From assembly GCF_007750855.1 (NCBI RefSeq), contig NZ_CP036291.1, forward strand, positions 1,736,001 through 1,800,000: a stretch of 64,000 nucleotides of DNA, in the 5' to 3' direction. Within the stretch, counting starts at the first letter, position 1. Each line of letters begins with the position of its first letter. Shown piece after piece: positions 1 through 64,000 of this stretch. The stretch is from Pirellulimonas nuda. GTDB taxonomy: Bacteria; Planctomycetota; Planctomycetia; Pirellulales; Lacipirellulaceae. The notes beneath the pieces were generated by a model, which saw only the letters and a list, made by a program, of their open reading frames with translations, did not search any database and was not told the DNA's origin. Both the position numbers and the translations under genes were made by a program.

Positions 1-117
1 AGCGGGGGACAACGTGCTGCGAGTCCGCAAACCGCCGTCTCCGTGTTAGCATAAATCACGATACCCGGCTTCACTATTTCATTCGGCCCATCCCGAGTAG
101 CCCCGAACTCAACCGCG

Positions 118-648
118 ATGCAACCGCCTACGCACGTTCTCACTCTAAAGCTGACTTTCGCCTGGTGCGCCTTTCCGATCCTGACGGCAGTTGGGTGCGG
201 ACCGGAAGGGACGACAAACTCGGGTCCAACCGCTACCACACAATACGGCAGCCCAACACCGCCTGGTCTAGAGCTCGATTTCCCAGAGCCGAAGATTCTC
301 GACAATCCAACTCCCGAGAATTGCGTCGTCATCACGATTGTCCACGCACCGGAACTTCCTGGCGGCGCAGCCATTTATCGTGGGACAAGTACGGACGAGG
401 ATTCAATTTTTGTGGGAAGCTCCGACGAAGACATGAGGAAACAAATCGGGCATTATGTGGACCAAGCATTTCAGAACGACGATTCGAAGATCGGTGTGAT
501 GATCGTCGGTGACCGACAGGTTGGATTTAGGCCAGTCTGGTTAGTTCAGTCCGCCGTCGCACTTGCCGCCTCATCATCTGATCGATCAGTGGTGGTTAGT
601 GTCAGATATACCCATCCCGTTTCGGAGTTGAGTCTTCTTCCCGGTTGA
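118..648 (+). CDS. Putative lipoprotein, C-terminus altered by IS insertion
   Basis: The 176-residue product begins with a hydrophobic segment ending in a lipobox-like TAVGC, so it is probably a lipoprotein. The mature part has a Pro/Thr-rich linker and then an alpha/beta-looking domain (about residues 65-160). The stretch IGVMIVGDRQVGFRPVWLV vaguely resembles the periplasmic domain of ExbD/TolR proteins, but this is a weak similarity and no function is assigned. The last 13 codons lie in the left end of the IS630-like element. Removing the element would give AGA-TAA, so the original protein probably ended at the Arg encoded at 604-606. No Shine-Dalgarno site is seen and the start is the first ATG in frame. 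Confidence 0.55.
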   Translation: MQPPTHVLTLKLTFAWCAFPILTAVGCGPEGTTNSGPTATTQYGSPTPPGLELDFPEPKILDNPTPENCVVITIVHAPELPGGAAIYRGTSTDEDSIFVGSSDEDMRKQIGHYVDQAFQNDDSKIGVMIVGDRQVGFRPVWLVQSAVALAASSSDRSVVVSVRYTHPVSELSLLPG

Positions 649-1744
649 CGGTAAGCTGCGGCTGTACGGAGGCATTTCTCACCGCAGGAGGCGACGGGAT
701 GGGCGCGGTCAGGTTCACCGAGGAAGACATTGAGCGGCTTGCGTACGAGCGTTTCCACCACCCGCACCCTCGGGTGCAGCGGAAGCTCGAGGGGGTGCTG
801 CTCAAGGCCAAGGGATTCTTGGTGCGGGACATCTGCGACGTGGTCGGCTGCTGCCCCAACACACTGCGTAGTTGGCTGCGGGACTTCGAGGCGGGTGGCG
901 TCGATGGACTCACGCGGTGGGACTCGGGAGGCAAGGCCTGCGAGCTCGACCCGTACACCGACGCGATCTGCGACCACCTCAACGAGCACCCACCCCACAC
1001 CATCGCCGAAGCGGCGGGCGCGATCGAGCAGCTTACCGGCGTGCGACGATGCCAGACGCAGGTGGGCGAGTACCTCAAGCGGGTCGGCTTCAAGCGGCTC
1101 AAGACCGGCTCGCTCCCCGCGAAGGCGGACCCGGCGGCGCAGGCCGCTTTCAAAAAAGCGAGCTGCTGCCCCGCCTGAAGGAAGCCGACGCCGGCGAGCG
1201 TCACGTCTACTTCGTCGATGCATCGCACTTCGTCTACGGGGCGTTCCTCGGCTACGTGTGGAGCGCGGTGCGGCGGTTCGTCCCCACCGGCTCCGGCCGT
1301 CAGAGGCTGAACGTGCTCGGCGCGGTCAGCTACGGCACGGGCCGCATGGTCACGGTCATCAACCGCGGCTCGATCGGCGCCGAGCAGGTCATCGAGCTGC
1401 TGCGGGCGATCAAGCGGCGCAGCCGCAAGCCGGTCACGCTCGTGCTGGACAACGCGTCGTACCACCGGGCCAAGGCGGTTCGTGCGCTGGCCGGGCAGCT
1501 CGGCGTTGAGCTGCTGTTCCTGCCCCCCTACTCGCCCAACCTGAACCTCATCGAGAGGGTGTGGAAGCTCGTCAAGAAACTCGCGCTCAACGCACGCACC
1601 CTCCCGGACTTCGAGGCCTTCGCCGAGTCGGTCACCACTACCGTGGGTGAACTTGAAACCAAGCATCAAAACCAACTCCTCTCCTTGCTTACACCCAACT
1701 TCCAAGACTTCACCGAGGCTCAGCTTTCAGCCGTTTAAGGTATA
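607..1744 (+). mobile_element. IS630-family insertion sequence
   Basis: A transposase gene is bracketed by imperfect inverted ends. The left end begins TATACC at 607 and the right end closes GGTATA at 1744. In a 32-base alignment of the two ends about 18 positions match. IS630/Tc1-mariner elements duplicate a TA target. Here TA at 607-608 and TA at 1743-1744 can be the duplication, which makes the element proper about 609-1742. Element boundaries are inferred by eye from the terminal match and the TA rule. Confidence 0.7.
699..1738 (+). CDS. IS630-family transposase, made by -1 frameshift
   Basis: Two overlapping frames make one transposase of about 346 residues. The first frame (699-1178) holds the N-terminal helix-turn-helix with the TLRSWLRDFEAGGVDGL region typical of IS630. 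The second frame, read through to 1738, holds the DDE nuclease: the first Asp in YFVDASHF, the second in LVLDNASYHRA, and the Glu in YSPNLNLIERVW. The frames join at a run of six A (1152-1157) just before the first frame stops, consistent with programmed -1 frameshifting, which is known in this family. ATG 699 is preceded by AGGAGG (686-691) at good spacing, so it is preferred over the upstream TTG-type starts. All catalytic residues are present. Confidence 0.85.
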
Positions 1745-1775
1745 ACTCAGTGCTTGCGTGCCTTACTACGCCGAC

Positions 1776-1899
1776 GGGTGGCGGGGGCGCACGGCGCTAG
1801 CCGAAGCCCCCGCAGGGGCGGAGGCAACGTTCACTCCACCAGAACGTCTACCCCCGGGGCTGCGGGGGCTTCCGCTGGCGCGGTGCGCCCCCGCCACCC
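1776..1899. repeat. Long inverted repeat (40-bp arms)
   Basis: Arms at 1776-1815 and 1860-1899 are complementary with about three mismatches and enclose a 44-base centre. It lies just after the IS element and 24 bases before the end of the convergent VIT/VWA gene. It could act as a bidirectional terminator, but there is no T-run, and it resembles a mobile palindromic repeat more than a simple terminator. The rest of 1745-1922 shows no gene. Confidence 0.75.
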
Positions 1900-1922
1900 T
1901 TTCTTTCACCACTCTTTACCAC

Positions 1923-4190
1923 TCACCACGTGTAAACCTGCCCATCCAACTCCACCACCACCGGCGCGTCGATCGCCAGGTACTGCGCCACGTGCTTGCC
2001 GTGCTTTTCGGCGAGGTTGAAGTAGTCGGCGCCGTACCGCTCGATCGTTTGGGCGCCCTTTTCTTCGGATTCGCTCACCGCAGAGTCGATCCACTTGTCG
2101 CCGCGGAGGAAGAAGGTCTTGCGGCCTAGCTGCATGATGTTGCCGGCCGAGCGGGTGCGGCCCTCCTTGGCGTCGTAGAACCATTGGCGCCCGAGGTTGT
2201 GCGGCTTGCCGGCCAGCTCGCGGTACATGGCGCGCCCCCCGGCCGCAAAGGCGTCGACGGGGCCCGCCATCGGCGCCGCGGCCGATTGCAACGCAAGCTT
2301 GGCGCTGCGTTGGGCGAAACCGAACCGACCCTCGGCTTCGCCTAGGTCTGCTAGGCCCTCTTCGGCGCGTTGGCGGTTGCTAGCAACGGCGTTGGGGTCG
2401 GCCGTTTCATCGGCCAAGAACGACGTGTACTGGGTGACGATGCCGTGCTTGGTGGCCAGTTCCACGAGCTCGTTCACGAGCTCCTGGTTCTTGCCGTTGA
2501 GGTCGATCTGATCGATGATCTCGCCGACCCGCCGCGTCGCCCACAGCTTGGCGACGAATGCGTTGGAGTCGTCGCCGCTCTTCTCGGACAGCTTGGCGGG
2601 GAACGCGAACGTCTTTTCTTCCCCGCGCAGTTCCCCCTTGAGCGTCACCTTGGCGTCTCCCCCGCGGGCGTATCGGCCGACAAGCACAAGCTGGTCGCCA
2701 GAGAATAGGTCGATCTCGCCCTGAGGGTAGACGCGCGTGACGGCGGGCCCGTCGGCGGTTGTGAGGCCCTCGACGTCGATCGCTAGCTGCACGCGCGTCA
2801 GCACCGGGGCCGCCAAGCGGTTGTAGAGGCGGCTGACGGACTCCTCGATGTCGTCGTCTGGCTTCACGAACTCGGTCTGCCCGTGCCCTGCGCGGGCGAG
2901 CCGGTCCAGCAGCCGGCTGTTGACGTCGTACCCCACGCCGAACGGGAAGACCCGGGCGCGGACGGAATTGGCCTTCTCGCTCGCGGCGACAATGGCAGCC
3001 TCGCCCGTTTGGCCGGCGGTCGGCAGGCCGTCGGTGAGGAACAGCACGTAGGTCGGCCGGTCGGAGTCTTTCAGCATGCCGAGCGCCCGTTGCAGCGCGC
3101 CGTCGATGTTGGTGCTCCCCCCGGCGAACAGGCCCTCGACGAAACCGAGCGCCTCGTCCCGCGTTTCGGCGGAGTACTTTTGCAGCTCGGGACGGAAGGC
3201 TTCGACCGCGGTGTCGTAGGCGACGATGTTGAACGTGTCCTTCTCATTCAGGTTGTTCAGCACGAAGCGCAGCGCGCCCTTGGCCTGATCGAACTTCTTG
3301 CCGCTCATGCTGCCGGAGCGATCGACAACAAACAGCACCGTCTTGGGCGGCAGCTCGCCCCGGTGGTCGGGGAGCTCGGGGCTGGCCAGCAACAGGAAGT
3401 AGCCCGGCTCGTTCTTCTCCGGTCGAAACGACACCACGCTGGCGCCCAGGCCCTGGTTGGCGGCGTCGACCATCAAGCGGAAGTCGCTCGACGGGAGCGT
3501 GTTCTTGGCCTCGAAGGTCGCGATCGCTCGGGTCTTCCCGGTGCGTTCGACCTTCACTTCGTGGCTGGGCGAGTAGACGCTAGCGATGGGGGTCGGGCTC
3601 TCGATCGCCACGCGGAGGCGCAGCTTGTCCAGCGGCCCGGTGGTGTACTTGGCCGTGCTGAGCGGGAACACGAAGTCCGTGAGCCCCCCCGACTTGCGGC
3701 AGAGCTGGGTGTACTTCAGCGTCACGGTCCGCTCGGCGCCGGCGGGGACCGGGAAGACGCTGGTCTTGAACAGCCCCGTGCCGATCCACTCCAGCAGCGC
3801 CGGGTCCTGGTTCTTGCGGACAATCTCTTCGTACATCGCCCGGGCCTTGTCGGCGGGCAGCAGCTTGGCCTCCAGCTCTTTGCCGTCCACCATCAGCGTG
3901 AGCTGATCGATGGCGCCGTCGTAGGGCAGCGGGAAGACGAACGCCACTTCCATCGTCCGGCTGCCGGTGTTTTGGAACTTCTGCGACACCTGCACCCGGG
4001 CGGTCTGGCCCGAGAGCTTGGCGTCGACCTCGATCGCCTGCACCTTGTAGCTGCCGGGCGTCGGCGTGGGCCGCGGGATCGGCCGCGGCAGGCGGATGTG
4101 GTGTTCGGGGGTCACGTCGACCAGCAGGCCCTGAGCGGAGCAGAGGGGGGCGGCGAGCAGGATGGCTAGCAGTGAGGAGATGCGGAGCAT
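1923..4190 (-). CDS. VIT and von Willebrand factor A domain protein
   Basis: This 755-residue exported protein has a signal peptide (MLRISSLLAILLAAPLCSAQ), a VIT domain at about residues 45-170 (vault/inter-alpha-trypsin type), and a VWA domain at about 275-450. The VWA metal-binding MIDAS motif is DRSGSMS and is intact. A long C-terminal region follows. The frame stays open upstream of 4190, but that part translates a palindromic repeat, so the start at MLRISS is preferred. VIT-VWA proteins are envelope or periplasmic adhesion/assembly proteins in bacteria and are common in planctomycetes; the ligand here is unknown. It is divergent from the lipoprotein gene at 4506. Confidence 0.88.
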   Translation of the reverse strand: MLRISSLLAILLAAPLCSAQGLLVDVTPEHHIRLPRPIPRPTPTPGSYKVQAIEVDAKLSGQTARVQVSQKFQNTGSRTMEVAFVFPLPYDGAIDQLTLMVDGKELEAKLLPADKARAMYEEIVRKNQDPALLEWIGTGLFKTSVFPVPAGAERTVTLKYTQLCRKSGGLTDFVFPLSTAKYTTGPLDKLRLRVAIESPTPIASVYSPSHEVKVERTGKTRAIATFEAKNTLPSSDFRLMVDAANQGLGASVVSFRPEKNEPGYFLLLASPELPDHRGELPPKTVLFVVDRSGSMSGKKFDQAKGALRFVLNNLNEKDTFNIVAYDTAVEAFRPELQKYSAETRDEALGFVEGLFAGGSTNIDGALQRALGMLKDSDRPTYVLFLTDGLPTAGQTGEAAIVAASEKANSVRARVFPFGVGYDVNSRLLDRLARAGHGQTEFVKPDDDIEESVSRLYNRLAAPVLTRVQLAIDVEGLTTADGPAVTRVYPQGEIDLFSGDQLVLVGRYARGGDAKVTLKGELRGEEKTFAFPAKLSEKSGDDSNAFVAKLWATRRVGEIIDQIDLNGKNQELVNELVELATKHGIVTQYTSFLADETADPNAVASNRQRAEEGLADLGEAEGRFGFAQRSAKLALQSAAAPMAGPVDAFAAGGRAMYRELAGKPHNLGRQWFYDAKEGRTRSAGNIMQLGRKTFFLRGDKWIDSAVSESEEKGAQTIERYGADYFNLAEKHGKHVAQYLAIDAPVVVELDGQVYTW

Positions 4191-4274
4191 GGGAGGAGCG
4201 AGGGGTTCGAGGGGAGGGGACTCGCGATGTGGGTGAGACGCTTGTGGTGGGGGGATAGTTCCGTGCGGCTGAAG

Positions 4275-4418
4275 GATGGCCACGAAAAGGCACAAGAAAG
4301 CACAAAGAAAAAATGACCAATGCCCAAGCCTCAATGACCAATAAGCGCTTCGCGGACCGCTCTACGCCGATTGGTCACTGGGTTTTTTTGTGCTTTCTTG
4401 TGCCTTTTTGTGGCTATC
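4275..4418. repeat. Palindromic intergenic repeat (cacaagaaagcacaaa type)
   Basis: The arms run from about 4275-4320 and 4371-4418 and share the A-rich core GGCACAAGAAAGCACAAA, read on opposite strands. They enclose about 50 bases that also contain a second copy of ATGACCAAT. The repeat sits in the 315-base divergent gap 4191-4505. Both adjacent frames translate it as CAFLCLFVAI, which shows why the longest open frames there are not the true starts. I see no clear promoter in the rest of the gap. Confidence 0.8.
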
Positions 4419-4505
4419 TTCGTCCGTCCTGGATCGCTCTTGCTTCGGCCGGAAGGTTTCCCGAAACTCCGCGCCGACTGTTCCTGTCGATTCCCTGGGC
4501 CGCCC

Positions 4506-5402
4506 GTGCGCACTGTACTCGCTATCTTCGCCCTGCTGCTGGCGGGCTGCCACGCCACGCCCAAGGGGCCGCCGATGGAGTCGGCCGTGGTGTCGCCCAT
4601 CCTGCCGGGCGGCGTCGCGATGGGGGGCCCGCTATTTGAGGCGCCCGTGGTCGAAGAGTCGTGTGGCCCCGAGGTGATCTACGCGCCGCCGGGGCAGGTC
4701 GCCCCGCCGCCCATCATGATCGCCCCAGAACCAAACTGCGGCCCGGTGGTGTTCCCGCCGCAGGCGCTCCCCCCCGGGGTGCTAGCGGCGCCCGCGTTCG
4801 ACCCGGCGGCGCCGCAGGGCGCTATCAGCCCGGGATTCGGGCTGCCGGGCGTGCCGGCCGCCGCCCAGGGCCTGCCCAACCCGCTGCCCATCCCCGTTGG
4901 GGACGAGGAGCACACCTGGGACGAGCTGGCCGACGTGGTGAGCCTCTACTTCCCCATCGTCCGCGAGCAGCGGGTCAAGATGGCCGACGGCGTGCTCACC
5001 GAGGGGCTGATCGAAACCCCCTACCAGACCGGCGCCACGCTGCTAGAACCGCTCCGACGCGACTCCGTCGGCAGCTTCAACCGCTGGCAGAGCACGCTGC
5101 AGACCATCCGCCGGCGGGCCCTGGTGCGGGTAATCCCAGACGGCCGCGGCTACCTGGTGAAGGTAGAAGTCGAGAAGCAGCTCGAAGACCTGCCGGCGCC
5201 GGTAAGCGCGTCTGCTGGTCAGGCCGCGTTCCGCAACGACCCCTCGCTCCCCAGCCGGATCACGCAGCAGAACGGGGTCGTGCTCCCCAGCGCCTACTGG
5301 ATCGACCTGGGCCGCGACCAGCCGCTGGAGCAAGCGATGCTCACCGAGATCGCCAAGCGGCTTGCACCGGCGACCCCGGCGCTCGCTGCCGGCGGGAACT
5401 AG
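4506..5402 (+). CDS. Proline-rich planctomycete lipoprotein
   Basis: The GTG at 4506 gives a 298-residue protein starting MRTVLAIFALLLAGCHATP, with a clear lipobox (LLAGC). A Pro/Gly/Ala-rich linker (about residues 20-125) is followed by a folded domain beginning TWDELADVVSLYFPIVREQR, with a central basic region and an Arg-rich strand. I recognise no characterised family. The frame extends upstream to 4371 but that part is repeat-derived. Its TAG stop overlaps the stop codon of the convergent kinase gene (CTAG, 5399-5402). Confidence 0.7.
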   Translation: MRTVLAIFALLLAGCHATPKGPPMESAVVSPILPGGVAMGGPLFEAPVVEESCGPEVIYAPPGQVAPPPIMIAPEPNCGPVVFPPQALPPGVLAAPAFDPAAPQGAISPGFGLPGVPAAAQGLPNPLPIPVGDEEHTWDELADVVSLYFPIVREQRVKMADGVLTEGLIETPYQTGATLLEPLRRDSVGSFNRWQSTLQTIRRRALVRVIPDGRGYLVKVEVEKQLEDLPAPVSASAGQAAFRNDPSLPSRITQQNGVVLPSAYWIDLGRDQPLEQAMLTEIAKRLAPATPALAAGGN

Positions 5403-6223
5403 AACGCGAACGTCTGGCAGTCGACCGGCACGCCCAGCGGCACTACGAGTGCGATTGCCGCTTCTGCCGGAGCGGCAGGCAGCCGGAGCACAAACGCCGT
5501 GCCACGCCCCGGCGTGCTCTCGACGCGGATCTTGCCGCCGTGGGCCTCGACGATCTCCTTGCAGGCGCTGAGCCCCAGGCCCATGCCACCCTTGCCGGTC
5601 TCGTCCGGCCCCTGCTTGGTTGAGAAGCGGCGCTCGAAGATCCGCGGCAGCACGTCGGGGGGGATCCCCTCGCCGTTGTCGCGCACGGTCAGCTCGATCC
5701 ACTCGCGTGCGGCGTCCTCGGCCACCCTCACCATCACAACGCCCCCTTTGGGCATCGCCTGGCGGGCGTTGGTGAGCAGGTTCACCAGCACCTGCTGCAC
5801 CTGGTTGGCCACCACCAGCGCGCGGCGGCCCGTCTCGTACCGCTTCTCGACCGAGACACGGTACTTCATCAGCTCGCGCTCCAGCAGCACCAGCGTCTCT
5901 TCGGCCAGCGCCCCGAGGTCGGTGGGCGCGGGGTCGTGGCCGCGGTTGCGGGCCATGCCGAGCACCGAGTTGGCGATCTTCTCCGCCCGCTGGGCGGCGG
6001 ACATGATCTTCTCGAGCGCCTTGTCGCGGGTCGGCTGGTCCTTGTGCCGGAGCCCCAGCTTGGCGTAGTTGAGGATGGTGGTCAGCGCGTTGTTGAACTC
6101 GTGGGTGGTGGTGCCCACCAGCTCGCCCAGCGAGGCCATCTTCTGCGCTTCGAGCAACTGCTGCCGGAGGGCCTGCACCTCGACTTGAAGTTCGGCCGTT
6201 GATCCTTCCTTGCCTGCCTGCAT
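5399..6223 (-). CDS. Soluble sensor histidine kinase
   Basis: This 274-residue protein has a short N-terminal coiled coil, a HisKA dimerisation domain with H-box THEFNNALTTI (phospho-acceptor His near residue 42), and a HATPase domain with N-box LVNLLTNARQAM, G1 box DNGEGIP and G2 box GGMGLGLSACKEIV. There is no membrane segment or obvious sensory domain, so it is probably cytosolic and senses through a partner. No response regulator adjoins it, making it an orphan kinase. Confidence 0.88.
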   Translation of the reverse strand: MQAGKEGSTAELQVEVQALRQQLLEAQKMASLGELVGTTTHEFNNALTTILNYAKLGLRHKDQPTRDKALEKIMSAAQRAEKIANSVLGMARNRGHDPAPTDLGALAEETLVLLERELMKYRVSVEKRYETGRRALVVANQVQQVLVNLLTNARQAMPKGGVVMVRVAEDAAREWIELTVRDNGEGIPPDVLPRIFERRFSTKQGPDETGKGGMGLGLSACKEIVEAHGGKIRVESTPGRGTAFVLRLPAAPAEAAIALVVPLGVPVDCQTFAF

Positions 6224-6392
6224 GCCCGCCTCCTGCGTGAGTGCCGCCAGTTGCGCCGCTTGTGGGGTCGCCCCGATCTTGCCCAGTCCGAACGCGTAAG
6301 CCGTTTAATTAGAACTGCTTACGCGCGAGCGACGGGGCCCCTCACTGAGTATCGTCGCGGCGTGCAGTAGACTGTACCGCGAGCGCAACCTT

Positions 6393-7007
6393 TCAGCGCT
6401 GCTGGCGGTAGAGGCCCGCACGACCGATGTAACGCGCCACCTTGATCGGCACGAGGTCGTCGATCGGCTCCCCCACGCCGACGCGGCGCCGTACCTCGCT
6501 GCTGCTCGCGGGGTTCGGGGGCATCGCGATCGAGAGCCCCGAGATCGCGGCGAGCCGCTGGGCGCTCAGCAGCGGCGCCAGCACCGACCGGTCGGGGGCC
6601 GGCTGCCCCGGACGGCAGACCACCAGCGGCGTCGCCAAGCGGAGCACTTCTTCGGGCTCGCGCCAGTTCGGCAGGTCGAGCAGCGTGTCGGCCCCGAGCA
6701 AGAAGAAGAGCTCCGCCCTCTCGTGCTGGGCGCGGAGCGTACGCAGCGTCTGCACCGTGAAGCTCACCCCGCCACGGTCGAGCTCGATCCGCGACGCAGA
6801 AAACCCCGCACGCCCCTCGAGCGCCAGCAGCAGCATTTGCCAGCGGTCTTCGTCCCCTGCCTGGGGGCCGTCTGGCTTGTGCGGCTGGACGGCCGACGGG
6901 ATGAAGCAAACGCCATCGAGCGAGGCCTGCTCGTAGCACGCCCGGGCGACGGCGAGGTGGCCGTTGTGGATCGGGTCGAAGCTGCCGCCAAACAGTCCTA
7001 GTCGCAT
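6393..7007 (-). CDS. nadD: Nicotinate-nucleotide adenylyltransferase
   Basis: NadD converts nicotinate mononucleotide and ATP to deamido-NAD in NAD synthesis. The 204-residue product starts MRLGLFGGSFDPIHNGHLAV, which contains the nucleotidyltransferase GGSFDPIHxGH signature. It ends with SSSEVRRRVGVGEPI, matching the SSTxIR-type ATP-binding motif of the family. The frame stays open upstream to 7172, but the conserved Rossmann strand begins at 7007, so that ATG is chosen. It is divergent from priA across a 200-base gap. Confidence 0.93.
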   Translation of the reverse strand: MRLGLFGGSFDPIHNGHLAVARACYEQASLDGVCFIPSAVQPHKPDGPQAGDEDRWQMLLLALEGRAGFSASRIELDRGGVSFTVQTLRTLRAQHERAELFFLLGADTLLDLPNWREPEEVLRLATPLVVCRPGQPAPDRSVLAPLLSAQRLAAISGLSIAMPPNPASSSEVRRRVGVGEPIDDLVPIKVARYIGRAGLYRQQR

Positions 7008-7049
7008 AGCAAGCGGTCGTCGCCGTGGCGTTTGGGAATAAAAACCGAG

Positions 7050-7069
7050 CGGCGGACGATCGTCCGCCG
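7050..7069. promoter_or_regulatory. Perfect 20-bp palindrome between nadD and priA
   Basis: CGGCGGACGATCGTCCGCCG is a perfect palindrome in the divergent nadD-priA gap, 43 bases upstream of the nadD start and 140 upstream of priA. It could be an operator for a dimeric regulator or a small hairpin repeat. No second copy was noticed in the window. Function is inference only. Confidence 0.4.
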
Positions 7070-7096
7070 AGCAATGCACAAGGGCTGAGGATAGCC

Positions 7097-7128
7097 GCCG
7101 GGGCCGAGGACGGGCCGGCTCGCACAGG
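7097..7128. repeat. Short dispersed hairpin repeat, copy 1
   Basis: The segment GCCGGGGCCGAGGACGGGCC with flanking bases closely matches 11474-11505 (GCCGGGACCGAGGACGGTCC). Each copy can fold as a small stem with a GAGGA loop. One copy precedes priA and the other precedes rnhA. It is probably a short interspersed palindrome; no function is known. Confidence 0.5.
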
Positions 7129-7208
7129 GGCGGTGATAGCGTACGATAACGCTCCCCGGTCGCCGGGCCCAAGTCCCCAGGCCGACGCCCGCATCCCCCC
7201 TCGGCGGA

Positions 7209-9536
7209 ATGCCGTCCGCCACTCTGTCCTCGGTCCCGACGCTAGTTGTGCAACGCAGCCTGTTTGAATCCGACCCGGCGCCGTGGGAGCTCGACGCCGC
7301 CGAGCGCCGGCGGGTGGCCTCGATCGTGCTGGTCGAGGGGCTCGACAAGCCGCTGGACTACCTGGCGCCCGACCGCTTTGCCGACAAAGGGAAACCAGAA
7401 ATCTACCTCGAGCCGGGTCGGCGGGTGCGGGTCCCACTGGGGCGTGGCAACCGCTCGGTGACGGGTTACTGCGTTGAGGTGGGGATCAAGGAGGTCGGCA
7501 GCAGGCCGCTGAAAGAAGTCTTGGCGGTCGTCGACAGCGAGCGGCTCGTGTCGGCCCCCATGCTGCGGCTCACACGCTGGATGGCGGATTACTACCTCTG
7601 CAACTGGGGGCAGGCGCTCGAGGCGGTGGTGCCGGCCGGCGTGCGGGCCCGGGCCGGCACGCGCGAGGTGCTGCTGCTGCACGTGCCGACCGCCGTCGCC
7701 GCGCGGATCTCGTCGATCGACGTCACCGACACCCAGCGCCGGATCCTGGAGACCCTGGCGGCGAGCCCCAAGCCGCTCGCCATCAAGCAGCTTGCCGGGC
7801 GGGCCGGCTGCACCGTGGCGCCCATCAACGTGCTACGCAAGCAGGGGCTGATCGCAGAGCACACCGAGCGGGTCGACGTAGGCGACGCGCTTGAGCACGA
7901 CGTCGCCCGCGAGCTGCCCAAGCAGCTCAACCCCGATCAGGCGCGGGCCTACGCCGCCATCGAGGCCGCGCTCGACTCCGGCAAGCAACGGACCATCCTG
8001 CTGCACGGCGTAACCGGCAGCGGGAAAACGGAGGTTTATCTGCAGGCGGTGGAGAAGGTGGTCTCGTTCGGACGGCAGGCGATCGTGCTGGTGCCAGAGA
8101 TCAGCCTGACGCCGCAAACGGTACGGCGGTTTGCGGCCCGCTTCGACCGGATCGCCGTGCTGCACAGCCATCAGAGCGACGTCGAGCGGCGGCGCCACTG
8201 GCGGCGGATCGCCTCGGGCGAGGTGCAAGTAGTCGTGGGCGCCCGCAGCGCGGTCTTCTCGCCGGCGAAGAACCTGGGGCTGATCGTCATCGACGAAGAG
8301 CACGAGGCCACCTTCAAACAAGACACCGCGCCGCGGTACCACGCCCGCACGGTCGCCCAGCGGCGCTCAGAAGACGAGGGGGTCCCGCTGGTGCTGGCGA
8401 GCGCCACCCCCTCGCTGGACGCGTGGTGGGAGACCCAGACCGGGCAGTCCGAGCTGGTAGAGATGCCCCGCCGGGTGGCGAACCGCCCGATGCCGGCGGT
8501 CCGCACGATCGACCTACGCGAAGAACGCGACCGCCGCGGCCCGCGGGGCGCCATCAGCCGCGTGCTCTACCAGGGGATGCGCGAGGCGCTCTCCGACGGC
8601 GGGCAAGTCATTTTGTTGCTGAACCGGCGTGGGTTCTCGACGCACGTCCAGTGCCCGCGGTGCGGGTTCGCGCTCAAGTGCCCCCACTGCGACGTGGCGC
8701 TCACGTTCCATCGGGCCGACCACGTGGCGTTGTGCCACTGGTGCGACTTCCGCGCCGAGCCCCCCAGCGCGTGCCCCGACTGTCAGAACCCGGGCATCCT
8801 GTACGTGGGCGTCGGCACGCAAAAACTGGAAGACGAGGTGCGGGCCCGATTCGCTGAGCACAAGGTCCTGCGGATGGACGCCGACGCGATGCGCAAACCG
8901 GGGAGCCACGACACGGCCCTCGAGGCGTTCCGGCGGGGCGAGGCGCAGATCTTGCTCGGCACGCAGATGATCGCCAAGGGGCTCGATTTTCCCAACGTCA
9001 CCCTGGTAGGGGTGGTGAGCGCGGACACCGCGATCCACTGGCCCGATTTTCGGGCCAGCGAGAAGACCTTCCAGTTGGTCACCCAGGTTGCAGGCCGCAC
9101 CGGCCGCAGCGACCGGGGGGGGCGGGTGCTGGTTCAGACGTTCGACCCCGAACACCCCGCGATCGCCGCGGCCACCAGGCACGACTTTGCCCGCTTTGCC
9201 GACGGGGAACTCCCGGAGCGCAAGGCGCTGCTCTACCCGCCGTTCGGATCGCTGGTGCGGATCGTCGCCCGCGGCGACGCGCGCGACCCCATCGAGGCCG
9301 TGCTGACCGCGACCGCCGAGCGGCTGCGGAGCCAGGCAGGCGAGTCCGACCTGCGCATCACCGGCCCCGGCCCAGCGCCGCTGGCGCGGCTGCGCGGCAA
9401 GTTCCGCTTCAACCTGCTGGTTCGGTCGGCCGACCGAGACCGGCTCCACGCGCTGATCCGCGACGCGATGGGACGGGCGAAACTCCCCAAAGCGGTAGAA
9501 TGGATCGCGGACGTCGACCCGGTGGATATGCTCTGA
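7209..9536 (+). CDS. priA: Primosomal replication restart helicase PriA
   Basis: PriA recognises abandoned forks and reloads the replisome. The 775-residue product has the N-terminal DNA-binding domain (about residues 35-140), a winged-helix region, the helicase Walker A GVTGSGKTE (about 270), the DEEH box, and motif III LASATPSLD. Eight zinc-binding cysteines lie between about residues 483 and 525 (CPRCGF, CPHC, CHWC, CPDC). Motif QVAGRTGR is near residue 630. Length fits the family. The start is not certain: the first 30 residues before the conserved region are poorly constrained and no SD site is seen. Confidence 0.93.
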   Translation: MPSATLSSVPTLVVQRSLFESDPAPWELDAAERRRVASIVLVEGLDKPLDYLAPDRFADKGKPEIYLEPGRRVRVPLGRGNRSVTGYCVEVGIKEVGSRPLKEVLAVVDSERLVSAPMLRLTRWMADYYLCNWGQALEAVVPAGVRARAGTREVLLLHVPTAVAARISSIDVTDTQRRILETLAASPKPLAIKQLAGRAGCTVAPINVLRKQGLIAEHTERVDVGDALEHDVARELPKQLNPDQARAYAAIEAALDSGKQRTILLHGVTGSGKTEVYLQAVEKVVSFGRQAIVLVPEISLTPQTVRRFAARFDRIAVLHSHQSDVERRRHWRRIASGEVQVVVGARSAVFSPAKNLGLIVIDEEHEATFKQDTAPRYHARTVAQRRSEDEGVPLVLASATPSLDAWWETQTGQSELVEMPRRVANRPMPAVRTIDLREERDRRGPRGAISRVLYQGMREALSDGGQVILLLNRRGFSTHVQCPRCGFALKCPHCDVALTFHRADHVALCHWCDFRAEPPSACPDCQNPGILYVGVGTQKLEDEVRARFAEHKVLRMDADAMRKPGSHDTALEAFRRGEAQILLGTQMIAKGLDFPNVTLVGVVSADTAIHWPDFRASEKTFQLVTQVAGRTGRSDRGGRVLVQTFDPEHPAIAAATRHDFARFADGELPERKALLYPPFGSLVRIVARGDARDPIEAVLTATAERLRSQAGESDLRITGPGPAPLARLRGKFRFNLLVRSADRDRLHALIRDAMGRAKLPKAVEWIADVDPVDML

Positions 9537-9686
9537 TTTGGTCTGTCATCTCGGGGAAACGGCCGCCCGAGACGCGCCTGGGCGGGCCGACTGTTCGCGA
9601 TCGGCGTCTGATTCTCCCGGCGAACTGCCTTTGGCGCCAAATCGCCGGTCCGCGTAGAATCAGTCGGGACAACCACCTGAGGCCGG

Positions 9687-11459
9687 ATGAGTTACAAGAG
9701 TTTTAAGCGGGTGCTGGGAGAGTCGAACCTGGAGCGCAAGTGCCTCTGGTGGTTCGGGGTCTGCTTGGTGCTCATGCTGGGGCTCAGCTTCTACTGGTAC
9801 TCGAACCAGATCTCCTCCCGTGTGTTCGATCAAGACCGCAAGCTAGCGAGCGAGCTCGTGCGGACCGGGTGGTACGAAGAGTGCTTCCTCAAATGGGGCC
9901 GCAAGCCGATCGCGGGGGAGTACGACCGGTCGCTTGGCGTAGGCTCCATCGATCCCGAAGAGGACGTAGACGAGCTCACGCTGCAATGGTTCAAACGGGG
10001 CGGTCAGAGCCTGGGGCAGCCGTTCGAGCTGTACGCCATCTACCCCCCCAACGACAACGGCGTGCAGAAGAACCCGCCGACCAACGCAGAAGAAGAAGAG
10101 ATCCTGCGCTACTTCTTGGCCAACCCGCCGCAGGCAGCGGAGGGCGACAGCGCGGACAAGAAGTTCCGCGAGCAGTCGGTCTTGGACGCCGACGGGCATT
10201 GGACCTACCGCTACTACCAGCCGCTCTACGCAAAACGGGGGTGCGTAGGGTGCCACCAAGTGGCGGGGGCGGGTTCGCCCCGGACCAATCTGGCGGAGAA
10301 CGACCTGCTGGCCGTCGCCCGGGTAGAGATCGACCAGCAGGGGACACGCCGCGACCTGGCCAAGGACAACGCGTTCCTGTGCGCGATGGCCGTCACCATC
10401 GGCTTTCTGTCGATGTTCTTGCTGTACTTCATCATCCGCTACATCATCGTCAAGCCGGTGCAGCACCTGCGGGACGTGACCAACGCGGTGCGTGAGGGCG
10501 ACATCGAGCAACGCGCCCAGATCCACACGGGGGACGAATTCGAGGAGCTGGCCGCGTCGTTCAACCGGATGCTCCGTCGGCTGCTGCGACAGCAAGACGC
10601 GTTGCAAGACGTGAACGGCGAGCTCGACGCCAAGGTCGATCAGCTCGCCCAGGCCAACATGCGGCTGTTCGAGATGAACCGCCTCAAGAGCGACTTCCTG
10701 GCCACCATGAGCCACGAGCTTCGGACCCCGCTCAACAGCATCCTGGGTTTCAGCGAGGTGCTGGGCGGCATCGACAGCCTGAACGACAAGCAGCGGCGGT
10801 ACGTGGCGAATATCTCCAACAGCGGGCGGATGCTGCTGGAGATGATCAACGACATCTTAGACCTGGCCAAGATGGAGTCGGGCAAGATGGACGTGCGGCC
10901 CAGCGAGTTCCGCGTCGACACCGTCGTGGGCGCCCAGTGCGACCTGGCTCGGCCGCTGTCGGAGCGGAAGAACATCGACCTGGTGTTCGCCTGCCCCACG
11001 GGCCTGCCGCCGATGATGCAAGACCAGGCCAAGCTGCAGCAGGCGCTGAACAACCTGCTCTCCAACGCGATCAAGTTCACGCCGGAAGGGGGCCGCATCG
11101 CCGTGCGGGTCTCCCGCTCGGCGGAGGGGGTGCTGGTGCTGCAGGTGGAGGATTCGGGCATCGGGATTAGCGAGACCGATCAGGCGCTGGTCTTCGAGAA
11201 ATTCCGCCAGGGCGCCGCCGCCGCGCCGACGGGCGACACCATGACCCGCGAGCACTCCGGCACCGGGCTGGGGCTCTCCATCGTCCGCGAGATCTGCCGT
11301 CTGCTGGGGGGCGAGGTGACGCTGCGCAGCGCCCTGGGCAAGGGGAGCACCTTCACCATCACGCTCCCCTGGACCCTCTCCACGGCCGGCGACCTCGACG
11401 CAGAAATGAATCAACGCGTGGCGGAATTGACGAGGCCCGTCATGCCCTCGTTGACGTAG
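9687..11459 (+). CDS. Membrane sensor histidine kinase with c-type-heme sensor domain
   Basis: This 590-residue kinase has an N-terminal membrane helix (about 20-40) and a periplasmic domain of about 190 residues ending with the heme c attachment motif CVGCH (Cys186, Cys189, His190). A second membrane helix lies at about 230-252, followed by HAMP, a coiled coil, HisKA with SHELRTPLNSILGF (His near 343), and HATPase (NLLSNAIKF, DSGIGI, GTGLGLSI). The sensor resembles the DUF3365/Tll0287-like heme family, which suggests redox, O2 or NO sensing in the periplasm. No response regulator is adjacent. Confidence 0.88.
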   Translation: MSYKSFKRVLGESNLERKCLWWFGVCLVLMLGLSFYWYSNQISSRVFDQDRKLASELVRTGWYEECFLKWGRKPIAGEYDRSLGVGSIDPEEDVDELTLQWFKRGGQSLGQPFELYAIYPPNDNGVQKNPPTNAEEEEILRYFLANPPQAAEGDSADKKFREQSVLDADGHWTYRYYQPLYAKRGCVGCHQVAGAGSPRTNLAENDLLAVARVEIDQQGTRRDLAKDNAFLCAMAVTIGFLSMFLLYFIIRYIIVKPVQHLRDVTNAVREGDIEQRAQIHTGDEFEELAASFNRMLRRLLRQQDALQDVNGELDAKVDQLAQANMRLFEMNRLKSDFLATMSHELRTPLNSILGFSEVLGGIDSLNDKQRRYVANISNSGRMLLEMINDILDLAKMESGKMDVRPSEFRVDTVVGAQCDLARPLSERKNIDLVFACPTGLPPMMQDQAKLQQALNNLLSNAIKFTPEGGRIAVRVSRSAEGVLVLQVEDSGIGISETDQALVFEKFRQGAAAAPTGDTMTREHSGTGLGLSIVREICRLLGGEVTLRSALGKGSTFTITLPWTLSTAGDLDAEMNQRVAELTRPVMPSLT

Positions 11460-11473
11460 GGCGTGTTCCCCAG

Positions 11474-11505
11474 CGCCGGGACCGAGGACGGTCCGGCTCA
11501 CACCA
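11474..11505. repeat. Short dispersed hairpin repeat, copy 2
   Basis: This closely matches the copy at 7097-7128. It lies in the kinase-rnhA gap and is followed by a low-complexity run resembling ACCAACTTACAACTGACGAC, which is open in the rnhA frame but is not likely to be coding. Confidence 0.5.
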
Positions 11506-11554
11506 CCAATTGACGACCACCAACTTACAACTGACGACGGACAACGAACCAACT

Positions 11555-12004
11555 GTGCACGACATTCACCTCTACACCGACGGCGGCTGCAGCGGGAACC
11601 CCGGCCCCGGGGGCTGGGCGTTCTTGCTCCGCCACCCCGCCACGGGCAAAGAAAAACAGGGCTCCGGCGGCGCCCCCGAGACCACCAACAACCGCATGGA
11701 GCTTCAGGCGGTCGTCGAGGGGCTCCGTACCCTCACGCAGCCCAGCTCGGTGGAGCTGTTCACCGATAGCGTCTACGTCGGCAAGGGGCTGAGCGAGTGG
11801 ATGCCCAAGTGGAAGCAGAACGGCTGGCGCCGCAAGGAAGGGAGCCGCTGGGCCGAGGTGAAGAACGTCGACCTGTGGCAGACGCTCGACAAGCTGGTCG
11901 CCACCCACAAGGTCAAGTACACCCGAGTCGCGGGCCACAGCGGGCATGAAGAAAACGACCTGGTCGACCGCCTAGCGGTCGCCGCCTACCAGCAGTACCT
12001 GTAG
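11555..12004 (+). CDS. rnhA: Ribonuclease HI
   Basis: RNase HI cleaves the RNA strand of RNA-DNA hybrids. The 149-residue product shows all four catalytic acidic residues: Asp in YTDGGCSGNPGPGGW, Glu in NNRMELQAV, Asp in ELFTDSVYV and Asp in ENDLVDRLAV, plus the flexible His in AGHSGHEEND. The basic handle region around WKQNGWRRKEG is present. GTG 11555 is preferred because the upstream in-frame ATG (11510) lies in intergenic repeat-like sequence and the length then matches the family. Confidence 0.93.
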   Translation: MHDIHLYTDGGCSGNPGPGGWAFLLRHPATGKEKQGSGGAPETTNNRMELQAVVEGLRTLTQPSSVELFTDSVYVGKGLSEWMPKWKQNGWRRKEGSRWAEVKNVDLWQTLDKLVATHKVKYTRVAGHSGHEENDLVDRLAVAAYQQYL

Positions 12005-12026
12005 ACGCGTCCCCGAGAAAAGGCTC

Positions 12027-12112
12027 AATAGCCGACGGGCTCCGCCCCGTCGGGGTGGCTCGGACCAGGCATCCATCCCACCACCCCGAGGGGGCGTAGC
12101 CCGTCGGCTATT
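12027..12112. repeat. Palindromic repeat (AATAGCCGACGGGCTCCGCC family)
   Basis: The arms at 12027-12058 and 12081-12112 are nearly complementary. The same arm sequence recurs at 16525-16618, and a half copy is embedded in the FtsK-like gene at 17485-17520. It sits between rnhA and recG, which share the plus strand, and could fold in the transcript. Confidence 0.8.
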
Positions 12113-12142
12113 CTCCCAGCGTTTGCGCCTTATCATGCGGTC

Positions 12143-14245
12143 ATGGACGACGCGCCCGTCGAGAATGCTTCCCCTGAGCAGTTGCTTGCGACCCCCATCG
12201 CCAAGCTGCGGGGGTCGACCCCTGCGCGGGCGTCGCGGGTGCGCAAGCTGGGGCTGAGGACCGCCCGCGACCTGCTGTTCTTCTTCCCGCGCGACTACGA
12301 GGACATCTCCGACCTGCGGACGATCGACCAGTTGGAAGAAGACGCGCTGGTCACCGTGCGGGGCGTGATCGAAGAGGTCGACTCCAGTTCCAGCGGCTTC
12401 GGCCGCAGCCGGGTCGGCATCATCGTCGCCGACGGCACGGGGCACGCCCGCGGCACGTGGTTCAACCAGCCGTTTATGCGGGACAAGTTCGCCAGCGGCC
12501 AGCGGGTGCAGCTCTCGGGCAAGGCCAAGCTGCGCGGCGGGCGCTACGAGTTTTCGCACCCCCGCGTGGCGTGGCTCGAGGCGGACGAGGCGGCCCCCGC
12601 CACGCCGCTGCTGCCGGTGTACGGCCTCACGGACGGCATTACGCAGTACCACATGCGGAAGCTGGTAGAGACGGCGGTCGAGGACTTCGCCACGGCGCCG
12701 CCGGAGGTCTTCTCTCAGGCGTTGCTGGAGGAGCACGCACTGCTGCCGATCGCCAGGGCGCTGCCGCTGATCCACGGGCCGCACGACGAAAAAGAAAAGG
12801 AGGCAGCCCGCCGGCGGTTTGTGTTCCAGGAGCTGTTCGTCCTGCAGCTTGCGCTGGCCGCGAGGCGGTACCAGCAGCGGGTTGGGTTCCGCGCGATTGA
12901 GCTGCCGACCACGGCGCAGGTCGACGCCCGCATCCTCCGGCTGCTGCCGTTCGAGCTGACCGCCGGCCAGCGTGCGGCGATCGAGCAGGTGAGCCGCGAT
13001 ATCGCCGAATCAACGCCGATGAATCGGCTGCTGCAAGGGGACGTCGGCAGCGGCAAGACGGTGGTGGCGCTCTACGCGTTGCTGGTGGCGGTGGCCGGGG
13101 GCGCCCAGGCGGCCTTGATGGCGCCGACGGAGATCCTCGCCCGGCAGCACGCCCTGACGCTGGCCGGGCTGCTCAAGCAGAGCCGCGTCAACTTCCGGCT
13201 GCTGGTCGGCGGGCAGAACGAGGCGGAACGCTCGGAGGTGCTCACGGGCATCGCCTCGGGGGACGTGAACTTGGTGATCGGCACGCACGCGCTGCTCTCC
13301 GAAGGGGTCGAGTTCAAGCGGCTCGGCCTGGCGGTGATCGACGAGCAGCACAAGTTCGGCGTCCGCCAGCGGGCCGCGCTGCGGCGCGGCGACTCCTCCC
13401 CCCACTACTTGGTGATGACCGCGACGCCCATCCCGCGGACGATCAGCATGACCCAGTTCGGCGACCTGGACGTCTCCATCCTCCGCGACATGCCCCCCGG
13501 CCGGCAACCGGTGACCACCTACCTGGTGGCGCCCGAGCAGCGGCCCCGCTGGTGGAAGTTTGTCCGCGACCGCCTGCACGAGGGGCGCCAGGCGTACTTC
13601 GTGGCGCCGCTGGTGGACGGTTCGGATACCGTAGCGGCCGTCAGCGCCAGCCAGGCGTTCGAGTCGCTCACCAACGGCGAGCTGGCCGAGTTCCGCGTTG
13701 ATATTTTGCACGGGCGGATGACCCCGGCAGATAAAGACGACGCGATGGCCCGTTTCCGCGCGGGGCAGACGCAAGTGCTGGTCTCGACCACCGTGATCGA
13801 GGTCGGCGTCGACGTCGCGAACGCCAGCGTGATGATGATCGCCTCCCCAGATAGGTTCGGCCTCAGCCAACTCCACCAGCTGCGGGGCCGGGTAGGGCGG
13901 GGGGGCTTCCCGGGGTTCTGCGGCTGCCTAGCCGAAGAAGAACTCACCGACGCGGCCCGCAAACGCCTGGAAGCGTTCGCCGCCACCAACGATGGTTTCG
14001 AACTAGCCGAGCTCGACTTCAAGCTCCGCGGCCCCGGCGACTTGTTCGGCGCCAAACAATCGGGCCTGCCGCCGCTGATGATCGCCGACCTGGCCCGCGA
14101 CCGCGAGACGCTAGAAGAAGCGCGCCAGGCGGCGCACGCCCTGTTCGCCGCCGACCCGGGGCTGAAGAACCCTGAGCACGTGCTGCTACGTAAGCAGATG
14201 CTAACGCGCTACGGCGCGGCGCTGGAATTGGGGGACGTAGGCTGA
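12143..14245 (+). CDS. recG: ATP-dependent DNA helicase RecG
   Basis: RecG reverses stalled forks and remodels Holliday junctions. The 700-residue product has the N-terminal wedge/OB domain (about 20-190), Walker A GDVGSGKTV (near 296), motif II DEQHKFGV, motif III MTATPIPRT, and the C-terminal helicase motifs TTVIEVGVDV and QLRGRVGRGG. The TRG-region residues FKLRGPGDLFGAKQSGLP are intact. Length fits. ATG 12143 is used. Confidence 0.95.
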   Translation: MDDAPVENASPEQLLATPIAKLRGSTPARASRVRKLGLRTARDLLFFFPRDYEDISDLRTIDQLEEDALVTVRGVIEEVDSSSSGFGRSRVGIIVADGTGHARGTWFNQPFMRDKFASGQRVQLSGKAKLRGGRYEFSHPRVAWLEADEAAPATPLLPVYGLTDGITQYHMRKLVETAVEDFATAPPEVFSQALLEEHALLPIARALPLIHGPHDEKEKEAARRRFVFQELFVLQLALAARRYQQRVGFRAIELPTTAQVDARILRLLPFELTAGQRAAIEQVSRDIAESTPMNRLLQGDVGSGKTVVALYALLVAVAGGAQAALMAPTEILARQHALTLAGLLKQSRVNFRLLVGGQNEAERSEVLTGIASGDVNLVIGTHALLSEGVEFKRLGLAVIDEQHKFGVRQRAALRRGDSSPHYLVMTATPIPRTISMTQFGDLDVSILRDMPPGRQPVTTYLVAPEQRPRWWKFVRDRLHEGRQAYFVAPLVDGSDTVAAVSASQAFESLTNGELAEFRVDILHGRMTPADKDDAMARFRAGQTQVLVSTTVIEVGVDVANASVMMIASPDRFGLSQLHQLRGRVGRGGFPGFCGCLAEEELTDAARKRLEAFAATNDGFELAELDFKLRGPGDLFGAKQSGLPPLMIADLARDRETLEEARQAAHALFAADPGLKNPEHVLLRKQMLTRYGAALELGDVG

Positions 14246-14256
14246 GTTAGAAAGAA

Positions 14257-14337
14257 GGAACCGCCGATGAACGCGGATAAACGCCGATAAGGATGATGAT
14301 TCTTTATCGGCGTTCATCCGCGTTCATCGGCGGTTCC
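14257..14337. repeat. Palindromic repeat (GGAACCGCCGATGAACGCGG family)
   Basis: The 34-base arms at 14257-14290 and 14304-14337 match at 33 of 34 positions around a 13-base loop. It starts 12 bases after the recG stop. Its right arm is part of a 52-bp direct repeat found again at 15102. It may end recG transcription, but there is no T-run. Confidence 0.85.
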
Positions 14338-14356
14338 CATTCCGTTAGCGCTTCGC
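14305..14356. repeat. 52-bp direct repeat, left copy
   Basis: Identical at 51 of 52 positions to 15102-15153 in the same orientation. It contains the right arm of the palindrome plus the final 12 coding bases of the membrane-protein gene (Ala-Lys-Arg-stop). The right copy carries the final 12 bases of enolase. Confidence 0.9.
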
Positions 14357-15097
14357 CGCGGCATCTAGTTCGCGAAGGATCGATGTCTTTATCTGGGCGC
14401 CTTCGTCGAAAGTCTCACGCACGTTTTCCGGAAACGTCAACTCTACCGTCTCCTTTCCAACGATTGCGATCATCCCAAGCGCTGCGCCGCCGACCGCCAC
14501 CCCCTCTCGCATGCCGCTCTGCATTTGCAAGTCACTTCTCACAGGCAAGGCATTGCGGAATCGCAACTGAACTCCCTTCCCCTCGGGAAACATGGTGCTG
14601 GCGCCGACGTAGTACTTCTGCGTCTTTCCCTGGAACTGTTGCGGAACGCCAAACGGGATTTCCACTACTCCGAAAGCGCCGCCGGGACATGCGAATGACA
14701 CCTGGACTTCATTCTGGTCGTTAACTTCCATCCACCCAGGAACCTGACGCAAGGCGACTACGGTTTCGCACGGCCGATCGAACCGATTCTGAAAGAACAG
14801 ATTCAAGGTGGCCGCACCGTCGTTCACCCCGAACGCAAAGCCGAAACAGAGCCCACCCCTGTCGAGATACTTGCCAACCTGTCCGTAGAGATAATCGAAC
14901 GCTTTGTCGCGCCGATAGGTGAGCGCCAGAAGGCCGCAAACAGATGCCAGACCCACAAGAATTGATCCAACTCTCCCGTACCAAATCAACTGATCGGGAT
15001 GACGGTCGCTCCAAGTGCCTGCGCCAACCACCACCGCCAGTATGCCGAGGATAACGCACCAAGTTTTCAGTGTCTCATGCATCAGCAATCGCCACAC
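14345..15097 (-). CDS. Uncharacterised membrane-anchored protein between direct repeats
   Basis: I do not recognise this 250-residue protein. It has two N-terminal membrane helices (about residues 10-28 and 40-60), then a soluble domain with several aromatic beta-like segments, a glycine-rich patch near residues 195-210 and a C-terminal helix ending LDAAAKR. Composition is less GC-rich than the neighbours. The gene lies almost exactly between two 52-bp direct repeats and borrows its last codons from one of them, so it looks like an insertion between recG and eno. Start 15097 could instead be the ATG at 15079. Confidence 0.65.
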   Translation of the reverse strand: MWRLLMHETLKTWCVILGILAVVVGAGTWSDRHPDQLIWYGRVGSILVGLASVCGLLALTYRRDKAFDYLYGQVGKYLDRGGLCFGFAFGVNDGAATLNLFFQNRFDRPCETVVALRQVPGWMEVNDQNEVQVSFACPGGAFGVVEIPFGVPQQFQGKTQKYYVGASTMFPEGKGVQLRFRNALPVRSDLQMQSGMREGVAVGGAALGMIAIVGKETVELTFPENVRETFDEGAQIKTSILRELDAAAKR

Positions 15098-15101
15098 TCG
15101 C

Positions 15102-16618
<1,517 letters not shown>

Positions 16619-16701
16619 GGGAAGATCTCCATTCGTGACTTCGGGATGGAGCTCGATCCCTGCTTCTGGGGGGAGCCCTGATGCTGGGGGCAGCTCCGGC
16701 G

Positions 16702-19700
16702 CTACTCTGCGGGAGAGAGCGTCTGCGAGAGCGACTTCTGCACCCACTCAAGCCAGGCCTTGGTCGGGAGCCCGTAGGGGCGGAACTTCTCGATCTGCCC
16801 CGTCTCGTCGCTGTAGAACAACGCCCGGAACGCCCGCAGCCTTGCCGCGGCCGGGGTGTCGAGCAGGTTGCTCGAGTCGGCGGCCGACATCTGGAAGGCG
16901 ATCCGCATGCCGAACTCGCGGAGGGTCATGCGGTCGGTGATCCGGCCGACCGTGTTGTAGCTGTCGCACCAGACCAGGGCGTGAACGCCGAGGCCGGGGC
17001 CCGACCTGAGCAGCTCAGCGAACTGCTTGTCGGGGCTGGCCGGCTTGTCGCGATCGGAAGAGAAGCTGAAGTCGTCTTCGCTGCGTCGCAGTTCGCGCAG
17101 GCGGCCGGCGTTCCAGACGATCAAGAACAGCGGCGGGGCGTGGTCTTCGTTCGCCTCGTCGCGACGCGCAGCCTCAGACGCGACGGACGCCAGCGCTTCG
17201 GTGGTCTGCCCCGCGTCGTACCGCTGCAGCCGATCGCCGAGCGCGGCGGCGACGGCGGGCCAAACCGCCGCGGCGCCATCGTCGGCCCGCGTGCCGTCTA
17301 GCACTACCACACGCGCCTCGGGGTGGCTGGCGGCGAGCGCCACGGCCGCGGCCGAGAGGATGCCGGCGGCCTCGGCCTCGTTGGGTCCGACCATCAGCAG
17401 GTTGGCGCCGGCGTGGCGGCCGAACTCGGCCCGCGTGGGGGGTTTGATGGCGATGGCGTCGCCCAGCCACGCTTGCGGGACGGCGACGGGGCGGAGCCCG
17501 TCAGCAAGCTGAGCTTGCTGAGTGAGCAGGGTGGTGAGCTGCTTGTTCTCTTGCGGGTCGGCGGGGGCGGCGCCCTCGAAGACAATGGTGGGTGGGACCT
17601 CGACCCCGCGGCGCTCCCGCTCGGCCTGGGCCAGGGCCAGCCAGTCGATCCGCTGCGCGTCGGGGAGCCACACCACCTGGAACGGCTCGTTGGCGGCCAG
17701 CAGGCCGTTCTGGTCGTTGTAGATGGCTTCGCCAGGGCGGCGCAAGTAGCGGGCGGCCGTGTTGCGTTCGTCGCTGAGGATCAGGTGGGCGTCCGCCTCG
17801 CTCGACTGCAGCGCCACCCGCACCGCGATCTGCCCCAGCGTGCTGCGGGCGATGGAGTAGGCGCCCGAGAGCGTTTGTGTCCCCAAGATTACGTGCATCC
17901 CAAACGCGCGACCTTGCCGCACGAGGCGGTCAAGCAGCAACTGGGCGTCTTGCGCCAGACGGTCGTCTTCCACGAACAATTCTTGAAACTCATCGATCAC
18001 CAGCAGGATGCGCGGCATCGGATCGTCGGGGCGTGCGGCGCGGTAGTCGGCTAAGCCCTGCACCGCGACCTCGCGGTACAGCTCGCCGCGGCGCTTGAGC
18101 TCTTCGTCGAGGCGCTCCAAGACGCTGAGGCCAAACTCGCGTTCGCTCTCGATCGCCACCACGCGGGCGTGCGGCAGCCGGCCGTAGGCGTAGGCCTGGA
18201 ACTCGACCCCCTTCTTGAAGTCGACCAAGTAGAACTCCAGCTCGTCCGGCGTGAACCGCAGCGCGGCGCTGGTCACTAGCGCGTGCAGGAACGTGCTCTT
18301 GCCGGAGCCGGTCTTCCCCGCAACCAACAGGTGGTGGGCGGCGCCCTTGCCCAGCCGCACGTACTGCAGCCGGTTGGCGCCGGCGCGGCCGACGGGGATT
18401 AGCAGCTCGTCGCTGCAGACGTCTTCCCACAAGTGATCGGGGTCCGGGGCGACGATGCTGAAGGGCGCCTCGACCTTGATCGCCCCCTTGGCCGCCTGGC
18501 CCGCGCGGCGGATGGCGTCGACCATCAGCTCACCCGGGGGCGAACCGGCGACCGCCAACGGGAACTTCTCGAACACAGGCTGTCGCCACGTCAGACGCTC
18601 CGCCTGCGGCAGCCATTCCAGCAGCACGGCGTCTTCGGTCAGGTCGCCCAGGCGGAAGTCGCTGGGGAAGCGGGCGGTCCGGTCGATGCTCGCCAGCACG
18701 TACACTCCGCACCGCGGGCCCCCCGAGACGATGCTGATCAGCCGCCTGACGGCCGTGTCGGAGAACGCGTGCGGGAAGCCCGCGATCACCACCACCTGCA
18801 GCGGCTCGGCCACCTCGCCGGCCTGGGCGTTGTACTCGTGGATCGTGGCGTACTCGTCCCGCAGGAACTTCTGGATCACCGTCTCCATGTGGTTGGTGAC
18901 CCGGGCGAGCTGCTCGTCGATGTCGCGCGGCTCGGCCCAGATGCGGCCGGCGATCAGGTTGTCGTCGTAGTCGGCCAGGTGCATGAACGCGGCGAAGCTC
19001 TCGCCCAAGCCGGTGGGGTCGAGCAGCGTGAACCGCACCTTGCCGGCCGGCAGGCCCGTGAGGAACCGGAACGCCACGGTCTGGACCAGCTCGGCCGCGA
19101 CTGCGCGGCCGGCTCCCTCGGCCAGGACAAACAGCGACGGCTGTTCGTTCAGCGTGACCAGCGCGGGAACCTCGATCTGATTGGTCGGCGGCGCCAGGCG
19201 CGGGTCTTCGGGGAGCGCGTGCTTTACGCGGGCCAGATCGATCGTGACCCGGCCAAACTCTACCGCGGGGATCATCTGCTGCGTCGGACGCCACGCGTCG
19301 AGGTCGATCGCTTCCCAGTCGGCCGGGAAGTGGGCGTCGCACACGGACCGCTCGGCCGCGAACGCCTCGTGGATCTCGGCGACGCCCGACAACCAAGCCT
19401 CGGCCATGGCGGCCCAGTCGCGGTCGTGCGTTGCATTGATCTCGGCGATCGCCGTGTCGCGCTGCGCCGCGCTCGCCGCGGCGTCTGCGTCCCGCTGGGC
19501 GGTCGCCCGGCCGAGCGCTTCGGCGAGCTCGGCGTCGAGCCGCGAGCCGCCCGACTCGCGCTCGGCGCGCAGGGTCTCAAGCCGGTGCGGGTACGACCGG
19601 CCGGCGCGGACCAGCTCTTGCTCCACCTGGGCGGTCACGCCATCGATGCGGCTCTTGACTTCGAAGCCGACGGCGGCCAGCTCTGCGTCGCGCGTATCCA

Positions 19701-20643
19701 CCAGCGACTGCGCTTCCTCCTGCTCGCGGAGCAGCGCGGCGGCCCGGTACGTTTGGATCGCGCTGCGGGCGTCGGCAAGGGCCGACGCGATGCCGTCGAA
19801 CGCCTCGGCGCCGGCGGCGCGAGACTTGGGCCAAGCCAGCAGCCGCAGCAGGGCGCCGCTCGCCACGAGCGCGCCGACGGCCGCCCCCCAAGCAAACGGG
19901 CTGACGGGTCCGGCCCGCCAAGCGGCGAGGGCGTAGTTGCACAGCGCCACGCCGCCGACCAGCACCCATGGCGTGGCGCCCTCAAACAGGCGGGGCAACT
20001 TCTGGGCGTAGAGCGCCTCAACACGCCGCCGCGCCTCGGCGGCCGTCGCCTCGGCCCGCTGCTGAACCGCTTCCACCGCCGGCGTGTCGGCCGGCTGGGG
20101 CGGGGAGGGCGTTGTCAACTTGCTGACGTCGGTCGCGCTGGAGAACTGGCGCCGCGACTTGAGGATGGCGACCGTGTCGCCGGCGAGCGCTTCGAGGCTC
20201 CGCCACGCCGCCCCCAGGGGCGCCAGCGCCTGCTCCCGCCTCTGGGCCGGCTCGTCCTTGCGGGCCTCGTAGATGCTGAGGGTCTCGAACGCCACGCGAC
20301 GCTGCAGCTCGAGCGCCTCGGCCTCGGTTGCGCCGCGCTGCGTTTCAGCCGCGGAACGGACGCCGTGGTACTCCGCCTGTACCGCTTCGCGACGGGCGTT
20401 GAGATCCTTGTCGAGTTCCGCGACCGCCGCGGCGTGTCGCGATTCGGCCTCGTTGGTCGTGGCGGCGTGGGCCCGCACGATCGCGTCGGCCTCGCGACGG
20501 AATCGCTCGTGGGCGAGCCGTGTTTCGGACGACTGCGCGATCGCGATCCGCTGCTCGGCCTCGTGACGATCGGTGGCGAGCCGCTGCAGGCGCGCGAGCA
20601 GCGCTGCTTGACGTTGGGTCGAGAGTTCGGGCGCCGCGGCCAT
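16702..20643 (-). CDS. FtsK/SpoIIIE (EccC-like) membrane ATPase of a WXG100 operon
   Basis: This 1313-residue protein has an N-terminal coiled coil (about 1-180), two membrane helices (about 218-240 and 247-268), a second coiled coil (about 280-400), and then a mixed domain before the motor. The first ATPase domain has Walker A GKTGSGKSTF (near 775) and Walker B ILLVIDEFQELF (near 882), with the GTQTLSG segment typical of FtsK/EccC. A second P-loop-like domain (near 1084, GPNEAEAAG) is degenerate. In type VII secretion such an ATPase drives export of WXG100 proteins. Here it closes an operon with a WXG100-like gene. A role in DNA translocation cannot be excluded, but the gamma DNA-reading domain of FtsK is not apparent. 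A palindrome half copy is translated near residue 1045. Confidence 0.85.
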   Translation of the reverse strand: MAAAPELSTQRQAALLARLQRLATDRHEAEQRIAIAQSSETRLAHERFRREADAIVRAHAATTNEAESRHAAAVAELDKDLNARREAVQAEYHGVRSAAETQRGATEAEALELQRRVAFETLSIYEARKDEPAQRREQALAPLGAAWRSLEALAGDTVAILKSRRQFSSATDVSKLTTPSPPQPADTPAVEAVQQRAEATAAEARRRVEALYAQKLPRLFEGATPWVLVGGVALCNYALAAWRAGPVSPFAWGAAVGALVASGALLRLLAWPKSRAAGAEAFDGIASALADARSAIQTYRAAALLREQEEAQSLVDTRDAELAAVGFEVKSRIDGVTAQVEQELVRAGRSYPHRLETLRAERESGGSRLDAELAEALGRATAQRDADAAASAAQRDTAIAEINATHDRDWAAMAEAWLSGVAEIHEAFAAERSVCDAHFPADWEAIDLDAWRPTQQMIPAVEFGRVTIDLARVKHALPEDPRLAPPTNQIEVPALVTLNEQPSLFVLAEGAGRAVAAELVQTVAFRFLTGLPAGKVRFTLLDPTGLGESFAAFMHLADYDDNLIAGRIWAEPRDIDEQLARVTNHMETVIQKFLRDEYATIHEYNAQAGEVAEPLQVVVIAGFPHAFSDTAVRRLISIVSGGPRCGVYVLASIDRTARFPSDFRLGDLTEDAVLLEWLPQAERLTWRQPVFEKFPLAVAGSPPGELMVDAIRRAGQAAKGAIKVEAPFSIVAPDPDHLWEDVCSDELLIPVGRAGANRLQYVRLGKGAAHHLLVAGKTGSGKSTFLHALVTSAALRFTPDELEFYLVDFKKGVEFQAYAYGRLPHARVVAIESEREFGLSVLERLDEELKRRGELYREVAVQGLADYRAARPDDPMPRILLVIDEFQELFVEDDRLAQDAQLLLDRLVRQGRAFGMHVILGTQTLSGAYSIARSTLGQIAVRVALQSSEADAHLILSDERNTAARYLRRPGEAIYNDQNGLLAANEPFQVVWLPDAQRIDWLALAQAERERRGVEVPPTIVFEGAAPADPQENKQLTTLLTQQAQLADGLRPVAVPQAWLGDAIAIKPPTRAEFGRHAGANLLMVGPNEAEAAGILSAAAVALAASHPEARVVVLDGTRADDGAAAVWPAVAAALGDRLQRYDAGQTTEALASVASEAARRDEANEDHAPPLFLIVWNAGRLRELRRSEDDFSFSSDRDKPASPDKQFAELLRSGPGLGVHALVWCDSYNTVGRITDRMTLREFGMRIAFQMSAADSSNLLDTPAAARLRAFRALFYSDETGQIEKFRPYGLPTKAWLEWVQKSLSQTLSPAE
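17485..17520. repeat. Palindrome half-copy inside the FtsK-like gene
   Basis: GACGGGGCGGAGCCCGTC followed by an inverted CAGCAAGCT/AGCTTGCTG pair matches the intergenic repeat family at 12027 and 16525. It is translated in frame as ADGLRPVAV between the two ATPase-like domains, so it has become a linker. Confidence 0.7.
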
Positions 20644-20702
20644 GCCTACCCTGGGTCACGAGTGCGAGGACTGGTTCCCACTAAGGATAGCGGATTATCG
20701 GG

Positions 20703-20927
20703 CTATTGGTCTGCATCGCGTTGCGCCTCGCCGGCGATCAGGGCGAGCCTGCCGATCGCGTCGAGCGTCCCCTTAATCACCGGGGCCATCGGCTCGATCC
20801 GGTCCTCAAACACCGCCCGGCTTACCGGGTCGTTCCAATCTGCCGACGCGGACTCGTACGCCAGCAGCAGGTCTTCGTACGCCTGGCGGATGCGGCCGGC
20901 GCCCGTTTCTAGATCAACGCGTCTCAC
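20703..20927 (-). CDS. Small helical WXG-like protein
   Basis: This 74-residue protein is predicted by eye to be two helices joined near the central Trp-Asn-Asp (residues 31-33), recalling the helix-turn-helix of WXG100 proteins, though it is shorter and the Gly is Asp. Its ATG overlaps the stop of the 179-residue gene (ATGA, 20924-20927), and it ends 59 bases before the FtsK-like gene. It is probably a partner or substrate of the same system. There is no signal peptide. The family is not recognised. Confidence 0.7.
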   Translation of the reverse strand: MRRVDLETGAGRIRQAYEDLLLAYESASADWNDPVSRAVFEDRIEPMAPVIKGTLDAIGRLALIAGEAQRDADQ

Positions 20928-21463
20928 GTGGGCTCCTCGCTTATCGGTCCTGGCGCCTCGGAGGGGGCGGCAGCCGGCGGAGCCGACGCGCGGCCCGAGG
21001 CGTACCGGCTAAGGCTCGCCAGCACCCGGTCGAGCGCCGCCACGGCCGCGGGCGCCTCGACGTCGGCAAGCTGCTTGAGGCTGTTGACCCGTCCCCGGTA
21101 TTCGTCCAGCTCGTGCTGCAGGTCGCGCACCCACTCGCGCAGACGCTGGAACTTGGCCTCGCAATACGCCTGCCGTTGCTCGGCCCGGCGGAGCGCCTTC
21201 CGCTGCTCGACGCACGCCGGACGCTCGTCCGCGACGGGGTACATGAGCTTGCGGTTGAGCTCGGCCCGGGCCTGGGCGACCTCGTCCCAGCTACGTCGCA
21301 ACTGCTCGCGCCAGTAGCCGGGGCGGTCGTGCTCGATCCAGTCCAGCAGCCGCCTGAGTTCCGTCTCGATCTCATCGAGGCCCAACCTTACCTGATCGGC
21401 AAAGTTGACCGCCGCGGCCCGCACCGCCAGGATCGCATCGGTCGAGCGGACGTTGGCCGACAT
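20924..21463 (-). CDS. Coiled-coil protein of the WXG100 operon
   Basis: The 179-residue product is almost wholly helical: heptad-rich segments run from about residue 20 to 150, with several Trp (for example GYWREQLRRSWDEV), and a Pro/Ala/Ser-rich disordered tail follows. No signal peptide or membrane helix is present. I do not recognise a characterised family. Its position between the WXG100-like gene and the 74-residue gene, with translational overlap to the latter, suggests a structural, chaperone or substrate role in the same complex. Confidence 0.75.
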   Translation of the reverse strand: MSANVRSTDAILAVRAAAVNFADQVRLGLDEIETELRRLLDWIEHDRPGYWREQLRRSWDEVAQARAELNRKLMYPVADERPACVEQRKALRRAEQRQAYCEAKFQRLREWVRDLQHELDEYRGRVNSLKQLADVEAPAAVAALDRVLASLSRYASGRASAPPAAAPSEAPGPISEEPT

Positions 21464-21471
21464 AGGGGCGA

Positions 21472-21547
21472 GGGGTTAGGGGCGAGAGGCGTGGACGTTG
21501 CGCGCGGAGAGTCCGAACATTGCTTGCGCGTTCTCGCCCCTCACCTC
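21472..21547. repeat. Hairpin at the 3' end of the WXG100-like gene
   Basis: Arms GGGGTTAGGGGCGAGA (21472-21487) and TCTCGCCCCTCACCTC (21532-21547) pair at about 13 of 16 positions. The right arm overlaps the last codons of the WXG100-like gene. In mRNA this could stabilise or attenuate the transcript between the first and second genes of the operon. Confidence 0.55.
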
Positions 21548-21813
21548 TGCTGCAGGTACTCGTCGATGCGGTCTGCCTTGCGGAGCAGGAACGGCGCATG
21601 GTCGTTCGTCGATTCAACGTAGCGCGCGATCGCCTTGGTTTGTTCCTCGAAGTCCTCGACAAACTTCTTGTGCTCCTGGTCACGCCAGGTGGCGCTCAGG
21701 GCATGGAGCTGCGCGCTCAGCGCGCCCATCCGCTCCTCCAACTCCTGATTGAACTTGCGCAGGTTGTTGGCGAAGCGCCGAAGCTCGGCCGGGTCAACGA
21801 TGGCTTGCGACAT
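21541..21813 (-). CDS. WXG100-family-like protein
   Basis: The 90-residue product matches the WXG100/ESAT-6 plan: about 100 residues, no signal peptide, two helices (about 8-40 and 46-85), and a central turn with Trp43 in the motif W-R-D. The Gly of WXG is Asp here, which is tolerated in the family. The canonical C-terminal YxxxD/E export signal is not evident. It is the first gene of the operon with a possible SD (AAGGGG, seven bases before the ATG). In type VII systems such proteins are exported dimers or chaperones. Downstream genes encode two helical proteins and the FtsK-like ATPase. Confidence 0.8.
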   Translation of the reverse strand: MSQAIVDPAELRRFANNLRKFNQELEERMGALSAQLHALSATWRDQEHKKFVEDFEEQTKAIARYVESTNDHAPFLLRKADRIDEYLQQR

Positions 21814-21941
21814 ACCGAGGCCCCTTGAAATAGCTCGCCGGCGCAGGTCGCGCAGCGACTCCTGAGGTGTTTCGTCCGCTCACCTGTTTGCTATTGCGTC
21901 GCCGGTTCGCCAGCCCCCAGGGTCCAGCGGCCGACCGCCCG

Positions 21942-24900
21942 CTATCGGGCGGTCGCCGACGCCGTGGCGGCTTTCGACGCGCGTCCGGCCGACTCGCCGG
22001 TTGCCTCTTCGTAGCACTCCACCAACAAGGCCGCCGCCTGGCGGATCTGGTCTTCGGTGTGGAGCGCGTTGATGAAGAACCGCAGGCGGGCGCGTTCCTC
22101 TTCGACGGCGGGGTGCAGGATCGGCTGCACGTTGACGCCGCGGGCGAACATCATCCTCGAGAGCCGGATCGCCAGGATCGAGTTGCCGGTAATGATCGGC
22201 ACGATCGGCGTGCCGCCGCTCATCCCGGTGTTCAGCCCCGCTTGCTTCGCCAGCGACAGGAACAGCTCGGAGTTACGCCGGAGCCGCTCTACACGCTGGG
22301 GCTCGGCCAGCAGCAGTTGCAACGCTTTCAGGGCCGCCGCGGTGTCGGGTGGCGAGAGGCCCGTGCTGAACACGAAGCCGGGGGCGGTGTACTTGAGGTA
22401 GCGGATCATCTCGGCGCTGCCGGCGATGTAGCCGCCGCTCGACCCGAGCCCCTTCGACAGGGTCCCCATCCAGATGTCGACGTCCCCGGGGCTGAGGTCG
22501 GCGTACTCGGACATCCCCAGGCCGCGCTCGCCCATGGTCCCCAGCGAGTGGGCCTCGTCGACGTACAGGTTGCACTGGTGCTCGTTCTTCAGTTCGACGA
22601 ACTTGCGGATGTCGCAGAAGTCGCCGTCCATGCTGTAGACCCCCTCGACGGCGATCAGCACGCGGCGGTACTCGCCGCGGTAGCGCTCGAGCAGCTCGGC
22701 GCACGCTTGATGGTCGTTGTGGGGGAAGGCCCGGCGGAGCGCGCCGGAGAGGCGGGCGCCCTGCACGATGCTGTTGTGGGCCAGCGAGTCGTGCAGCACC
22801 AGGTCGCCTGGGCCGAACAAGTGCCCGATCACCGTCTCGTTGGTGGCGTGCCCGCCGACCATCGCGATCGCGTCTTCTGCGTGCAACGTCTTGGAGATCA
22901 GTTGCTCAAGCTCGAGGTGGATTGTCTTTTCGCCCGAGACGAGCCGGCTCGCAGAAACGCTGGTGCCGAAGCGGTCGACCGCTGCTTTGGTCGCCGTGGC
23001 GACGGCGGGGTCCCCAGACATGCCGAGGTAGTTGAAGCTGCTGAAATTGATGTACTCGCGGCCGCCGATCAGGGCGGTGTCGTTCGTCAGGCCTTCGTGC
23101 ACCGTGAAGTAGGGGTTGCCGAAACCGGCCCCTTCGGCCATCCGGATGCTCTCTGCCAGACGCTGGTACTCCGGGCTTTCCGCGAAGTTGTAGTCGCCGG
23201 GAAGCACCTGACGGGCCGTGGGCTTCGTGGCGTCGGGCGAGACGAGGTGCTGCTCGACCGCGCGAACCACGTCGCGGCAGGTCTCCATCCCCAAGATGGC
23301 TTCTTCCGGGAATCGCCCGCCGAAGTCGTCTTCCAACGCGGCGACAATCTCCATCCGCTCAAGCGAGTCGAGCCCGAGCGACGGGATATCGGAGTCGAGC
23401 GTCAGCCCGGCGGAGCGTTCCTTGGCCACCGCCCGAACCGTCGCCAACACGCGGTCGACAATGTCGGTGCGCTCGGTCGCGGCTGGGGCCTTGCGCGGGG
23501 GCTGGCCGTTCGTGTCGGCGGTCGCCGCCGGCGGGGCGGGGGGGGTGGGTTCGGTCGCATCGGCGTCGGCCGCGGCGCGACGTCGGCCGTGCACCGTGAC
23601 GCCCCCCGTGGCGGACCATTCGGCGGACACCGAAAGCGTCCCGTCCAGGTACGCCTGGCGGCACGCGTGCCGCTGGATCTTTCCGCTGGAGGTCTTCGGG
23701 ATGGAGTTGGGCTTGATCAACACAATCGCGGCGGGCGCCACGTCGTGCATCTCAGAGATCGCCTTGCGGACCGCGGTGAACACTTCCTCGATGTCGATCC
23801 GCCGGTCGCGGCCCGCTTCGTGCACCAGCACCAGCTTCTCGCGGCCATCCTCACCGACGGTGAACGCGGCCCCGCTCGAGGGGGGGAGGTACGGGTGGGC
23901 GTGCTCGACCGTCAGCTCCAGGTCCTGCGGGTAGTGATTGGCGCCGTTGATGATGATCAGGTCTTTCAGCCGGCCGCTGATGAACAGCTCGTCGCCGTCC
24001 AGGAATCCAAGGTCGCCGGTGCGGAGGAACGGCCCGCGGCCCGACGCGGTGGTGGCGGCGAAGGTTTCGCGCGACAGCTCGTCGCGGCGCCAGTAGCCCT
24101 GCGCTACGCTCGGGCCGGCAACCCACACCTCGCCGACGATCCGCTCGGGCTGCTCCTCGTGCGTCTCCGGGTCGACGATCGCCACGCGCTGACCGGTGGA
24201 AGTGACGCCAGAGCTAACGACGGTGAGCGCCGCCCCGCCTGTCGAGTCGGCCATCGAGCGGGCGACGCCCTGCTTCATGGCTTCGGCGTCGTACGACCGC
24301 ACCACCGGCTCGCTGTACTTATCGGACGCGGTCACCATCAGCGTCGATTCGGCCAAACCGTAGCAGGTGAGGAAGCCCCGGGACTGGAAGCCGGCCACGG
24401 CAAACTTGCGGCTGAACTTCTCCATCGTCTCGGCCCGCACCGGCTCCGCGCCGTTGAAGGCGACGGACCATTGGCTCAGGTCGAGCGTTGCCGCTTCTTC
24501 GTCGCTGATGCGCTCGGCGGCGAGCTCGTAGGCGAAGTTCGGCCCGCCGCTGATTACCGCCCCGGTGTCCGACACCGCCTTGAGCCACCGAAGCGGCTTC
24601 TGCAGGAAGTGCGTCGGCGTCATCAGCGTGTTGGGCCGCGCAAAGTAGATCGGCTGGATCACGCCGCCGATCAGCCCCATGTCGTGGTACAGCGGCAGCC
24701 AGGTGACCCCTTGGCCGCTGGTGGTCGGTTTGAAGGCGTCGGAGATGTACTTCGTGTTGCTCAGCAGGTTGCCGTGGCTGAGCATGACCCCCTTCGGCGT
24801 GCCGGTGGAGCCGGACGTGTACTGCAGGAACGCAAGCGTGTCGGGCGTGACCCGCGTGCGACGCCATTTGTCTCCGATGCTGACGTCGAGCTTGTCGGTG

Positions 24901-25412
24901 CTGATCCAGGGCACGTCCAGCAGCGCCGGCTGGTCGTGGATCATGGGCTCGATCCGCGCCCACGCTTCTGCGGTGGTCAGCGCCACCTTCGGAGAGGCGT
25001 CTTTCAGGATCGACTGGATGCGCGTCAGGTTGCGGTTGCGACGCGGCGGGTAGGCCGGCACGGCCACCACGCCGGCGTACAGGCAGCCGAAGAACGCCGC
25101 GATGAAATCGAGCCCCGACGGGTAGAGCAGCAGCGCGCGCTCACCGGCCAGGTTGCGGCCCTGCAGCTCCGTGGCCACGGCGCGCGCCTTCGCGTCGAGC
25201 TGGCCGTAGTTGATGTGTTGGCGCTGCGTCTCGCCATCCACGAGGAAAGTAAAGGCGCGCTCGCCCGGGTAGCGGGTAGCGCGTTCCCGCAGCAACGACA
25301 CCAGGTCGGGGGCGTCGCTTGGGATGGTCAGCGGTTCAAAGCCTTGCCAAGTCACGCCGGTCCAAACTCCAGGGAAGGCTGGGCAGAAAGGTTGCGGAGC
25401 GTCGAAAAGCAT
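21942..25412 (-). CDS. Fatty acyl-AMP ligase / ACP / alpha-oxoamine synthase fusion
   Basis: This 1156-residue protein joins three catalytic units. The N-terminal 565 residues are a FAAL-type adenylating enzyme (P-loop YTSGSTGTPKGVMLSH, then LPLYHDMGLIGG and FFRTGDLG-like LRTGDLGFLDG). An acyl carrier protein follows at about 630-720 with the phosphopantetheine Ser in LGLDSLERM (near 681). The last 400 residues are a PLP alpha-oxoamine synthase (KBL/SPT/BioF family) with YVDEAHSLG and the PLP Lys in GTLSKGLGSSGG (near 987). It likely activates a fatty acid, loads it on its own ACP and condenses it with an amino acid to a 3-ketoalkylamine, as in sphingolipid or sulfonolipid synthesis. The amino-acid substrate is not readable. 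Start 25412 is chosen; 25454 is also open. Confidence 0.88.
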   Translation of the reverse strand: MLFDAPQPFCPAFPGVWTGVTWQGFEPLTIPSDAPDLVSLLRERATRYPGERAFTFLVDGETQRQHINYGQLDAKARAVATELQGRNLAGERALLLYPSGLDFIAAFFGCLYAGVVAVPAYPPRRNRNLTRIQSILKDASPKVALTTAEAWARIEPMIHDQPALLDVPWISTDKLDVSIGDKWRRTRVTPDTLAFLQYTSGSTGTPKGVMLSHGNLLSNTKYISDAFKPTTSGQGVTWLPLYHDMGLIGGVIQPIYFARPNTLMTPTHFLQKPLRWLKAVSDTGAVISGGPNFAYELAAERISDEEAATLDLSQWSVAFNGAEPVRAETMEKFSRKFAVAGFQSRGFLTCYGLAESTLMVTASDKYSEPVVRSYDAEAMKQGVARSMADSTGGAALTVVSSGVTSTGQRVAIVDPETHEEQPERIVGEVWVAGPSVAQGYWRRDELSRETFAATTASGRGPFLRTGDLGFLDGDELFISGRLKDLIIINGANHYPQDLELTVEHAHPYLPPSSGAAFTVGEDGREKLVLVHEAGRDRRIDIEEVFTAVRKAISEMHDVAPAAIVLIKPNSIPKTSSGKIQRHACRQAYLDGTLSVSAEWSATGGVTVHGRRRAAADADATEPTPPAPPAATADTNGQPPRKAPAATERTDIVDRVLATVRAVAKERSAGLTLDSDIPSLGLDSLERMEIVAALEDDFGGRFPEEAILGMETCRDVVRAVEQHLVSPDATKPTARQVLPGDYNFAESPEYQRLAESIRMAEGAGFGNPYFTVHEGLTNDTALIGGREYINFSSFNYLGMSGDPAVATATKAAVDRFGTSVSASRLVSGEKTIHLELEQLISKTLHAEDAIAMVGGHATNETVIGHLFGPGDLVLHDSLAHNSIVQGARLSGALRRAFPHNDHQACAELLERYRGEYRRVLIAVEGVYSMDGDFCDIRKFVELKNEHQCNLYVDEAHSLGTMGERGLGMSEYADLSPGDVDIWMGTLSKGLGSSGGYIAGSAEMIRYLKYTAPGFVFSTGLSPPDTAAALKALQLLLAEPQRVERLRRNSELFLSLAKQAGLNTGMSGGTPIVPIITGNSILAIRLSRMMFARGVNVQPILHPAVEEERARLRFFINALHTEDQIRQAAALLVECYEEATGESAGRASKAATASATAR

Positions 25413-25640
25413 GCGGTGCTCGACAGGTCTTATTAAAATGGAATGACTGGGCAATTTCTAGCGCCGAATCGCCGAACTGGTCAGAAAGTCGCCCAGACGC
25501 CGGCCTTACCCATATCGTCGCCTGCCGCCGGCGGGCCACGCCCGAAGGGCTTTGCGGCACGGTTGCGCCGGTTGCGGGGGGTTTGCCCCTGGTGCGGGTA
25601 GGCGCTCGAACGGCCATGGTTCGGGCCTAGAAACGCAATC

Positions 25641-25672
25641 AGCCGGCGGGGGAGTACCCCCCACCGGCTGGC
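25641..25672 (-). terminator. Hairpin terminator after the barrel gene
   Basis: AGCCGGCGGGGG and CCCCCCACCGGCT form a strong stem around an AGTA loop, about 45 bases downstream of the BBP7-like gene on the minus strand. A T-run is weak, so efficiency is uncertain. The gap 25413-25715 holds no other evident gene; it also contains the upstream region of the fused-enzyme gene. Confidence 0.6.
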
Positions 25673-25715
25673 GGCGTTTGTCGTCGTCGCGGCCCCCCGT
25701 TGAGGCGCGGCGGTT

Positions 25716-27257
25716 TTAGAACCGCACCTCAACACCGACGTCGACGCCATTCATAAAGATCGTTTGCTCCCCACCCTGCTTCAGCCCGATGTAGGGGAGG
25801 TAGTAGTCCACCACCTGCGAAGAGCGGGTGATGCTGTCGATGTAGGTCGCCGTGTACCCGGCGTTGATCGAGACCGCGTTGGTTAGCTGATAGCCAACCT
25901 GGGCGCGAAGCTCCACCAGCGGCGAGAAGTCTTCGTCCTGCCGGCCGTACCGCGAGTAGTGCGGCTGGGCGATCAGCGAGTTGTTCAGGCCGCCCGGCAG
26001 GGCGTCCTCGCCGACGCCGTTGGTCTGATCCAGGTCCTGGATGTTCCAGCCGAACATGAACCGGGCGTCGAGGTCGGTGCGCCACTTGGCTTGCTGGTAC
26101 ACCCACTTCAGGCGTAGCTGCGGTCCAACCAACTGGTTCTCCGTCCGCGTGTTGCTGAAGATGCGTCCCATCAGGTCGGTGCGGCCGTCGAAGCTGAACT
26201 CGTCTTCCATGCGGAAGAAGCGGACGCCGTAGCCAACCTCAAAGTGCTGGTTCTGGTGCTTCTGCATGTGGTGGCGGTTGCCCAGCCGGTGCGATCGCAT
26301 GATCTCCACGCTGTTGACGTTCGTCACGTTCCGCACCTGAAGGAAGTCAAACCGCAGGTTGAACGAGTGGAGGTCGCCGTAGTCGATCGCGGTGGCGTCG
26401 GCGATGCCGTCGCCGTTGGTGTCTACCACGAAGAAGGTGCCGCCGTTGAAGTTCGTGTCGTCGATGATGCCGTCGCCCGTGCCGCTGGGGCCGTTGTTGG
26501 TGGCGTCGACGCCGAACGGGATCACCTCAACGAAGATGCCGGGCAGCCCGGGCACCGGGAAGAACCCTGGCACGCCGTCCTGCAGGTCCGCCGCGTCGGC
26601 GTAGTCACGCCAGCCTTGGAGGAACCGTTCCGGAGTGCGGAAGTTGACGTGTACGCTCCCGAACCCGTTCAGGCTCTCGAAGACGATCGGGTTGTCCGGA
26701 TCGGAGAAGTCGTCGGGCGGCACGAAGCCATAGGTCTCGTGCGTCTGCCACTCTTGCTGGTCGAGGAACGTGAACGACCAGGCGACGTCGTCCTGCACGT
26801 AGCCAATCTCGTAGCGTTCGCCGGCCGAGAAGTCGGCCCCTGGCGGGGCGTCGTTGATGTCGTTCTGGATCGTGTAGGTAGGCACCGTGGTCGTCTCGTC
26901 GTCGACCAACGCGTCCGGGATGAAGTCGATCGGCTGGTTCGGCGGGGTGGGGTTGATCGGATCGCGGTGCGTCAGATTGCGGAAGATCTGTTCTGACTGA
27001 TAGGTCAGCCCCGCTTCGCCGATGGTGGTCTTCACGCCGTTCATCGCCCAATAGGTGCGGGAGATGCTGCCGTAGAAGCCCTGGTCGGAGTAGTTGCCCA
27101 TCTGGCCGTCGAGGTCGATGTCGACCGGTTCGAACCACTCGTAGTTGGGCTCGCTGTAAAACGGCTCCGTGATCATCTCTTCGGCGTACGCCGCGAGAGG
27201 GAAGGCTGTCACGGACGCCAAGGCGGCCAAGATTAAACGGAGTCGAGTGGGGGACAT
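25716..27257 (-). CDS. BBP7-like outer-membrane beta-barrel protein
   Basis: The 513-residue protein has a signal peptide ending near AYAEE, long stretches of alternating polar/hydrophobic residues with many aromatics, and a terminal Phe (GVDVGVEVRF), all typical of outer-membrane barrels. It resembles the planctomycete BBP7 family. A loop with DTNGDGIADATAIDYGD looks calcium-binding. Function is unknown; pore or surface protein is the usual guess. It stands alone, with a terminator downstream and a long gap upstream. Confidence 0.78.
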   Translation of the reverse strand: MSPTRLRLILAALASVTAFPLAAYAEEMITEPFYSEPNYEWFEPVDIDLDGQMGNYSDQGFYGSISRTYWAMNGVKTTIGEAGLTYQSEQIFRNLTHRDPINPTPPNQPIDFIPDALVDDETTTVPTYTIQNDINDAPPGADFSAGERYEIGYVQDDVAWSFTFLDQQEWQTHETYGFVPPDDFSDPDNPIVFESLNGFGSVHVNFRTPERFLQGWRDYADAADLQDGVPGFFPVPGLPGIFVEVIPFGVDATNNGPSGTGDGIIDDTNFNGGTFFVVDTNGDGIADATAIDYGDLHSFNLRFDFLQVRNVTNVNSVEIMRSHRLGNRHHMQKHQNQHFEVGYGVRFFRMEDEFSFDGRTDLMGRIFSNTRTENQLVGPQLRLKWVYQQAKWRTDLDARFMFGWNIQDLDQTNGVGEDALPGGLNNSLIAQPHYSRYGRQDEDFSPLVELRAQVGYQLTNAVSINAGYTATYIDSITRSSQVVDYYLPYIGLKQGGEQTIFMNGVDVGVEVRF

Positions 27258-27755
27258 CGGCTTCCTCTACCCAGTGTCTGCGGAGGCAAACGCACTCCGA
27301 CTGCGGCGCCCTGTGCGCCCGAGCCGGTGCTGTGTGGGTAGTATCGGGACCGCCGGTCGCAACAGTTGAGTAAGATCGGTAAAGGCTGCCGGTTTTCCGG
27401 ACTTCGCCGGTAGCGTCGAGCGTTCCGCGCCGCTGCAGGCGCCGCCGCCCCGGCGGTGGCCAGCGGCTAGCCGCAGCAGTGTGCGGCTCCACCGCCCGGC
27501 TCGATCTACAGCCGCGCAGAAAAAAAGCCCCCGCAGGTGGGGCAGAGACCTGCGGGAGCCGGGCGTCGAGCGCTACCGCTGACAATAAGAAGATTAGAGT
27601 CGATGCGGCCGCATTTCAAGCTGTCGACACGTTTTTTGCCCGGGTCAAGGGAGAAAAACCCTAACAAATTGCCAATCTGTCGAAAAAACCGTATGGTTTT
27701 ATCTCCGGCGCGGCCCCCAGGTCGTCCGTAGCTGCCCCTCTCCCCGGCTTCCAAA
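27258..27755. other. Gap with orphan terminator
   Basis: A 498-base divergent gap between the barrel gene and the TraB-like gene. No convincing protein is seen. It holds an intrinsic minus-strand terminator (27520-27559) that lies 263 bases upstream of the barrel start, so either a small RNA or a long attenuated leader could be made here. A-rich stretches near 27655-27705 may carry promoters. Confidence 0.6.
27520..27559 (-). terminator. Intrinsic terminator without an obvious gene
   Basis: Read on the minus strand, GCTCCCGCAGGT and ACCTGCGGGGGC form a strong stem (one mismatch, 9-base loop) followed by seven T. No minus-strand gene lies upstream in the gap, so it would end an untranslated RNA or serve as an attenuator ahead of the barrel gene. 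Confidence 0.75.
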
Positions 27756-28694
27756 ATGCGTCTTTTGCTCCGTTTGATCGCGTCTCCCAGGGTCCAAGTC
27801 CTTGCCTGGGCGGCCGCGTTGGCCGCGGCGCAGGCCTTGGCGAAAGAAGCCCCGGATGCCCAGCCCGCCGGCCAAGCCGGCAAGCCGCCCGCTGCGGAGC
27901 AGTTGCCCGGAGACTCCTGGGTGCGATTGGCGACCGATCCGAAGGGGCGCCCGCTGGGCCTGCAAACGGCGATCGTCCGCTATCAAAACGCCGACGCCTC
28001 GGTCGAAGTCGACTTGATCGGGGCGATCCACGTAGGGGACCTGGCCTACTACCGCGCGCTCAACCGTCGCTTCGGCCAGTACGACGCCTTGCTTTACGAG
28101 CTGGTGGCCCCGGAAGGGACCGTGGTCCAACCGGGCCGGGGCACGTCCAACGGCAGCGCCGTTGGCGCCCTGCAGAACGGGATGAAGGGGATCCTGGAGC
28201 TCGAGCACCAGCTCGAGCGGGTCGACTACACGAAGCCGAATTTTGTCCACGCCGACATGTCGCCCGACGACTTTCAGAAGTCGATGACCGATCGGGGCGA
28301 AGGGTTTTTGCAGCTCTACTTCAAGATGCTTGGCTCCGGGATCGCAGCTCAGAGCAAGATGGCGGTCGAGGGAAAATCAGCCGACGCCGACATCCTGATG
28401 GCATTGTTCTCGCAGAACCGGGCCAACAAGCTGAAGATCGCGATGGCCAAACAGCTTTGCGAGATGGGCTCGATGCTCTCGGCGTTAGGGGGAGAGCAGG
28501 GGTCGACCTTGATCACCGAACGCAACCGTATAGCGCTACAGGTCATGAAGCGGGAAATCGCCGAGGGGAAGACGCGTCTCGGCGTTTTCTACGGCGCCGG
28601 TCACCTGGAGGATATGGATCAGCGCCTGCGGGAAGAGCACAAGCTGCGGCCCGTTTCTGTGGAGTGGCTCACGGCGTGGGACCTGACCAAGTGA
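27756..28694 (+). CDS. TraB/PrgY-like protein with signal peptide
   Basis: The 312-residue protein has an N-terminal signal-like segment (cleavage near ALAKEA). The mature part carries two Gly/His motifs of the TraB/TIKI superfamily: DLIGAIHVGDL near residue 90 and FYGAGHLEDMD near 280, plus an acidic residue in LLYELV. Family members are membrane-associated proteases or pheromone-shutdown proteins. Here the substrate is unknown. Gene is single, 87 bases before a tiny basic protein gene. Confidence 0.75.
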   Translation: MRLLLRLIASPRVQVLAWAAALAAAQALAKEAPDAQPAGQAGKPPAAEQLPGDSWVRLATDPKGRPLGLQTAIVRYQNADASVEVDLIGAIHVGDLAYYRALNRRFGQYDALLYELVAPEGTVVQPGRGTSNGSAVGALQNGMKGILELEHQLERVDYTKPNFVHADMSPDDFQKSMTDRGEGFLQLYFKMLGSGIAAQSKMAVEGKSADADILMALFSQNRANKLKIAMAKQLCEMGSMLSALGGEQGSTLITERNRIALQVMKREIAEGKTRLGVFYGAGHLEDMDQRLREEHKLRPVSVEWLTAWDLTK

Positions 28695-28781
28695 ACGGCG
28701 CTTCCAGGTCTGGCGACGGAATTGCCGATTTGGTAGGCTACAGGGCTCGACACGTATCACCACGCAATTGGACGTACTCGG

Positions 28782-28880
28782 ATGGCAAAGCCCGGTAGAA
28801 AAGTAAAGAAAGCGAACCACGGCGCCCGCCCCGCCTGCAGCCGCCCTCGCAAGAGCCGTCGCCACAAGGTACGCACCTAG
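28782..28880 (+). CDS. 32-residue highly basic protein
   Basis: ATG 28782 to TAG 28878-28880 encodes a 32-residue protein starting MAKPGRKVKKANHGARP and ending KSRRHKVRT. About 13 residues are Lys or Arg, with one Cys. The basic tail and size recall small ribosome-associated proteins (for example the bTHX type) and I have a vague memory of similar short proteins in other planctomycetes, but this is not proven. It lies between the TraB-like and dehydratase genes on the plus strand. No SD is seen. It is too short for usual gene callers. Confidence 0.6.
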   Translation: MAKPGRKVKKANHGARPACSRPRKSRRHKVRT

Positions 28881-29047
28881 CCCGTGAGGTTAGGTCGCCC
28901 TTGAGATGAGGGCGCCTTCGAGGTTAGGACCTCTGAGATGACGGCCTCTGATGAAGGTAGGCCTCCGTCGGAGCCAGCCTCCGTCGCATACGGGCTTCAA
29001 ACGCAGGTTCGACGGCGATCCAGCTCTACGTGGGGGGATGCTCTGTA
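28881..29047 (+). other. Leader region with short repeated stems
   Basis: The 167 bases contain two copies of GAGGTTAGG followed at similar spacing by CTGAGATGA or TTGAGATGA, and several small inverted pairs (CGCCC/GGGCG, GGCCT/AGGCC, CTCCG/CGGAG). This could be a structured leader of the dehydratase gene or the 3' region of the small basic gene. No known riboswitch is recognised. Confidence 0.35.
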
Positions 29048-29569
29048 GTGGCGCGCACCAAAGACCTTATCCTCGATCCCGCGTCGCTCGACCTCACCAC
29101 GGTGGTCGCAGACATCGACGCGATCCGTAGCTGCAACCAGCAGCGGTTCGAGATGGAGCAGCTCACGGCGGTCGTTCTAGACGACCCCGACCAAGGGGTG
29201 ATCGCCGGCTACAAGGACATCACCGACGCCGAGTTCTGGGTGCGGGGCCACATGCCCTCAGCGCCGCTGATGCCGGGCGTCATGATGTGTGAGGCCGCGG
29301 CTCAACTGTGCAGCTTCCATGTGGTCCGCCATCGGCTCATGGAAAGCAGCGTGATCGGATTCGGCGGGCTCGACTCCGTCCGGTTCCGCGGCATGGTCCA
29401 CCCGGGTTCCCGGCTGGTGATCGTGGCGCAGCGGTTGCAAGTCCGCCCCAGCGCGTTGGTGCGTTGCAGGTTCCAGTGTTTCGTTGAGAACCAGTTGGTG
29501 TGCGAGGGGCAGATGCTTGGCATCCCGATCCCCGCTGAGGTCCTGCGTCGTGAGAACCCCACTGTTTGA
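29048..29569 (+). CDS. FabZ/FabA-like hotdog dehydratase
   Basis: This 173-residue hotdog-fold protein has the 3-hydroxyacyl-ACP dehydratase active-site region GHMPSAPLMPGVMMCEAAAQ, with His and Glu in the positions of the FabZ pair. It probably dehydrates 3-hydroxyacyl-ACP in fatty-acid or lipid synthesis. The N-terminus (MARTKDLILDP) is longer than in E. coli FabZ. The GTG at 29048 is chosen over ATG 29030. It lies 41 bases before trmB. It may be the main FabZ or a pathway-specific copy; the sequence alone does not say. Confidence 0.85.
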   Translation: MARTKDLILDPASLDLTTVVADIDAIRSCNQQRFEMEQLTAVVLDDPDQGVIAGYKDITDAEFWVRGHMPSAPLMPGVMMCEAAAQLCSFHVVRHRLMESSVIGFGGLDSVRFRGMVHPGSRLVIVAQRLQVRPSALVRCRFQCFVENQLVCEGQMLGIPIPAEVLRRENPTV

Positions 29570-29610
29570 TCGCTGCGCTCATCGCAACGCAGCACCGCTG
29601 ACTGAGAGCC

Positions 29611-30288
29611 ATGGGTCGCCGAGCGCTTCGAAAAATTGATCCAGCGATCGACCTGTCCCGGCATCTGCTGGAATTAGAGACGCTGCAAGAGGACTGGCGT
29701 CCCGACGACGCGTTCGATCAGCTTCGGCCTCTCGAGGTTGAGGTAGGGAGCGGCAAGGGGCTCTTCCTCGAAACCGCCACGGCCGACCGCCCCGATCACA
29801 ACTTCCTGGGCGTGGAAGTCGCCGCCAAGTACGCCAGGAGCTGCGCCGCCCGGCTCGCCCGCCGCGGCCGCACGAACGGCGTGGCCGTGCACGGGGACGC
29901 CCTGCTGCTGATGAACCGGTACGTGCCGGATGGGGCTCTAGCGGCGGTTCATGTCTACTTTCCCGATCCGTGGTGGAAGAAGCGGCACCGGAAACGGCGT
30001 GTTATGAACGATCGCCTGTTGACGGACGTCGTACGCACGCTCCGCCCCGGTGGGGAGCTGCACTTCTGGACGGATGTCGAGGAGTACTTCCTCGAATCGA
30101 TGACGCTGCTTGCCCAGTATCCACAGTTGGAGCCGACCGGCGCCGTGCCGGAGAGCCCCGCAGAGCACCACCTCGACTACCGGACCCACTTCGAACGACG
30201 CACGCGGCTCGCCGAGCTGCCGGTCTACCGAGCGAAGTTTGCAAGAAACGACGCCCCGAGGGTGACGGGCGGGGCCACATCGACCTAA
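29611..30288 (+). CDS. trmB: tRNA (guanine-N7-)-methyltransferase
   Basis: TrmB methylates G46 of tRNA using S-adenosylmethionine. The 225-residue product has the SAM-binding VEVGSGKGLFLE, NFLGVEVAAKYA, and the family signature HVYFPDPWWKKRHRKRR with the catalytic Asp. The C-terminal THFERRTRLAELPVYRAKF fits the TrmB tail. Length fits. Confidence 0.95.
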   Translation: MGRRALRKIDPAIDLSRHLLELETLQEDWRPDDAFDQLRPLEVEVGSGKGLFLETATADRPDHNFLGVEVAAKYARSCAARLARRGRTNGVAVHGDALLLMNRYVPDGALAAVHVYFPDPWWKKRHRKRRVMNDRLLTDVVRTLRPGGELHFWTDVEEYFLESMTLLAQYPQLEPTGAVPESPAEHHLDYRTHFERRTRLAELPVYRAKFARNDAPRVTGGATST

Positions 30289-30369
30289 GATTAAAGAGTT
30301 GCCCTCTTTTCGACGCCTAGGGCCGCAGACGCGAAGGGCGACTCAGCCCCGTACGCCTCCGCGGCGTCC

Positions 30370-33300
30370 ATGATGCAGATCGCTCCCGGTTCGTTCGACT
30401 CGATCGATGTCGCGGTGCTGCTGCACGACGTGCGGACCGCTGAGATCGTCTTCGGCAACCGAGGCGCCGCCAGGCTGTTGGGCGCCGGCAGCCCAGAGCA
30501 ACTCAGGGCCCGCATGCCGAGCCGGCTCTGCGACTCGAAGGCGTCGCCGCGGGGCGGCGAGCCCCCGATCGAGGCTCGGATCTTAGCCGCCGCCAAGACC
30601 GGGGAGTGCCACTTCCGAGCATCCCTCACACGGTGCGACGGCCAGACAAGCGACGTCGACGTCACCGTGAGCCTCACCCGAGTGGATGGCCACGAGATCT
30701 TGCTGGCCATCTGGGGCGACGCGACCCAGGGCAACGCCTCTGTCGAGGGGCTTCGCCGAGCCAATGAAGAGCTGCGGACGCGCGCTATCGAGCGCAGCGC
30801 AGAGCTTCGCTTCCATCACCGCTTCGAAGACCTTCTCATCGCGCTGGCGACGAGGTTCATCAACCTGCCCGGCGATCAGATTGAGGTCGGGCTTCAGCAC
30901 GCGTTGCAAGAGATCGGCGTGTTTACCGGGGTTGATCGGTGCTTCCTCTACACCTTTGACGACACGGTCAACGAGGCAGGCCTGACGCACGAGTGGGTCG
31001 CGGACGGGGTCCCTTCGATCAAGGCGACGATGCAGCACCTGCCCCTGACGGACCACAGTTGGGGGATCGAGACGCTGCGGCGCGGACAAATCATCTCGGT
31101 CCCCGACACGGCTCAGATGCCCGACGAAGCCAAGGCGCTGCGCGAGATGTATTGGCGCATCGGGGTGAAGTCCGCCACCTACGTGCCTCTGATCTACGGC
31201 GCCGAGCTGCGGGGCATGCTGGGCTTCTCGACGCTCACGGCCGCTCGGGAGTGGACCGCCAACGAGGTTGCGCTGCTGCGGGTGCTCGCCGAAGTGTTGG
31301 CCAGCGCGATCGAACGCCAGCGAGTAGAAACGGCGCTGCGGGTCAGCGAGTACCGGTACCGATCCATCGTCAACGACCAGACCGACCTGGTCGTCCGCTG
31401 GCTTCCGGACCGATCGCAGACGTTCGTGAACGAGGCCGCCTGCCGGTACTTCGACGCGTCGGCCCAGCAGTTGCTGAGCGAAACCCTGTTGGAGCGCGTC
31501 CTGCCCGAAGACCGTGAGGCAGTAGACCGGAAGCTGTCCGCGCTCACCGCCGACCGCCCCGTGTCGTTCGACGAACGGCGGGTGGTCCGCCCCAACGGCG
31601 AGACGGCTTGGATGCAGTGGGTAGACCGCGCCCTGGTAGACGGGTCGGGCAGGGTCTGCGAATACCAATCCGTCGGCCGCGATATCACCAAGCAGAAGCA
31701 CGCCAGAGAGAACCTGAGGAAGCGGTTGGAGTTCGAGCGGATGCTCGGATCCATGTCGGCTCGGTTCTTGGAGGCGTCGGGGTCCGATCTGGACGCGACC
31801 GTGAGCGACGCCATCGGACAAGTCGCTGGGTTCCTGGGCGCCGAGGGGGCGTTTATCCAACGCTTCTCCGACGACGGCGCCACCGTAAGTCAAACGCATG
31901 TTTGGCGGCGGGGCGCGTCTCCCGAAGACACGGCTCGGCTGCTCTTGAATGTTCCCACCGAAGACCAGAACTGGCTGCTCGATCAGCTCCGCTCCGGCCG
32001 GATTGTGCAGTCCCCGGACCTGCGCGAGCTGCCCCCCGCTGCCGACGGCGTTCGCCGCTTGTACGAATGGTTCGGCGTGCGGTCTTTCCTGCATATCCCG
32101 TTGTTCGCCGCGGGACGGGTTTGCGGCTCGCTGTGCGTCGCCAATACCCAGACCAGCACGCTGTGGCCCGACGAATCCATCGACCTGCTGCGTGTCGCCG
32201 GCGCCGTGATCGTGGGGGTGCTGGAGCGAGCCGACGCCGACCGAGCCATCCAGCAGAGCGAAGAGAGGCTACGCATCACGATCGATGCGGTTGAGGAGGG
32301 GCTCTACGACTGGAACATTGCTAAGGGCGAGGTCTACCTAAGCGATCATTGGTTGCGGAGCCTCGGGCACTCTGAGCGGGGCAACGTGTGGGGCTCCCAC
32401 TCGTGGCGGGCGCTCGTCCACCCCGAAGACGCTCCCCGGTTCAACGCAGAGCTCGACCGACACCTCTCGGGGGCGTCCGAGATGCTTGAGGTCAGGTATC
32501 GGCTACGCGGCGCATCGGGCGAATACGTATGGTTCGACAGCACGGGCCGCATTGTAGAATGGGACGACCAGGGGCAGCCACAGCGGATGGTCGGGCTCGA
32601 CCGGGACATCTCCCAAGAAATCGTCGAAGAACGCCGGCGGAGCGAGCTAGAAGGGCGGGTCGCACGCCTGTCGCGCGCCGCCACGATGGGGGTCACCGTG
32701 GCGGGCATCACCCACGAAGTGAACCAACCGTTGCACGCAGCGGCTACCTTTACCGAGACCCTGAAGCGGACGCTCGAGTCCGATCGACCCGATTCCAGAA
32801 CGCGCGCGATGGACCTTGCGGACAAGGTCGCCGAACAAGTCGACCGGGCCGGCGACATCCTGCGAAAAATGCGTTCGTTGACCCGGCCAACCGCGTCGAC
32901 GCTCGAGCCGACCGACCTGAACGCGGCCGTCCGCGAGGCCGGGGAACAACTGGCCTTCGTCGCCTCGGACAAGGGTATCGCGACGGACTTTCGCCTCGAC
33001 GTTTCCGAGCCGCAGCTCCGGATCGACCGCGTACAATTGCAGCAGGTGGTGATCAACCTGATTCAGAACGCCTACGACGCAACCGCCAACCAGCACGACC
33101 GCGAGCGCCGTGTTATCGTGAGCACAGATTTGCGGGATGGGTTTGCGACCGTCGCGGTGCAAGACAACGGCCCGGGCCCCGAAGAGCCGCTAGAAATCGG
33201 CAAATTGTTTGATCCATTCTTCACCACGAAAGCCAGCGGGATGGGTATCGGGCTGTCACTCTGCAAGGCGATCGCAGACCGGCACGGCTGGACGATTGCG

Positions 33301-33372
33301 GCCGAGCTCAATCCAGCACACGGAATGACCTTTAGTCTCTTGATCCCCGAGAATCGGCGAGGCCCGGAATGA
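30370..33372 (+). CDS. Multi-PAS/GAF sensor histidine kinase
   Basis: This 1000-residue soluble kinase has, in order: PAS (about 5-115), GAF (155-318), PAS with PAC (325-445), GAF (465-615), PAS (625-755), HisKA with GITHEVNQPLHAAATF (His near 783), and HATPase (NLIQNAYDAT, DNGPGP, GMGIGLSLCKAI). The arrangement resembles FixL-type kinases that pair with FixJ regulators. Its stop overlaps the start of the adjoining response regulator (ATGA, 33369-33372), so the two form a cognate pair. No membrane helix is seen; the signal is unknown. Confidence 0.92.
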   Translation: MMQIAPGSFDSIDVAVLLHDVRTAEIVFGNRGAARLLGAGSPEQLRARMPSRLCDSKASPRGGEPPIEARILAAAKTGECHFRASLTRCDGQTSDVDVTVSLTRVDGHEILLAIWGDATQGNASVEGLRRANEELRTRAIERSAELRFHHRFEDLLIALATRFINLPGDQIEVGLQHALQEIGVFTGVDRCFLYTFDDTVNEAGLTHEWVADGVPSIKATMQHLPLTDHSWGIETLRRGQIISVPDTAQMPDEAKALREMYWRIGVKSATYVPLIYGAELRGMLGFSTLTAAREWTANEVALLRVLAEVLASAIERQRVETALRVSEYRYRSIVNDQTDLVVRWLPDRSQTFVNEAACRYFDASAQQLLSETLLERVLPEDREAVDRKLSALTADRPVSFDERRVVRPNGETAWMQWVDRALVDGSGRVCEYQSVGRDITKQKHARENLRKRLEFERMLGSMSARFLEASGSDLDATVSDAIGQVAGFLGAEGAFIQRFSDDGATVSQTHVWRRGASPEDTARLLLNVPTEDQNWLLDQLRSGRIVQSPDLRELPPAADGVRRLYEWFGVRSFLHIPLFAAGRVCGSLCVANTQTSTLWPDESIDLLRVAGAVIVGVLERADADRAIQQSEERLRITIDAVEEGLYDWNIAKGEVYLSDHWLRSLGHSERGNVWGSHSWRALVHPEDAPRFNAELDRHLSGASEMLEVRYRLRGASGEYVWFDSTGRIVEWDDQGQPQRMVGLDRDISQEIVEERRRSELEGRVARLSRAATMGVTVAGITHEVNQPLHAAATFTETLKRTLESDRPDSRTRAMDLADKVAEQVDRAGDILRKMRSLTRPTASTLEPTDLNAAVREAGEQLAFVASDKGIATDFRLDVSEPQLRIDRVQLQQVVINLIQNAYDATANQHDRERRVIVSTDLRDGFATVAVQDNGPGPEEPLEIGKLFDPFFTTKASGMGIGLSLCKAIADRHGWTIAAELNPAHGMTFSLLIPENRRGPE

Positions 33373-33977
33373 ACGCTCACGACGTGGTCTATGTGGTCGA
33401 TGACGACGCGGCGTCGCGCGAGGCGGTTGTCGGTTTGGTGCGGGAAATGGGGGTCGAGGCCCACGGGTTCGATTCCGGTGAGGCGATGCTGGAGGCTTAT
33501 CGTGGTCACCGCCCCGCTTGTTTGGTGACCGACGTGCGTATGCTGCGGATGAGCGGGCTGGAGCTTCAGGAGGAGCTGCAACGCCGCGGCTACCAGCTCG
33601 CGTCGGTGGTGCTGACCGGTTACGCAGAAACCGCGGTCACTGTCAGAGCGATCAAGAACGGCGCGATCACACTGCTCGAAAAACCGTGCAAGAACCTGGA
33701 GTTGTGGGACGCCATCCGGGCGGCGCTCGCTCAGGACGCCCAACAGTGGCGTGCCGACTCGCAGCGGCGTGAGGTCCGCGAAAAGTTGGACCTACTCACC
33801 CCGTCGGAAAAGGAAGTGCTCGACCTGATGTTAGCGGGGGAAGCCAACAAGGTGATCGCCAACCGGCTCGACGTCAGCGTCCGCACGGTTGAGGTCCGCC
33901 GCCAAGCGATCTTCACCAAAATGCAGGCCGATTCGGTCGCCAAGCTTGTCAGGATGGTCGTCGAAGCCGGGGTCTGA
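33369..33977 (+). CDS. FixJ-type response regulator (REC-LuxR HTH)
   Basis: The 202-residue regulator has a receiver domain (VYVVDDDAASRE, phospho-Asp in CLVTDVRMLRMSG near 55, Lys in LLEKPCKNLE) and a LuxR-type helix-turn-helix (LTPSEKEVLDLMLAGEANKV, DVSVRTVEVRR). Translationally coupled to the upstream kinase, so it is the likely target. It probably activates genes in this region. The targets are not known; the neighbouring toroid/chorismate-lyase/halogenase operon is a candidate. Confidence 0.93.
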   Translation: MNAHDVVYVVDDDAASREAVVGLVREMGVEAHGFDSGEAMLEAYRGHRPACLVTDVRMLRMSGLELQEELQRRGYQLASVVLTGYAETAVTVRAIKNGAITLLEKPCKNLELWDAIRAALAQDAQQWRADSQRREVREKLDLLTPSEKEVLDLMLAGEANKVIANRLDVSVRTVEVRRQAIFTKMQADSVAKLVRMVVEAGV

Positions 33978-34145
33978 AAATGGGACGTGAAGCAGAGATC
34001 GGGTACTCGGATCGCCTCGGCGTGCGGATAACCGATCGGCCGATCCGGCCTTCTGTGGAACAGCGCACTCGCCGCTCGGAAATCCACATCAATCGGCGCT
34101 CAAACTCCACTAACTGCAAGCACGCGGGTCTCGTATCGTTAGGGC

Positions 34146-34865
34146 ATGAATGAAAGAGAGGAGGCAATCCGCCTAGCGGTCTGTGTTGAACCACGTACTC
34201 GACGCGCAAGGGGTGATAATTTGTATTCAAAAGGCGGATCAAAGAAGCCGGTTGGGGGCGTACTTTGGATTCTGGAGGACAACCCAGAAACCCGTAACGG
34301 GTTGGCGGCTACCCTCGCGGATCTGGCAGACGATGTTCGTCCGGTAGAGTCGGCGGAGGAGTTTCTAGACTCTTTCGACGACCAACGCCCCGCCTGCCTT
34401 GTGGTAGACGAACGCCTTCCTGGGATGTCCGGGACAGAGCTGTTGTCGATGCTGCAGGTGCAAGGACGGGAGTTGCCGTCGGTGCTGGTGACCGGATTCG
34501 CAACCACACAGCTTGCGGTGCGCGCCATGCGGAATGGGGCGATCACCGTGCTCGACAAGCCTCCCAGCGACTCGTCGCTGCGGCAGGCCGTCGTGGAAGC
34601 GCTCCACACCGACTCCCAGCGGTTGGCCAGTGAGACGATCCGTTCTTCCGCCCAGGCGAAGATCGACAGGCTTTCGCCGAGCGAGCGGCAGGTGCTGGAG
34701 ATGGTGCTGGAGGGAATGCCCAACAAGCAGATCGCCGGCAAGCTGGGGGTTTGTGTGCGTACGGTTGAGGCCCGCAGGAGCCGCATCTACCAGTCTACCG
34801 ACGTCGGATCCGTGGCCGAGCTCGTGCGGCTGAGCATCGCCGCGGGACTGGTCGACGTGTGCTAG
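34146..34865 (+). CDS. Second FixJ-type response regulator
   Basis: This 239-residue protein has a non-conserved N-terminal extension of about 38 residues, then a receiver domain (VLWILEDNPETRNG, phospho-Asp in CLVVDERLPGMSG, Lys in TVLDKPPS) and a LuxR-type HTH (LSPSERQVLEMVLEG, GVCVRTVEARRSR). It is a paralogue of the regulator just upstream and may respond to the same kinase. The true start may be nearer the receiver domain. The 168-base gap before it holds a 12-base palindrome GATCGGCCGATC (34034-34045) that could be an operator. Confidence 0.9.
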   Translation: MNEREEAIRLAVCVEPRTRRARGDNLYSKGGSKKPVGGVLWILEDNPETRNGLAATLADLADDVRPVESAEEFLDSFDDQRPACLVVDERLPGMSGTELLSMLQVQGRELPSVLVTGFATTQLAVRAMRNGAITVLDKPPSDSSLRQAVVEALHTDSQRLASETIRSSAQAKIDRLSPSERQVLEMVLEGMPNKQIAGKLGVCVRTVEARRSRIYQSTDVGSVAELVRLSIAAGLVDVC

Positions 34866-34978
34866 CCACCGCTCGTATGCGGGCTGTCTAGCTGCTGGAG
34901 CGGAAATCCGCATGTCTCGGCTGGGATCCGCTAAAACGCTTCCACCAAGCGAGTTGCGCGCATTCGAGCAAGCAATCC

Positions 34979-35914
34979 TTGCTTAGGTTCTCGACACGTC
35001 GCAGCGCTGCAAATAGACTCACGCGGTCGGTTATTGAGAACGCCACGGGCCCCCAAGCCCAGGCGTACACGAGTCCCCGAGCATTTTGTATGGCACTTGC
35101 CGCACTAAGCGATTGGGCTGCTGCTTCGAGATTGGAACGGCAACACGACGCCTCCCCTGGTTGCCCCGGTCCGACCGCGGCCGCGGTCGCGGCGCTGGTG
35201 CTCGCCGAGCGACACGGCATGTGCTTGGCCGGCGACGCGTTTGGCGAACTCAACGACTTCGCCTACCAGGGCGACCTCAGCGAAGTGATCGTCGGGAGCC
35301 TGCACTGGCTGGCGGAGCGGCAGAACGCGGACGGCGGCTGGGGGGAGCCGGGATCGGGGTCGACGGTCGAGGCGACCTTGTTCGCTCGGATCGCGATTCA
35401 GCTTACCGGCGTGCCCGCCTGTTACGCCGACCTTGAATCGCGGGCGGACGGCTTCCTGCGCGGGCTGACGCACGGCCCGAATCTGCTGAAGCGGATGGGG
35501 CGCCATGAGGCGCGTGCGTATCCTTTGATCGGCGCCTGCGCTGCTGTCGGTCTTACTCCCTGGTCGCACGTTTCCCGGGGATGGCTCTGGCGGACGATCC
35601 GCGGAGCAAGCGGCGCCGGAGTCGCGCAGCGTCCGGCGGTGATCGCAGCCGCGCTGGCGCGGTGGCGTATGTCCTCCCATCTGGCGTCGGTCCGCAGGAC
35701 GGTGGGCAGATCGGTCGAACCTCGGCTTCTCACCCGATTGACCAGCCAACAGTCGCCGACGGGCGTCTTCGCCAACTCGCTCTCGGAAACGGCGCTGGTG
35801 GTGATGCTGCTGACCTCGGCGGGGCTCCGCCGCACGCAAGCCGTTCAGCGTGGAGTAGACGCGCTGCTCGCCTCGATTCAACCAGACGGATGCTGGCCCG
35901 AAGCCGCGGTCTGA
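34979..35914 (+). CDS. Alpha-toroid (terpene-cyclase/prenyltransferase-like) repeat protein
   Basis: The 311-residue protein has helical hairpin repeats with QW-like motifs, best seen in AERQNADGGWGEPGSGSTVE (about 120-140) and LLASIQPDGCWPEA at the C-terminus, as in squalene-hopene cyclase and prenyltransferase beta-subunit folds. It is about half the length of a cyclase and I see no DxDD acid motif, so cyclase activity is doubtful. It starts with TTG 34979, or ATG 35090 if the shorter form is right. It is followed 26 bases later by the chorismate-lyase-like gene, suggesting one operon. Confidence 0.65.
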   Translation: MLRFSTRRSAANRLTRSVIENATGPQAQAYTSPRAFCMALAALSDWAAASRLERQHDASPGCPGPTAAAVAALVLAERHGMCLAGDAFGELNDFAYQGDLSEVIVGSLHWLAERQNADGGWGEPGSGSTVEATLFARIAIQLTGVPACYADLESRADGFLRGLTHGPNLLKRMGRHEARAYPLIGACAAVGLTPWSHVSRGWLWRTIRGASGAGVAQRPAVIAAALARWRMSSHLASVRRTVGRSVEPRLLTRLTSQQSPTGVFANSLSETALVVMLLTSAGLRRTQAVQRGVDALLASIQPDGCWPEAAV

Positions 35915-35940
35915 TCCGGTCCCTCGGAGCAACGACGTCG

Positions 35941-36519
35941 ATGCCTGGGCCGACCGAGCTAACGCGTGAGTCGTCCGCTGCCGCTCAGGGCTTCTTCGAA
36001 GAGCTTGCCTCGCTCTTCTTCTCGGACATCTATCGGCTTGGGTGCTTCACACCGGTAGCGGCGTCCGAGCTCCCGCCGGCGTACGGCGCGCTGCTGGCGC
36101 ACGACGACCACATGACCGTCACGCTGGAGGCCCACTACGACTCGCTGGTGGACGTGCAGGCCGTGGAGGAACGCCGGGGCGACGACTGGTACTCGCGCGC
36201 CAGCGTGCTCACCCTGCAGCGGAGCGGGACGCCGGTGCAGTTCGGATTGATGCGGATCGATCTCGACGGGCTTCCCGCCAAGGCGAGGGCCGACATCGAA
36301 CGCCAATCGGCGCCCCTGGGGCGAATCTTGATACGCAACGGCCTGCTGCGTGAAGTCGAAGTCCTGGCGTTTTGGCGGATCGATCCGGGGCCGATCCTCC
36401 TGGAGCGGCTAGGCGCAGCATCGCCGATTTTCGGCCGCTCGGCTAGAATCCTGGTGGACGGCCGCCCCGCCGTGGCGCTGCTGGAAATCGTTTCGCCCAA
36501 AATCTCAGCTCTTGAATGA
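35941..36519 (+). CDS. Chorismate-lyase (UbiC)-like protein
   Basis: The 192-residue protein resembles the UbiC/UTRA fold. The C-terminal part PLGRILIRNGLLREVEV followed by SARILVDGRPAVALLEIVSP fits the UbiC end with a Glu in the position of the catalytic acid; an Arg in YSRASVLTLQRSG may be the substrate Arg. UbiC releases 4-hydroxybenzoate and pyruvate from chorismate. Identity is moderate because the fold also includes non-enzymatic ligand-binding domains. It overlaps the halogenase-like gene by 4 bases (ATGA). Confidence 0.65.
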   Translation: MPGPTELTRESSAAAQGFFEELASLFFSDIYRLGCFTPVAASELPPAYGALLAHDDHMTVTLEAHYDSLVDVQAVEERRGDDWYSRASVLTLQRSGTPVQFGLMRIDLDGLPAKARADIERQSAPLGRILIRNGLLREVEVLAFWRIDPGPILLERLGAASPIFGRSARILVDGRPAVALLEIVSPKISALE

Positions 36520-37808
36520 CTCCTCAGCGAGATCAATACGATTGCGTCGTTGTCGGCGGGGGGCCAGCCGGCGCGACCGCCGCCGCCCGCGTGGCGCAAG
36601 CAGGCCACTCGGTGCTGCTGCTCGAGCGAGACCAACACCCACGGCCGCATGTGGGCGAGTCGTTGATGCCGGAGTCGTACTGGGTTTTCGAGCGATTGGG
36701 CGTGCTCTCCAAGCTGAACAAGAGCGCCTACAGCCGGAAGGTCGGCGTGCAGTTCGTCAACCATACGGGGCGCGAATCGCAGCCCTTCTTTTTCCGCAAC
36801 CACGACCCACGCGACTGCAGCGAGACGTGGCACGTAGACCGGGCAGAGTTTGACCAGATGCTCTTCGAGCATGCCCGAGAACTCGGCGCCGAGTGCGTTG
36901 AGCAGGCGCGCGTGACCGCGGTCGCGTTCGAGGGTGACCGGGCGGTAGGGGTCAAGCTCAAGGCCAGCGGTGGCGACAGAAGCGTGGCGTGCAAGGTGGT
37001 GGTTGACGCTTCGGGTCAGCAGTCGCTGATCGCCAACAAGCTGGGCCTCAAACGGGTCGACCCCAAACTAAAAAAAGCGGCGATCTGGCGGCACTACCGC
37101 GGCGCAGAGCGGGACGAATCGGGGGGGGGCGTCAAGACGATCATCGCGCACACCAACGACAAGCGTGCGTGGTTTTGGTACATCCCCCAGGCAAACGATA
37201 CCGTGAGCGTGGGCGTGGTCGCCGATAGCGACTACCTGCTCAAGGGTGGATTAACCGCCGAACAAGCCTTCGACGCAGAAGTGGCCAAGTGCGACAGCGT
37301 TCGTCGGTGGATCGAGAACGCCGAGGCGGCGCCCGACCTCCGCGTAGCCAGGGAGTTTTCTTACAGCACCGATCGAGCGGCCGGCGACGGCTGGGTGCTG
37401 GTCGGCGACGCGTGGGGCTTCATCGATCCGGTCTACTCTTCCGGCGTCTATTTCGCCCTCAAGAGCGCGGACATGGCCGCCGATGCCGTCATCGACGCCC
37501 TACGCCACGACGACCTGTCCGCCGAGCGCCTGGGCGCCTGGGCGCCCGAGTTTACGGCGGGCACCAAGTGGGTCCGCAAGCTCGTGCACGCCTTCTACTC
37601 GGGCGAATTCCGGGTTGGCAAGTTCGTGATGGAGCACCCCCAGCACAGCGGGCCGCTCACCGACCTGCTGATCGGCCGGATGTTTTCTCCGGAAGTCCCG
37701 CAAATGTTTGAAGACCTCGAGCCCTGGCTCGAGAGGATGATCGCTACTGCTGGCGAGGGTGCAATCGACGACGACGCCGCGGAAGACTCGGCGCCTTCTT
37801 TTGGCTAA
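36516..37808 (+). CDS. FAD-dependent oxidoreductase, flavin-halogenase-like
   Basis: The 430-residue protein has the FAD dinucleotide motif VVGGGPAGATAAARV (near 12), a KVGVQF segment with Lys, the second FAD motif GWVLVGDAWGFIDPVYSSG (near 295), and near residue 218 the sequence WFWYIP, which fits the WxWxIP motif of flavin-dependent halogenases. Family relatives that lack halogenating activity (geranylgeranyl-reductase-like) share many of these features. With a chorismate-lyase-like gene just upstream, a halogenated or oxidised aromatic product is a reasonable guess. No flavin reductase lies nearby. Confidence 0.75.
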   Translation: MTPQRDQYDCVVVGGGPAGATAAARVAQAGHSVLLLERDQHPRPHVGESLMPESYWVFERLGVLSKLNKSAYSRKVGVQFVNHTGRESQPFFFRNHDPRDCSETWHVDRAEFDQMLFEHARELGAECVEQARVTAVAFEGDRAVGVKLKASGGDRSVACKVVVDASGQQSLIANKLGLKRVDPKLKKAAIWRHYRGAERDESGGGVKTIIAHTNDKRAWFWYIPQANDTVSVGVVADSDYLLKGGLTAEQAFDAEVAKCDSVRRWIENAEAAPDLRVAREFSYSTDRAAGDGWVLVGDAWGFIDPVYSSGVYFALKSADMAADAVIDALRHDDLSAERLGAWAPEFTAGTKWVRKLVHAFYSGEFRVGKFVMEHPQHSGPLTDLLIGRMFSPEVPQMFEDLEPWLERMIATAGEGAIDDDAAEDSAPSFG

Positions 37809-37908
37809 CGTGCGCCGGGCGGGCGATTGGCGCCTCGCACCGACGCCGTTGCTTTTGCTAAGCTGCTGCCTTGCGGAAAGAAACCTGGCCCTTCACGAGG
37901 CGGCTTCT

Positions 37909-38115
37909 ATGCAGGCAGTAGTCTGGTTCTTGGTGGCGACGCTCATCGTCCTGCACCAAGACGTTTGGTTTTGGGACAGCACCACCATGGTCTTCGGCAT
38001 CGTGCCGATCGGGCTGCTCTGGCACATGGGCATCTCGCTCGCCGCCGGCATCACGTGGTGGCTAGCGACTCAGTACTGCTGGCCGGCCGACCTCGAAGCG
38101 GAGGACCGGTCGTGA
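37909..38115 (+). CDS. DUF3311 small membrane protein
   Basis: This 68-residue protein has two membrane helices (about residues 3-20 and 28-50) with a LVATLIVLHQDVWFWD motif like DUF3311, a family usually paired with sodium:solute symporters. Its TGA overlaps the GTG of the symporter gene (38112-38115). It probably assists or regulates that transporter. The longer in-frame start at 37759 is rejected because its N-terminal extension is not conserved-looking and overlaps the previous gene. Confidence 0.8.
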   Translation: MQAVVWFLVATLIVLHQDVWFWDSTTMVFGIVPIGLLWHMGISLAAGITWWLATQYCWPADLEAEDRS

Positions 38116-39749
38116 TACAGCTCTGGATCATCTTCGGTTACCTCGGCCTGCTGCTGCTGCTCGGATTCTTCGCCAGCCGACTGTCGCGCGGCACGTCCGG
38201 CGACTACCTGCTGGCGAGCCACTCCATCGGCCCGGTGCTGCTGCTGCTGTCGCTGTTCGGCACCACCATGACGGCGTTTGCGCTGGTGGGTTCTACCGGC
38301 GAGGCGTTCTCGCGCGGGGTCGGCGTGTACGGCATGCTCGCCTCTTCTAGCGGCATCGTGCACTCACTCTGCTTCTTCGTGCTGGGCGTCAAGCTGTGGC
38401 AGTTCGGCCACAAGTACGGCTACCGCACCCAGATCCAGTTCTTCCGAGACCGGCTCGATAGCGACAAGTTCGGCCTCGTGTTGTTCCCGGTGCTGGTGGG
38501 ACTCGTGATCCCGTACCTGTTGATCGGCGTGATCTCGGCGGGGCTGTTTATCAACGTCGTCACACAGTCGAGCCACGTGGATGGGGTCAAGCAGCCTACG
38601 TTTACGGAGGGAACTTTCCCCGCCTACTTTGAGCAGGGTGCGGTGAACGAATCGGGCGAACGCGACGGCTTTGCCGGGCAGACCGGCTCTCGCGGCGGGC
38701 TGCCCCGGGATCTGGCTTCGCTGCTGGTGTGTGGCGTCGTACTCCTCTACGTGTTCTTCGGGGGGATGCGCGGCACGGCTTGGGCGAACGCGTTTCAGAC
38801 TTCCGTCTTCATGATCCTGGGCGTGGTGATGTTTGTTCTGCTGGCGCGCAAATTCGGCGGCGGCGACGGCCTGATGGAGAGCCTGCAGAACCTGGGCGCC
38901 AGCATCCCCGACGTCAAGAAAACCCGCGAAGGGATGTCGCAATCGAAGTTCCTTACCTACATGCTGATCCCGTTATCGGTAGGCATGTTCCCCCACCTGT
39001 TCCAGCACTGGCTCACCGCGAAGAGCGCGGGCAGCTTCAAGCTGTCAGTTGTGCTCCACCCGATCTTTATCCTGATTGTCTGGGCGCCCTGTGTGCTTCT
39101 CGGCGTGTGGGCCGCCGGAGCGCTCGTGAACGTCCCGCCCCCTGTGGCCGCGGCGCCCAACCGGGTGCTGGCGTTTATGGTGAACCAGACCGAGAGCGAC
39201 CTGCTTGCCGGCATGCTGACGGCCGGCGTACTGGCGGCGATTATGTCGAGCCTCGACAGCCAGTTCCTCTGTCTGGGCACCATGTTCACCACCGACATCT
39301 TGGTCCACTACGGCGGGAGCAACAGGTTCTCTGATCGGCAGATCATGTGGATTGCGCGCGGCTTCATCGTCGCGATCGTGGCGATCACCTACTTCTTCAG
39401 CCTGTTCAATCCGCCGGGCGTGTTCACGCTCGGCGTGTGGTGTTTTAGCGGGTTCAGCAGCCTGTTCCCGCTGGCCCTCGCGGCGGTCTACTGGCGCGGG
39501 CTCACCAAGTACGGCGCCTACGCCAGCGTGCTGACCGCTATCGGCGTGTGGTTCTACCTGTTCCAGCAATCGGGCTTTGCCGCGGATGAAGACTACGGCA
39601 TCCCGGTGGCTATCTTCGGAGAGGTTTACGAGGTGATGCCCGTGCTCCCGATGATCATCGCTTCCTCGTTGGCGCTGGTCGTGGTTTCACTGATCACGCC
39701 AAAGCCGAACCCCGCGACGCTGGCGAAGTATTTCCCTTCGAAAGCCTAG
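38112..39749 (+). CDS. Sodium:solute symporter
   Basis: The 545-residue protein of the SSS family has about 13 membrane helices, starting MIQLWIIFGYLGLLLLLGFF. Helix regions with GTTMTAFALVGSTGEAFSRG and AIMSSLDSQFLCLGTMFTTD match the sodium-binding core of the family. Substrate is unreadable; relatives carry proline, pantothenate, sugars or acids. GTG 38112 is in an overlap with the DUF3311 gene, so the pair is translationally coupled. Eleven bases later comes the GT4 gene. Confidence 0.9.
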   Translation: MIQLWIIFGYLGLLLLLGFFASRLSRGTSGDYLLASHSIGPVLLLLSLFGTTMTAFALVGSTGEAFSRGVGVYGMLASSSGIVHSLCFFVLGVKLWQFGHKYGYRTQIQFFRDRLDSDKFGLVLFPVLVGLVIPYLLIGVISAGLFINVVTQSSHVDGVKQPTFTEGTFPAYFEQGAVNESGERDGFAGQTGSRGGLPRDLASLLVCGVVLLYVFFGGMRGTAWANAFQTSVFMILGVVMFVLLARKFGGGDGLMESLQNLGASIPDVKKTREGMSQSKFLTYMLIPLSVGMFPHLFQHWLTAKSAGSFKLSVVLHPIFILIVWAPCVLLGVWAAGALVNVPPPVAAAPNRVLAFMVNQTESDLLAGMLTAGVLAAIMSSLDSQFLCLGTMFTTDILVHYGGSNRFSDRQIMWIARGFIVAIVAITYFFSLFNPPGVFTLGVWCFSGFSSLFPLALAAVYWRGLTKYGAYASVLTAIGVWFYLFQQSGFAADEDYGIPVAIFGEVYEVMPVLPMIIASSLALVVVSLITPKPNPATLAKYFPSKA

Positions 39750-39759
39750 CACGCAATCA

Positions 39760-41091
39760 ATGCAGATCGCCTACATCGCCGCCGGCGCCGCCGACATGGT
39801 CTGTGGGAGTTGCCTGCACGACAACACCCTCGCCCGGGCGCTGATACGCATGGGCGAGCAGGTGACGCTGGTCCCGACCTACACGCCGCTAAAAACGGAC
39901 GAAGAAAACGTCAGCCTCGGCCGGGTCTTCTTTGGGGGCGTGAACGTCTTCCTGGCGCAGCAGTTTGCCGCGTACAGGCTGCTGCCGCGCTGGCTTACTC
40001 GGGGCCTCGACTCCCCCCGCGTGCTGCGCTGGGCCACCCGCGGCGCCGGCAGCGTCGATCCCGCCCAGTTGGGGCCGATGACCGTGTCGATGCTGCGCGG
40101 AGAGCTTGGGGGGCAGCGTCGAGAGCTAGAAGAACTGGTCGACTGGCTGCTCGCGGAAGTAAAGCCGGACATCGTCCACCTCTCCAACTCGATGCTGCTG
40201 GGGATGGCGCGGAGGATCTCACAGCGGTGCGGGCCCCCGATCGTATGCGCGCTCTCCGGTGAAGACTTATTCCTCGAAGGGCTTCCGCAGCCCTACTACG
40301 ACGAGGTGCGCGGGCTGCTGCGAGAGCGGGCCGCAGAAGTCGATGCGTTTACCGCGCTCAACGCGTACTACGCCGACACGATGGCCCAGTACCTATCCGT
40401 CCCGCGATCCCGTATCCATGTTGTCCCGCACGGGGTCGACCTCGAAGGCTACGGGGAGGCCCCCCCCGCACGCGGCCCGGGGGCGCCCCTGCGGATCGGC
40501 TACCTGGCCCGCGTGTGCCACGCCAAGGGGTTGCACCAACTGGTGGAGGCCTGTGAGCAGATGGCGGCCGACCCCCAGATGCCGGCATTCGAGCTGGTCG
40601 CCGCCGGATACCTGGGCAAGGGCGACCGCCAGTACCTGCGGGACCTAGAGCGAGCAGCCGAGCGGGGGCGGCTCGCTGGCCGGTTCCGCTACGTAGGGAC
40701 GCTCAGCCGCGTGGAGAAGATCGCCTTCTTGCAGTCGCTCGACCTGTTCTCTATCCCCACGGTCTACCAAGAAGCCAAGGGCCTGCCGGCGCTCGAAGCG
40801 CTGGCGTGCGGCGTGCCGGTGGTGCTGCCCGACCACGGCAGCTTTCCGGAGATCATTGCGGCCACCGGTGGGGGCGTGCTGTTTCGGGCGGGGGACGTGG
40901 CGCACCTTGCCGAGACGCTGCGTAGCCTCGCCTTGCAACGCGAGGCGGCCCAAGAGCACGGCGAGCGCGGACGGCGGGCGGTGATCGAGCGGTTCCACGC
41001 CGACCGCATGGCCGCGGAGACGTTGAGCCTCTATCAGACGCTAACCGGCCCGCCTGCCACGACAGACGGCAAGGCCGGCGCCCAGGGCTAG
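39760..41091 (+). CDS. GT4-family glycosyltransferase
   Basis: The 443-residue GT-B enzyme has the N-terminal Rossmann domain (MQIAYIAAGAADMVCGSC) and a C-terminal donor-binding domain with the family motif SIPTVYQEAKGLPALEALACGVP (here a Glu-rich E-x7-E). It probably transfers a sugar to a surface glycan or lipid. Its 3' end overlaps the convergent cyclophilin gene by 51 bases. It may share an operon with the symporter. Confidence 0.87.
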   Translation: MQIAYIAAGAADMVCGSCLHDNTLARALIRMGEQVTLVPTYTPLKTDEENVSLGRVFFGGVNVFLAQQFAAYRLLPRWLTRGLDSPRVLRWATRGAGSVDPAQLGPMTVSMLRGELGGQRRELEELVDWLLAEVKPDIVHLSNSMLLGMARRISQRCGPPIVCALSGEDLFLEGLPQPYYDEVRGLLRERAAEVDAFTALNAYYADTMAQYLSVPRSRIHVVPHGVDLEGYGEAPPARGPGAPLRIGYLARVCHAKGLHQLVEACEQMAADPQMPAFELVAAGYLGKGDRQYLRDLERAAERGRLAGRFRYVGTLSRVEKIAFLQSLDLFSIPTVYQEAKGLPALEALACGVPVVLPDHGSFPEIIAATGGGVLFRAGDVAHLAETLRSLALQREAAQEHGERGRRAVIERFHADRMAAETLSLYQTLTGPPATTDGKAGAQG

Positions 41092-41970
41092 CAGCATCGT
41101 TCCTAGCGTCGCGGGCTCGGGCACGCCGATGGCTCCGATCGAGCCCCCCGCCCCTACGTACCGGTCACGCCAGATGGTGTAGTCCGCGGCGTTGACGATC
41201 CCGTCGCCGTTCGCATCGGCCTCGGCCTTCGTTGTAGATCCGAAATCGGCCTTCCACAGCGCCAGGTCTTGTAGCGAGACAAACCCGTCGAGATTGAAGT
41301 CGCCCGGGTTGACCGGGAACACGACGATGCTGGTAAACCGAACCACGTTGTCGCCATCGACAGGCACAAAGGCGTTGTAGTCTTCGGCGGTGTAATTCCG
41401 CATGGGGCCGTTGTCCCAGGCGCCGGAAAAGCCGAAGGTCGGCACCGCGGCCATCGTGTCGATGACCGACATCCCGTTCCCCAGCACCCGCCCAAAGACG
41501 GTGAAGCCGCCGTTTTGGGTGTCCAGCATCGGGCTGCCGCCGGAATTATCGGCCAGGTTGAAGAACCACTCGCGGGTGCCGCTGTTTGGATCTCCGCCCA
41601 GCTTGGCAAAAGCGATCGTTCCGCGGATATTTGAGATCCCCGGCTCGTTCTGGACCGGCGGCAGTTGGGTGATTTGCGGGTAGTTTTGTGGTTCTACCTG
41701 CTCGGTGCCGTTGAATCGCCAGCGGCCCCCCTGCATCACAAAGCCGGGCATTGTGCGGTGGATCAGAACGTCCTTGTAGGACCCGGGGTTCACATAGCTA
41801 AGGAAGTTGGCGACGCTCTGGGGCGTGGCTGTGTCGTAGAGACGTACGTTCACGTTGCCGAACTCCGACCGAAACTGCACGATCGTGCTTGCCCGCCCGA
41901 CTCCGGCCTGCGCGGCCAAGGTCAGTGCGAAGATGGCCGAGAGCCGCCAGCCAGTCGAGAAGAACGCCAT
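41041..41970 (-). CDS. Exported cyclophilin-type prolyl isomerase with dockerin-like repeat and PEP-CTERM
   Basis: The 309-residue protein has a signal peptide, a cyclophilin domain (about 35-210; FHR-type [25 protein letters not shown]), a dockerin-like calcium-binding region ([18 protein letters not shown] and [18 protein letters not shown]) and a C-terminal PEP-CTERM signal ([20 protein letters not shown], then Arg-rich tail). PEP-CTERM directs exosortase processing at the cell surface. No exosortase lies in the window. It probably helps fold surface proteins outside the cell. The gene overlaps the glycosyltransferase gene tail-to-tail. Confidence 0.9.
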
Positions 41971-42143
41971 TTACGAATCCCTGGTTCCTGCTGTTCCAAG
42001 CCGAAAGGCCTGTGATTGCCCCTGGACTCCACCCTAACTGCCGCTGGAAAAGTCGTCTACAACTTGCCACTCAACAAAGTTCTGGCCAAGATCGTCACGA
42101 TTCGGACAATCCCACCCCTCGTTTCTTAGGCGAATTGCGAACC

Positions 42144-43454
42144 ATGTCTTATTTCTCCGAAGTCGCTCCAATCCGCTTTGAGGGCCCCTCCAGCCGCAAC
42201 CCGCTCGCGTACCGCTACTACAACCCCGATGAGGTGGTTGAAGATCGTACGATGGCCGAGCACCTTCGGTTCAGCGTGGTCTACTGGCACACGTTCCGGG
42301 GGACCGGCGCCGACCCGTTCGGGCCCGGCACGATGCAGCGGCCGTGGGAGGACGGGACGGACTCCGTGCAGAACGCGCAGAAGCGTGCGCGGGTGGCTTT
42401 TGAGTTCTTCGAGAAGCTCGGCGCCCCCTACTACGCGTTCCACGACCGCGACGTCGCCCCCGAGGGCGCCTCGCTGAAGGAGAGTCACGCCAACCTCGAC
42501 GCCGTGGTCAAGGTGCTGAAGGAAGAACAGCAACGCAGCGGCGTGAAGCTGCTGTGGGGGACGGCGAACCTGTTCAGCAACCCCCGCTACATGCACGGCG
42601 CCGGAACCAGCCCCAACGCCGAGGCGTTCGCGTACGCCGGCGCCCAGGTGAAGAAGGCGCTGGAAGTGACGCACGAACTCGGCGGAGAGGGCTACACCTT
42701 CTGGGGGGGACGTGAAGGGTACCAGTGCCTGTGGAACACCGACCTGAAGCGCGAGCAGGAGCACCTGGCCCGCTTCCTCCACATGGCGGTCGACTACGCC
42801 AAGGCGATCGGCTTCACGGGGCAGTTCTACATCGAGCCCAAGCCAAAGGAGCCCACCAAGCATCAGTACGACTCCGACGCGGCGGCGTGCCTAAACTTCC
42901 TGCGTCAGTTTGACCTTCTGGACCACTTCAAGCTGAACCTGGAGACCAACCACGCCACGCTCGCCGGCCACACCATGCAGCACGAGCTGGAGGTGGCCGG
43001 GGCCGCGGGCGCCCTGGGGTCCATCGACGCCAACACGGGCGACCTGCTGTTGGGCTGGGACACAGACCAGTTTCCGACCGACATCTACCTCACCACGCAG
43101 TGCATGCACTCCATCCTGAAGTACGGCGGCCTGAAGACCGGCGGCGTGAACTTCGACGCGAAGGTGCGCCGCGAGAGCTTCGAGCCGATCGACCTGTTCT
43201 ACGCCCACATCGGCGGGATGGACGCCTTTGCCCGCGGGCTGAAGATCGCGGCGGCGATCCGCGCGGACGGCAAGCTGGAGCAGATCGTCGCCGACCGCTA
43301 CGCCAGTTGGGACTCGGGGCTCGGCGCCGAGATCGAAGCGGGCAAGCACGACTTTGCTTCGCTGGAGAAGCTGATGCTCCAGCGCGGTGAAGCCGCCGCC
43401 AATCAGAGCGGCCGGCAGGAGCGGATCGAGAACCTGATCAACGAGTATCTGTAG
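42144..43454 (+). CDS. xylA: Xylose isomerase
   Basis: XylA converts D-xylose to D-xylulose (and glucose to fructose). The 436-residue product, starting [14 protein letters not shown], carries the active-site His/Asp in [13 protein letters not shown], the metal ligands in [29 protein letters not shown], and [10 protein letters not shown], with the C-terminal [14 protein letters not shown]. Class II length fits. The frame is open upstream to 41889, but the conserved start is at 42144. No xylulokinase is nearby. Confidence 0.96.
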
Positions 43455-43509
43455 CCTGGCGAGCCGCCGGAGCGCTTTCGGGACCACGACGGCTCGCCCG
43501 GGGGGATTG

Positions 43510-44553
43510 CTACGCCGCGTTGCGGGTGGCTGGCGTGGCCAGCTTGCCGGCGACCGCGGCCAGCACGCGGTCGACCGATAGGTCGCGCATGCAGCGGTGG
43601 TGACCCAGGGGGCAGGTGCGTTTCCAGCAGGGCTGGCACGCTAGGCTGAGCGACAAGGTGCTTTCCTGCTCGTAGTGCGTCTTGGTCCACTCGGGATTCG
43701 TGGGCCCGAACAGCGTCACCACCGGCTTTCCGAACGCAACGCCGAAGAATCGCGGGCCGCTGTCGGTGGTGACCAGCATCCGCGACCGTCGGATAACCGC
43801 CTTCGACAGCCCGATCGGGACGTCCAGGTCCGCCAGGCTAACCACGGCGTTCGTGCCGGCGCGGGCCACAATGTCGCGGGCCGCGTCGCGCTCGGCCGGG
43901 CCGCAGTTCACCACAACGGAGAACCCGAGTTCGCCGGCGATGCGGCGGGCGAGCTCGGCAAAATGTTCCGCGGGCCAGCTCTTAGCGGAGCCAAAGGCGC
44001 CGCCTGTGTTGAACACCACCACCCGTTCGCCGGCTGGGAGGCCCAGTTTTTGCCACGCCTGATCTGCGGAGCGCTCATCCGCCGGGGTGGTCGCCAACTC
44101 AAGCGTGGGGGGCTGATAGTCTCCACCCGCCGCGTAGGCCAGCAGCAGGTACGAGTCGAGCGTTGGCAGCGGCGAGCGTTTGCCGCGTTTGGTCGGCTCG
44201 CGGAGCACCGTGGTGAGCAGCGGCGTGCGGAGGTCGCGGGCGTACCCCACCCGCTCGCGCACGCCGCTACGCCAAGCGAGCCACGCGGTGCGCAAAGAGT
44301 TAGGCATGAGCACCACCGCATCGAGCCGCGCGTCGCGTAGCCTCTTCACCACGCCCGATGAACGCTGCTTCGGGTTGTCGGCGATGAGCGGCGAATCGAA
44401 CCAGGGGGCGCCGGCGTAAACGTCGTGCAGGTAGAGGCGGGCGACGCCCACCAGCTCGCCTCCCGGACCGGCCAGCGCACGCAGCGAGCGCAGTGCCGGG
44501 GTCGCCATCACGGCGTCGCCGATCCAGTTCGGCAGAAAAACTCCAATCCTCAC
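43510..44553 (-). CDS. waaF: Heptosyltransferase (GT9, WaaF-like)
   Basis: This 347-residue GT9 enzyme starts MRIGVFLPNWIGDAVMATPALRSL and has the substrate-binding NTGGAFGSAKSWP and the motif VTTDSGPRF. The Cys-rich C-terminal CQPCWKRTCPLGHHRCM occurs in heptosyltransferase-II relatives. It would add ADP-heptose to lipopolysaccharide core or a similar surface sugar. The GT4 gene lies 36 bases upstream on the same strand, so the two form an operon for a surface glycan. Confidence 0.87.
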   Translation of the reverse strand: MRIGVFLPNWIGDAVMATPALRSLRALAGPGGELVGVARLYLHDVYAGAPWFDSPLIADNPKQRSSGVVKRLRDARLDAVVLMPNSLRTAWLAWRSGVRERVGYARDLRTPLLTTVLREPTKRGKRSPLPTLDSYLLLAYAAGGDYQPPTLELATTPADERSADQAWQKLGLPAGERVVVFNTGGAFGSAKSWPAEHFAELARRIAGELGFSVVVNCGPAERDAARDIVARAGTNAVVSLADLDVPIGLSKAVIRRSRMLVTTDSGPRFFGVAFGKPVVTLFGPTNPEWTKTHYEQESTLSLSLACQPCWKRTCPLGHHRCMRDLSVDRVLAAVAGKLATPATRNAA

Positions 44554-44589
44554 GGCGCCGCCTTCGCTTGTTGACTCTGGAGGGAACGC

Positions 44590-45708
44590 TTAGGCCGCGG
44601 CACGCTGACGCGGGCGCAAGTTGTGTTTGACCCCGATCATCTCTCGGTAGATGCGCAGGTAGTCCCCGGCGGCCCGCTTCCAGCAGAAGCGATCGGCCCG
44701 GGCGCGCACCCGAGCTTCGAAACCGGGCTTCGACGCGGCTGCCAGACCGTCTCGAACGACTTGGGCCATCGCCCGCGGCGAGAACTGATCCCAATAGAAC
44801 GCGACCTCGCCGCCTACTTCCGGGAGCGACGTCCGGGTCGAGAGGAACACCGGCTTGCCGGCGCTCATCGCCTCGATCGGCGGCAGGCCGAAACCTTCGG
44901 TGAGCGACGGGAACACGAATCCGGTGCAGTTGCGGTAGTACCACTGCCGCTCTCCCTCGGAGATAGCCCCAGGGGTTTGCACGCGGTCTCCGACGCCCAA
45001 TCGATCGGCCAACCGCCGCACGTAGCCCCCGTACTCGGTGTCGTTGATGCCGGCCAGAACCAAAGAAAACTCGGGGAGCCGCCGGATCAGCGGGACCAGC
45101 GTGTGGAAGTTCTTCTTGTCGGAGAAGTTCCCGATCGAGAACAGGAACGGCCCGGCGGGGGGCATGGCCGGCTGGTCGCCCGGGTCGGCGCCGATGGTTG
45201 CGGCCCCGTTGTAGACCACCTCAATCGGCTTTCCACCCAGGTCAAGGTGCTGCCGCACCTCGTCGGCCACAAAACGAGAGATCGTCGTTAGGCGGGTTGC
45301 ACGGTCGACCCGGCGTTGCATCGCGCGTAGCCGGCGTCCCGTGGAGTGTTTGCTCTTCTCGCGCAAGAAGTTGAGGTCGTGGATCGTAAGCAGCACAGGC
45401 GTCCGCGGGTTCCAGGGCCCGTACCGGGAGCACTGGTTGGTGACGTGCCACAAGTCGTACCGTGGACCCGGCACGATCGGCGCCAGCCAGGGCCCGACGT
45501 GCTGATGGTAGTCGCTCTTCTGCCACCGCCGGACCGGCATCGTGCTGGCGCCGGCGACCAGCCCCTCGCAACCGGGGGGGGTAAGAAAAATCAGTTCATC
45601 CTGGTCCGCCCGCTGCGCAACGAGCTCGCGGCCGAGTTCCAGGCAGAACTGCCCCAGCCCGCACTCCAGGATGCGTAGTTTTTCGAGATCAACCACAATG
45701 CGTGCCAT
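44590..45708 (-). CDS. GT4-family glycosyltransferase
   Basis: The 372-residue product starts MARIVVDLEKLRILECG. A GT-B fold is indicated by the N-terminal domain, the linker SIGNFSDKKNFHTLVPLI, and the donor-binding motif FPSLTEGFGLPPIEAMSAGK. It first acts in the two-gene glycosylation operon with the heptosyltransferase-like gene. The in-frame start upstream (45837) is rejected as Arg-rich and non-conserved. It is divergent from the gene at 45881 over 172 bases with no obvious promoter. Confidence 0.87.
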   Translation of the reverse strand: MARIVVDLEKLRILECGLGQFCLELGRELVAQRADQDELIFLTPPGCEGLVAGASTMPVRRWQKSDYHQHVGPWLAPIVPGPRYDLWHVTNQCSRYGPWNPRTPVLLTIHDLNFLREKSKHSTGRRLRAMQRRVDRATRLTTISRFVADEVRQHLDLGGKPIEVVYNGAATIGADPGDQPAMPPAGPFLFSIGNFSDKKNFHTLVPLIRRLPEFSLVLAGINDTEYGGYVRRLADRLGVGDRVQTPGAISEGERQWYYRNCTGFVFPSLTEGFGLPPIEAMSAGKPVFLSTRTSLPEVGGEVAFYWDQFSPRAMAQVVRDGLAAASKPGFEARVRARADRFCWKRAAGDYLRIYREMIGVKHNLRPRQRAAA

Positions 45709-45880
45709 AGGACGTGCCTGATACTGGATCGCGGCGAAGCGGGCAAGACGAACGCCGCCGCGATCACAATTTCTCTTGCTCCGTAGGGGTCGGGCCGCTA
45801 GCCTCGCGCCGCGCCGCCGCAAGCGGGTCCGCTCCACTCTCTGTAGAAGTCCTGTCCTTTAGCCCCTGCCGGGTCGGTCG

Positions 45881-46384
45881 ATGTCGATCACGGACCTCCC
45901 ATGGCCCCCCCTAGGCGACCAATGCGCGTCGTCGGGTCGTCCGCTGCGCGCTGGGGAGCCCGTCGTGTCGGTGCTAGTGGATGTCGAAGGAGAGACGGTC
46001 CGCCGTGACTTCAGCAGTGAGGCCTGGGAAGGCCCCCCCGAGGGCGCCCTGGGCTGGTGGCGGTGTGTGGCGGGGGGGCCGGCCGCACCGACGCAACAAC
46101 GCTCGCCAAGCGACGTGCTGCTCGACCTGTTTGATGCATGGTCTCCCGGCGCCGCCGACCAAACGGGCCAGCCCGACGCCCGCTACGTAGCGGCAATGCT
46201 GCTGGTGCGACGACGCGTCTTCCGCGCCGACGACGCCCAGGAAGACCCCGCGGTGCTGACCGTCGAATGCCCGCGACGCAGCGAAACCTACCAGGTCCCT
46301 GTCAACGTGCCCGACGAAACGCGCGCCGGCGAGATCGAAGCCCTGATCGATGCGGCCCTCAACCCCGAGCAGACGCCCGGATGA
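45881..46384 (+). CDS. Hypothetical protein preceding a lipoprotein gene
   Basis: The 167-residue protein has no signal peptide or membrane helix. It has an N-terminal GDQCASSGRPLRAGEPVVSV segment and a later ECPRRSETYQVPVNV segment. The Cys residues could form part of a degraded metal site, but I see no complete zinc motif. Its stop overlaps the ATG of the lipoprotein gene (46381-46384), so the genes are coupled. Family not recognised; similar short proteins before LolA-like lipoproteins may be a planctomycete pair. Confidence 0.65.
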   Translation: MSITDLPWPPLGDQCASSGRPLRAGEPVVSVLVDVEGETVRRDFSSEAWEGPPEGALGWWRCVAGGPAAPTQQRSPSDVLLDLFDAWSPGAADQTGQPDARYVAAMLLVRRRVFRADDAQEDPAVLTVECPRRSETYQVPVNVPDETRAGEIEALIDAALNPEQTPG

Positions 46385-47580
46385 AGAACCCGAACAGACT
46401 CTCGCCAACCCTCATGGCGCTGCTTGCCGCGGCGTTTATCGCGGCGCCCGTGGGTTGCAAGGCCTTTGAGCGTCGCGACGCGCTTGCCGCCCCCGGCCCG
46501 CCGGCGCCCCAAGTGCTTGCTCCGGCCGCCAGCGTCAACGACATCGTTGCCGCGGTGAACGCCAACACGGCCCGGGTGCAGAACCTGATGGCCGGGTCGG
46601 TCTCGCTCACACTCACCGACATGCCCAATCTGCCGCTGCTCAGCGGGACCCTTTCGGCCCAGCGGCCGCGGCGGCTGCGGCTGCGGGCGGGGACGTCGTT
46701 CACGGGTCCGGAGATCGACCTGGGGAGCAACGACGAGTTGTTCTGGGTCTGGATCCGCCAGAATCAGCCACCCGGAGTCTACTTCGCGCGGCACGATCAG
46801 CTTGCCGGCAGCGCCGCACAGCAGTGGCTGCCGATCCCTCCTGAGTGGCTGCTCGACGCGATCGGACTGGTGCAACTCGACCCGGCCGCGGCCTACCAGG
46901 GCCCGCTGCCGCGGCAAGACGGGACGCTCGAGATCACGTCGACAGAAACCGGACCCGCCGGCCCGCTCAAGCGCGTGACGGTTGTCGATCCCACGCGTGG
47001 TTGGGTGGTGGAACAGCACCTGTACGACACGGCGGGCCAGTTGCTCGCGTCGGCCACGGCGCGGAAGTTCCGCTACGACGTCACCGCCCAGGCGTCGCTC
47101 CCCAGCACGGTGTCGATCCGCGTCCCACGCGCCAACCTGGCGTTCACCCTCGACATGGCGAACGTCTCCATCAATCAGCCCGTCAGCGACCCGGCCGCCA
47201 TCTACGGGCTCCCCACGTTCGAAGGGACGCCGCAGATCGACCTGGGAAGGGCAGGGGGGGCGCCGATCGGCGCCGCTCCGCCATCCAGCAATGCTGCGCC
47301 TGTCGGCCAACTGCGGTCTCCGGCGGGCTACACGGTTCCGACGGCCTACACGTCTCCTTTGCCGGCCCCGCAACGAGAACTGATCCCGCTACAGGCCACG
47401 GGTGAGCCCCCCTCGGTGACGCAGGCCCCAGAAACGATGCCTGTGGTCGATCTGGGACGGACCGCGACCGAGCAGACGCAATGGCGGTCGTCGGGCAGCA
47501 TCAACGCCGATATCGAGGCGGACGGCGGCCCGCAAGTAGAACGGCTCCCGCCGGGTGGGGTGGCGTTGCCGCTGCGGTAA
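46381..47580 (+). CDS. Lipoprotein, LolA/LolB-like fold
   Basis: The 399-residue lipoprotein has a signal peptide with lipobox APVGC (Cys near 25). The mature part begins with a helix ASVNDIVAAVNANTARVQNL and then antiparallel strands (SVSLTLTDMPNLPLLSGTLS, RPRRLRLRAGTSF), which look like the LolA/LolB or DUF4292 lipid-binding half-barrel. The C-terminal 130 residues are Pro-rich and probably disordered. It may carry lipid or lipoprotein at the outer membrane. It is translationally coupled to the upstream gene. Confidence 0.72.
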   Translation: MKNPNRLSPTLMALLAAAFIAAPVGCKAFERRDALAAPGPPAPQVLAPAASVNDIVAAVNANTARVQNLMAGSVSLTLTDMPNLPLLSGTLSAQRPRRLRLRAGTSFTGPEIDLGSNDELFWVWIRQNQPPGVYFARHDQLAGSAAQQWLPIPPEWLLDAIGLVQLDPAAAYQGPLPRQDGTLEITSTETGPAGPLKRVTVVDPTRGWVVEQHLYDTAGQLLASATARKFRYDVTAQASLPSTVSIRVPRANLAFTLDMANVSINQPVSDPAAIYGLPTFEGTPQIDLGRAGGAPIGAAPPSSNAAPVGQLRSPAGYTVPTAYTSPLPAPQRELIPLQATGEPPSVTQAPETMPVVDLGRTATEQTQWRSSGSINADIEADGGPQVERLPPGGVALPLR

Positions 47581-47601
47581 CGCGCTCCGCGGGCGGCGAC
47601 C

Positions 47602-48201
47602 TCACCCCGTGGGCTGATTCGCCGTCTGGCGCATCTGCGCCCGGGCGCGGCTCAAGATCGGCCCGACGCTGTTCTCTGGCAGCCCCATCCGGCGGCTGAT
47701 CTCTTGGTAGCTATGGCCATCAAGGTGGTAGAGCCGCACCACTTCTGCATCGGGGCCGGCCAGCGACTCGATCAGCCGATTCACTTCGTCGGCGTTGGCC
47801 ATCCGCTCCTCGACCGTCGGCCCGGCCGCCTGTGCGGCGGCCACAGCGTTCCCACCAGCGGCAGACCGCTGGGGGTCTTGGTCGTGGGCGTTGCGGGGCA
47901 GGTGGGCCACGATCTGTTTCACCACGATGCGTCGGGCCACAACCGTGAGGTAGGTCGCCAGCGAGCTCTGACCGCGGAAATGCCGCAGCACCGCCATGTC
48001 GCGTTCGACCAAGCGGAGGAAGACCTCCGCCACCAGATCGTCACGGTCGGCCGGGGTGAGCCGGACCGAACGGGATCGTGCCGAGTGGTCGACCACGTGG
48101 ATGACCAGCCCGATGAACCGGTCAACGAAGTCCTCCCACGCCCCCGGCTCACGACGGACACATCGTGCTAAGAGCAAGCGGTCTATCTCAGAAAGGGCCA
48201 C
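47602..48201 (-). CDS. ECF RNA polymerase sigma factor
   Basis: The 199-residue sigma factor has region 2 (RCVRREPGAWEDFVDRFIGL, DLVAEVFLRLVERDMAVLR, SSLATYLTVVARRIV) and region 4 HTH (AEVVRLYHLDGHSYQEISRRMGLPENSV), separated by an Ala-rich linker. ECF sigma factors redirect polymerase to specific promoters. No anti-sigma gene is adjacent, unlike many ECF loci. It is convergent with the lipoprotein gene. Confidence 0.9.
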   Translation of the reverse strand: MALSEIDRLLLARCVRREPGAWEDFVDRFIGLVIHVVDHSARSRSVRLTPADRDDLVAEVFLRLVERDMAVLRHFRGQSSLATYLTVVARRIVVKQIVAHLPRNAHDQDPQRSAAGGNAVAAAQAAGPTVEERMANADEVNRLIESLAGPDAEVVRLYHLDGHSYQEISRRMGLPENSVGPILSRARAQMRQTANQPTG

Positions 48202-48566
48202 GGGCGATCACCTTCAGGTGCGGTTCGTTTTAGGCGTGAAACTAGCGGCCTACGCGCCGCGCGTCGGCTGCTCCGCTTCGCTCTTCTCTGGCCCGGGGCG
48301 CGGCGCTGACGCCAACCGCCCTGTACTGATAGTAGGTAGCCGCAGACCGCGAAGCAAGGCAAACGTGGAACCCCGGGGGGCGGTCCAGGCGCCGTTGGGC
48401 GCCGACCGGCACGGCTGACGGGGCGGTTCGGGTTGCGGGGCCCTTTCCGGCCGAATGACGGTTTCCCCTTTCCCCTAACGCCAACCCACTTTATGATTTG
48501 CGGCTTCGCCCCCCGCGCCGGAGCAGGGGGCCGCGGTGTACGCGTCTGCTAGTTCTAGGCGGTTCT
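48202..48566. other. Upstream region of sigma factor and yajC genes
   Basis: This divergent gap contains the upstream regions of the ECF sigma gene and of yajC. The stretch around 48470-48500 (CCCCTAACGCC... TTTATGATTTGCGG) has a mild AT-rich core that could be a promoter. The start of yajC is uncertain within it: the frame is open from the TTG at 48498. No other gene is seen. Confidence 0.5.
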
Positions 48567-48956
48567 TTGAGCGGTTTGTTCCATTGTGCAGCGGCGTTGG
48601 GGGCAATTCTGCCCCTGGCCGAACCGGCGCCCGACGCCGGACCGGCGGGCATCCTCCAGTTCGCGATGCCGGCGGTCACCATCGCCTTGCTCGCCTACTT
48701 TCTGCTGTTTCAACCCCAGCGGATGAAGGATCAACGCCTCCGCCAGCTGGTGGACAATCTGAAAGAAAACGACCATGTCATCACCAGCGGCGGGCTGCAC
48801 GGCGTGGTGACCGCCGTCCAGCGGGAGCAGGGCCGGGTGACGCTGCGTATCGACGAAACGACCGGCGCCAAAGTGCGTGTCGACCTCTGGGCGATCTCAC
48901 GCGTCGCCGACAAGGACTCAGAAAACACGCCCTCGGATTCTAAGACTAAGAAGTAA
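48567..48956 (+). CDS. yajC: Preprotein translocase subunit YajC
   Basis: YajC associates with SecDF-YidC at the Sec translocon. The product has one membrane helix (ILQFAMPAVTIALLAYFLLF), then FQPQRMKDQRLRQL and the conserved ENDHVITSGGLHGVVTAV region, which identify YajC. The Lys-rich tail follows. The start is uncertain: TTG 48567 gives about 129 residues and fits the family; TTG 48498 adds an Arg-rich N-terminus. It is 94 bases before secDF in the usual order. Confidence 0.88.
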   Translation: MSGLFHCAAALGAILPLAEPAPDAGPAGILQFAMPAVTIALLAYFLLFQPQRMKDQRLRQLVDNLKENDHVITSGGLHGVVTAVQREQGRVTLRIDETTGAKVRVDLWAISRVADKDSENTPSDSKTKK

Positions 48957-49050
48957 ACCTTTGCAGGAAAAACGACCGGCGGCCACGACGGCCGCCTCGC
49001 CTCGACGTGCGACGCGCCCCCCGGGCGCGCCGCGGACCGGCAGGTCGGCT

Positions 49051-52000
49051 ATGAGCATGAACCACCCTTTCCGAAAACTTTCTCTAGTCTACTTGGTTGC
49101 CTCGGCGCTCGTCGTCGTGGCCTACTCCGCCTCGCCTCGCGCAGCGCTTGCACAGGACGGACCGGCCGTCTCGGCGCCCGCCGAGCAGAGCGAGCCGGGC
49201 GACCAGCCGGCTGCCGACCCGACTGCCGATGCGCCGGCAGAGGACGCAGAGCAGCCGGCCAAGCCGGAGTCAACGCCTCCGGCCGCTGAGGGCGACTCTG
49301 ACGCCGAGGCCGAGTCCGCCGAAGCCCCGGCTTCCGGCGACGGGCCATCCGGCGCCGGGACCGCCGAAGAAGCGACGGCAGAGAAGGAAAACCCCGAAGC
49401 GGATCCCGCCGCTGCAGGCGCCGCTCCGGCGAGCGGCGAGACCCCGATCTCTTGGCCGATCATTGGCACGGTGCTGGCGGTGGTGCTGCTGCCGATCCCG
49501 ATCGGTTCGTGGATCGCGGGGCGACTCAAGATGCCCGACCACGGCTGGAAGATCGCGCTGGTGCTGGGCGTCATCGCTGCGTGCGTGCTCGCGATTACCT
49601 TCGGAGAGTTCAAGGGCGGCCCCGACCTGAGCGGCGGCATCATCTTGATTTACGAGCTCGAAGAGCCGGACAACATCGCGACCAAAGAAGAACTGGAGTC
49701 TGGCGAAACCGACCGAGCCGACAACAAGAAGGTCGATATCAACCAGTTGATCGACGCCATCAAGCAGCGCGTCGACCCGTCGGGCACCAAGGAAGTCTCG
49801 ATCCGACAGTACGGAACCGCGGTTGAGGTAATCATCCCCAACCAGGACGCGGCCGACCTCGCCTACATCAAGCGACTCATTACAGACCTCGGGAGCCTGG
49901 AGTTCCGCATCCTCGCCGACCCGGCGTGGGACGCCGACACCCGGCTCATCGATCAGGCCAACCTTGCCGGCCCCAGCCAGAAGATCGTGGAGCTGGGGGG
50001 GCAGCCGGCCGGGCGATGGGTGGAGTACGACGTCGCGGAGTTTGGCGCGCCGGGCGAAGCCGATCCCCGCATGGTCGTCCGCAACGCCGGGGGACGCCCC
50101 GAGGCGCTGGTCAAGCTCGACCGCTGGGACGTGACCGGCGAGTACCTGGACAAGGCCCTGGCCGGCTACGACGACGAGGGCCGGCCCGCGGTCGACTTCA
50201 TCTTCGACGACAGCGGCGCCAAGCGGTTCGGGCGTCTCACACGCGAAAACCAGCCCAAGACGGGGGCGTCGCAGCTCCGCCGCCGGCTCGGCGTGCTGCT
50301 GGACAACAAGCTGCGTCAGGCGCCGTCGCTCAACTCGCCGATCGACCGCCGCGGTCAGATCACCGGCATGAACAAAGAAGAGGTCGATGTCACCGTCGGC
50401 ATCCTCAACGCGGGCAGCCTGCCCGCGGCGCTCAATAAGGAGCCGATCAGCGAAGAGGTGATCAGCCCCACACTCGGCAAGACCACGGTCGAGAAAGGGA
50501 GCCAGGCGATCGCTGTCTCCCTCGCCGCGGTTCTGGTCTTCATGCTGTTCTACTACCGCTTCGCCGGCCTGGTGGCCTGCCTTGCGCTGGCGATGAACCT
50601 GCTGATCGTGCTGGGCGTGATGGTGCTCATCAAGGCCGCCTTTACGCTGCCGGGTCTGGCCGGCTTGGTGCTGACGGTCGGCATGAGCGTCGACGCTAAC
50701 GTGCTGATCTTCGAGCGGATCCGCGAAGAGCTCTCCCGCGGCGCTTCGCTGCGGATGGCCATCCGCAACGGGTTCGGCCGTGCGACCACCACAATCGTCG
50801 ACTCCAACCTCACCACGCTGATAACCGGCGCTGTGCTGTACGCCATCGGCACCGACCAGGTGAAGGGCTTCGCCGTGACGCTGGTGATTGGCATCCTGGC
50901 GAGCATGTTCACGGCCATCTTCTGCTCGCGGCTGGTGTTCGACATCGCCGAGCGCCGCCGCTGGATCAAGGACCTCAAGTTCAGCCGTATCATCGGCGAC
51001 ACCAACATCGACTTCCTCGGCAAGTGCTACGCGGCCTCGGTGTTCTCTCTGCTGGTGATCGGCGCCGGGATGACCGCGGTCGTCATGCGGGGCGACGGGC
51101 TGCTCGACATCGACTTCACCGGCGGGGCCAGCGTGACGATGGCGCTCGACGAATCGGCGCCGTCGAACCAACGCGAGGTCACCGAAGCGCTGAAGAAGAC
51201 AGAGCTGGCCGATGCGAACCTGACCGTCGTAGAACGCGGCACCGACGGGACGCGGTTTACCGTGACGACCAGTATCGACGATCCGGACCGGGTCAAGGAG
51301 GTGCTTAGCGACGCGTTCGGCGACCAGCTCAAGACCTACGCCGTGGCGCCGGGTGAGGCCAAGCCCTACGCCGCCGGCGGCGTTGAGGGCGCCGAGATCG
51401 ACGTCAAGTTCAACAACGCCGAAGGCTTTTCCGACGACGACGGCCTTGGCCACGACGCCCTCACCGACCGCGTCCGCACGGCGCTGGCGGCCGAAGGCAT
51501 CAAGGGGCTCGAGCCGGTCGTGACCACGCCGGGCTATACCGAAGGCAGCAGCCAGCGCTTCAAGGTCTGGACCATCCGCCTTGGTGGGGTCGAGCCCGCC
51601 CAGCTCGCGGCCACGGCCGACCGCTTGGCCGACACGATGACCAATGAGCCGATCTTCCCGTTGGCGAACAAGATCGGCGGCAAGGTCGCCGGCGACATGC
51701 GATGGACCGCCCTGGAAGCGATGTTGGTGAGCCTGTTGGGGATCGTTGGGTATATCTGGTTCCGGTTCCAGAACATCGCCTACGGCGTCGCCGCCGTGGT
51801 GGCGCTGGTGCACGACGTGCTAGTCACGCTGGGCGCGCTGGGCCTCTCCTACTACATCGCGACGGGCGTTCCGGCGCTGGCCTCAGCGATCCAGATCGAT
51901 CCGTTCCAAGTGAGCCTGACGATCGTGGCGGCCCTGCTGACGATCATCGGCTACTCGCTGAACGACACGATCGTCATCTTCGACCGCATCCGTGAAGTCA

Positions 52001-52272
52001 AAGGCAAGAGCCCCCGGCTGACCAAGGACATGATCAACCTCAGCGTGAACCAGACGCTCAGCCGGACCTTGCTGACATCGCTCACCACGTTGATCGTGGT
52101 GGTGATCCTGTACTTTGCCGGCGGTTCGGGCATCCACGGTTTCGCGTTCGCCTTGGTAGTCGGCGTGATTGCCGGCACCTACAGCACGGTGTTTATTGCG
52201 GCGCCCCTGCTGCTGACGCTCGCCGGCACCGAGGGGACCGAGCGGAAGCCGGCCGGCGCTTCGGCCGCCTGA
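49051..52272 (+). CDS. secDF: SecD-SecF fusion protein export membrane protein
   Basis: SecDF uses proton flow to pull translocated proteins from the Sec channel. The 1073-residue product has a signal-like N-terminal helix, an Ala/Glu/Pro-rich low-complexity part (about 32-130) that is unusual, a membrane helix, then the SecD half (FKGGPDLSGGIILIYELE, then MSVDANVLIFERIREEL) and the SecF half (DIDFTGGASVTM, NDTIVIFDRIREVKG). Twelve core helices are expected. The native start MSMNHPFRKL at 49051 is preferred over the longer frame. Downstream is an intrinsic terminator at 52303. Confidence 0.94.
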   Translation: MSMNHPFRKLSLVYLVASALVVVAYSASPRAALAQDGPAVSAPAEQSEPGDQPAADPTADAPAEDAEQPAKPESTPPAAEGDSDAEAESAEAPASGDGPSGAGTAEEATAEKENPEADPAAAGAAPASGETPISWPIIGTVLAVVLLPIPIGSWIAGRLKMPDHGWKIALVLGVIAACVLAITFGEFKGGPDLSGGIILIYELEEPDNIATKEELESGETDRADNKKVDINQLIDAIKQRVDPSGTKEVSIRQYGTAVEVIIPNQDAADLAYIKRLITDLGSLEFRILADPAWDADTRLIDQANLAGPSQKIVELGGQPAGRWVEYDVAEFGAPGEADPRMVVRNAGGRPEALVKLDRWDVTGEYLDKALAGYDDEGRPAVDFIFDDSGAKRFGRLTRENQPKTGASQLRRRLGVLLDNKLRQAPSLNSPIDRRGQITGMNKEEVDVTVGILNAGSLPAALNKEPISEEVISPTLGKTTVEKGSQAIAVSLAAVLVFMLFYYRFAGLVACLALAMNLLIVLGVMVLIKAAFTLPGLAGLVLTVGMSVDANVLIFERIREELSRGASLRMAIRNGFGRATTTIVDSNLTTLITGAVLYAIGTDQVKGFAVTLVIGILASMFTAIFCSRLVFDIAERRRWIKDLKFSRIIGDTNIDFLGKCYAASVFSLLVIGAGMTAVVMRGDGLLDIDFTGGASVTMALDESAPSNQREVTEALKKTELADANLTVVERGTDGTRFTVTTSIDDPDRVKEVLSDAFGDQLKTYAVAPGEAKPYAAGGVEGAEIDVKFNNAEGFSDDDGLGHDALTDRVRTALAAEGIKGLEPVVTTPGYTEGSSQRFKVWTIRLGGVEPAQLAATADRLADTMTNEPIFPLANKIGGKVAGDMRWTALEAMLVSLLGIVGYIWFRFQNIAYGVAAVVALVHDVLVTLGALGLSYYIATGVPALASAIQIDPFQVSLTIVAALLTIIGYSLNDTIVIFDRIREVKGKSPRLTKDMINLSVNQTLSRTLLTSLTTLIVVVILYFAGGSGIHGFAFALVVGVIAGTYSTVFIAAPLLLTLAGTEGTERKPAGASAA

Positions 52273-52302
52273 CGCCGGCCGTAGAGGACCTAAGTTCTTC
52301 CC

Positions 52303-52338
52303 AACCGGCGCCCCTTCGCGGGGCGCCGGTTTTTCTTT
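52303..52338 (+). terminator. Intrinsic terminator after secDF
   Basis: A GC-rich inverted repeat AACCGGCGCCCC/GGGGCGCCGGTT with a short TTCGC loop is followed by a T-rich run (TTTTTCTTT), about 30 bases after the secDF stop. It is a classic Rho-independent terminator. Confidence 0.9.
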
Positions 52339-52521
52339 GCCCACTCACGCGGACCGCGTTGCGGTTGGTCGGCCCTGCTGGACGATGCATTAGGTGAAGG
52401 CCCCGAGACCAGCGGCATGCGCCGCCGGTCGCGGAGTGGTTCACGGACGAATCCAAGCAAAGCAGAGCGGCATCGCCCCAACGGATCGGGTTGCGCTGCG
52501 CTCGCACCATGGAGCTCGCAC

Positions 52522-53481
52522 GTGACGCTTGCCGCTAAGAGTCTGTTCGCACTTGTCCTGGTGGTCGCCGGCTTCGTCGGCGCCAAGGCGTTCGGCCCAC
52601 CCAGCCCCGGACCAGAGTTCTGGGACCGCTTCGCGCTCCCCGCGGCGCCGCCGGCCGCTACAGAGCTATCGGCCCCTTCCGCGGACTGGGCCGCCAACGC
52701 CCTTGAGCAGCTCGCCGGGCTCGAAGGACTTCGCGAAGCAAGGCCCGGCGGTCTGGAGCTTGCAGAAGCCCCCGCGCCGCTCGACCCCTGGCAGTTGAGC
52801 TCTTCCAAGTTCAGCGACAACTTTGTCACCCCCGCGGTTGCGACGCTCGATCGTTCACACCTAGAACCGGTCTCGCCGAACCCCGCCCCCGATCGCCAGG
52901 CGCCCCAGGCCGCCCCGACGGCCGAAGCCTGGTACGCCGCGGCGCCCCTGCCCTATATGCCCGACCTGCCGGCGGCCGCGCCGGAGAACGCCTGGGGCGG
53001 CGGCAGCGGCGCGGTTGCGAGCCCCTGGGATCGGCAGCCCCCGCAGCTACTCAACGAGTCGACGGCGCCCCTGGCGTTGAAACAGCACGAGCCGGCTCCG
53101 AACCGGCCGCCGGCGCCGGGGCCCGAGCACCGCGTCGCGTCGCGGCAGCCGTGGAACCAGCCCCCGGGCGCGTCGGGCGACGAGCAAGGCTCCCGCACCC
53201 ATGTGCTTACCGACGGCGACACGCTCCCCAAGCTCGCGGAGCGCTACCTCGGATCGGCCGAACTCTGGCCCGCGTTGTACGAGGCCAACCGATCGGTGCT
53301 GAGCCACCCGGAGCTGCTGCCGATCGGCGTTGAAATCATCGCGCCGTCGTCTGCCCGCGTGGTGCAGGGGTCGGTCGTGGGCGACAGCCTAGAACCCGTG
53401 CGGCAATGGCGTGGCGGCGACGAGGCAGAGCCGCCGCGCGCTCGGCTCCTCGCGCCGACGTCGGCGGACACTGCGTGGTAG
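52522..53481 (+). CDS. LysM-domain protein with N-terminal membrane anchor
   Basis: The 319-residue protein has an N-terminal membrane helix (about residues 5-25), a long Pro/Ala-rich, probably disordered linker, and a LysM-like C-terminal domain (THVLTDGDTLPKLAERYLGS, ANRSVLSHPELLPIGVEIIAP, about 235-285). LysM binds peptidoglycan glycans, so it is likely an envelope protein that reaches the cell wall. GTG 52522 is chosen because the frame upstream is not conserved. The family beyond LysM is not recognised. Confidence 0.8.
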   Translation: MTLAAKSLFALVLVVAGFVGAKAFGPPSPGPEFWDRFALPAAPPAATELSAPSADWAANALEQLAGLEGLREARPGGLELAEAPAPLDPWQLSSSKFSDNFVTPAVATLDRSHLEPVSPNPAPDRQAPQAAPTAEAWYAAAPLPYMPDLPAAAPENAWGGGSGAVASPWDRQPPQLLNESTAPLALKQHEPAPNRPPAPGPEHRVASRQPWNQPPGASGDEQGSRTHVLTDGDTLPKLAERYLGSAELWPALYEANRSVLSHPELLPIGVEIIAPSSARVVQGSVVGDSLEPVRQWRGGDEAEPPRARLLAPTSADTAW

Positions 53482-53718
53482 CGGCGCCGCAGCCTTCGGG
53501 CGCGCGTTAGCCGCGGGCGCTGTCGGCTCGGTCCGTGCGTTCAATGCGTCTCAGGAAATCTGTAACGCAGGACCTCGACGGCTGTGCCGATCGAGACGCG
53601 CGGCTCCCACAAAAGAGCTGCGAAACCGAAGGGAACGCGCGCCGTGCCAGCGCGTCGGTCGGCTAACATCAACTTCATCACGCAGGCGAAACCTTTTCAA
53701 CTCGCAAGGAGTCGTGCT

Positions 53719-53856
53719 ATGAGTCTTGTCCTCGCCCCATTTGCTTCCGTTCTGTTCCCGGTGGCCGTCGGGCTGCTGGGGTGCTCGATGCTGTTGTTCG
53801 CAGCGGCGCTGGCGCTCGCGAGCGACTACCGCTACGGCCGGTCGGTCCACGGGTAG
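53719..53856 (+). CDS. 45-residue membrane protein with consensus SD
   Basis: ATG 53719 is preceded by AAGGAG (53706-53711) with seven bases between, one of few strong SD sites in the window. The 45-residue product has a hydrophobic segment (about 4-35, with a Cys near 22) and a short basic end YRYGRSVHG. A single membrane helix or small hairpin is likely. Its last 25 bases overlap the convergent hydrolase-like gene. I do not recognise a family. Confidence 0.6.
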   Translation: MSLVLAPFASVLFPVAVGLLGCSMLLFAAALALASDYRYGRSVHG

Positions 53857-54761
53857 TTCGGCTCGACGGTGTGCTTCGAGATGAAACGGATCACCAGGTC
53901 CTCGACCTGGGCGCCACCCTGTTTCATGAACTGTGTCCCCTGCAGCCTGGTCTCTGCCGTGTCGACCTTCATCAAGTCCGAGGGCTCTTTGCTGTCCGGA
54001 CTCACGGCGGGGCGGCTGCGGGCCAATTGGTCGTAGACGCGCTGTGCGTCTGAGGCCGCTTTGCGGTCCTCGTTCCCGTAGAGGATCATAAAAGCAACGT
54101 CGCTGGCGACCCCGCGCTGGCGGAGGGCGTCCTGCATCGTCAGGCCGTTGAAGTTCCACCTGGGCGACACCAGCACCAGGGTCTTCACGTCTTGTCCTTG
54201 CTTGCCCACCGCCAGCGGGGGGGCCGACCAGTCGCGGGCCGCCCAATTGGTCGCTACGGAAGCCCCCAGGCCCGCGCCGACAATCGCCAGACGGTTGAGG
54301 TTCAGCTCGCCCGAGTCGTTCTTTTCCACCAAGAAGCGACGCACGGCCTCCATGTCCTCAAGCACCATCGCTACGTAGTCCGACTTGCGAAGCCGCGACG
54401 CGCTGATCTCCCCGGTCCGGCCACTGGCCAGCACGCGGCTGACGCTGTCTCCGTGGCCGCGGAGGTCGACGGTCACGGCCGCCATCGGCTTGTGTGCGTC
54501 TGCCGGCCCCGGCGACTGGAGCCGCGTCGCCATGCTGGTCATCAGCCCGCGAGAGTCCTTCAGGTCGGGGAGCAGCACCACCACGGCCGAATCTTTTCCG
54601 CCGGGCGATTGGTAGTACGTGATTTTTAGCGTCACGCCGTCCTTGGTCAGCAGGTCGATGATCTGGGCGGGCTCTGCCTTGCCACGCGGCGCGGCGGCAC
54701 AGGGGGGGGCCACCGCCAGCAGGGTCAGCACCACAGCCACGCAACAGATTTTTGGGCGCAT
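53832..54761 (-). CDS. Alpha/beta-hydrolase-like exported protein lacking the nucleophile
   Basis: The 309-residue protein has a signal peptide (MRPKICCVAVVLTLLAVAPPCAAA) and an alpha/beta-hydrolase fold: a strand VVVLLPDLKDS, VDLRGHGDS (oxyanion side), and the nucleophile-elbow strand, which reads AIVGAGLGASVA. The usual G-x-S-x-G has Gly where Ser should be, so a Ser-based hydrolase is unlikely. It may be a degenerate or non-enzymatic family member. The start is the ATG beginning the signal peptide (54761); an upstream start (54857) is rejected. Confidence 0.8.
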   Translation of the reverse strand: MRPKICCVAVVLTLLAVAPPCAAAPRGKAEPAQIIDLLTKDGVTLKITYYQSPGGKDSAVVVLLPDLKDSRGLMTSMATRLQSPGPADAHKPMAAVTVDLRGHGDSVSRVLASGRTGEISASRLRKSDYVAMVLEDMEAVRRFLVEKNDSGELNLNRLAIVGAGLGASVATNWAARDWSAPPLAVGKQGQDVKTLVLVSPRWNFNGLTMQDALRQRGVASDVAFMILYGNEDRKAASDAQRVYDQLARSRPAVSPDSKEPSDLMKVDTAETRLQGTQFMKQGGAQVEDLVIRFISKHTVEPNYPWTDRP

Positions 54762-54913
54762 GTGGAAGAATCTCTCAATCGAAGGGCGAAAAGGGGTCGT
54801 CTTTCGCTTGATTATAGTCGAAGAAGGCGGTCGCTGCCGCCAGCGATTCTGTTGCATCTCACCTGGAAATAGCGAAGAATAAAGGAAGCCCCCGTCTGCT
54901 TCTCCGTAGGCCT

Positions 54914-56911
54914 ATGCCCAACCCCGCAAGAAATCCTCCGAACGCGCCCCCGCAGCCGGCGGGCCCGGCCGAGCCCGATTCGCCCGTCACGCTCGTCGAC
55001 GGCGAAACCGGCGCCTGGGCGCTCAGCTTCGCGGTGCACTTGGCGGTGTTGTTCCTGCTGGCGGCGTTGACGGCGATCCTCCCCAGCGACCGACGACCGA
55101 TCCTCTCCGCCACGCCGGTCGAGCCGATCGAGGACCTGCTGCCCGAGGAGTTCCGCTTTTCGAATGAAACAGAAGACCAGATCGGCGCGCTAGCGGACGC
55201 CGGCGCCTCGGACGCCGCCCCTTCGGCGCCGCTGCCCGACATGGTGTCCGAGGTGCTGCTGAAGATCGAGCCGACGGCGCTGACCGGCACGGTTGAGGCG
55301 TTTGAGATCACCGAGCCGGTGATGACCAGCCCCACCGTCACCGACGACATGCTGGTCAAGGGCGTAGGCGCCGTGGGCGCCACGGGCGCGGCCGGCGCCG
55401 TGGACCGGATCACGCAAGAAATCCTCACGTCCATCGATCAGCGGCCCACGCTCGTGGTCTGGCTCTTCGACCAGTCGGGGAGCCTGAAGCCGCAACGCGA
55501 AGAGATCGCGCAGCGGTTCGACCACATCTACGAGCAGCTCGGCGTGATCGCCGCAGCGGGCGACCCCGCGTTCGCCAAGCACAAAGACAAGCCGCTGCTC
55601 ACGGCCGTTGCTTCGTTCGGCAAAGGGAGCACGCTGCTCACGCCCGAGCCGACCGACAACCTAGAAGAGATCCAGGCCGCCGTGCGGGCGATCAAGGACG
55701 ACGACGCGGGGGTCGAGAACATCTTCACCGCGGTCGGCACCGTGGCGAACCAGTACCGCAACTACCGGCTCAAGTCGCCGCGGCGGAACGTGATGATCGT
55801 GGTCTTCTCCGACGAGGCAGGCAACGACGTCGGCCGCGTGGACGAGACGGTCGATCTGTGTCGGAAGCTAGAGATCCCGGTCTACGTGGTGGGCGTGCCG
55901 GCGCCCTTCGGTAAGCGCGAAGCGTTTGTCAAGTACATCGACCCCGACCCCATGTACGACCAGTCGCCCCAGCGGGTAGCAGTCGAGCAGGGGCCCGAGT
56001 CGCTTGTTCCCGAGCGAATCAATCTGCGGTTCCTAGGGCAACGCGACGACGAGACGCTGGACTCCGGATTCGGCCCGTTCGCCCTGACCCGGCTCTGCTA
56101 CGAGACCGGCGGCGTCTACTTCACCGTGCACCCCAACAGGACGATGGGGGGCGAGGTGCAGCCGTGGCAGACCTCGCCGATGGCGACCTACATGAGCCGG
56201 TTCTTCGACGAGCGCGTGATGCGGCGTTACCGCCCCGACTACGTGTCGGTCGCCGAGTACCAGAGAAACCTTTCGAACAACCGCGCCAAAGCGGCCCTGG
56301 TGCAGGCGGCCAACCTGTCGCTCACCGAGCCGATGGAAGACGTCCGGCTCGATTTCCCGAAGCTCGAAGAGGCGCAGTTCGCCGAATCGCTGACCCGCGC
56401 CCAGCGCGACGCGGCGGTGCTGGAGCCCCGGCTCGAACGGCTGGTCGGCACGCTGCAGCAGGGCGAACCGGGCCGCAGGACGCTCTCGGAGCCACGCTGG
56501 CAGGCGGGCTTCGACCTGGCGATCGGCCGCGCGATGGCCGCCCAGGTCCGCACCGAGGGCTACAACACGATGCTGGCCCAGGCGAAGATGGGGATGGCCT
56601 TCAAGGACAAGAAGAGCGACACCTGGGTGCTGCGCCCCAGTGACAACATCAGCTCGGGCAGCGTGCTCTCCAAAGAAGCCGAGAAGGCGATCGCGTATCT
56701 CGAAGGGGTCGCCAAGCAGCACGAAGGGACCCCGTGGGCGCTGCTAGCCCAACGCGAGCTGGCCACGCCGCTGGGCTGGGAGTGGCGCGAAGAGTTCCGC
56801 GATCTCGCCGGCCGGCTGGCCCGCCGCGAGGCCAACGCCAACATGCCTCGGCCGATGCGGGAAGAACCGGTCCCGCCGAGGAAGGAGCGGCGTCCGCCGC
56901 CGAAGCTGTGA
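54914..56911 (+). CDS. VWA-domain protein with membrane anchor
   Basis: The 665-residue protein has an N-terminal membrane helix (about 35-58), a long acidic linker, then a VWA domain (about 170-335) with MIDAS motif LVVWLFDQSGSLKPQ (DxSGS), the metal Asp in VFSDEAGND, and a C-terminal coiled region (about 420-560). Such proteins can control complex assembly or adhesion. No partner genes are obvious. It is convergent with the small zinc-like gene downstream. Confidence 0.85.
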   Translation: MPNPARNPPNAPPQPAGPAEPDSPVTLVDGETGAWALSFAVHLAVLFLLAALTAILPSDRRPILSATPVEPIEDLLPEEFRFSNETEDQIGALADAGASDAAPSAPLPDMVSEVLLKIEPTALTGTVEAFEITEPVMTSPTVTDDMLVKGVGAVGATGAAGAVDRITQEILTSIDQRPTLVVWLFDQSGSLKPQREEIAQRFDHIYEQLGVIAAAGDPAFAKHKDKPLLTAVASFGKGSTLLTPEPTDNLEEIQAAVRAIKDDDAGVENIFTAVGTVANQYRNYRLKSPRRNVMIVVFSDEAGNDVGRVDETVDLCRKLEIPVYVVGVPAPFGKREAFVKYIDPDPMYDQSPQRVAVEQGPESLVPERINLRFLGQRDDETLDSGFGPFALTRLCYETGGVYFTVHPNRTMGGEVQPWQTSPMATYMSRFFDERVMRRYRPDYVSVAEYQRNLSNNRAKAALVQAANLSLTEPMEDVRLDFPKLEEAQFAESLTRAQRDAAVLEPRLERLVGTLQQGEPGRRTLSEPRWQAGFDLAIGRAMAAQVRTEGYNTMLAQAKMGMAFKDKKSDTWVLRPSDNISSGSVLSKEAEKAIAYLEGVAKQHEGTPWALLAQRELATPLGWEWREEFRDLAGRLARREANANMPRPMREEPVPPRKERRPPPKL

Positions 56912-57051
56912 CCGACGCGTCTGACGTTGGGAGCCGGGCGTTATGCGCCACGCTAGCCGTGGGCATGTGTGGCTCGGTAACGTCACCGTCCGAAAATTGT
57001 TGCATGTCCACGCGAGCGTGGACGTGGCGGCCGGCTACCTTGGCGTCCCAC

Positions 57052-57420
57052 CTACCACGGTAGCAAGTCGTCATCAGCATCCCCGCCGTCGTTCCGCCCG
57101 CCTTCTAGTGGGTCAGCGGAGTCGAGCCCCTCGTCGAGTTCGGAGTCGTTCTCGTCGTCGTCCACCCACATCGTCTCCCCGTTTTCGTCGCGGTACTCCG
57201 GGTCCACGGGAAAGATGTCGAACCCGAACCCCCGGCCGTCGCAGTTTTCCATTGGGCAGCACCAAAAGCCGCGAGAACGGCCGTCGCCGCAGTTCTCGAC
57301 CCGCCACTCGATCTGGTAGCTGTCGTACTCCTCGCCGCAGTGCAGGCAACCGACAAGCGTAGGGATTGCAGGTGGCCGAAACGGATCGGCGTCGGCGTCG
57401 AGTGGATCGTTGGTAGCCAC
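57052..57420 (-). CDS. Putative zinc-binding small acidic protein
   Basis: The GTG at 57420 gives 122 residues. The first half has CLHCGEEYDSYQIEW and FWCCPMENCDG, a four-Cys pattern (CxxC plus CxxxxC) like a zinc ribbon. The C-terminal half is highly acidic (EDEN/D runs). It may bind nucleic acid or protein, but no named family is recognised. The longer frame (to 57555) is rejected as non-conserved. Convergent with the VWA gene. Confidence 0.65.
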   Translation of the reverse strand: MATNDPLDADADPFRPPAIPTLVGCLHCGEEYDSYQIEWRVENCGDGRSRGFWCCPMENCDGRGFGFDIFPVDPEYRDENGETMWVDDDENDSELDEGLDSADPLEGGRNDGGDADDDLLPW

Positions 57421-57482
57421 GAGATTGCTCCAAAAGGGAGAGGGGCGTGACCGTTGGCGAACGACTCCTTCTATCGAGCGCC

Positions 57483-57594
57483 GGGTGGCTGGGGTCGAAG
57501 GCGATAGCCTGAGCCCCCAGCAGTGGCTCGAACTACTACCGCCACTCAGTGGCAACCGCCTGGGGGCTCCGCTTCGCTTCGACCCCAGGCACCC
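57483..57594. repeat. Palindromic repeat next to glyS
   Basis: The sequence GGGTGGCTGGGGTCGAAG at 57483 pairs with CTTCGACCCCAGGCACCC near 57594, and an inner AGCCCCCAG/CTGGGGGCT pair strengthens the stem. It lies in the gap 57421-57598 between two minus-strand genes, just before the glyS stop codon region, and may act as the glyS 3' hairpin. Confidence 0.7.
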
Positions 57595-57598
57595 ACCC

Positions 57599-59059
57599 CT
57601 ATAGCGCGGTGATCCGCCGCTCCACTTCCGCCACCGTGTCGTCCAGCTTCACCCGCACTTGCTCCAGCGAGTCGCGGTCGCGGATCGTCACCGTCTGGTC
57701 CTGCAGCGTCTGCCCGTCGATCGTAATGCAGTACGGCGTGCCGATCTCGTCCTGGCGGCGGTAGCGGCGGCCGACCGCGCCCCCCGCGTCGTAGACCGCG
57801 GGGAACTTCTTCTTCAGCGCTTTGTACAGGTCTTGGGCGACCTCGGGCATGCCGTCTTTCTTCACCAGTGGGAACACGGCCGCCTTGATCGGGGCGATCC
57901 TTGGGTGGAACCGCATTAGCGTGCGGGTCTGCATTTTCCCCTTCTCGTCGGGCGCCTCGTCCTCGGTGTACGCCTCGCACAAGAAGGCCAGCGTCGCCCG
58001 GTCCGCGCCCGCGGAGGGCTCGATCACGTGCGGCGTGAACCGCTCGTTGGTCAGGTCGTCGCGGTAGGTGAGGTCGCGGCCGGAGCCGCGGTGGCGGGGC
58101 TTGCCGTCGTCGCCCTGCTCAACGGTCAGGGGACAGGTCTTGGGGTCGAGTTTCCCCTCCATGTGGCTGCGGAGGTCAAAGTCGCCGCGGTGGGCGATCC
58201 CCTCGAGCTCGCCGTACTCTCCCTCGGAGAGGAACGGGAAGGCGTACTCGATGTCGGCCGTGCCGGTGGAGTAGTGCGACAGCTCGTCCGGGTCGTGGTC
58301 GCGCAGCCGCAGCCGGTCGCCGGCCAGGCCGAGGTCCTTGTACCACTGCATCCGCCGGTCGCGCCAGAACTCGTACCACTGACGCGACGTGTCGGGATGG
58401 CAGAAGAACTCGATCTCCATCTGCTCGAACTCACGCGACCGGAACGTAAAGTTCCGCGGCGTGATCTCGTTGCGGAAGCTCTTGCCTTGCTGGGCCACGC
58501 CGAACGGCACCCGCACCCGGCTGCTGTCGACCACGTTCTTGAAGTTGACGAAGATCCCCTGGGCCGTCTCGGGGCGGAGGTAGGCCGTGTCTTCTTCGCC
58601 GCCGAGGGCGCCGAGGGTGGTCTTGAACATCAGGTTGAACTCGCGCGGCTCGGTCAGGCTGCACTTGTCGCTGCCGCCGGCCGGCTTGCTCGGCTTCAGC
58701 GGGCACTCGCTGCCGGCCAGGTGATCGACGCGGAACCGGCCTTTGCAGCCCTCGGTGCGGCAATCGACCATCTCGTCGATAAACAGGTCGTAGTGCCCGC
58801 TCACCTTCCACACCTGCGGGTGCATGATGATGGTGCAGTCGATGCCGACCATGTCGTACGGGCTGGGGGCGCCCGGCAGGGTGCCCAGGTCGTCGTGCGT
58901 GGCGACCATGTCGCGCCACCATGCCTCCTTGACGTTCCGCTTCAGCTCGACCCCCAGCGGCCCGTAGTCCCAGAAGCCGTTCAGGCCGCCGTAGATCTCG
59001 CTCGACTGGAACAAGAACCCGCGGCGGCGGCAGAGCGAGACGACTTTTTCCATGTCCAT
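57599..59059 (-). CDS. glyS: Glycine--tRNA ligase (single-chain type)
   Basis: This 486-residue class II enzyme charges tRNA-Gly. It shows the family start EKVVSLCRRRGFLFQSSEIYG, motif 1 region FWDYGPLGVELKRN, motif 2 FRNEITPRNFTFRSREFEQME, and motif 3 DRATLAFLCEAY. The C-terminal anticodon-binding domain ends near residue 480. The start MDMEKVV is at 59059; the longer frame upstream (to 59650) runs into repeat sequence and the antisense of comB and is rejected. The length fits the alpha2 type. Confidence 0.94.
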   Translation of the reverse strand: MDMEKVVSLCRRRGFLFQSSEIYGGLNGFWDYGPLGVELKRNVKEAWWRDMVATHDDLGTLPGAPSPYDMVGIDCTIIMHPQVWKVSGHYDLFIDEMVDCRTEGCKGRFRVDHLAGSECPLKPSKPAGGSDKCSLTEPREFNLMFKTTLGALGGEEDTAYLRPETAQGIFVNFKNVVDSSRVRVPFGVAQQGKSFRNEITPRNFTFRSREFEQMEIEFFCHPDTSRQWYEFWRDRRMQWYKDLGLAGDRLRLRDHDPDELSHYSTGTADIEYAFPFLSEGEYGELEGIAHRGDFDLRSHMEGKLDPKTCPLTVEQGDDGKPRHRGSGRDLTYRDDLTNERFTPHVIEPSAGADRATLAFLCEAYTEDEAPDEKGKMQTRTLMRFHPRIAPIKAAVFPLVKKDGMPEVAQDLYKALKKKFPAVYDAGGAVGRRYRRQDEIGTPYCITIDGQTLQDQTVTIRDRDSLEQVRVKLDDTVAEVERRITAL

Positions 59060-59143
59060 AACGAGACGCGAGGGGCTGGGGCAGAGTGGATTGGGACAGC
59101 TCAGGAGTCTACCGGCAACCGGCCGGAAGCGCCTAGATAAAGA

Positions 59144-59210
59144 CTCTCGCAGAGGCGCGGAGGCGCAGAGCTTTGGAGTTTTCCTCTGCGTCTCTGCGCC
59201 TCTGCGAGAG
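59144..59210. repeat. Palindromic repeat (CTCTGCGTCTCTGCGCC family)
   Basis: The 27-base arms at 59144-59170 and 59184-59210 pair at about 25 of 27 positions around a 13-base centre. A related degenerate copy is at 62786-62846. It lies in the comB-glyS gap (59060-59226). Confidence 0.85.
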
Positions 59211-59226
59211 ATGTATTCTTGCTCTG

Positions 59227-59985
59227 CTACGCCGGGCGGATGACGCCGGTTGCGGGGTCGAAGATCGGGACGATCGAAAGTGCGTCGATCTCTGCGCAAT
59301 AATCGAGGTCGGCCTCGTACCCCAGGCCGACCAGCGTTTGCCCGTGGGGCACGCCGCGTAGCTCGTCGGCGAGCTGCTGGCTCGGCGTCCGCTCCAGGGC
59401 GCGGGCGGTGGTCAGCAGTTCCTGCCACTCGCCGATCGCTGCGTGCGCCGGGTCGCTGGCTTCCCGCCCCTCGTGTTTCTGCAGTTCCGCCGCGATGGCG
59501 CCGGCCGCCAGCAGGTCTTCGCGGGTCACGTGGCCGGCCGTGCCCGCGCACAGCAGGTGCACGTCTTGGTCCGCGGCGACCGAGTCGACGACCGCCGAAA
59601 GGTTGCGGATACACCCAACCAGCACCCGGCTGGCGAGCCGGGCGTGCCACAGGGCCCGGGCGCCGTTGGTGGTGGTAAACAATACCTGGCGGCCAAAAAC
59701 GCGGTCGGGGGTATAGTCCAGCGGAGAGTTCCCCAGGTCGAACCCCTCGGGGGGTTGGGCGTCGCGCTCTCCCCCCAGCAGAACGGCAGAGCGGTCGCGG
59801 CCATCCGCGGCCCGCAAAACTTCGTCCACTTCCACAAACGGCAGCACCTCCGAGGCGCCATTCGCCAGGGCCTGGCAGATGGTGCTGGAGGCCCGCAGCA
59901 GGTCGATCATCACCACGGTGGCGCCGGCGAGATCGGTTTCAGGGACGAACTGAGGCAGGTAGTGAACGGCGAGCCGGGCTGGCAT
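59227..59985 (-). CDS. comB: 2-phosphosulfolactate phosphatase (ComB-like)
   Basis: The 252-residue protein starts MPARLAVHYLPQFVPETDLAG and has the ComB pattern VVMIDLLRASSTICQALANG, LLGGERDAQPPEGFDLGNSP, LFTTTNGARALWHA and LLCAGTAGHVTREDLL with the acid and Thr residues of the family. ComB releases phosphate from 2-phosphosulfolactate to sulfolactate in coenzyme M or sulfolactate metabolism. No ComA or ComC is in the window, so its pathway here is unclear. Start 59985 is preferred; 60054 is also open. Confidence 0.87.
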   Translation of the reverse strand: MPARLAVHYLPQFVPETDLAGATVVMIDLLRASSTICQALANGASEVLPFVEVDEVLRAADGRDRSAVLLGGERDAQPPEGFDLGNSPLDYTPDRVFGRQVLFTTTNGARALWHARLASRVLVGCIRNLSAVVDSVAADQDVHLLCAGTAGHVTREDLLAAGAIAAELQKHEGREASDPAHAAIGEWQELLTTARALERTPSQQLADELRGVPHGQTLVGLGYEADLDYCAEIDALSIVPIFDPATGVIRPA

Positions 59986-60096
59986 GGCGGGATTTGCTGG
60001 GCGGAGCGGGGACGGCATCGCCTTTTCGGCGACGCTCGGGCCGGATAGGCTCACGAGATTGTAGCGGAATCACGAGACCACGATGCTCAAAGCCTG

Positions 60097-60843
60097 ATGC
60101 CGGAAGCAGTCGCCCACCCATCGCCCGACCCACCGCTGGACAAGTCGGGCGAGCGCGTCCGTCAGATGTTTGGCGAGATCGCTCCCCGGTACGACCTGCT
60201 GAACCACCTGCTGTCGATGAACATCGACCGGCTGTGGCGACGGTTTACCGTGCGCAAGGCAGCCCCCGCGGACACGGGCGCGTTGGCTGGGCGACCCATC
60301 CTCGACCTCTGTACCGGCACCGGCGACCTGGCGCTGGCGTACGACCGGGCCGCGAAGGGCAGGGCGGAAGTAACGGGGGCCGATTTCTGCCCCGAGATGC
60401 TCGACCTCGCCCGAAAAAAAGACAAGCCGGGCCGGGTGACCTGGGTCGAGGCAGACGCCCAACAGCTTCCGTTCCCGGACAACGAGTTCCAGATCGTCAG
60501 CGTGGCGTTCGGCCTGCGGAACGTAGCGGACACCGACGCGGGCCTGCGCGAGATGGCCCGCGTGCTCGCCCCCGGCGGCCGGCTGGCGGTGCTGGAGTTC
60601 ACCACGCCGCGCCGGCAACCGCTGCGGAGCGTGTACGGTTGGTACTTTAGGAACGTCCTTCCACGGATCGGCCAAGCCGTGATGCGGAACAACAGCGCCG
60701 CGTACGAATACCTGCCGGCCAGCGTGGGGCAGTTCTACGAGTACGAGGCGCTGGTCGAGCGGATGCAGGCAGCCGGATTCAAGGACTGCACGTTCTACCC
60801 GCTGACGTTTGGCGTAGCGACGCTGTACGTCGGCACAAAGTAG
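60097..60843 (+). CDS. ubiE: Demethylmenaquinone methyltransferase
   Basis: UbiE/MenG methylates demethylmenaquinone in the last step of menaquinone synthesis. The 248-residue product shows FGEIAPRYDLLNHLLSM, SAM motif ILDLCTGTGDLALAY, TGADFCPEMLDLARKK, and the C-terminal GLRNVADTDAGLREMARVL. First gene of a plus-strand quinone cluster: ubiE, ubiX, mqnP, mqnE. The name menG also fits. Confidence 0.94.
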   Translation: MPEAVAHPSPDPPLDKSGERVRQMFGEIAPRYDLLNHLLSMNIDRLWRRFTVRKAAPADTGALAGRPILDLCTGTGDLALAYDRAAKGRAEVTGADFCPEMLDLARKKDKPGRVTWVEADAQQLPFPDNEFQIVSVAFGLRNVADTDAGLREMARVLAPGGRLAVLEFTTPRRQPLRSVYGWYFRNVLPRIGQAVMRNNSAAYEYLPASVGQFYEYEALVERMQAAGFKDCTFYPLTFGVATLYVGTK

Positions 60844-60923
60844 GGTGTACGCAGTACACCAGCCCCGGACACACATCCCATCACCACGTCTGCACCCCCG
60901 CTGGTGCATTCCATGCACCCTAC
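60841..60923. repeat. Palindromic repeat (GGTGTACGCAGTACACC type)
   Basis: TAGGGTGTACGCAGTACACC (60841-60860) pairs imperfectly with GGTGCATTCCATGCACCCTA (60903-60922). The left arm includes the ubiE stop and the right arm includes the ATG of ubiX, so the mRNA could fold here and affect ubiX translation. Confidence 0.7.
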
Positions 60924-61578
60924 AACGTTCCCCATCGTCTTAGGCATCACGGGCGCCAGCGGCGCCGTGTACGCGGTGCGTCTGCTCGACGTGCTGCTGC
61001 ACACCGGGCACGAAGTGCATCTCACCGTCAGCCCGTCGGGCGCCGCCGTGGTGGAGCAGGAATTGGGCATCCGGCTCGACCTCAATAAGCTAGAGGCCGC
61101 CGACCTGGCGATCGGCCGCGTCCCGTTGCTCGCGGGTAGCAACCCCGTGGCGGAACCGTCGCCGGGAAAGCTGGTTTGCCACCACCATCAAGACTTCATG
61201 GCGCCGATCGCCAGCGGCTCGTTCCTCACGGCCGGCACGGTGGTCTGCCCGTGCAGCGGCACGACGCTGAGCGCCATCGCGGCGGGCGCCGCGGGCAACC
61301 TGATCCAGCGTGCCGCCGAGGTGGCCCTCAAGGAACGCCGCAAGCTGATCTTGGTGCCACGCGAGGCGCCGGTGTCGCTGACGCACATCGACAACATGCG
61401 CCGCGCCACCGAAGCGGGCGCCGTGGTGCTGCCGGGGGCGCCGGGCTGGTACCACGGGGTGGAGACGATCGCGGACTTGGTTGATTTTGTCGTCGCACGG
61501 ATCTGCGACCAGCTCGGCGTGCGGAACGCACTGATGAAACGCTGGGGGGAAGAGCCCCGGAGGGGCGACGGCCCATAG
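60913..61578 (+). CDS. ubiX: Flavin prenyltransferase UbiX
   Basis: UbiX makes prenylated FMN, the cofactor of UbiD-type decarboxylases (including the menaquinone decarboxylase MqnL). The 221-residue product has the FMN-binding LGITGASGAVYAVRLLD, VCPCSGTTLSAIAAGAAGNLIQRAAEV, and the conserved LVPREAPVSLTHI. Start is ATG 60913. The C-terminal EEPRRGDGP is translated from a palindromic repeat that begins at 61553. It fits with mqnP and mqnE downstream. Confidence 0.93.
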   Translation: MHPTTFPIVLGITGASGAVYAVRLLDVLLHTGHEVHLTVSPSGAAVVEQELGIRLDLNKLEAADLAIGRVPLLAGSNPVAEPSPGKLVCHHHQDFMAPIASGSFLTAGTVVCPCSGTTLSAIAAGAAGNLIQRAAEVALKERRKLILVPREAPVSLTHIDNMRRATEAGAVVLPGAPGWYHGVETIADLVDFVVARICDQLGVRNALMKRWGEEPRRGDGP

Positions 61579-61750
61579 CCAGGGGCGCGAGCCCCTGGGA
61601 AGCATTCGCCGCGCCAGACAGTAGCCCCGGAGGGGCGACGGCGCATTTCGCTTGAAAAAGCGCCGTCGCCCCTCCGGGGCTTACGATAAACCGAACGACC
61701 TTCTCCAGGGTCTTGCGCCCCTGGCTATATGCCGTCGCCCCTCCGGGGCT
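61553..61750. repeat. Nested palindromic repeats after ubiX
   Basis: The motif AGCCCCGGAGGGGCGACGGC occurs at 61553 and again at 61623; its inverse GCCGTCGCCCCTCCGGGGCT ends at 61681 and at 61750. The outer pair extends with CATAGCCAGGGGCGCGAGCC against a GCGCCCCTGGCTATATG-like arm, so two stems are nested. It fills the gap between ubiX and mqnP, overlaps the end of ubiX, and supplies the upstream part of the mqnP frame. Confidence 0.85.
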
Positions 61751-61755
61751 CACGA

Positions 61756-62781
61756 ATGCTACAAGTCATCCGCCACTTCCTGTCGCTCATCCGCTTCAGC
61801 CACACGGTGTTTGCGTTGCCGTTTGCGCTCATGAGTGCCGTGATGGCGTGGTGGCTGCGGGCGTGGGAGGACACAGGCATCGTTGTCGGAACTCCGATAC
61901 CGGGCAAAGTGTTCGGCATTTCTGCATTCGGAGGTCATAGTCTTGGTCATATTGCCGGCGGCGCCCGTGTGCTGCCGAACCCGCTTGAAAACATCGCAGA
62001 CGCCATCCGCTGGCAAGAGCTCCTCGGCATCCTCCTCTGTATGGTCTTCGCCCGCAGCACCGCGATGGCGTTTAACCGGCTCGTAGACCGACGGATCGAC
62101 GGCGCCAACCCGCGCACGGTGAAGCGGCATCTGCCGGCGGGGATTCTGACGGTTGGGCAGGTGGCTAGTTTTGCGGTGGTCAGCGCCGCGTTGTTCATCG
62201 CCAGCACGCTGCTGTTCCGACCGAACCGGTTGCCGTTGTACCTCAGTGCGCCGGTGCTGCTGGTGTTGCTGGGGTACAGTTACGCCAAGCGGTTTACGGC
62301 GCTGGCGCACGTCTGGCTCGGGCTTGCGCTCGCGCTGGCGCCGGTGGCGGCGTGGATCGCCATCCGGGGTGAAGCAGTCATGACGAACCCTCTCGACCTA
62401 CTGCCGGCCCTCGTGCTGGGCGCCGCGGTGCTGTTCTGGGTGACTGGATTTGACGTGATTTATGCCTGCCAGGACGCCGAATTTGACCGTGCCGCCGGCC
62501 TGCACAGCATCCCCGCCAAACTGGGCGTCCGCGGCGCCCTGCGACTTGCCGCCGCGTGCCATGTGCTGACGGTGCTGGCCCTGGCGGCGCTCCCCCTGGT
62601 CTACCCCCCGCTGGGTTGGCTCTACTGGACGGCCGTCGGCGGCGTCGCACTGCTGCTGGCGTACGAGCACGCCATCGTCCGCCCCAACGACCTCGACCGC
62701 GTAAATGTCGCCTTTTTCAACGTCAACGCAGTGATCAGCCTGGGGCTGCTTGCGGTTGTGTGCGTAGATTTGCTGATCTGA
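61756..62781 (+). CDS. mqnP: Menaquinone prenyltransferase MqnP (UbiA superfamily)
   Basis: MqnP prenylates 1,4-dihydroxy-6-naphthoate in the futalosine pathway. The 341-residue UbiA protein has about eight membrane helices, the first Asp-rich motif NRLVDRRIDGANPRT and the second YACQDAEFDRAAGL. ATG 61756 (MLQVIRHFLSL) is used; nine codons upstream (MPSPLRGSR) belong to a repeat. A stretch of about 45 residues (TGIVVGTPIPG... to near AIRWQ) is inserted in the first loop and has lower GC content than its surroundings. Confidence 0.9.
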   Translation: MLQVIRHFLSLIRFSHTVFALPFALMSAVMAWWLRAWEDTGIVVGTPIPGKVFGISAFGGHSLGHIAGGARVLPNPLENIADAIRWQELLGILLCMVFARSTAMAFNRLVDRRIDGANPRTVKRHLPAGILTVGQVASFAVVSAALFIASTLLFRPNRLPLYLSAPVLLVLLGYSYAKRFTALAHVWLGLALALAPVAAWIAIRGEAVMTNPLDLLPALVLGAAVLFWVTGFDVIYACQDAEFDRAAGLHSIPAKLGVRGALRLAAACHVLTVLALAALPLVYPPLGWLYWTAVGGVALLLAYEHAIVRPNDLDRVNVAFFNVNAVISLGLLAVVCVDLLI

Positions 62782-62785
62782 AAAA

Positions 62786-62846
62786 CTCTCGCTGAGACGC
62801 AGAGATAAATAGTTCGTTCCTCCGCGTCTCTGCGCCTCCGCGAAAG
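62786..62846. repeat. Palindromic repeat (CTCTGCGTCTCTGCGCC family), degenerate copy
   Basis: The segment CTCTCGCTGAGACGCAGAG and the later CTCCGCGTCTCTGCGCCTCC form an imperfect stem. It matches the 59144-59210 family and sits between mqnP and mqnE. Confidence 0.65.
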
Positions 62847-62868
62847 ACCAACTTTGCCTCACCAAAAA

Positions 62869-64000
<1,132 letters not shown>

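What the first reader, a model, noticed from the sequence alone, without database searches (positions are those of the whole stretch)
16702..21813. Minimal WXG100/FtsK four-gene operon: a type VII-like secretion system in a Gram-negative planctomycete
A WXG100-like 90-residue gene (Trp43 in W-R-D) starts an operon with a coiled-coil protein, a 74-residue helical hairpin protein (W-N-D) and a 1313-residue FtsK/EccC-like membrane ATPase. The other type VII core proteins (EccB, EccD, EccE, EsaA, EssB, mycosin) are absent, so a core of ATPase plus WXG-type protein may be sufficient, or partners lie elsewhere. In a two-membrane cell, what such a system exports and how it crosses the outer membrane is not obvious. 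Both small proteins carry W-x-D in place of W-x-G. Related WXG100 proteins have been annotated in planctomycetes, so novelty lies in the operon composition and the function.
Basis: partly seen in the sequence, partly recalled or inferred. Interest (0 to 1): 0.78.

Follow-up and report, generated by a model that had tools for sequence, protein, structure and literature searches.

The report
Four-gene type VII-like module in planctomycetes
This planctomycete carries four genes (a WXG100 protein, a long helical hairpin protein, a tiny second hairpin and a membrane-anchored ATPase) that are kept or lost together across the phylum, even where they are scattered around the chromosome, which suggests one conserved machine related to Gram-positive type VII secretion whose substrate is still unknown.

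Summary
The four genes are real and lie on the minus strand (21813 to 16702). The 90-aa protein is a true WXG100 (PF06013, over cut-off), with W-R-D invariant in 42 of 42 relatives; its nearest solved structure is Helicobacter pylori HP0062, also W-R-D. The 74-aa protein is probably a second, divergent WXG hairpin. The 179-aa protein is modelled as a long helical hairpin. The ATPase has a membrane hairpin, one active FtsK-type domain and EccC-like tandem architecture, and is not a chromosomal FtsK. No EccB, YukD or YukC was found in the genome.

In 294 planctomycete genomes the four families are found in 41, 41, 40 and 38, all four together in 38, even where the genes are dispersed over one chromosome. 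So the functional unit in planctomycetes is four genes, not two.

A WXG plus FtsK 'minimal type VII' pair in Gram-negatives is already published (H. pylori; a 2012 footnote names planctomycetes). New here: the chromosomal, apparently vertically inherited, toxin-free four-gene version, and that its second gene sits in the slot that holds polymorphic toxins in plasmid relatives. Best reading: an inner-membrane translocase exporting helical protein complexes. Export is inferred, not shown.

The parts
21541..21813 (-). WXG100 protein, 90 aa (P0001), W43-R44-D45; C-terminal 20 residues are the most conserved region
   Evidence: PF06013 42.4 bits; 42 relatives, 23 invariant columns; entropy by region; HP0062 match 5e-10
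20924..21463 (-). 179-aa protein (P0002): long helical hairpin (helices 6-74 and 85-155) with conserved P82-x-C84 loop and short variable disordered tail; the slot that carries toxins in plasmid relatives
   Evidence: 44 relatives; AlphaFold pLDDT 89.6; similarity to a Rhodococcus plasmid protein, 0 of 500 shuffles reach it
20703..20927 (-). 74-aa protein (P0003), probable second WXG-like hairpin with W31-x-D33
   Evidence: 44 relatives, W31 and D33 invariant; hhalign to WXG100 family P=1.2e-4; best PDB profile match EsxA, E=0.012; 6 of 44 members hit PF06013
20924..20927 (-). GTGA stop/start overlap between P0002 and P0003 (likely translational coupling)
   Evidence: sequence
16702..20643 (-). 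1313-aa EccC-like membrane ATPase (P0004)
   Evidence: PF01580 1.4e-34; EccCa model 116 bits versus FtsK 25 bits; Foldseek top EccC 2.4e-32; tree
19837..19977 (-). predicted transmembrane hairpin of the ATPase (residues 223-269), with long charged, presumably coiled-coil stretches on either side
   Evidence: hydropathy in the window protein and in relatives at the same place
18604..19113 (-). first alpha/beta domain of the ATPase (residues 511-680), no Walker A; taken as a degenerate ATPase domain by inference
   Evidence: alignment, model secondary structure
18295..18318 (-). Walker A GKTGSGKS (residues 776-783), the only one in the protein, present in 45/45 relatives
17989..18006 (-). Walker B LLVIDE (residues 880-885); the DEFQE motif is present in 44/45
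16726..17493 (-). C-terminal degenerate ATPase domain (residues 1051-1306), best single-domain match EssC D3
   Evidence: VIA-align Z 18.4 to 6tv1

Best explanation
It is one functional module of four proteins: a membrane-anchored EccC-like ATPase, probably oligomeric, plus three small helical proteins. The WXG100 protein (P0001) and the second W-x-D hairpin (P0003) probably act as partners or adaptors, and the long hairpin protein P0002 sits in the position of a cargo carrier. The conserved C-terminal tail of P0001 is proposed to dock on the degenerate C-terminal domain of the ATPase, as EsxB does on EccC (from general knowledge), and to switch on the single active ATPase domain, which moves the helical complex across the inner membrane. 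Shown: the genes, families, fold, membrane hairpin, single active site, four-gene co-inheritance, absence of three canonical partners. Inferred: oligomerisation, partner pairing, docking, export, and P0002 as cargo. How anything would cross the outer membrane is unknown.
For: Co-inheritance: ATPase 41, WXG100 41, P0003 40, P0002 38 of the same 294 genomes, all four in 38; in G164 the four genes lie at 0.23, 0.71, 1.94 and 2.66 Mb of one contig and are still all kept. In 60 relatives P0001 and P0003 are found in the same 47 genomes, all of which have the ATPase. Order conserved in 47 of 54 named loci with enough upstream DNA, including Pirellulales, Singulisphaera, Limnoglobus and Phycisphaerales records. 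ATPase scores EccCa 116 bits, FtsK 25, Foldseek EccC first, C-terminal domain closest to EssC D3. C-terminal 20 residues of P0001 have the lowest entropy, 0.56 against 1.1-1.4 in the helices. Plasmid relatives with homologous ATPase and WXG100 carry, in P0002's slot, a WHH nuclease followed by a SUKH immunity protein in one case, as polymorphic-toxin delivery systems do.
Against: No export has been tested. YukD, YukC and EccB, which belong to the membrane complex of known systems, are absent. P0002 has no toxin domain in nearly all planctomycetes and no significant fold match. The ATPases of the plasmid relatives have no clear membrane hairpin, so some relatives may not export anything. No second WXG100 and no LXG protein was found in this genome. 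The YxxxD/E export motif is not present at the C-terminus of P0001. One genome (G166) has only WXG100 and a shorter ATPase.
Confidence: 0.55

Rival explanations
1. A non-secretory role: a membrane-anchored ATPase regulated by WXG-like proteins that works inside the cell, for example in a stress or phage response or on DNA, like the TerY-P-linked relatives.
For: The Caballeronia plasmid relative sits with VWA, kinase, PP2C, a Card1-like nuclease and a helicase, and the literature links such clusters to stress response or suicidal restriction (PMC4978471). Plasmid ATPases lack a clear membrane hairpin. Canonical partners are missing.
Against: The planctomycete version has a conserved membrane hairpin and none of the kinase, phosphatase or helicase neighbours in its conserved unit; flanks vary between families outside the four genes.
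Confidence: 0.22
2. An interbacterial toxin delivery system whose toxins are encoded elsewhere or are unrecognised.
For: A homologous plasmid system carries a WHH nuclease with SUKH immunity; P0002 relatives in two Phycisphaerae-type genomes carry an Imm33-like immunity domain (PF24719, 1.4e-14 and 5.7e-13).
Against: No variable toxin or immunity gene in the conserved unit; mostly one copy per genome, inheritance that tracks FtsK (Mantel r=0.82, 0 of 5000); very conserved WXG100 (75% mean column identity); no LXG or other WXG100 protein in the genome.
Confidence: 0.15
3. A chromosomal FtsK/SpoIIIE-type DNA translocase with unrelated small neighbours.
For: Same ATPase superfamily; single-domain structural alignment to the FtsK motor has the highest Z (29.3).
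Against: The genome has a separate FtsK-type protein in a 952-aa frame; the tree puts FtsK in its own clade (97/81, joined 100/99 with a T4SS-like row) apart from these ATPases (93/87 with the plasmid relatives); no FtsK gamma domain match; all-or-none inheritance with three small proteins.
Confidence: 0.03

Closest known systems
H. pylori HP0062/HP0066 'WXG100 secretion system' and the WXG + FtsK pair of TerY-P clusters
   Same: WXG100 with W-R-D in the bend; closest solved structure (3fx7, 2gts); FtsK-type ATPase of the same clade in a Helicobacter plasmid; published as a minimal type VII set (PMC4978471, PMC3397514)
   Different: The Helicobacter plasmid version has a nuclease toxin and immunity gene between the WXG100 and the ATPase, and its ATPase is shorter with no clear membrane hairpin. 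The planctomycete version is toxin-free and widespread in the phylum
'Mobile versions of T7SS': solo WXG plus YueA-like ATPase with three HerA/FtsK domains, only the middle one active (Zhang et al. 2012, PMC3482391, Table 1 footnote 6)
   Same: Planctomycetes are named there; one Walker A per protein, in the middle domain
   Different: Here it looks not mobile: chromosomal, distances track FtsK; two further co-inherited genes are not mentioned in the footnote
T7SSa (ESX) and T7SSb (Ess/Yuk)
   Same: WXG100 plus membrane ATPase with tandem FtsK-like domains; EccC is the top Foldseek hit
   Different: No EccB, YukD/EccD or YukC/EssB found; W-x-D instead of W-x-G; one active domain; diderm host; P0002 has no T7SS counterpart by sequence
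T7SSc to T7SSj (Garrett et al. 2024, PMC11217815)
   Same: Divergent systems that share mainly WXG100 and the ATPase
   Different: All in Bacillota or Actinomycetota, most with a YukD-like protein and accessory proteins

Membership tests
Type VII secretion system (T7SSa/b) | WXG100 family protein | tested here: met
   PF06013 42.4 bits, cut-off 27.3
Type VII secretion system (T7SSa/b) | W-x-G motif in the bend | tested here: not met
   W-R-D in 42 of 42 relatives
Type VII secretion system (T7SSa/b) | EccC/EssC-type tandem ATPase | tested here: inconclusive
   EccC is top Foldseek hit and best NCBIfam model, but at 116 bits against an equivalog cut-off of 509; tree places it outside EccC/EssC with long branches
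Type VII secretion system (T7SSa/b) | N-terminal membrane hairpin on the ATPase | tested here: met
   hydropathy, residues 223-269, same place in relatives
Type VII secretion system (T7SSa/b) | YukD/EccD, YukC/EssB or EccB partners | tested here: not met
   genome-wide searches, no match over cut-off
Type VII secretion system (T7SSa/b) | YxxxD/E export motif at the C-terminus of a substrate | tested here: not met
   Y86 is invariant in P0001 but followed by LQQR in the window protein; no such motif in the P0003 consensus
Type VII secretion system (T7SSa/b) | ATPase-dependent export of the WXG100 protein | not testable with these tools
   needs an experiment
Solo-WXG / YueA-like ATPase group (Zhang 2012; HP0062/HP0066) | single WXG100 gene in the genome beside an FtsK-type ATPase | tested here: met
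   one PF06013 match in the genome
Solo-WXG / YueA-like ATPase group (Zhang 2012; HP0062/HP0066) | ATPase with one active domain in the middle of three | tested here: met
   one Walker A in 45 of 45; C-terminal domain like EssC D3; that the first domain is ATPase-like is inference only
Solo-WXG / YueA-like ATPase group (Zhang 2012; HP0062/HP0066) | same clade as ATPases of Gram-negative WXG loci | tested here: met
   tree 93/87 with five plasmid ATPases; WXG100 of Caballeronia and Helicobacter plasmids match at 2e-23 and 1e-14
Solo-WXG / YueA-like ATPase group (Zhang 2012; HP0062/HP0066) | mobile | tested here: not met
   ATPase and FtsK distances correlate over 20 genomes of one order, r=0.82, 0 of 5000 permutations
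FtsK/SpoIIIE chromosomal translocase | groups with FtsK | tested here: not met
   separate clades; FtsK model 25 bits against a cut-off of 1566

The most novel reading that the evidence does not exclude
Planctomycetes have a housekeeping, vertically inherited, toxin-free type VII-like machine of only four proteins in a two-membrane cell, derived from or ancestral to mobile toxin-delivery systems, in which the toxin-carrier slot has become a structural or signalling hairpin protein exported to the envelope.
Probability: 0.35. Interest if true: 0.78.

Novelty: new variant of a known kind. Interest (0 to 1): 0.62.

Why it matters
Type VII secretion is studied almost only in Gram-positive phyla. 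A small set of four proteins that is kept or lost together across a diderm phylum would give a simple system for asking what the ATPase and WXG100 core can do without EccB, EccD or YukC, and whether WXG machines have ordinary cell functions apart from toxin delivery. Named isolates carry it (Singulisphaera acidiphila, Limnoglobus roseus, Aeoliella straminimaris), so it is testable.

Tried and rejected
Chromosomal FtsK: rejected by tree, model scores and a separate FtsK gene. P0002 as a T3SS SPAM/YscO protein: the Pfam hit (4.3e-5) is below cut-off, shared by 3 of 44 members and mixed with other coiled-coil families, so taken as coiled-coil noise. P0002 fold search: no match with E under 0.06. 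P0002 against the WXG100 family by hhalign: no relation. PADLOC: only FtsK/HerA-type hits to the ATPase domain. Viral contigs: no relative found with a close-range query. Sampling Burkholderiales genomes was not possible with the tool. Homology of P0002 to the slot-2 proteins of Helicobacter and of Rhodococcus R79 is not supported by sequence, only by gene position. Complex (multimer) models could not be run.

Full report
The finding holds up as an observation. Four genes run on the minus strand from 21813 to 16702: a 90-aa WXG100 protein (P0001), a 179-aa protein (P0002), a 74-aa protein starting with GTG and overlapping the gene before by four bases (P0003), and a 1313-aa ATPase (P0004). Enolase lies downstream and an acyl-AMP ligase/carrier/aminotransferase fusion upstream.

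P0001 is a WXG100 protein by Pfam (42.4 bits, cut-off 27.3). In 42 relatives the bend is always W-R-D, and 23 of 90 columns are invariant. Its closest solved structure is HP0062 of Helicobacter pylori (profile E=5.1e-10), which also has W-R-D (PMC3397514). The last 20 residues are the most conserved part (mean entropy 0.56, helices 1.1-1.4).

P0003 gives no Pfam match by itself, but 6 of 44 family members match PF06013 weakly (best 2.2e-4), the family aligns with the WXG100 family around the W-x-D bend (P=1.2e-4, probability 55%), and its best PDB profile match is EsxA (E=0.012). W31 and D33 are invariant. I take it as a probable, not proven, second WXG-like hairpin.

P0002 is modelled with high confidence as two helices of about 70 residues joined by a loop holding a conserved P-x-C, then a disordered tail (pLDDT 89.6). 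It has no significant fold match. In most planctomycetes nothing recognisable follows the hairpin.

P0004 has a predicted membrane hairpin at residues 223-269, conserved in place, between long charged segments that I take for coiled coils. All 45 proteins compared have exactly one Walker A motif. NCBIfam scores EccCa 116 bits and FtsK 25, both under their cut-offs. Foldseek on the modelled residues 452-1313 (pLDDT 84.5) puts EccC first (2.4e-32) and FtsK later (3.7e-15). By VIA-align the active domain alone fits FtsK motors best (Z 29.3) with EccC ATPases 2-3 tied (Z 28.5 over 495 residues), and the C-terminal domain fits EssC D3 (Z 18.4). A tree of the active domain separates these ATPases, with five plasmid relatives (93/87), from the planctomycete FtsKs (97/81; 100/99 with one T4SS-like row); the link to EccC/EssC is unresolved because of long branches.

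The strongest result is co-inheritance. In 294 genomes spread over the phylum the ATPase is found in 41, PF06013 in 41, P0003 in 40 and P0002 in 38; all four occur together in 38 and the union is 42. The hypergeometric values (about 1e-44 to 1e-49) ignore shared ancestry and are only descriptive. What counts more is that absence is all-or-none in separate places: within one family (f21) one genus of five genomes lacks all four while other genera keep all; in the own family a 92%-complete genome (G029) lacks the ATPase, P0001 and P0003; in family f2 one genus has them and another lacks them. The few mismatches are a fragmented genome (G276), a genome with WXG100 and a 1006-aa ATPase only (G166), one where P0002 was missed by the wide search but found locally (G319), and one weak WXG100 hit (G087).

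Linkage is not needed for this. Of 54 named loci with at least 2.5 kb upstream of the ATPase, 47 have all four genes and 7 have only the ATPase. In family f21 the genes are often dispersed: in G164 they lie at 0.23, 0.71, 1.94 and 2.66 Mb of a single contig; in G083 at 2.50, 4.30 (P0002 with P0003) and 5.92 Mb. Gene neighbours outside the four vary between families. ATPase and FtsK distances over 20 genomes of the order correlate (r=0.82, 0 of 5000 permutations), which argues for mostly vertical inheritance there.

Outside the phylum, five plasmids carry clear relatives of the ATPase. WXG100 relatives lie beside four of them (Caballeronia 2e-23, Helicobacter 1e-14, Rhodococcus AH-ZY2 4e-10, Deinococcus 1e-8), all with W-x-D. 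In the Helicobacter plasmid the gene after the WXG100 encodes a protein ending in a WHH nuclease and the next a SUKH immunity protein. The Rhodococcus AH-ZY2 protein in this slot resembles P0002 over the region with the conserved Cys (18.3 bits; 0 of 500 heptad-preserving shuffles reach it), Deinococcus and Caballeronia weakly so (0 and 1 of 500), the other two not. Two Phycisphaerae-type P0002 proteins carry a C-terminal Imm33-like domain. This suggests that P0002 occupies a cargo-carrier slot that in planctomycetes has mostly lost, or never had, a toxin.

Mechanism. I propose that the membrane ATPase is a translocase, that P0001 and P0003 form a hairpin pair or an adaptor with P0002, and that the conserved P0001 tail docks on the degenerate C-terminal domain and turns on the active one, by analogy with EsxB and EccC (general knowledge of those systems). 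Only the parts list, fold, single active site and co-inheritance are shown. Export, pairing and docking are inferred. The missing YukD, YukC and EccB and the absence of other WXG100 or LXG proteins in the genome leave both the pore and the substrate open.

Prior knowledge. Zhang et al. 2012 (PMC3482391) already mention planctomycetes among lineages with solo WXG domains and a distinct ATPase with only the middle domain active. A WXG + FtsK minimal type VII set is described for H. pylori (PMC4978471). A 2023 review says such Gram-negative pairs have not been confirmed as secretion systems (PMC10765036). The eight further T7SS subtypes of 2024 are all Gram-positive (PMC11217815). I found no paper on the four-gene unit, but the library lacks most subscription journals, including Sutcliffe 2011. 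Verdict: a new variant of a known kind, with a strong all-or-none genetic signature and an untested function.

Noticed in passing
window 21942-25454 (-): A fusion of AMP-binding (acyl ligase), phosphopantetheine carrier and class I/II aminotransferase domains lies directly upstream of the operon on the same strand; its family is found in 17 loci, next to the operon in the own taxonomic family. Possibly a lipid biosynthesis enzyme.
   Followed up: partly
window 25716-27257 (-): A putative beta-barrel porin (BBP7, PF07585) sits two genes upstream on the same strand, syntenic in about 12 loci of the own family but not seen there in other families; a weak candidate outer-membrane partner.
   Followed up: partly
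L231 (Caballeronia plasmid pSBC2-5) 5849-19284: A related WXG100/ATPase set embedded in a cluster with VWA proteins, PP2C, a kinase, a Card1-like CARF nuclease and a helicase: a TerY-P-type conflict cluster.
   Followed up: partly
L157 3258-4319 and L169 3200-4267: P0002 relatives in two planctomycete genomes (one titled Phycisphaerales) fused to an Imm33-like immunity domain, an odd place for an immunity domain.
   Followed up: partly
L234 8351-8779 and L235 11457-12068: In the Deinococcus and Rhodococcus R79 plasmids the ATPase has no clear membrane hairpin, but a small neighbouring protein ends in a strong transmembrane segment; the anchor may be a separate subunit there and fused in planctomycetes.
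   Followed up: partly
L256 (G166 7879000-7886000): A 9.5 Mb planctomycete genome with WXG100 directly followed by a shorter 1006-aa ATPase and no detectable P0002 or P0003: a possible two-gene version.
   Followed up: no
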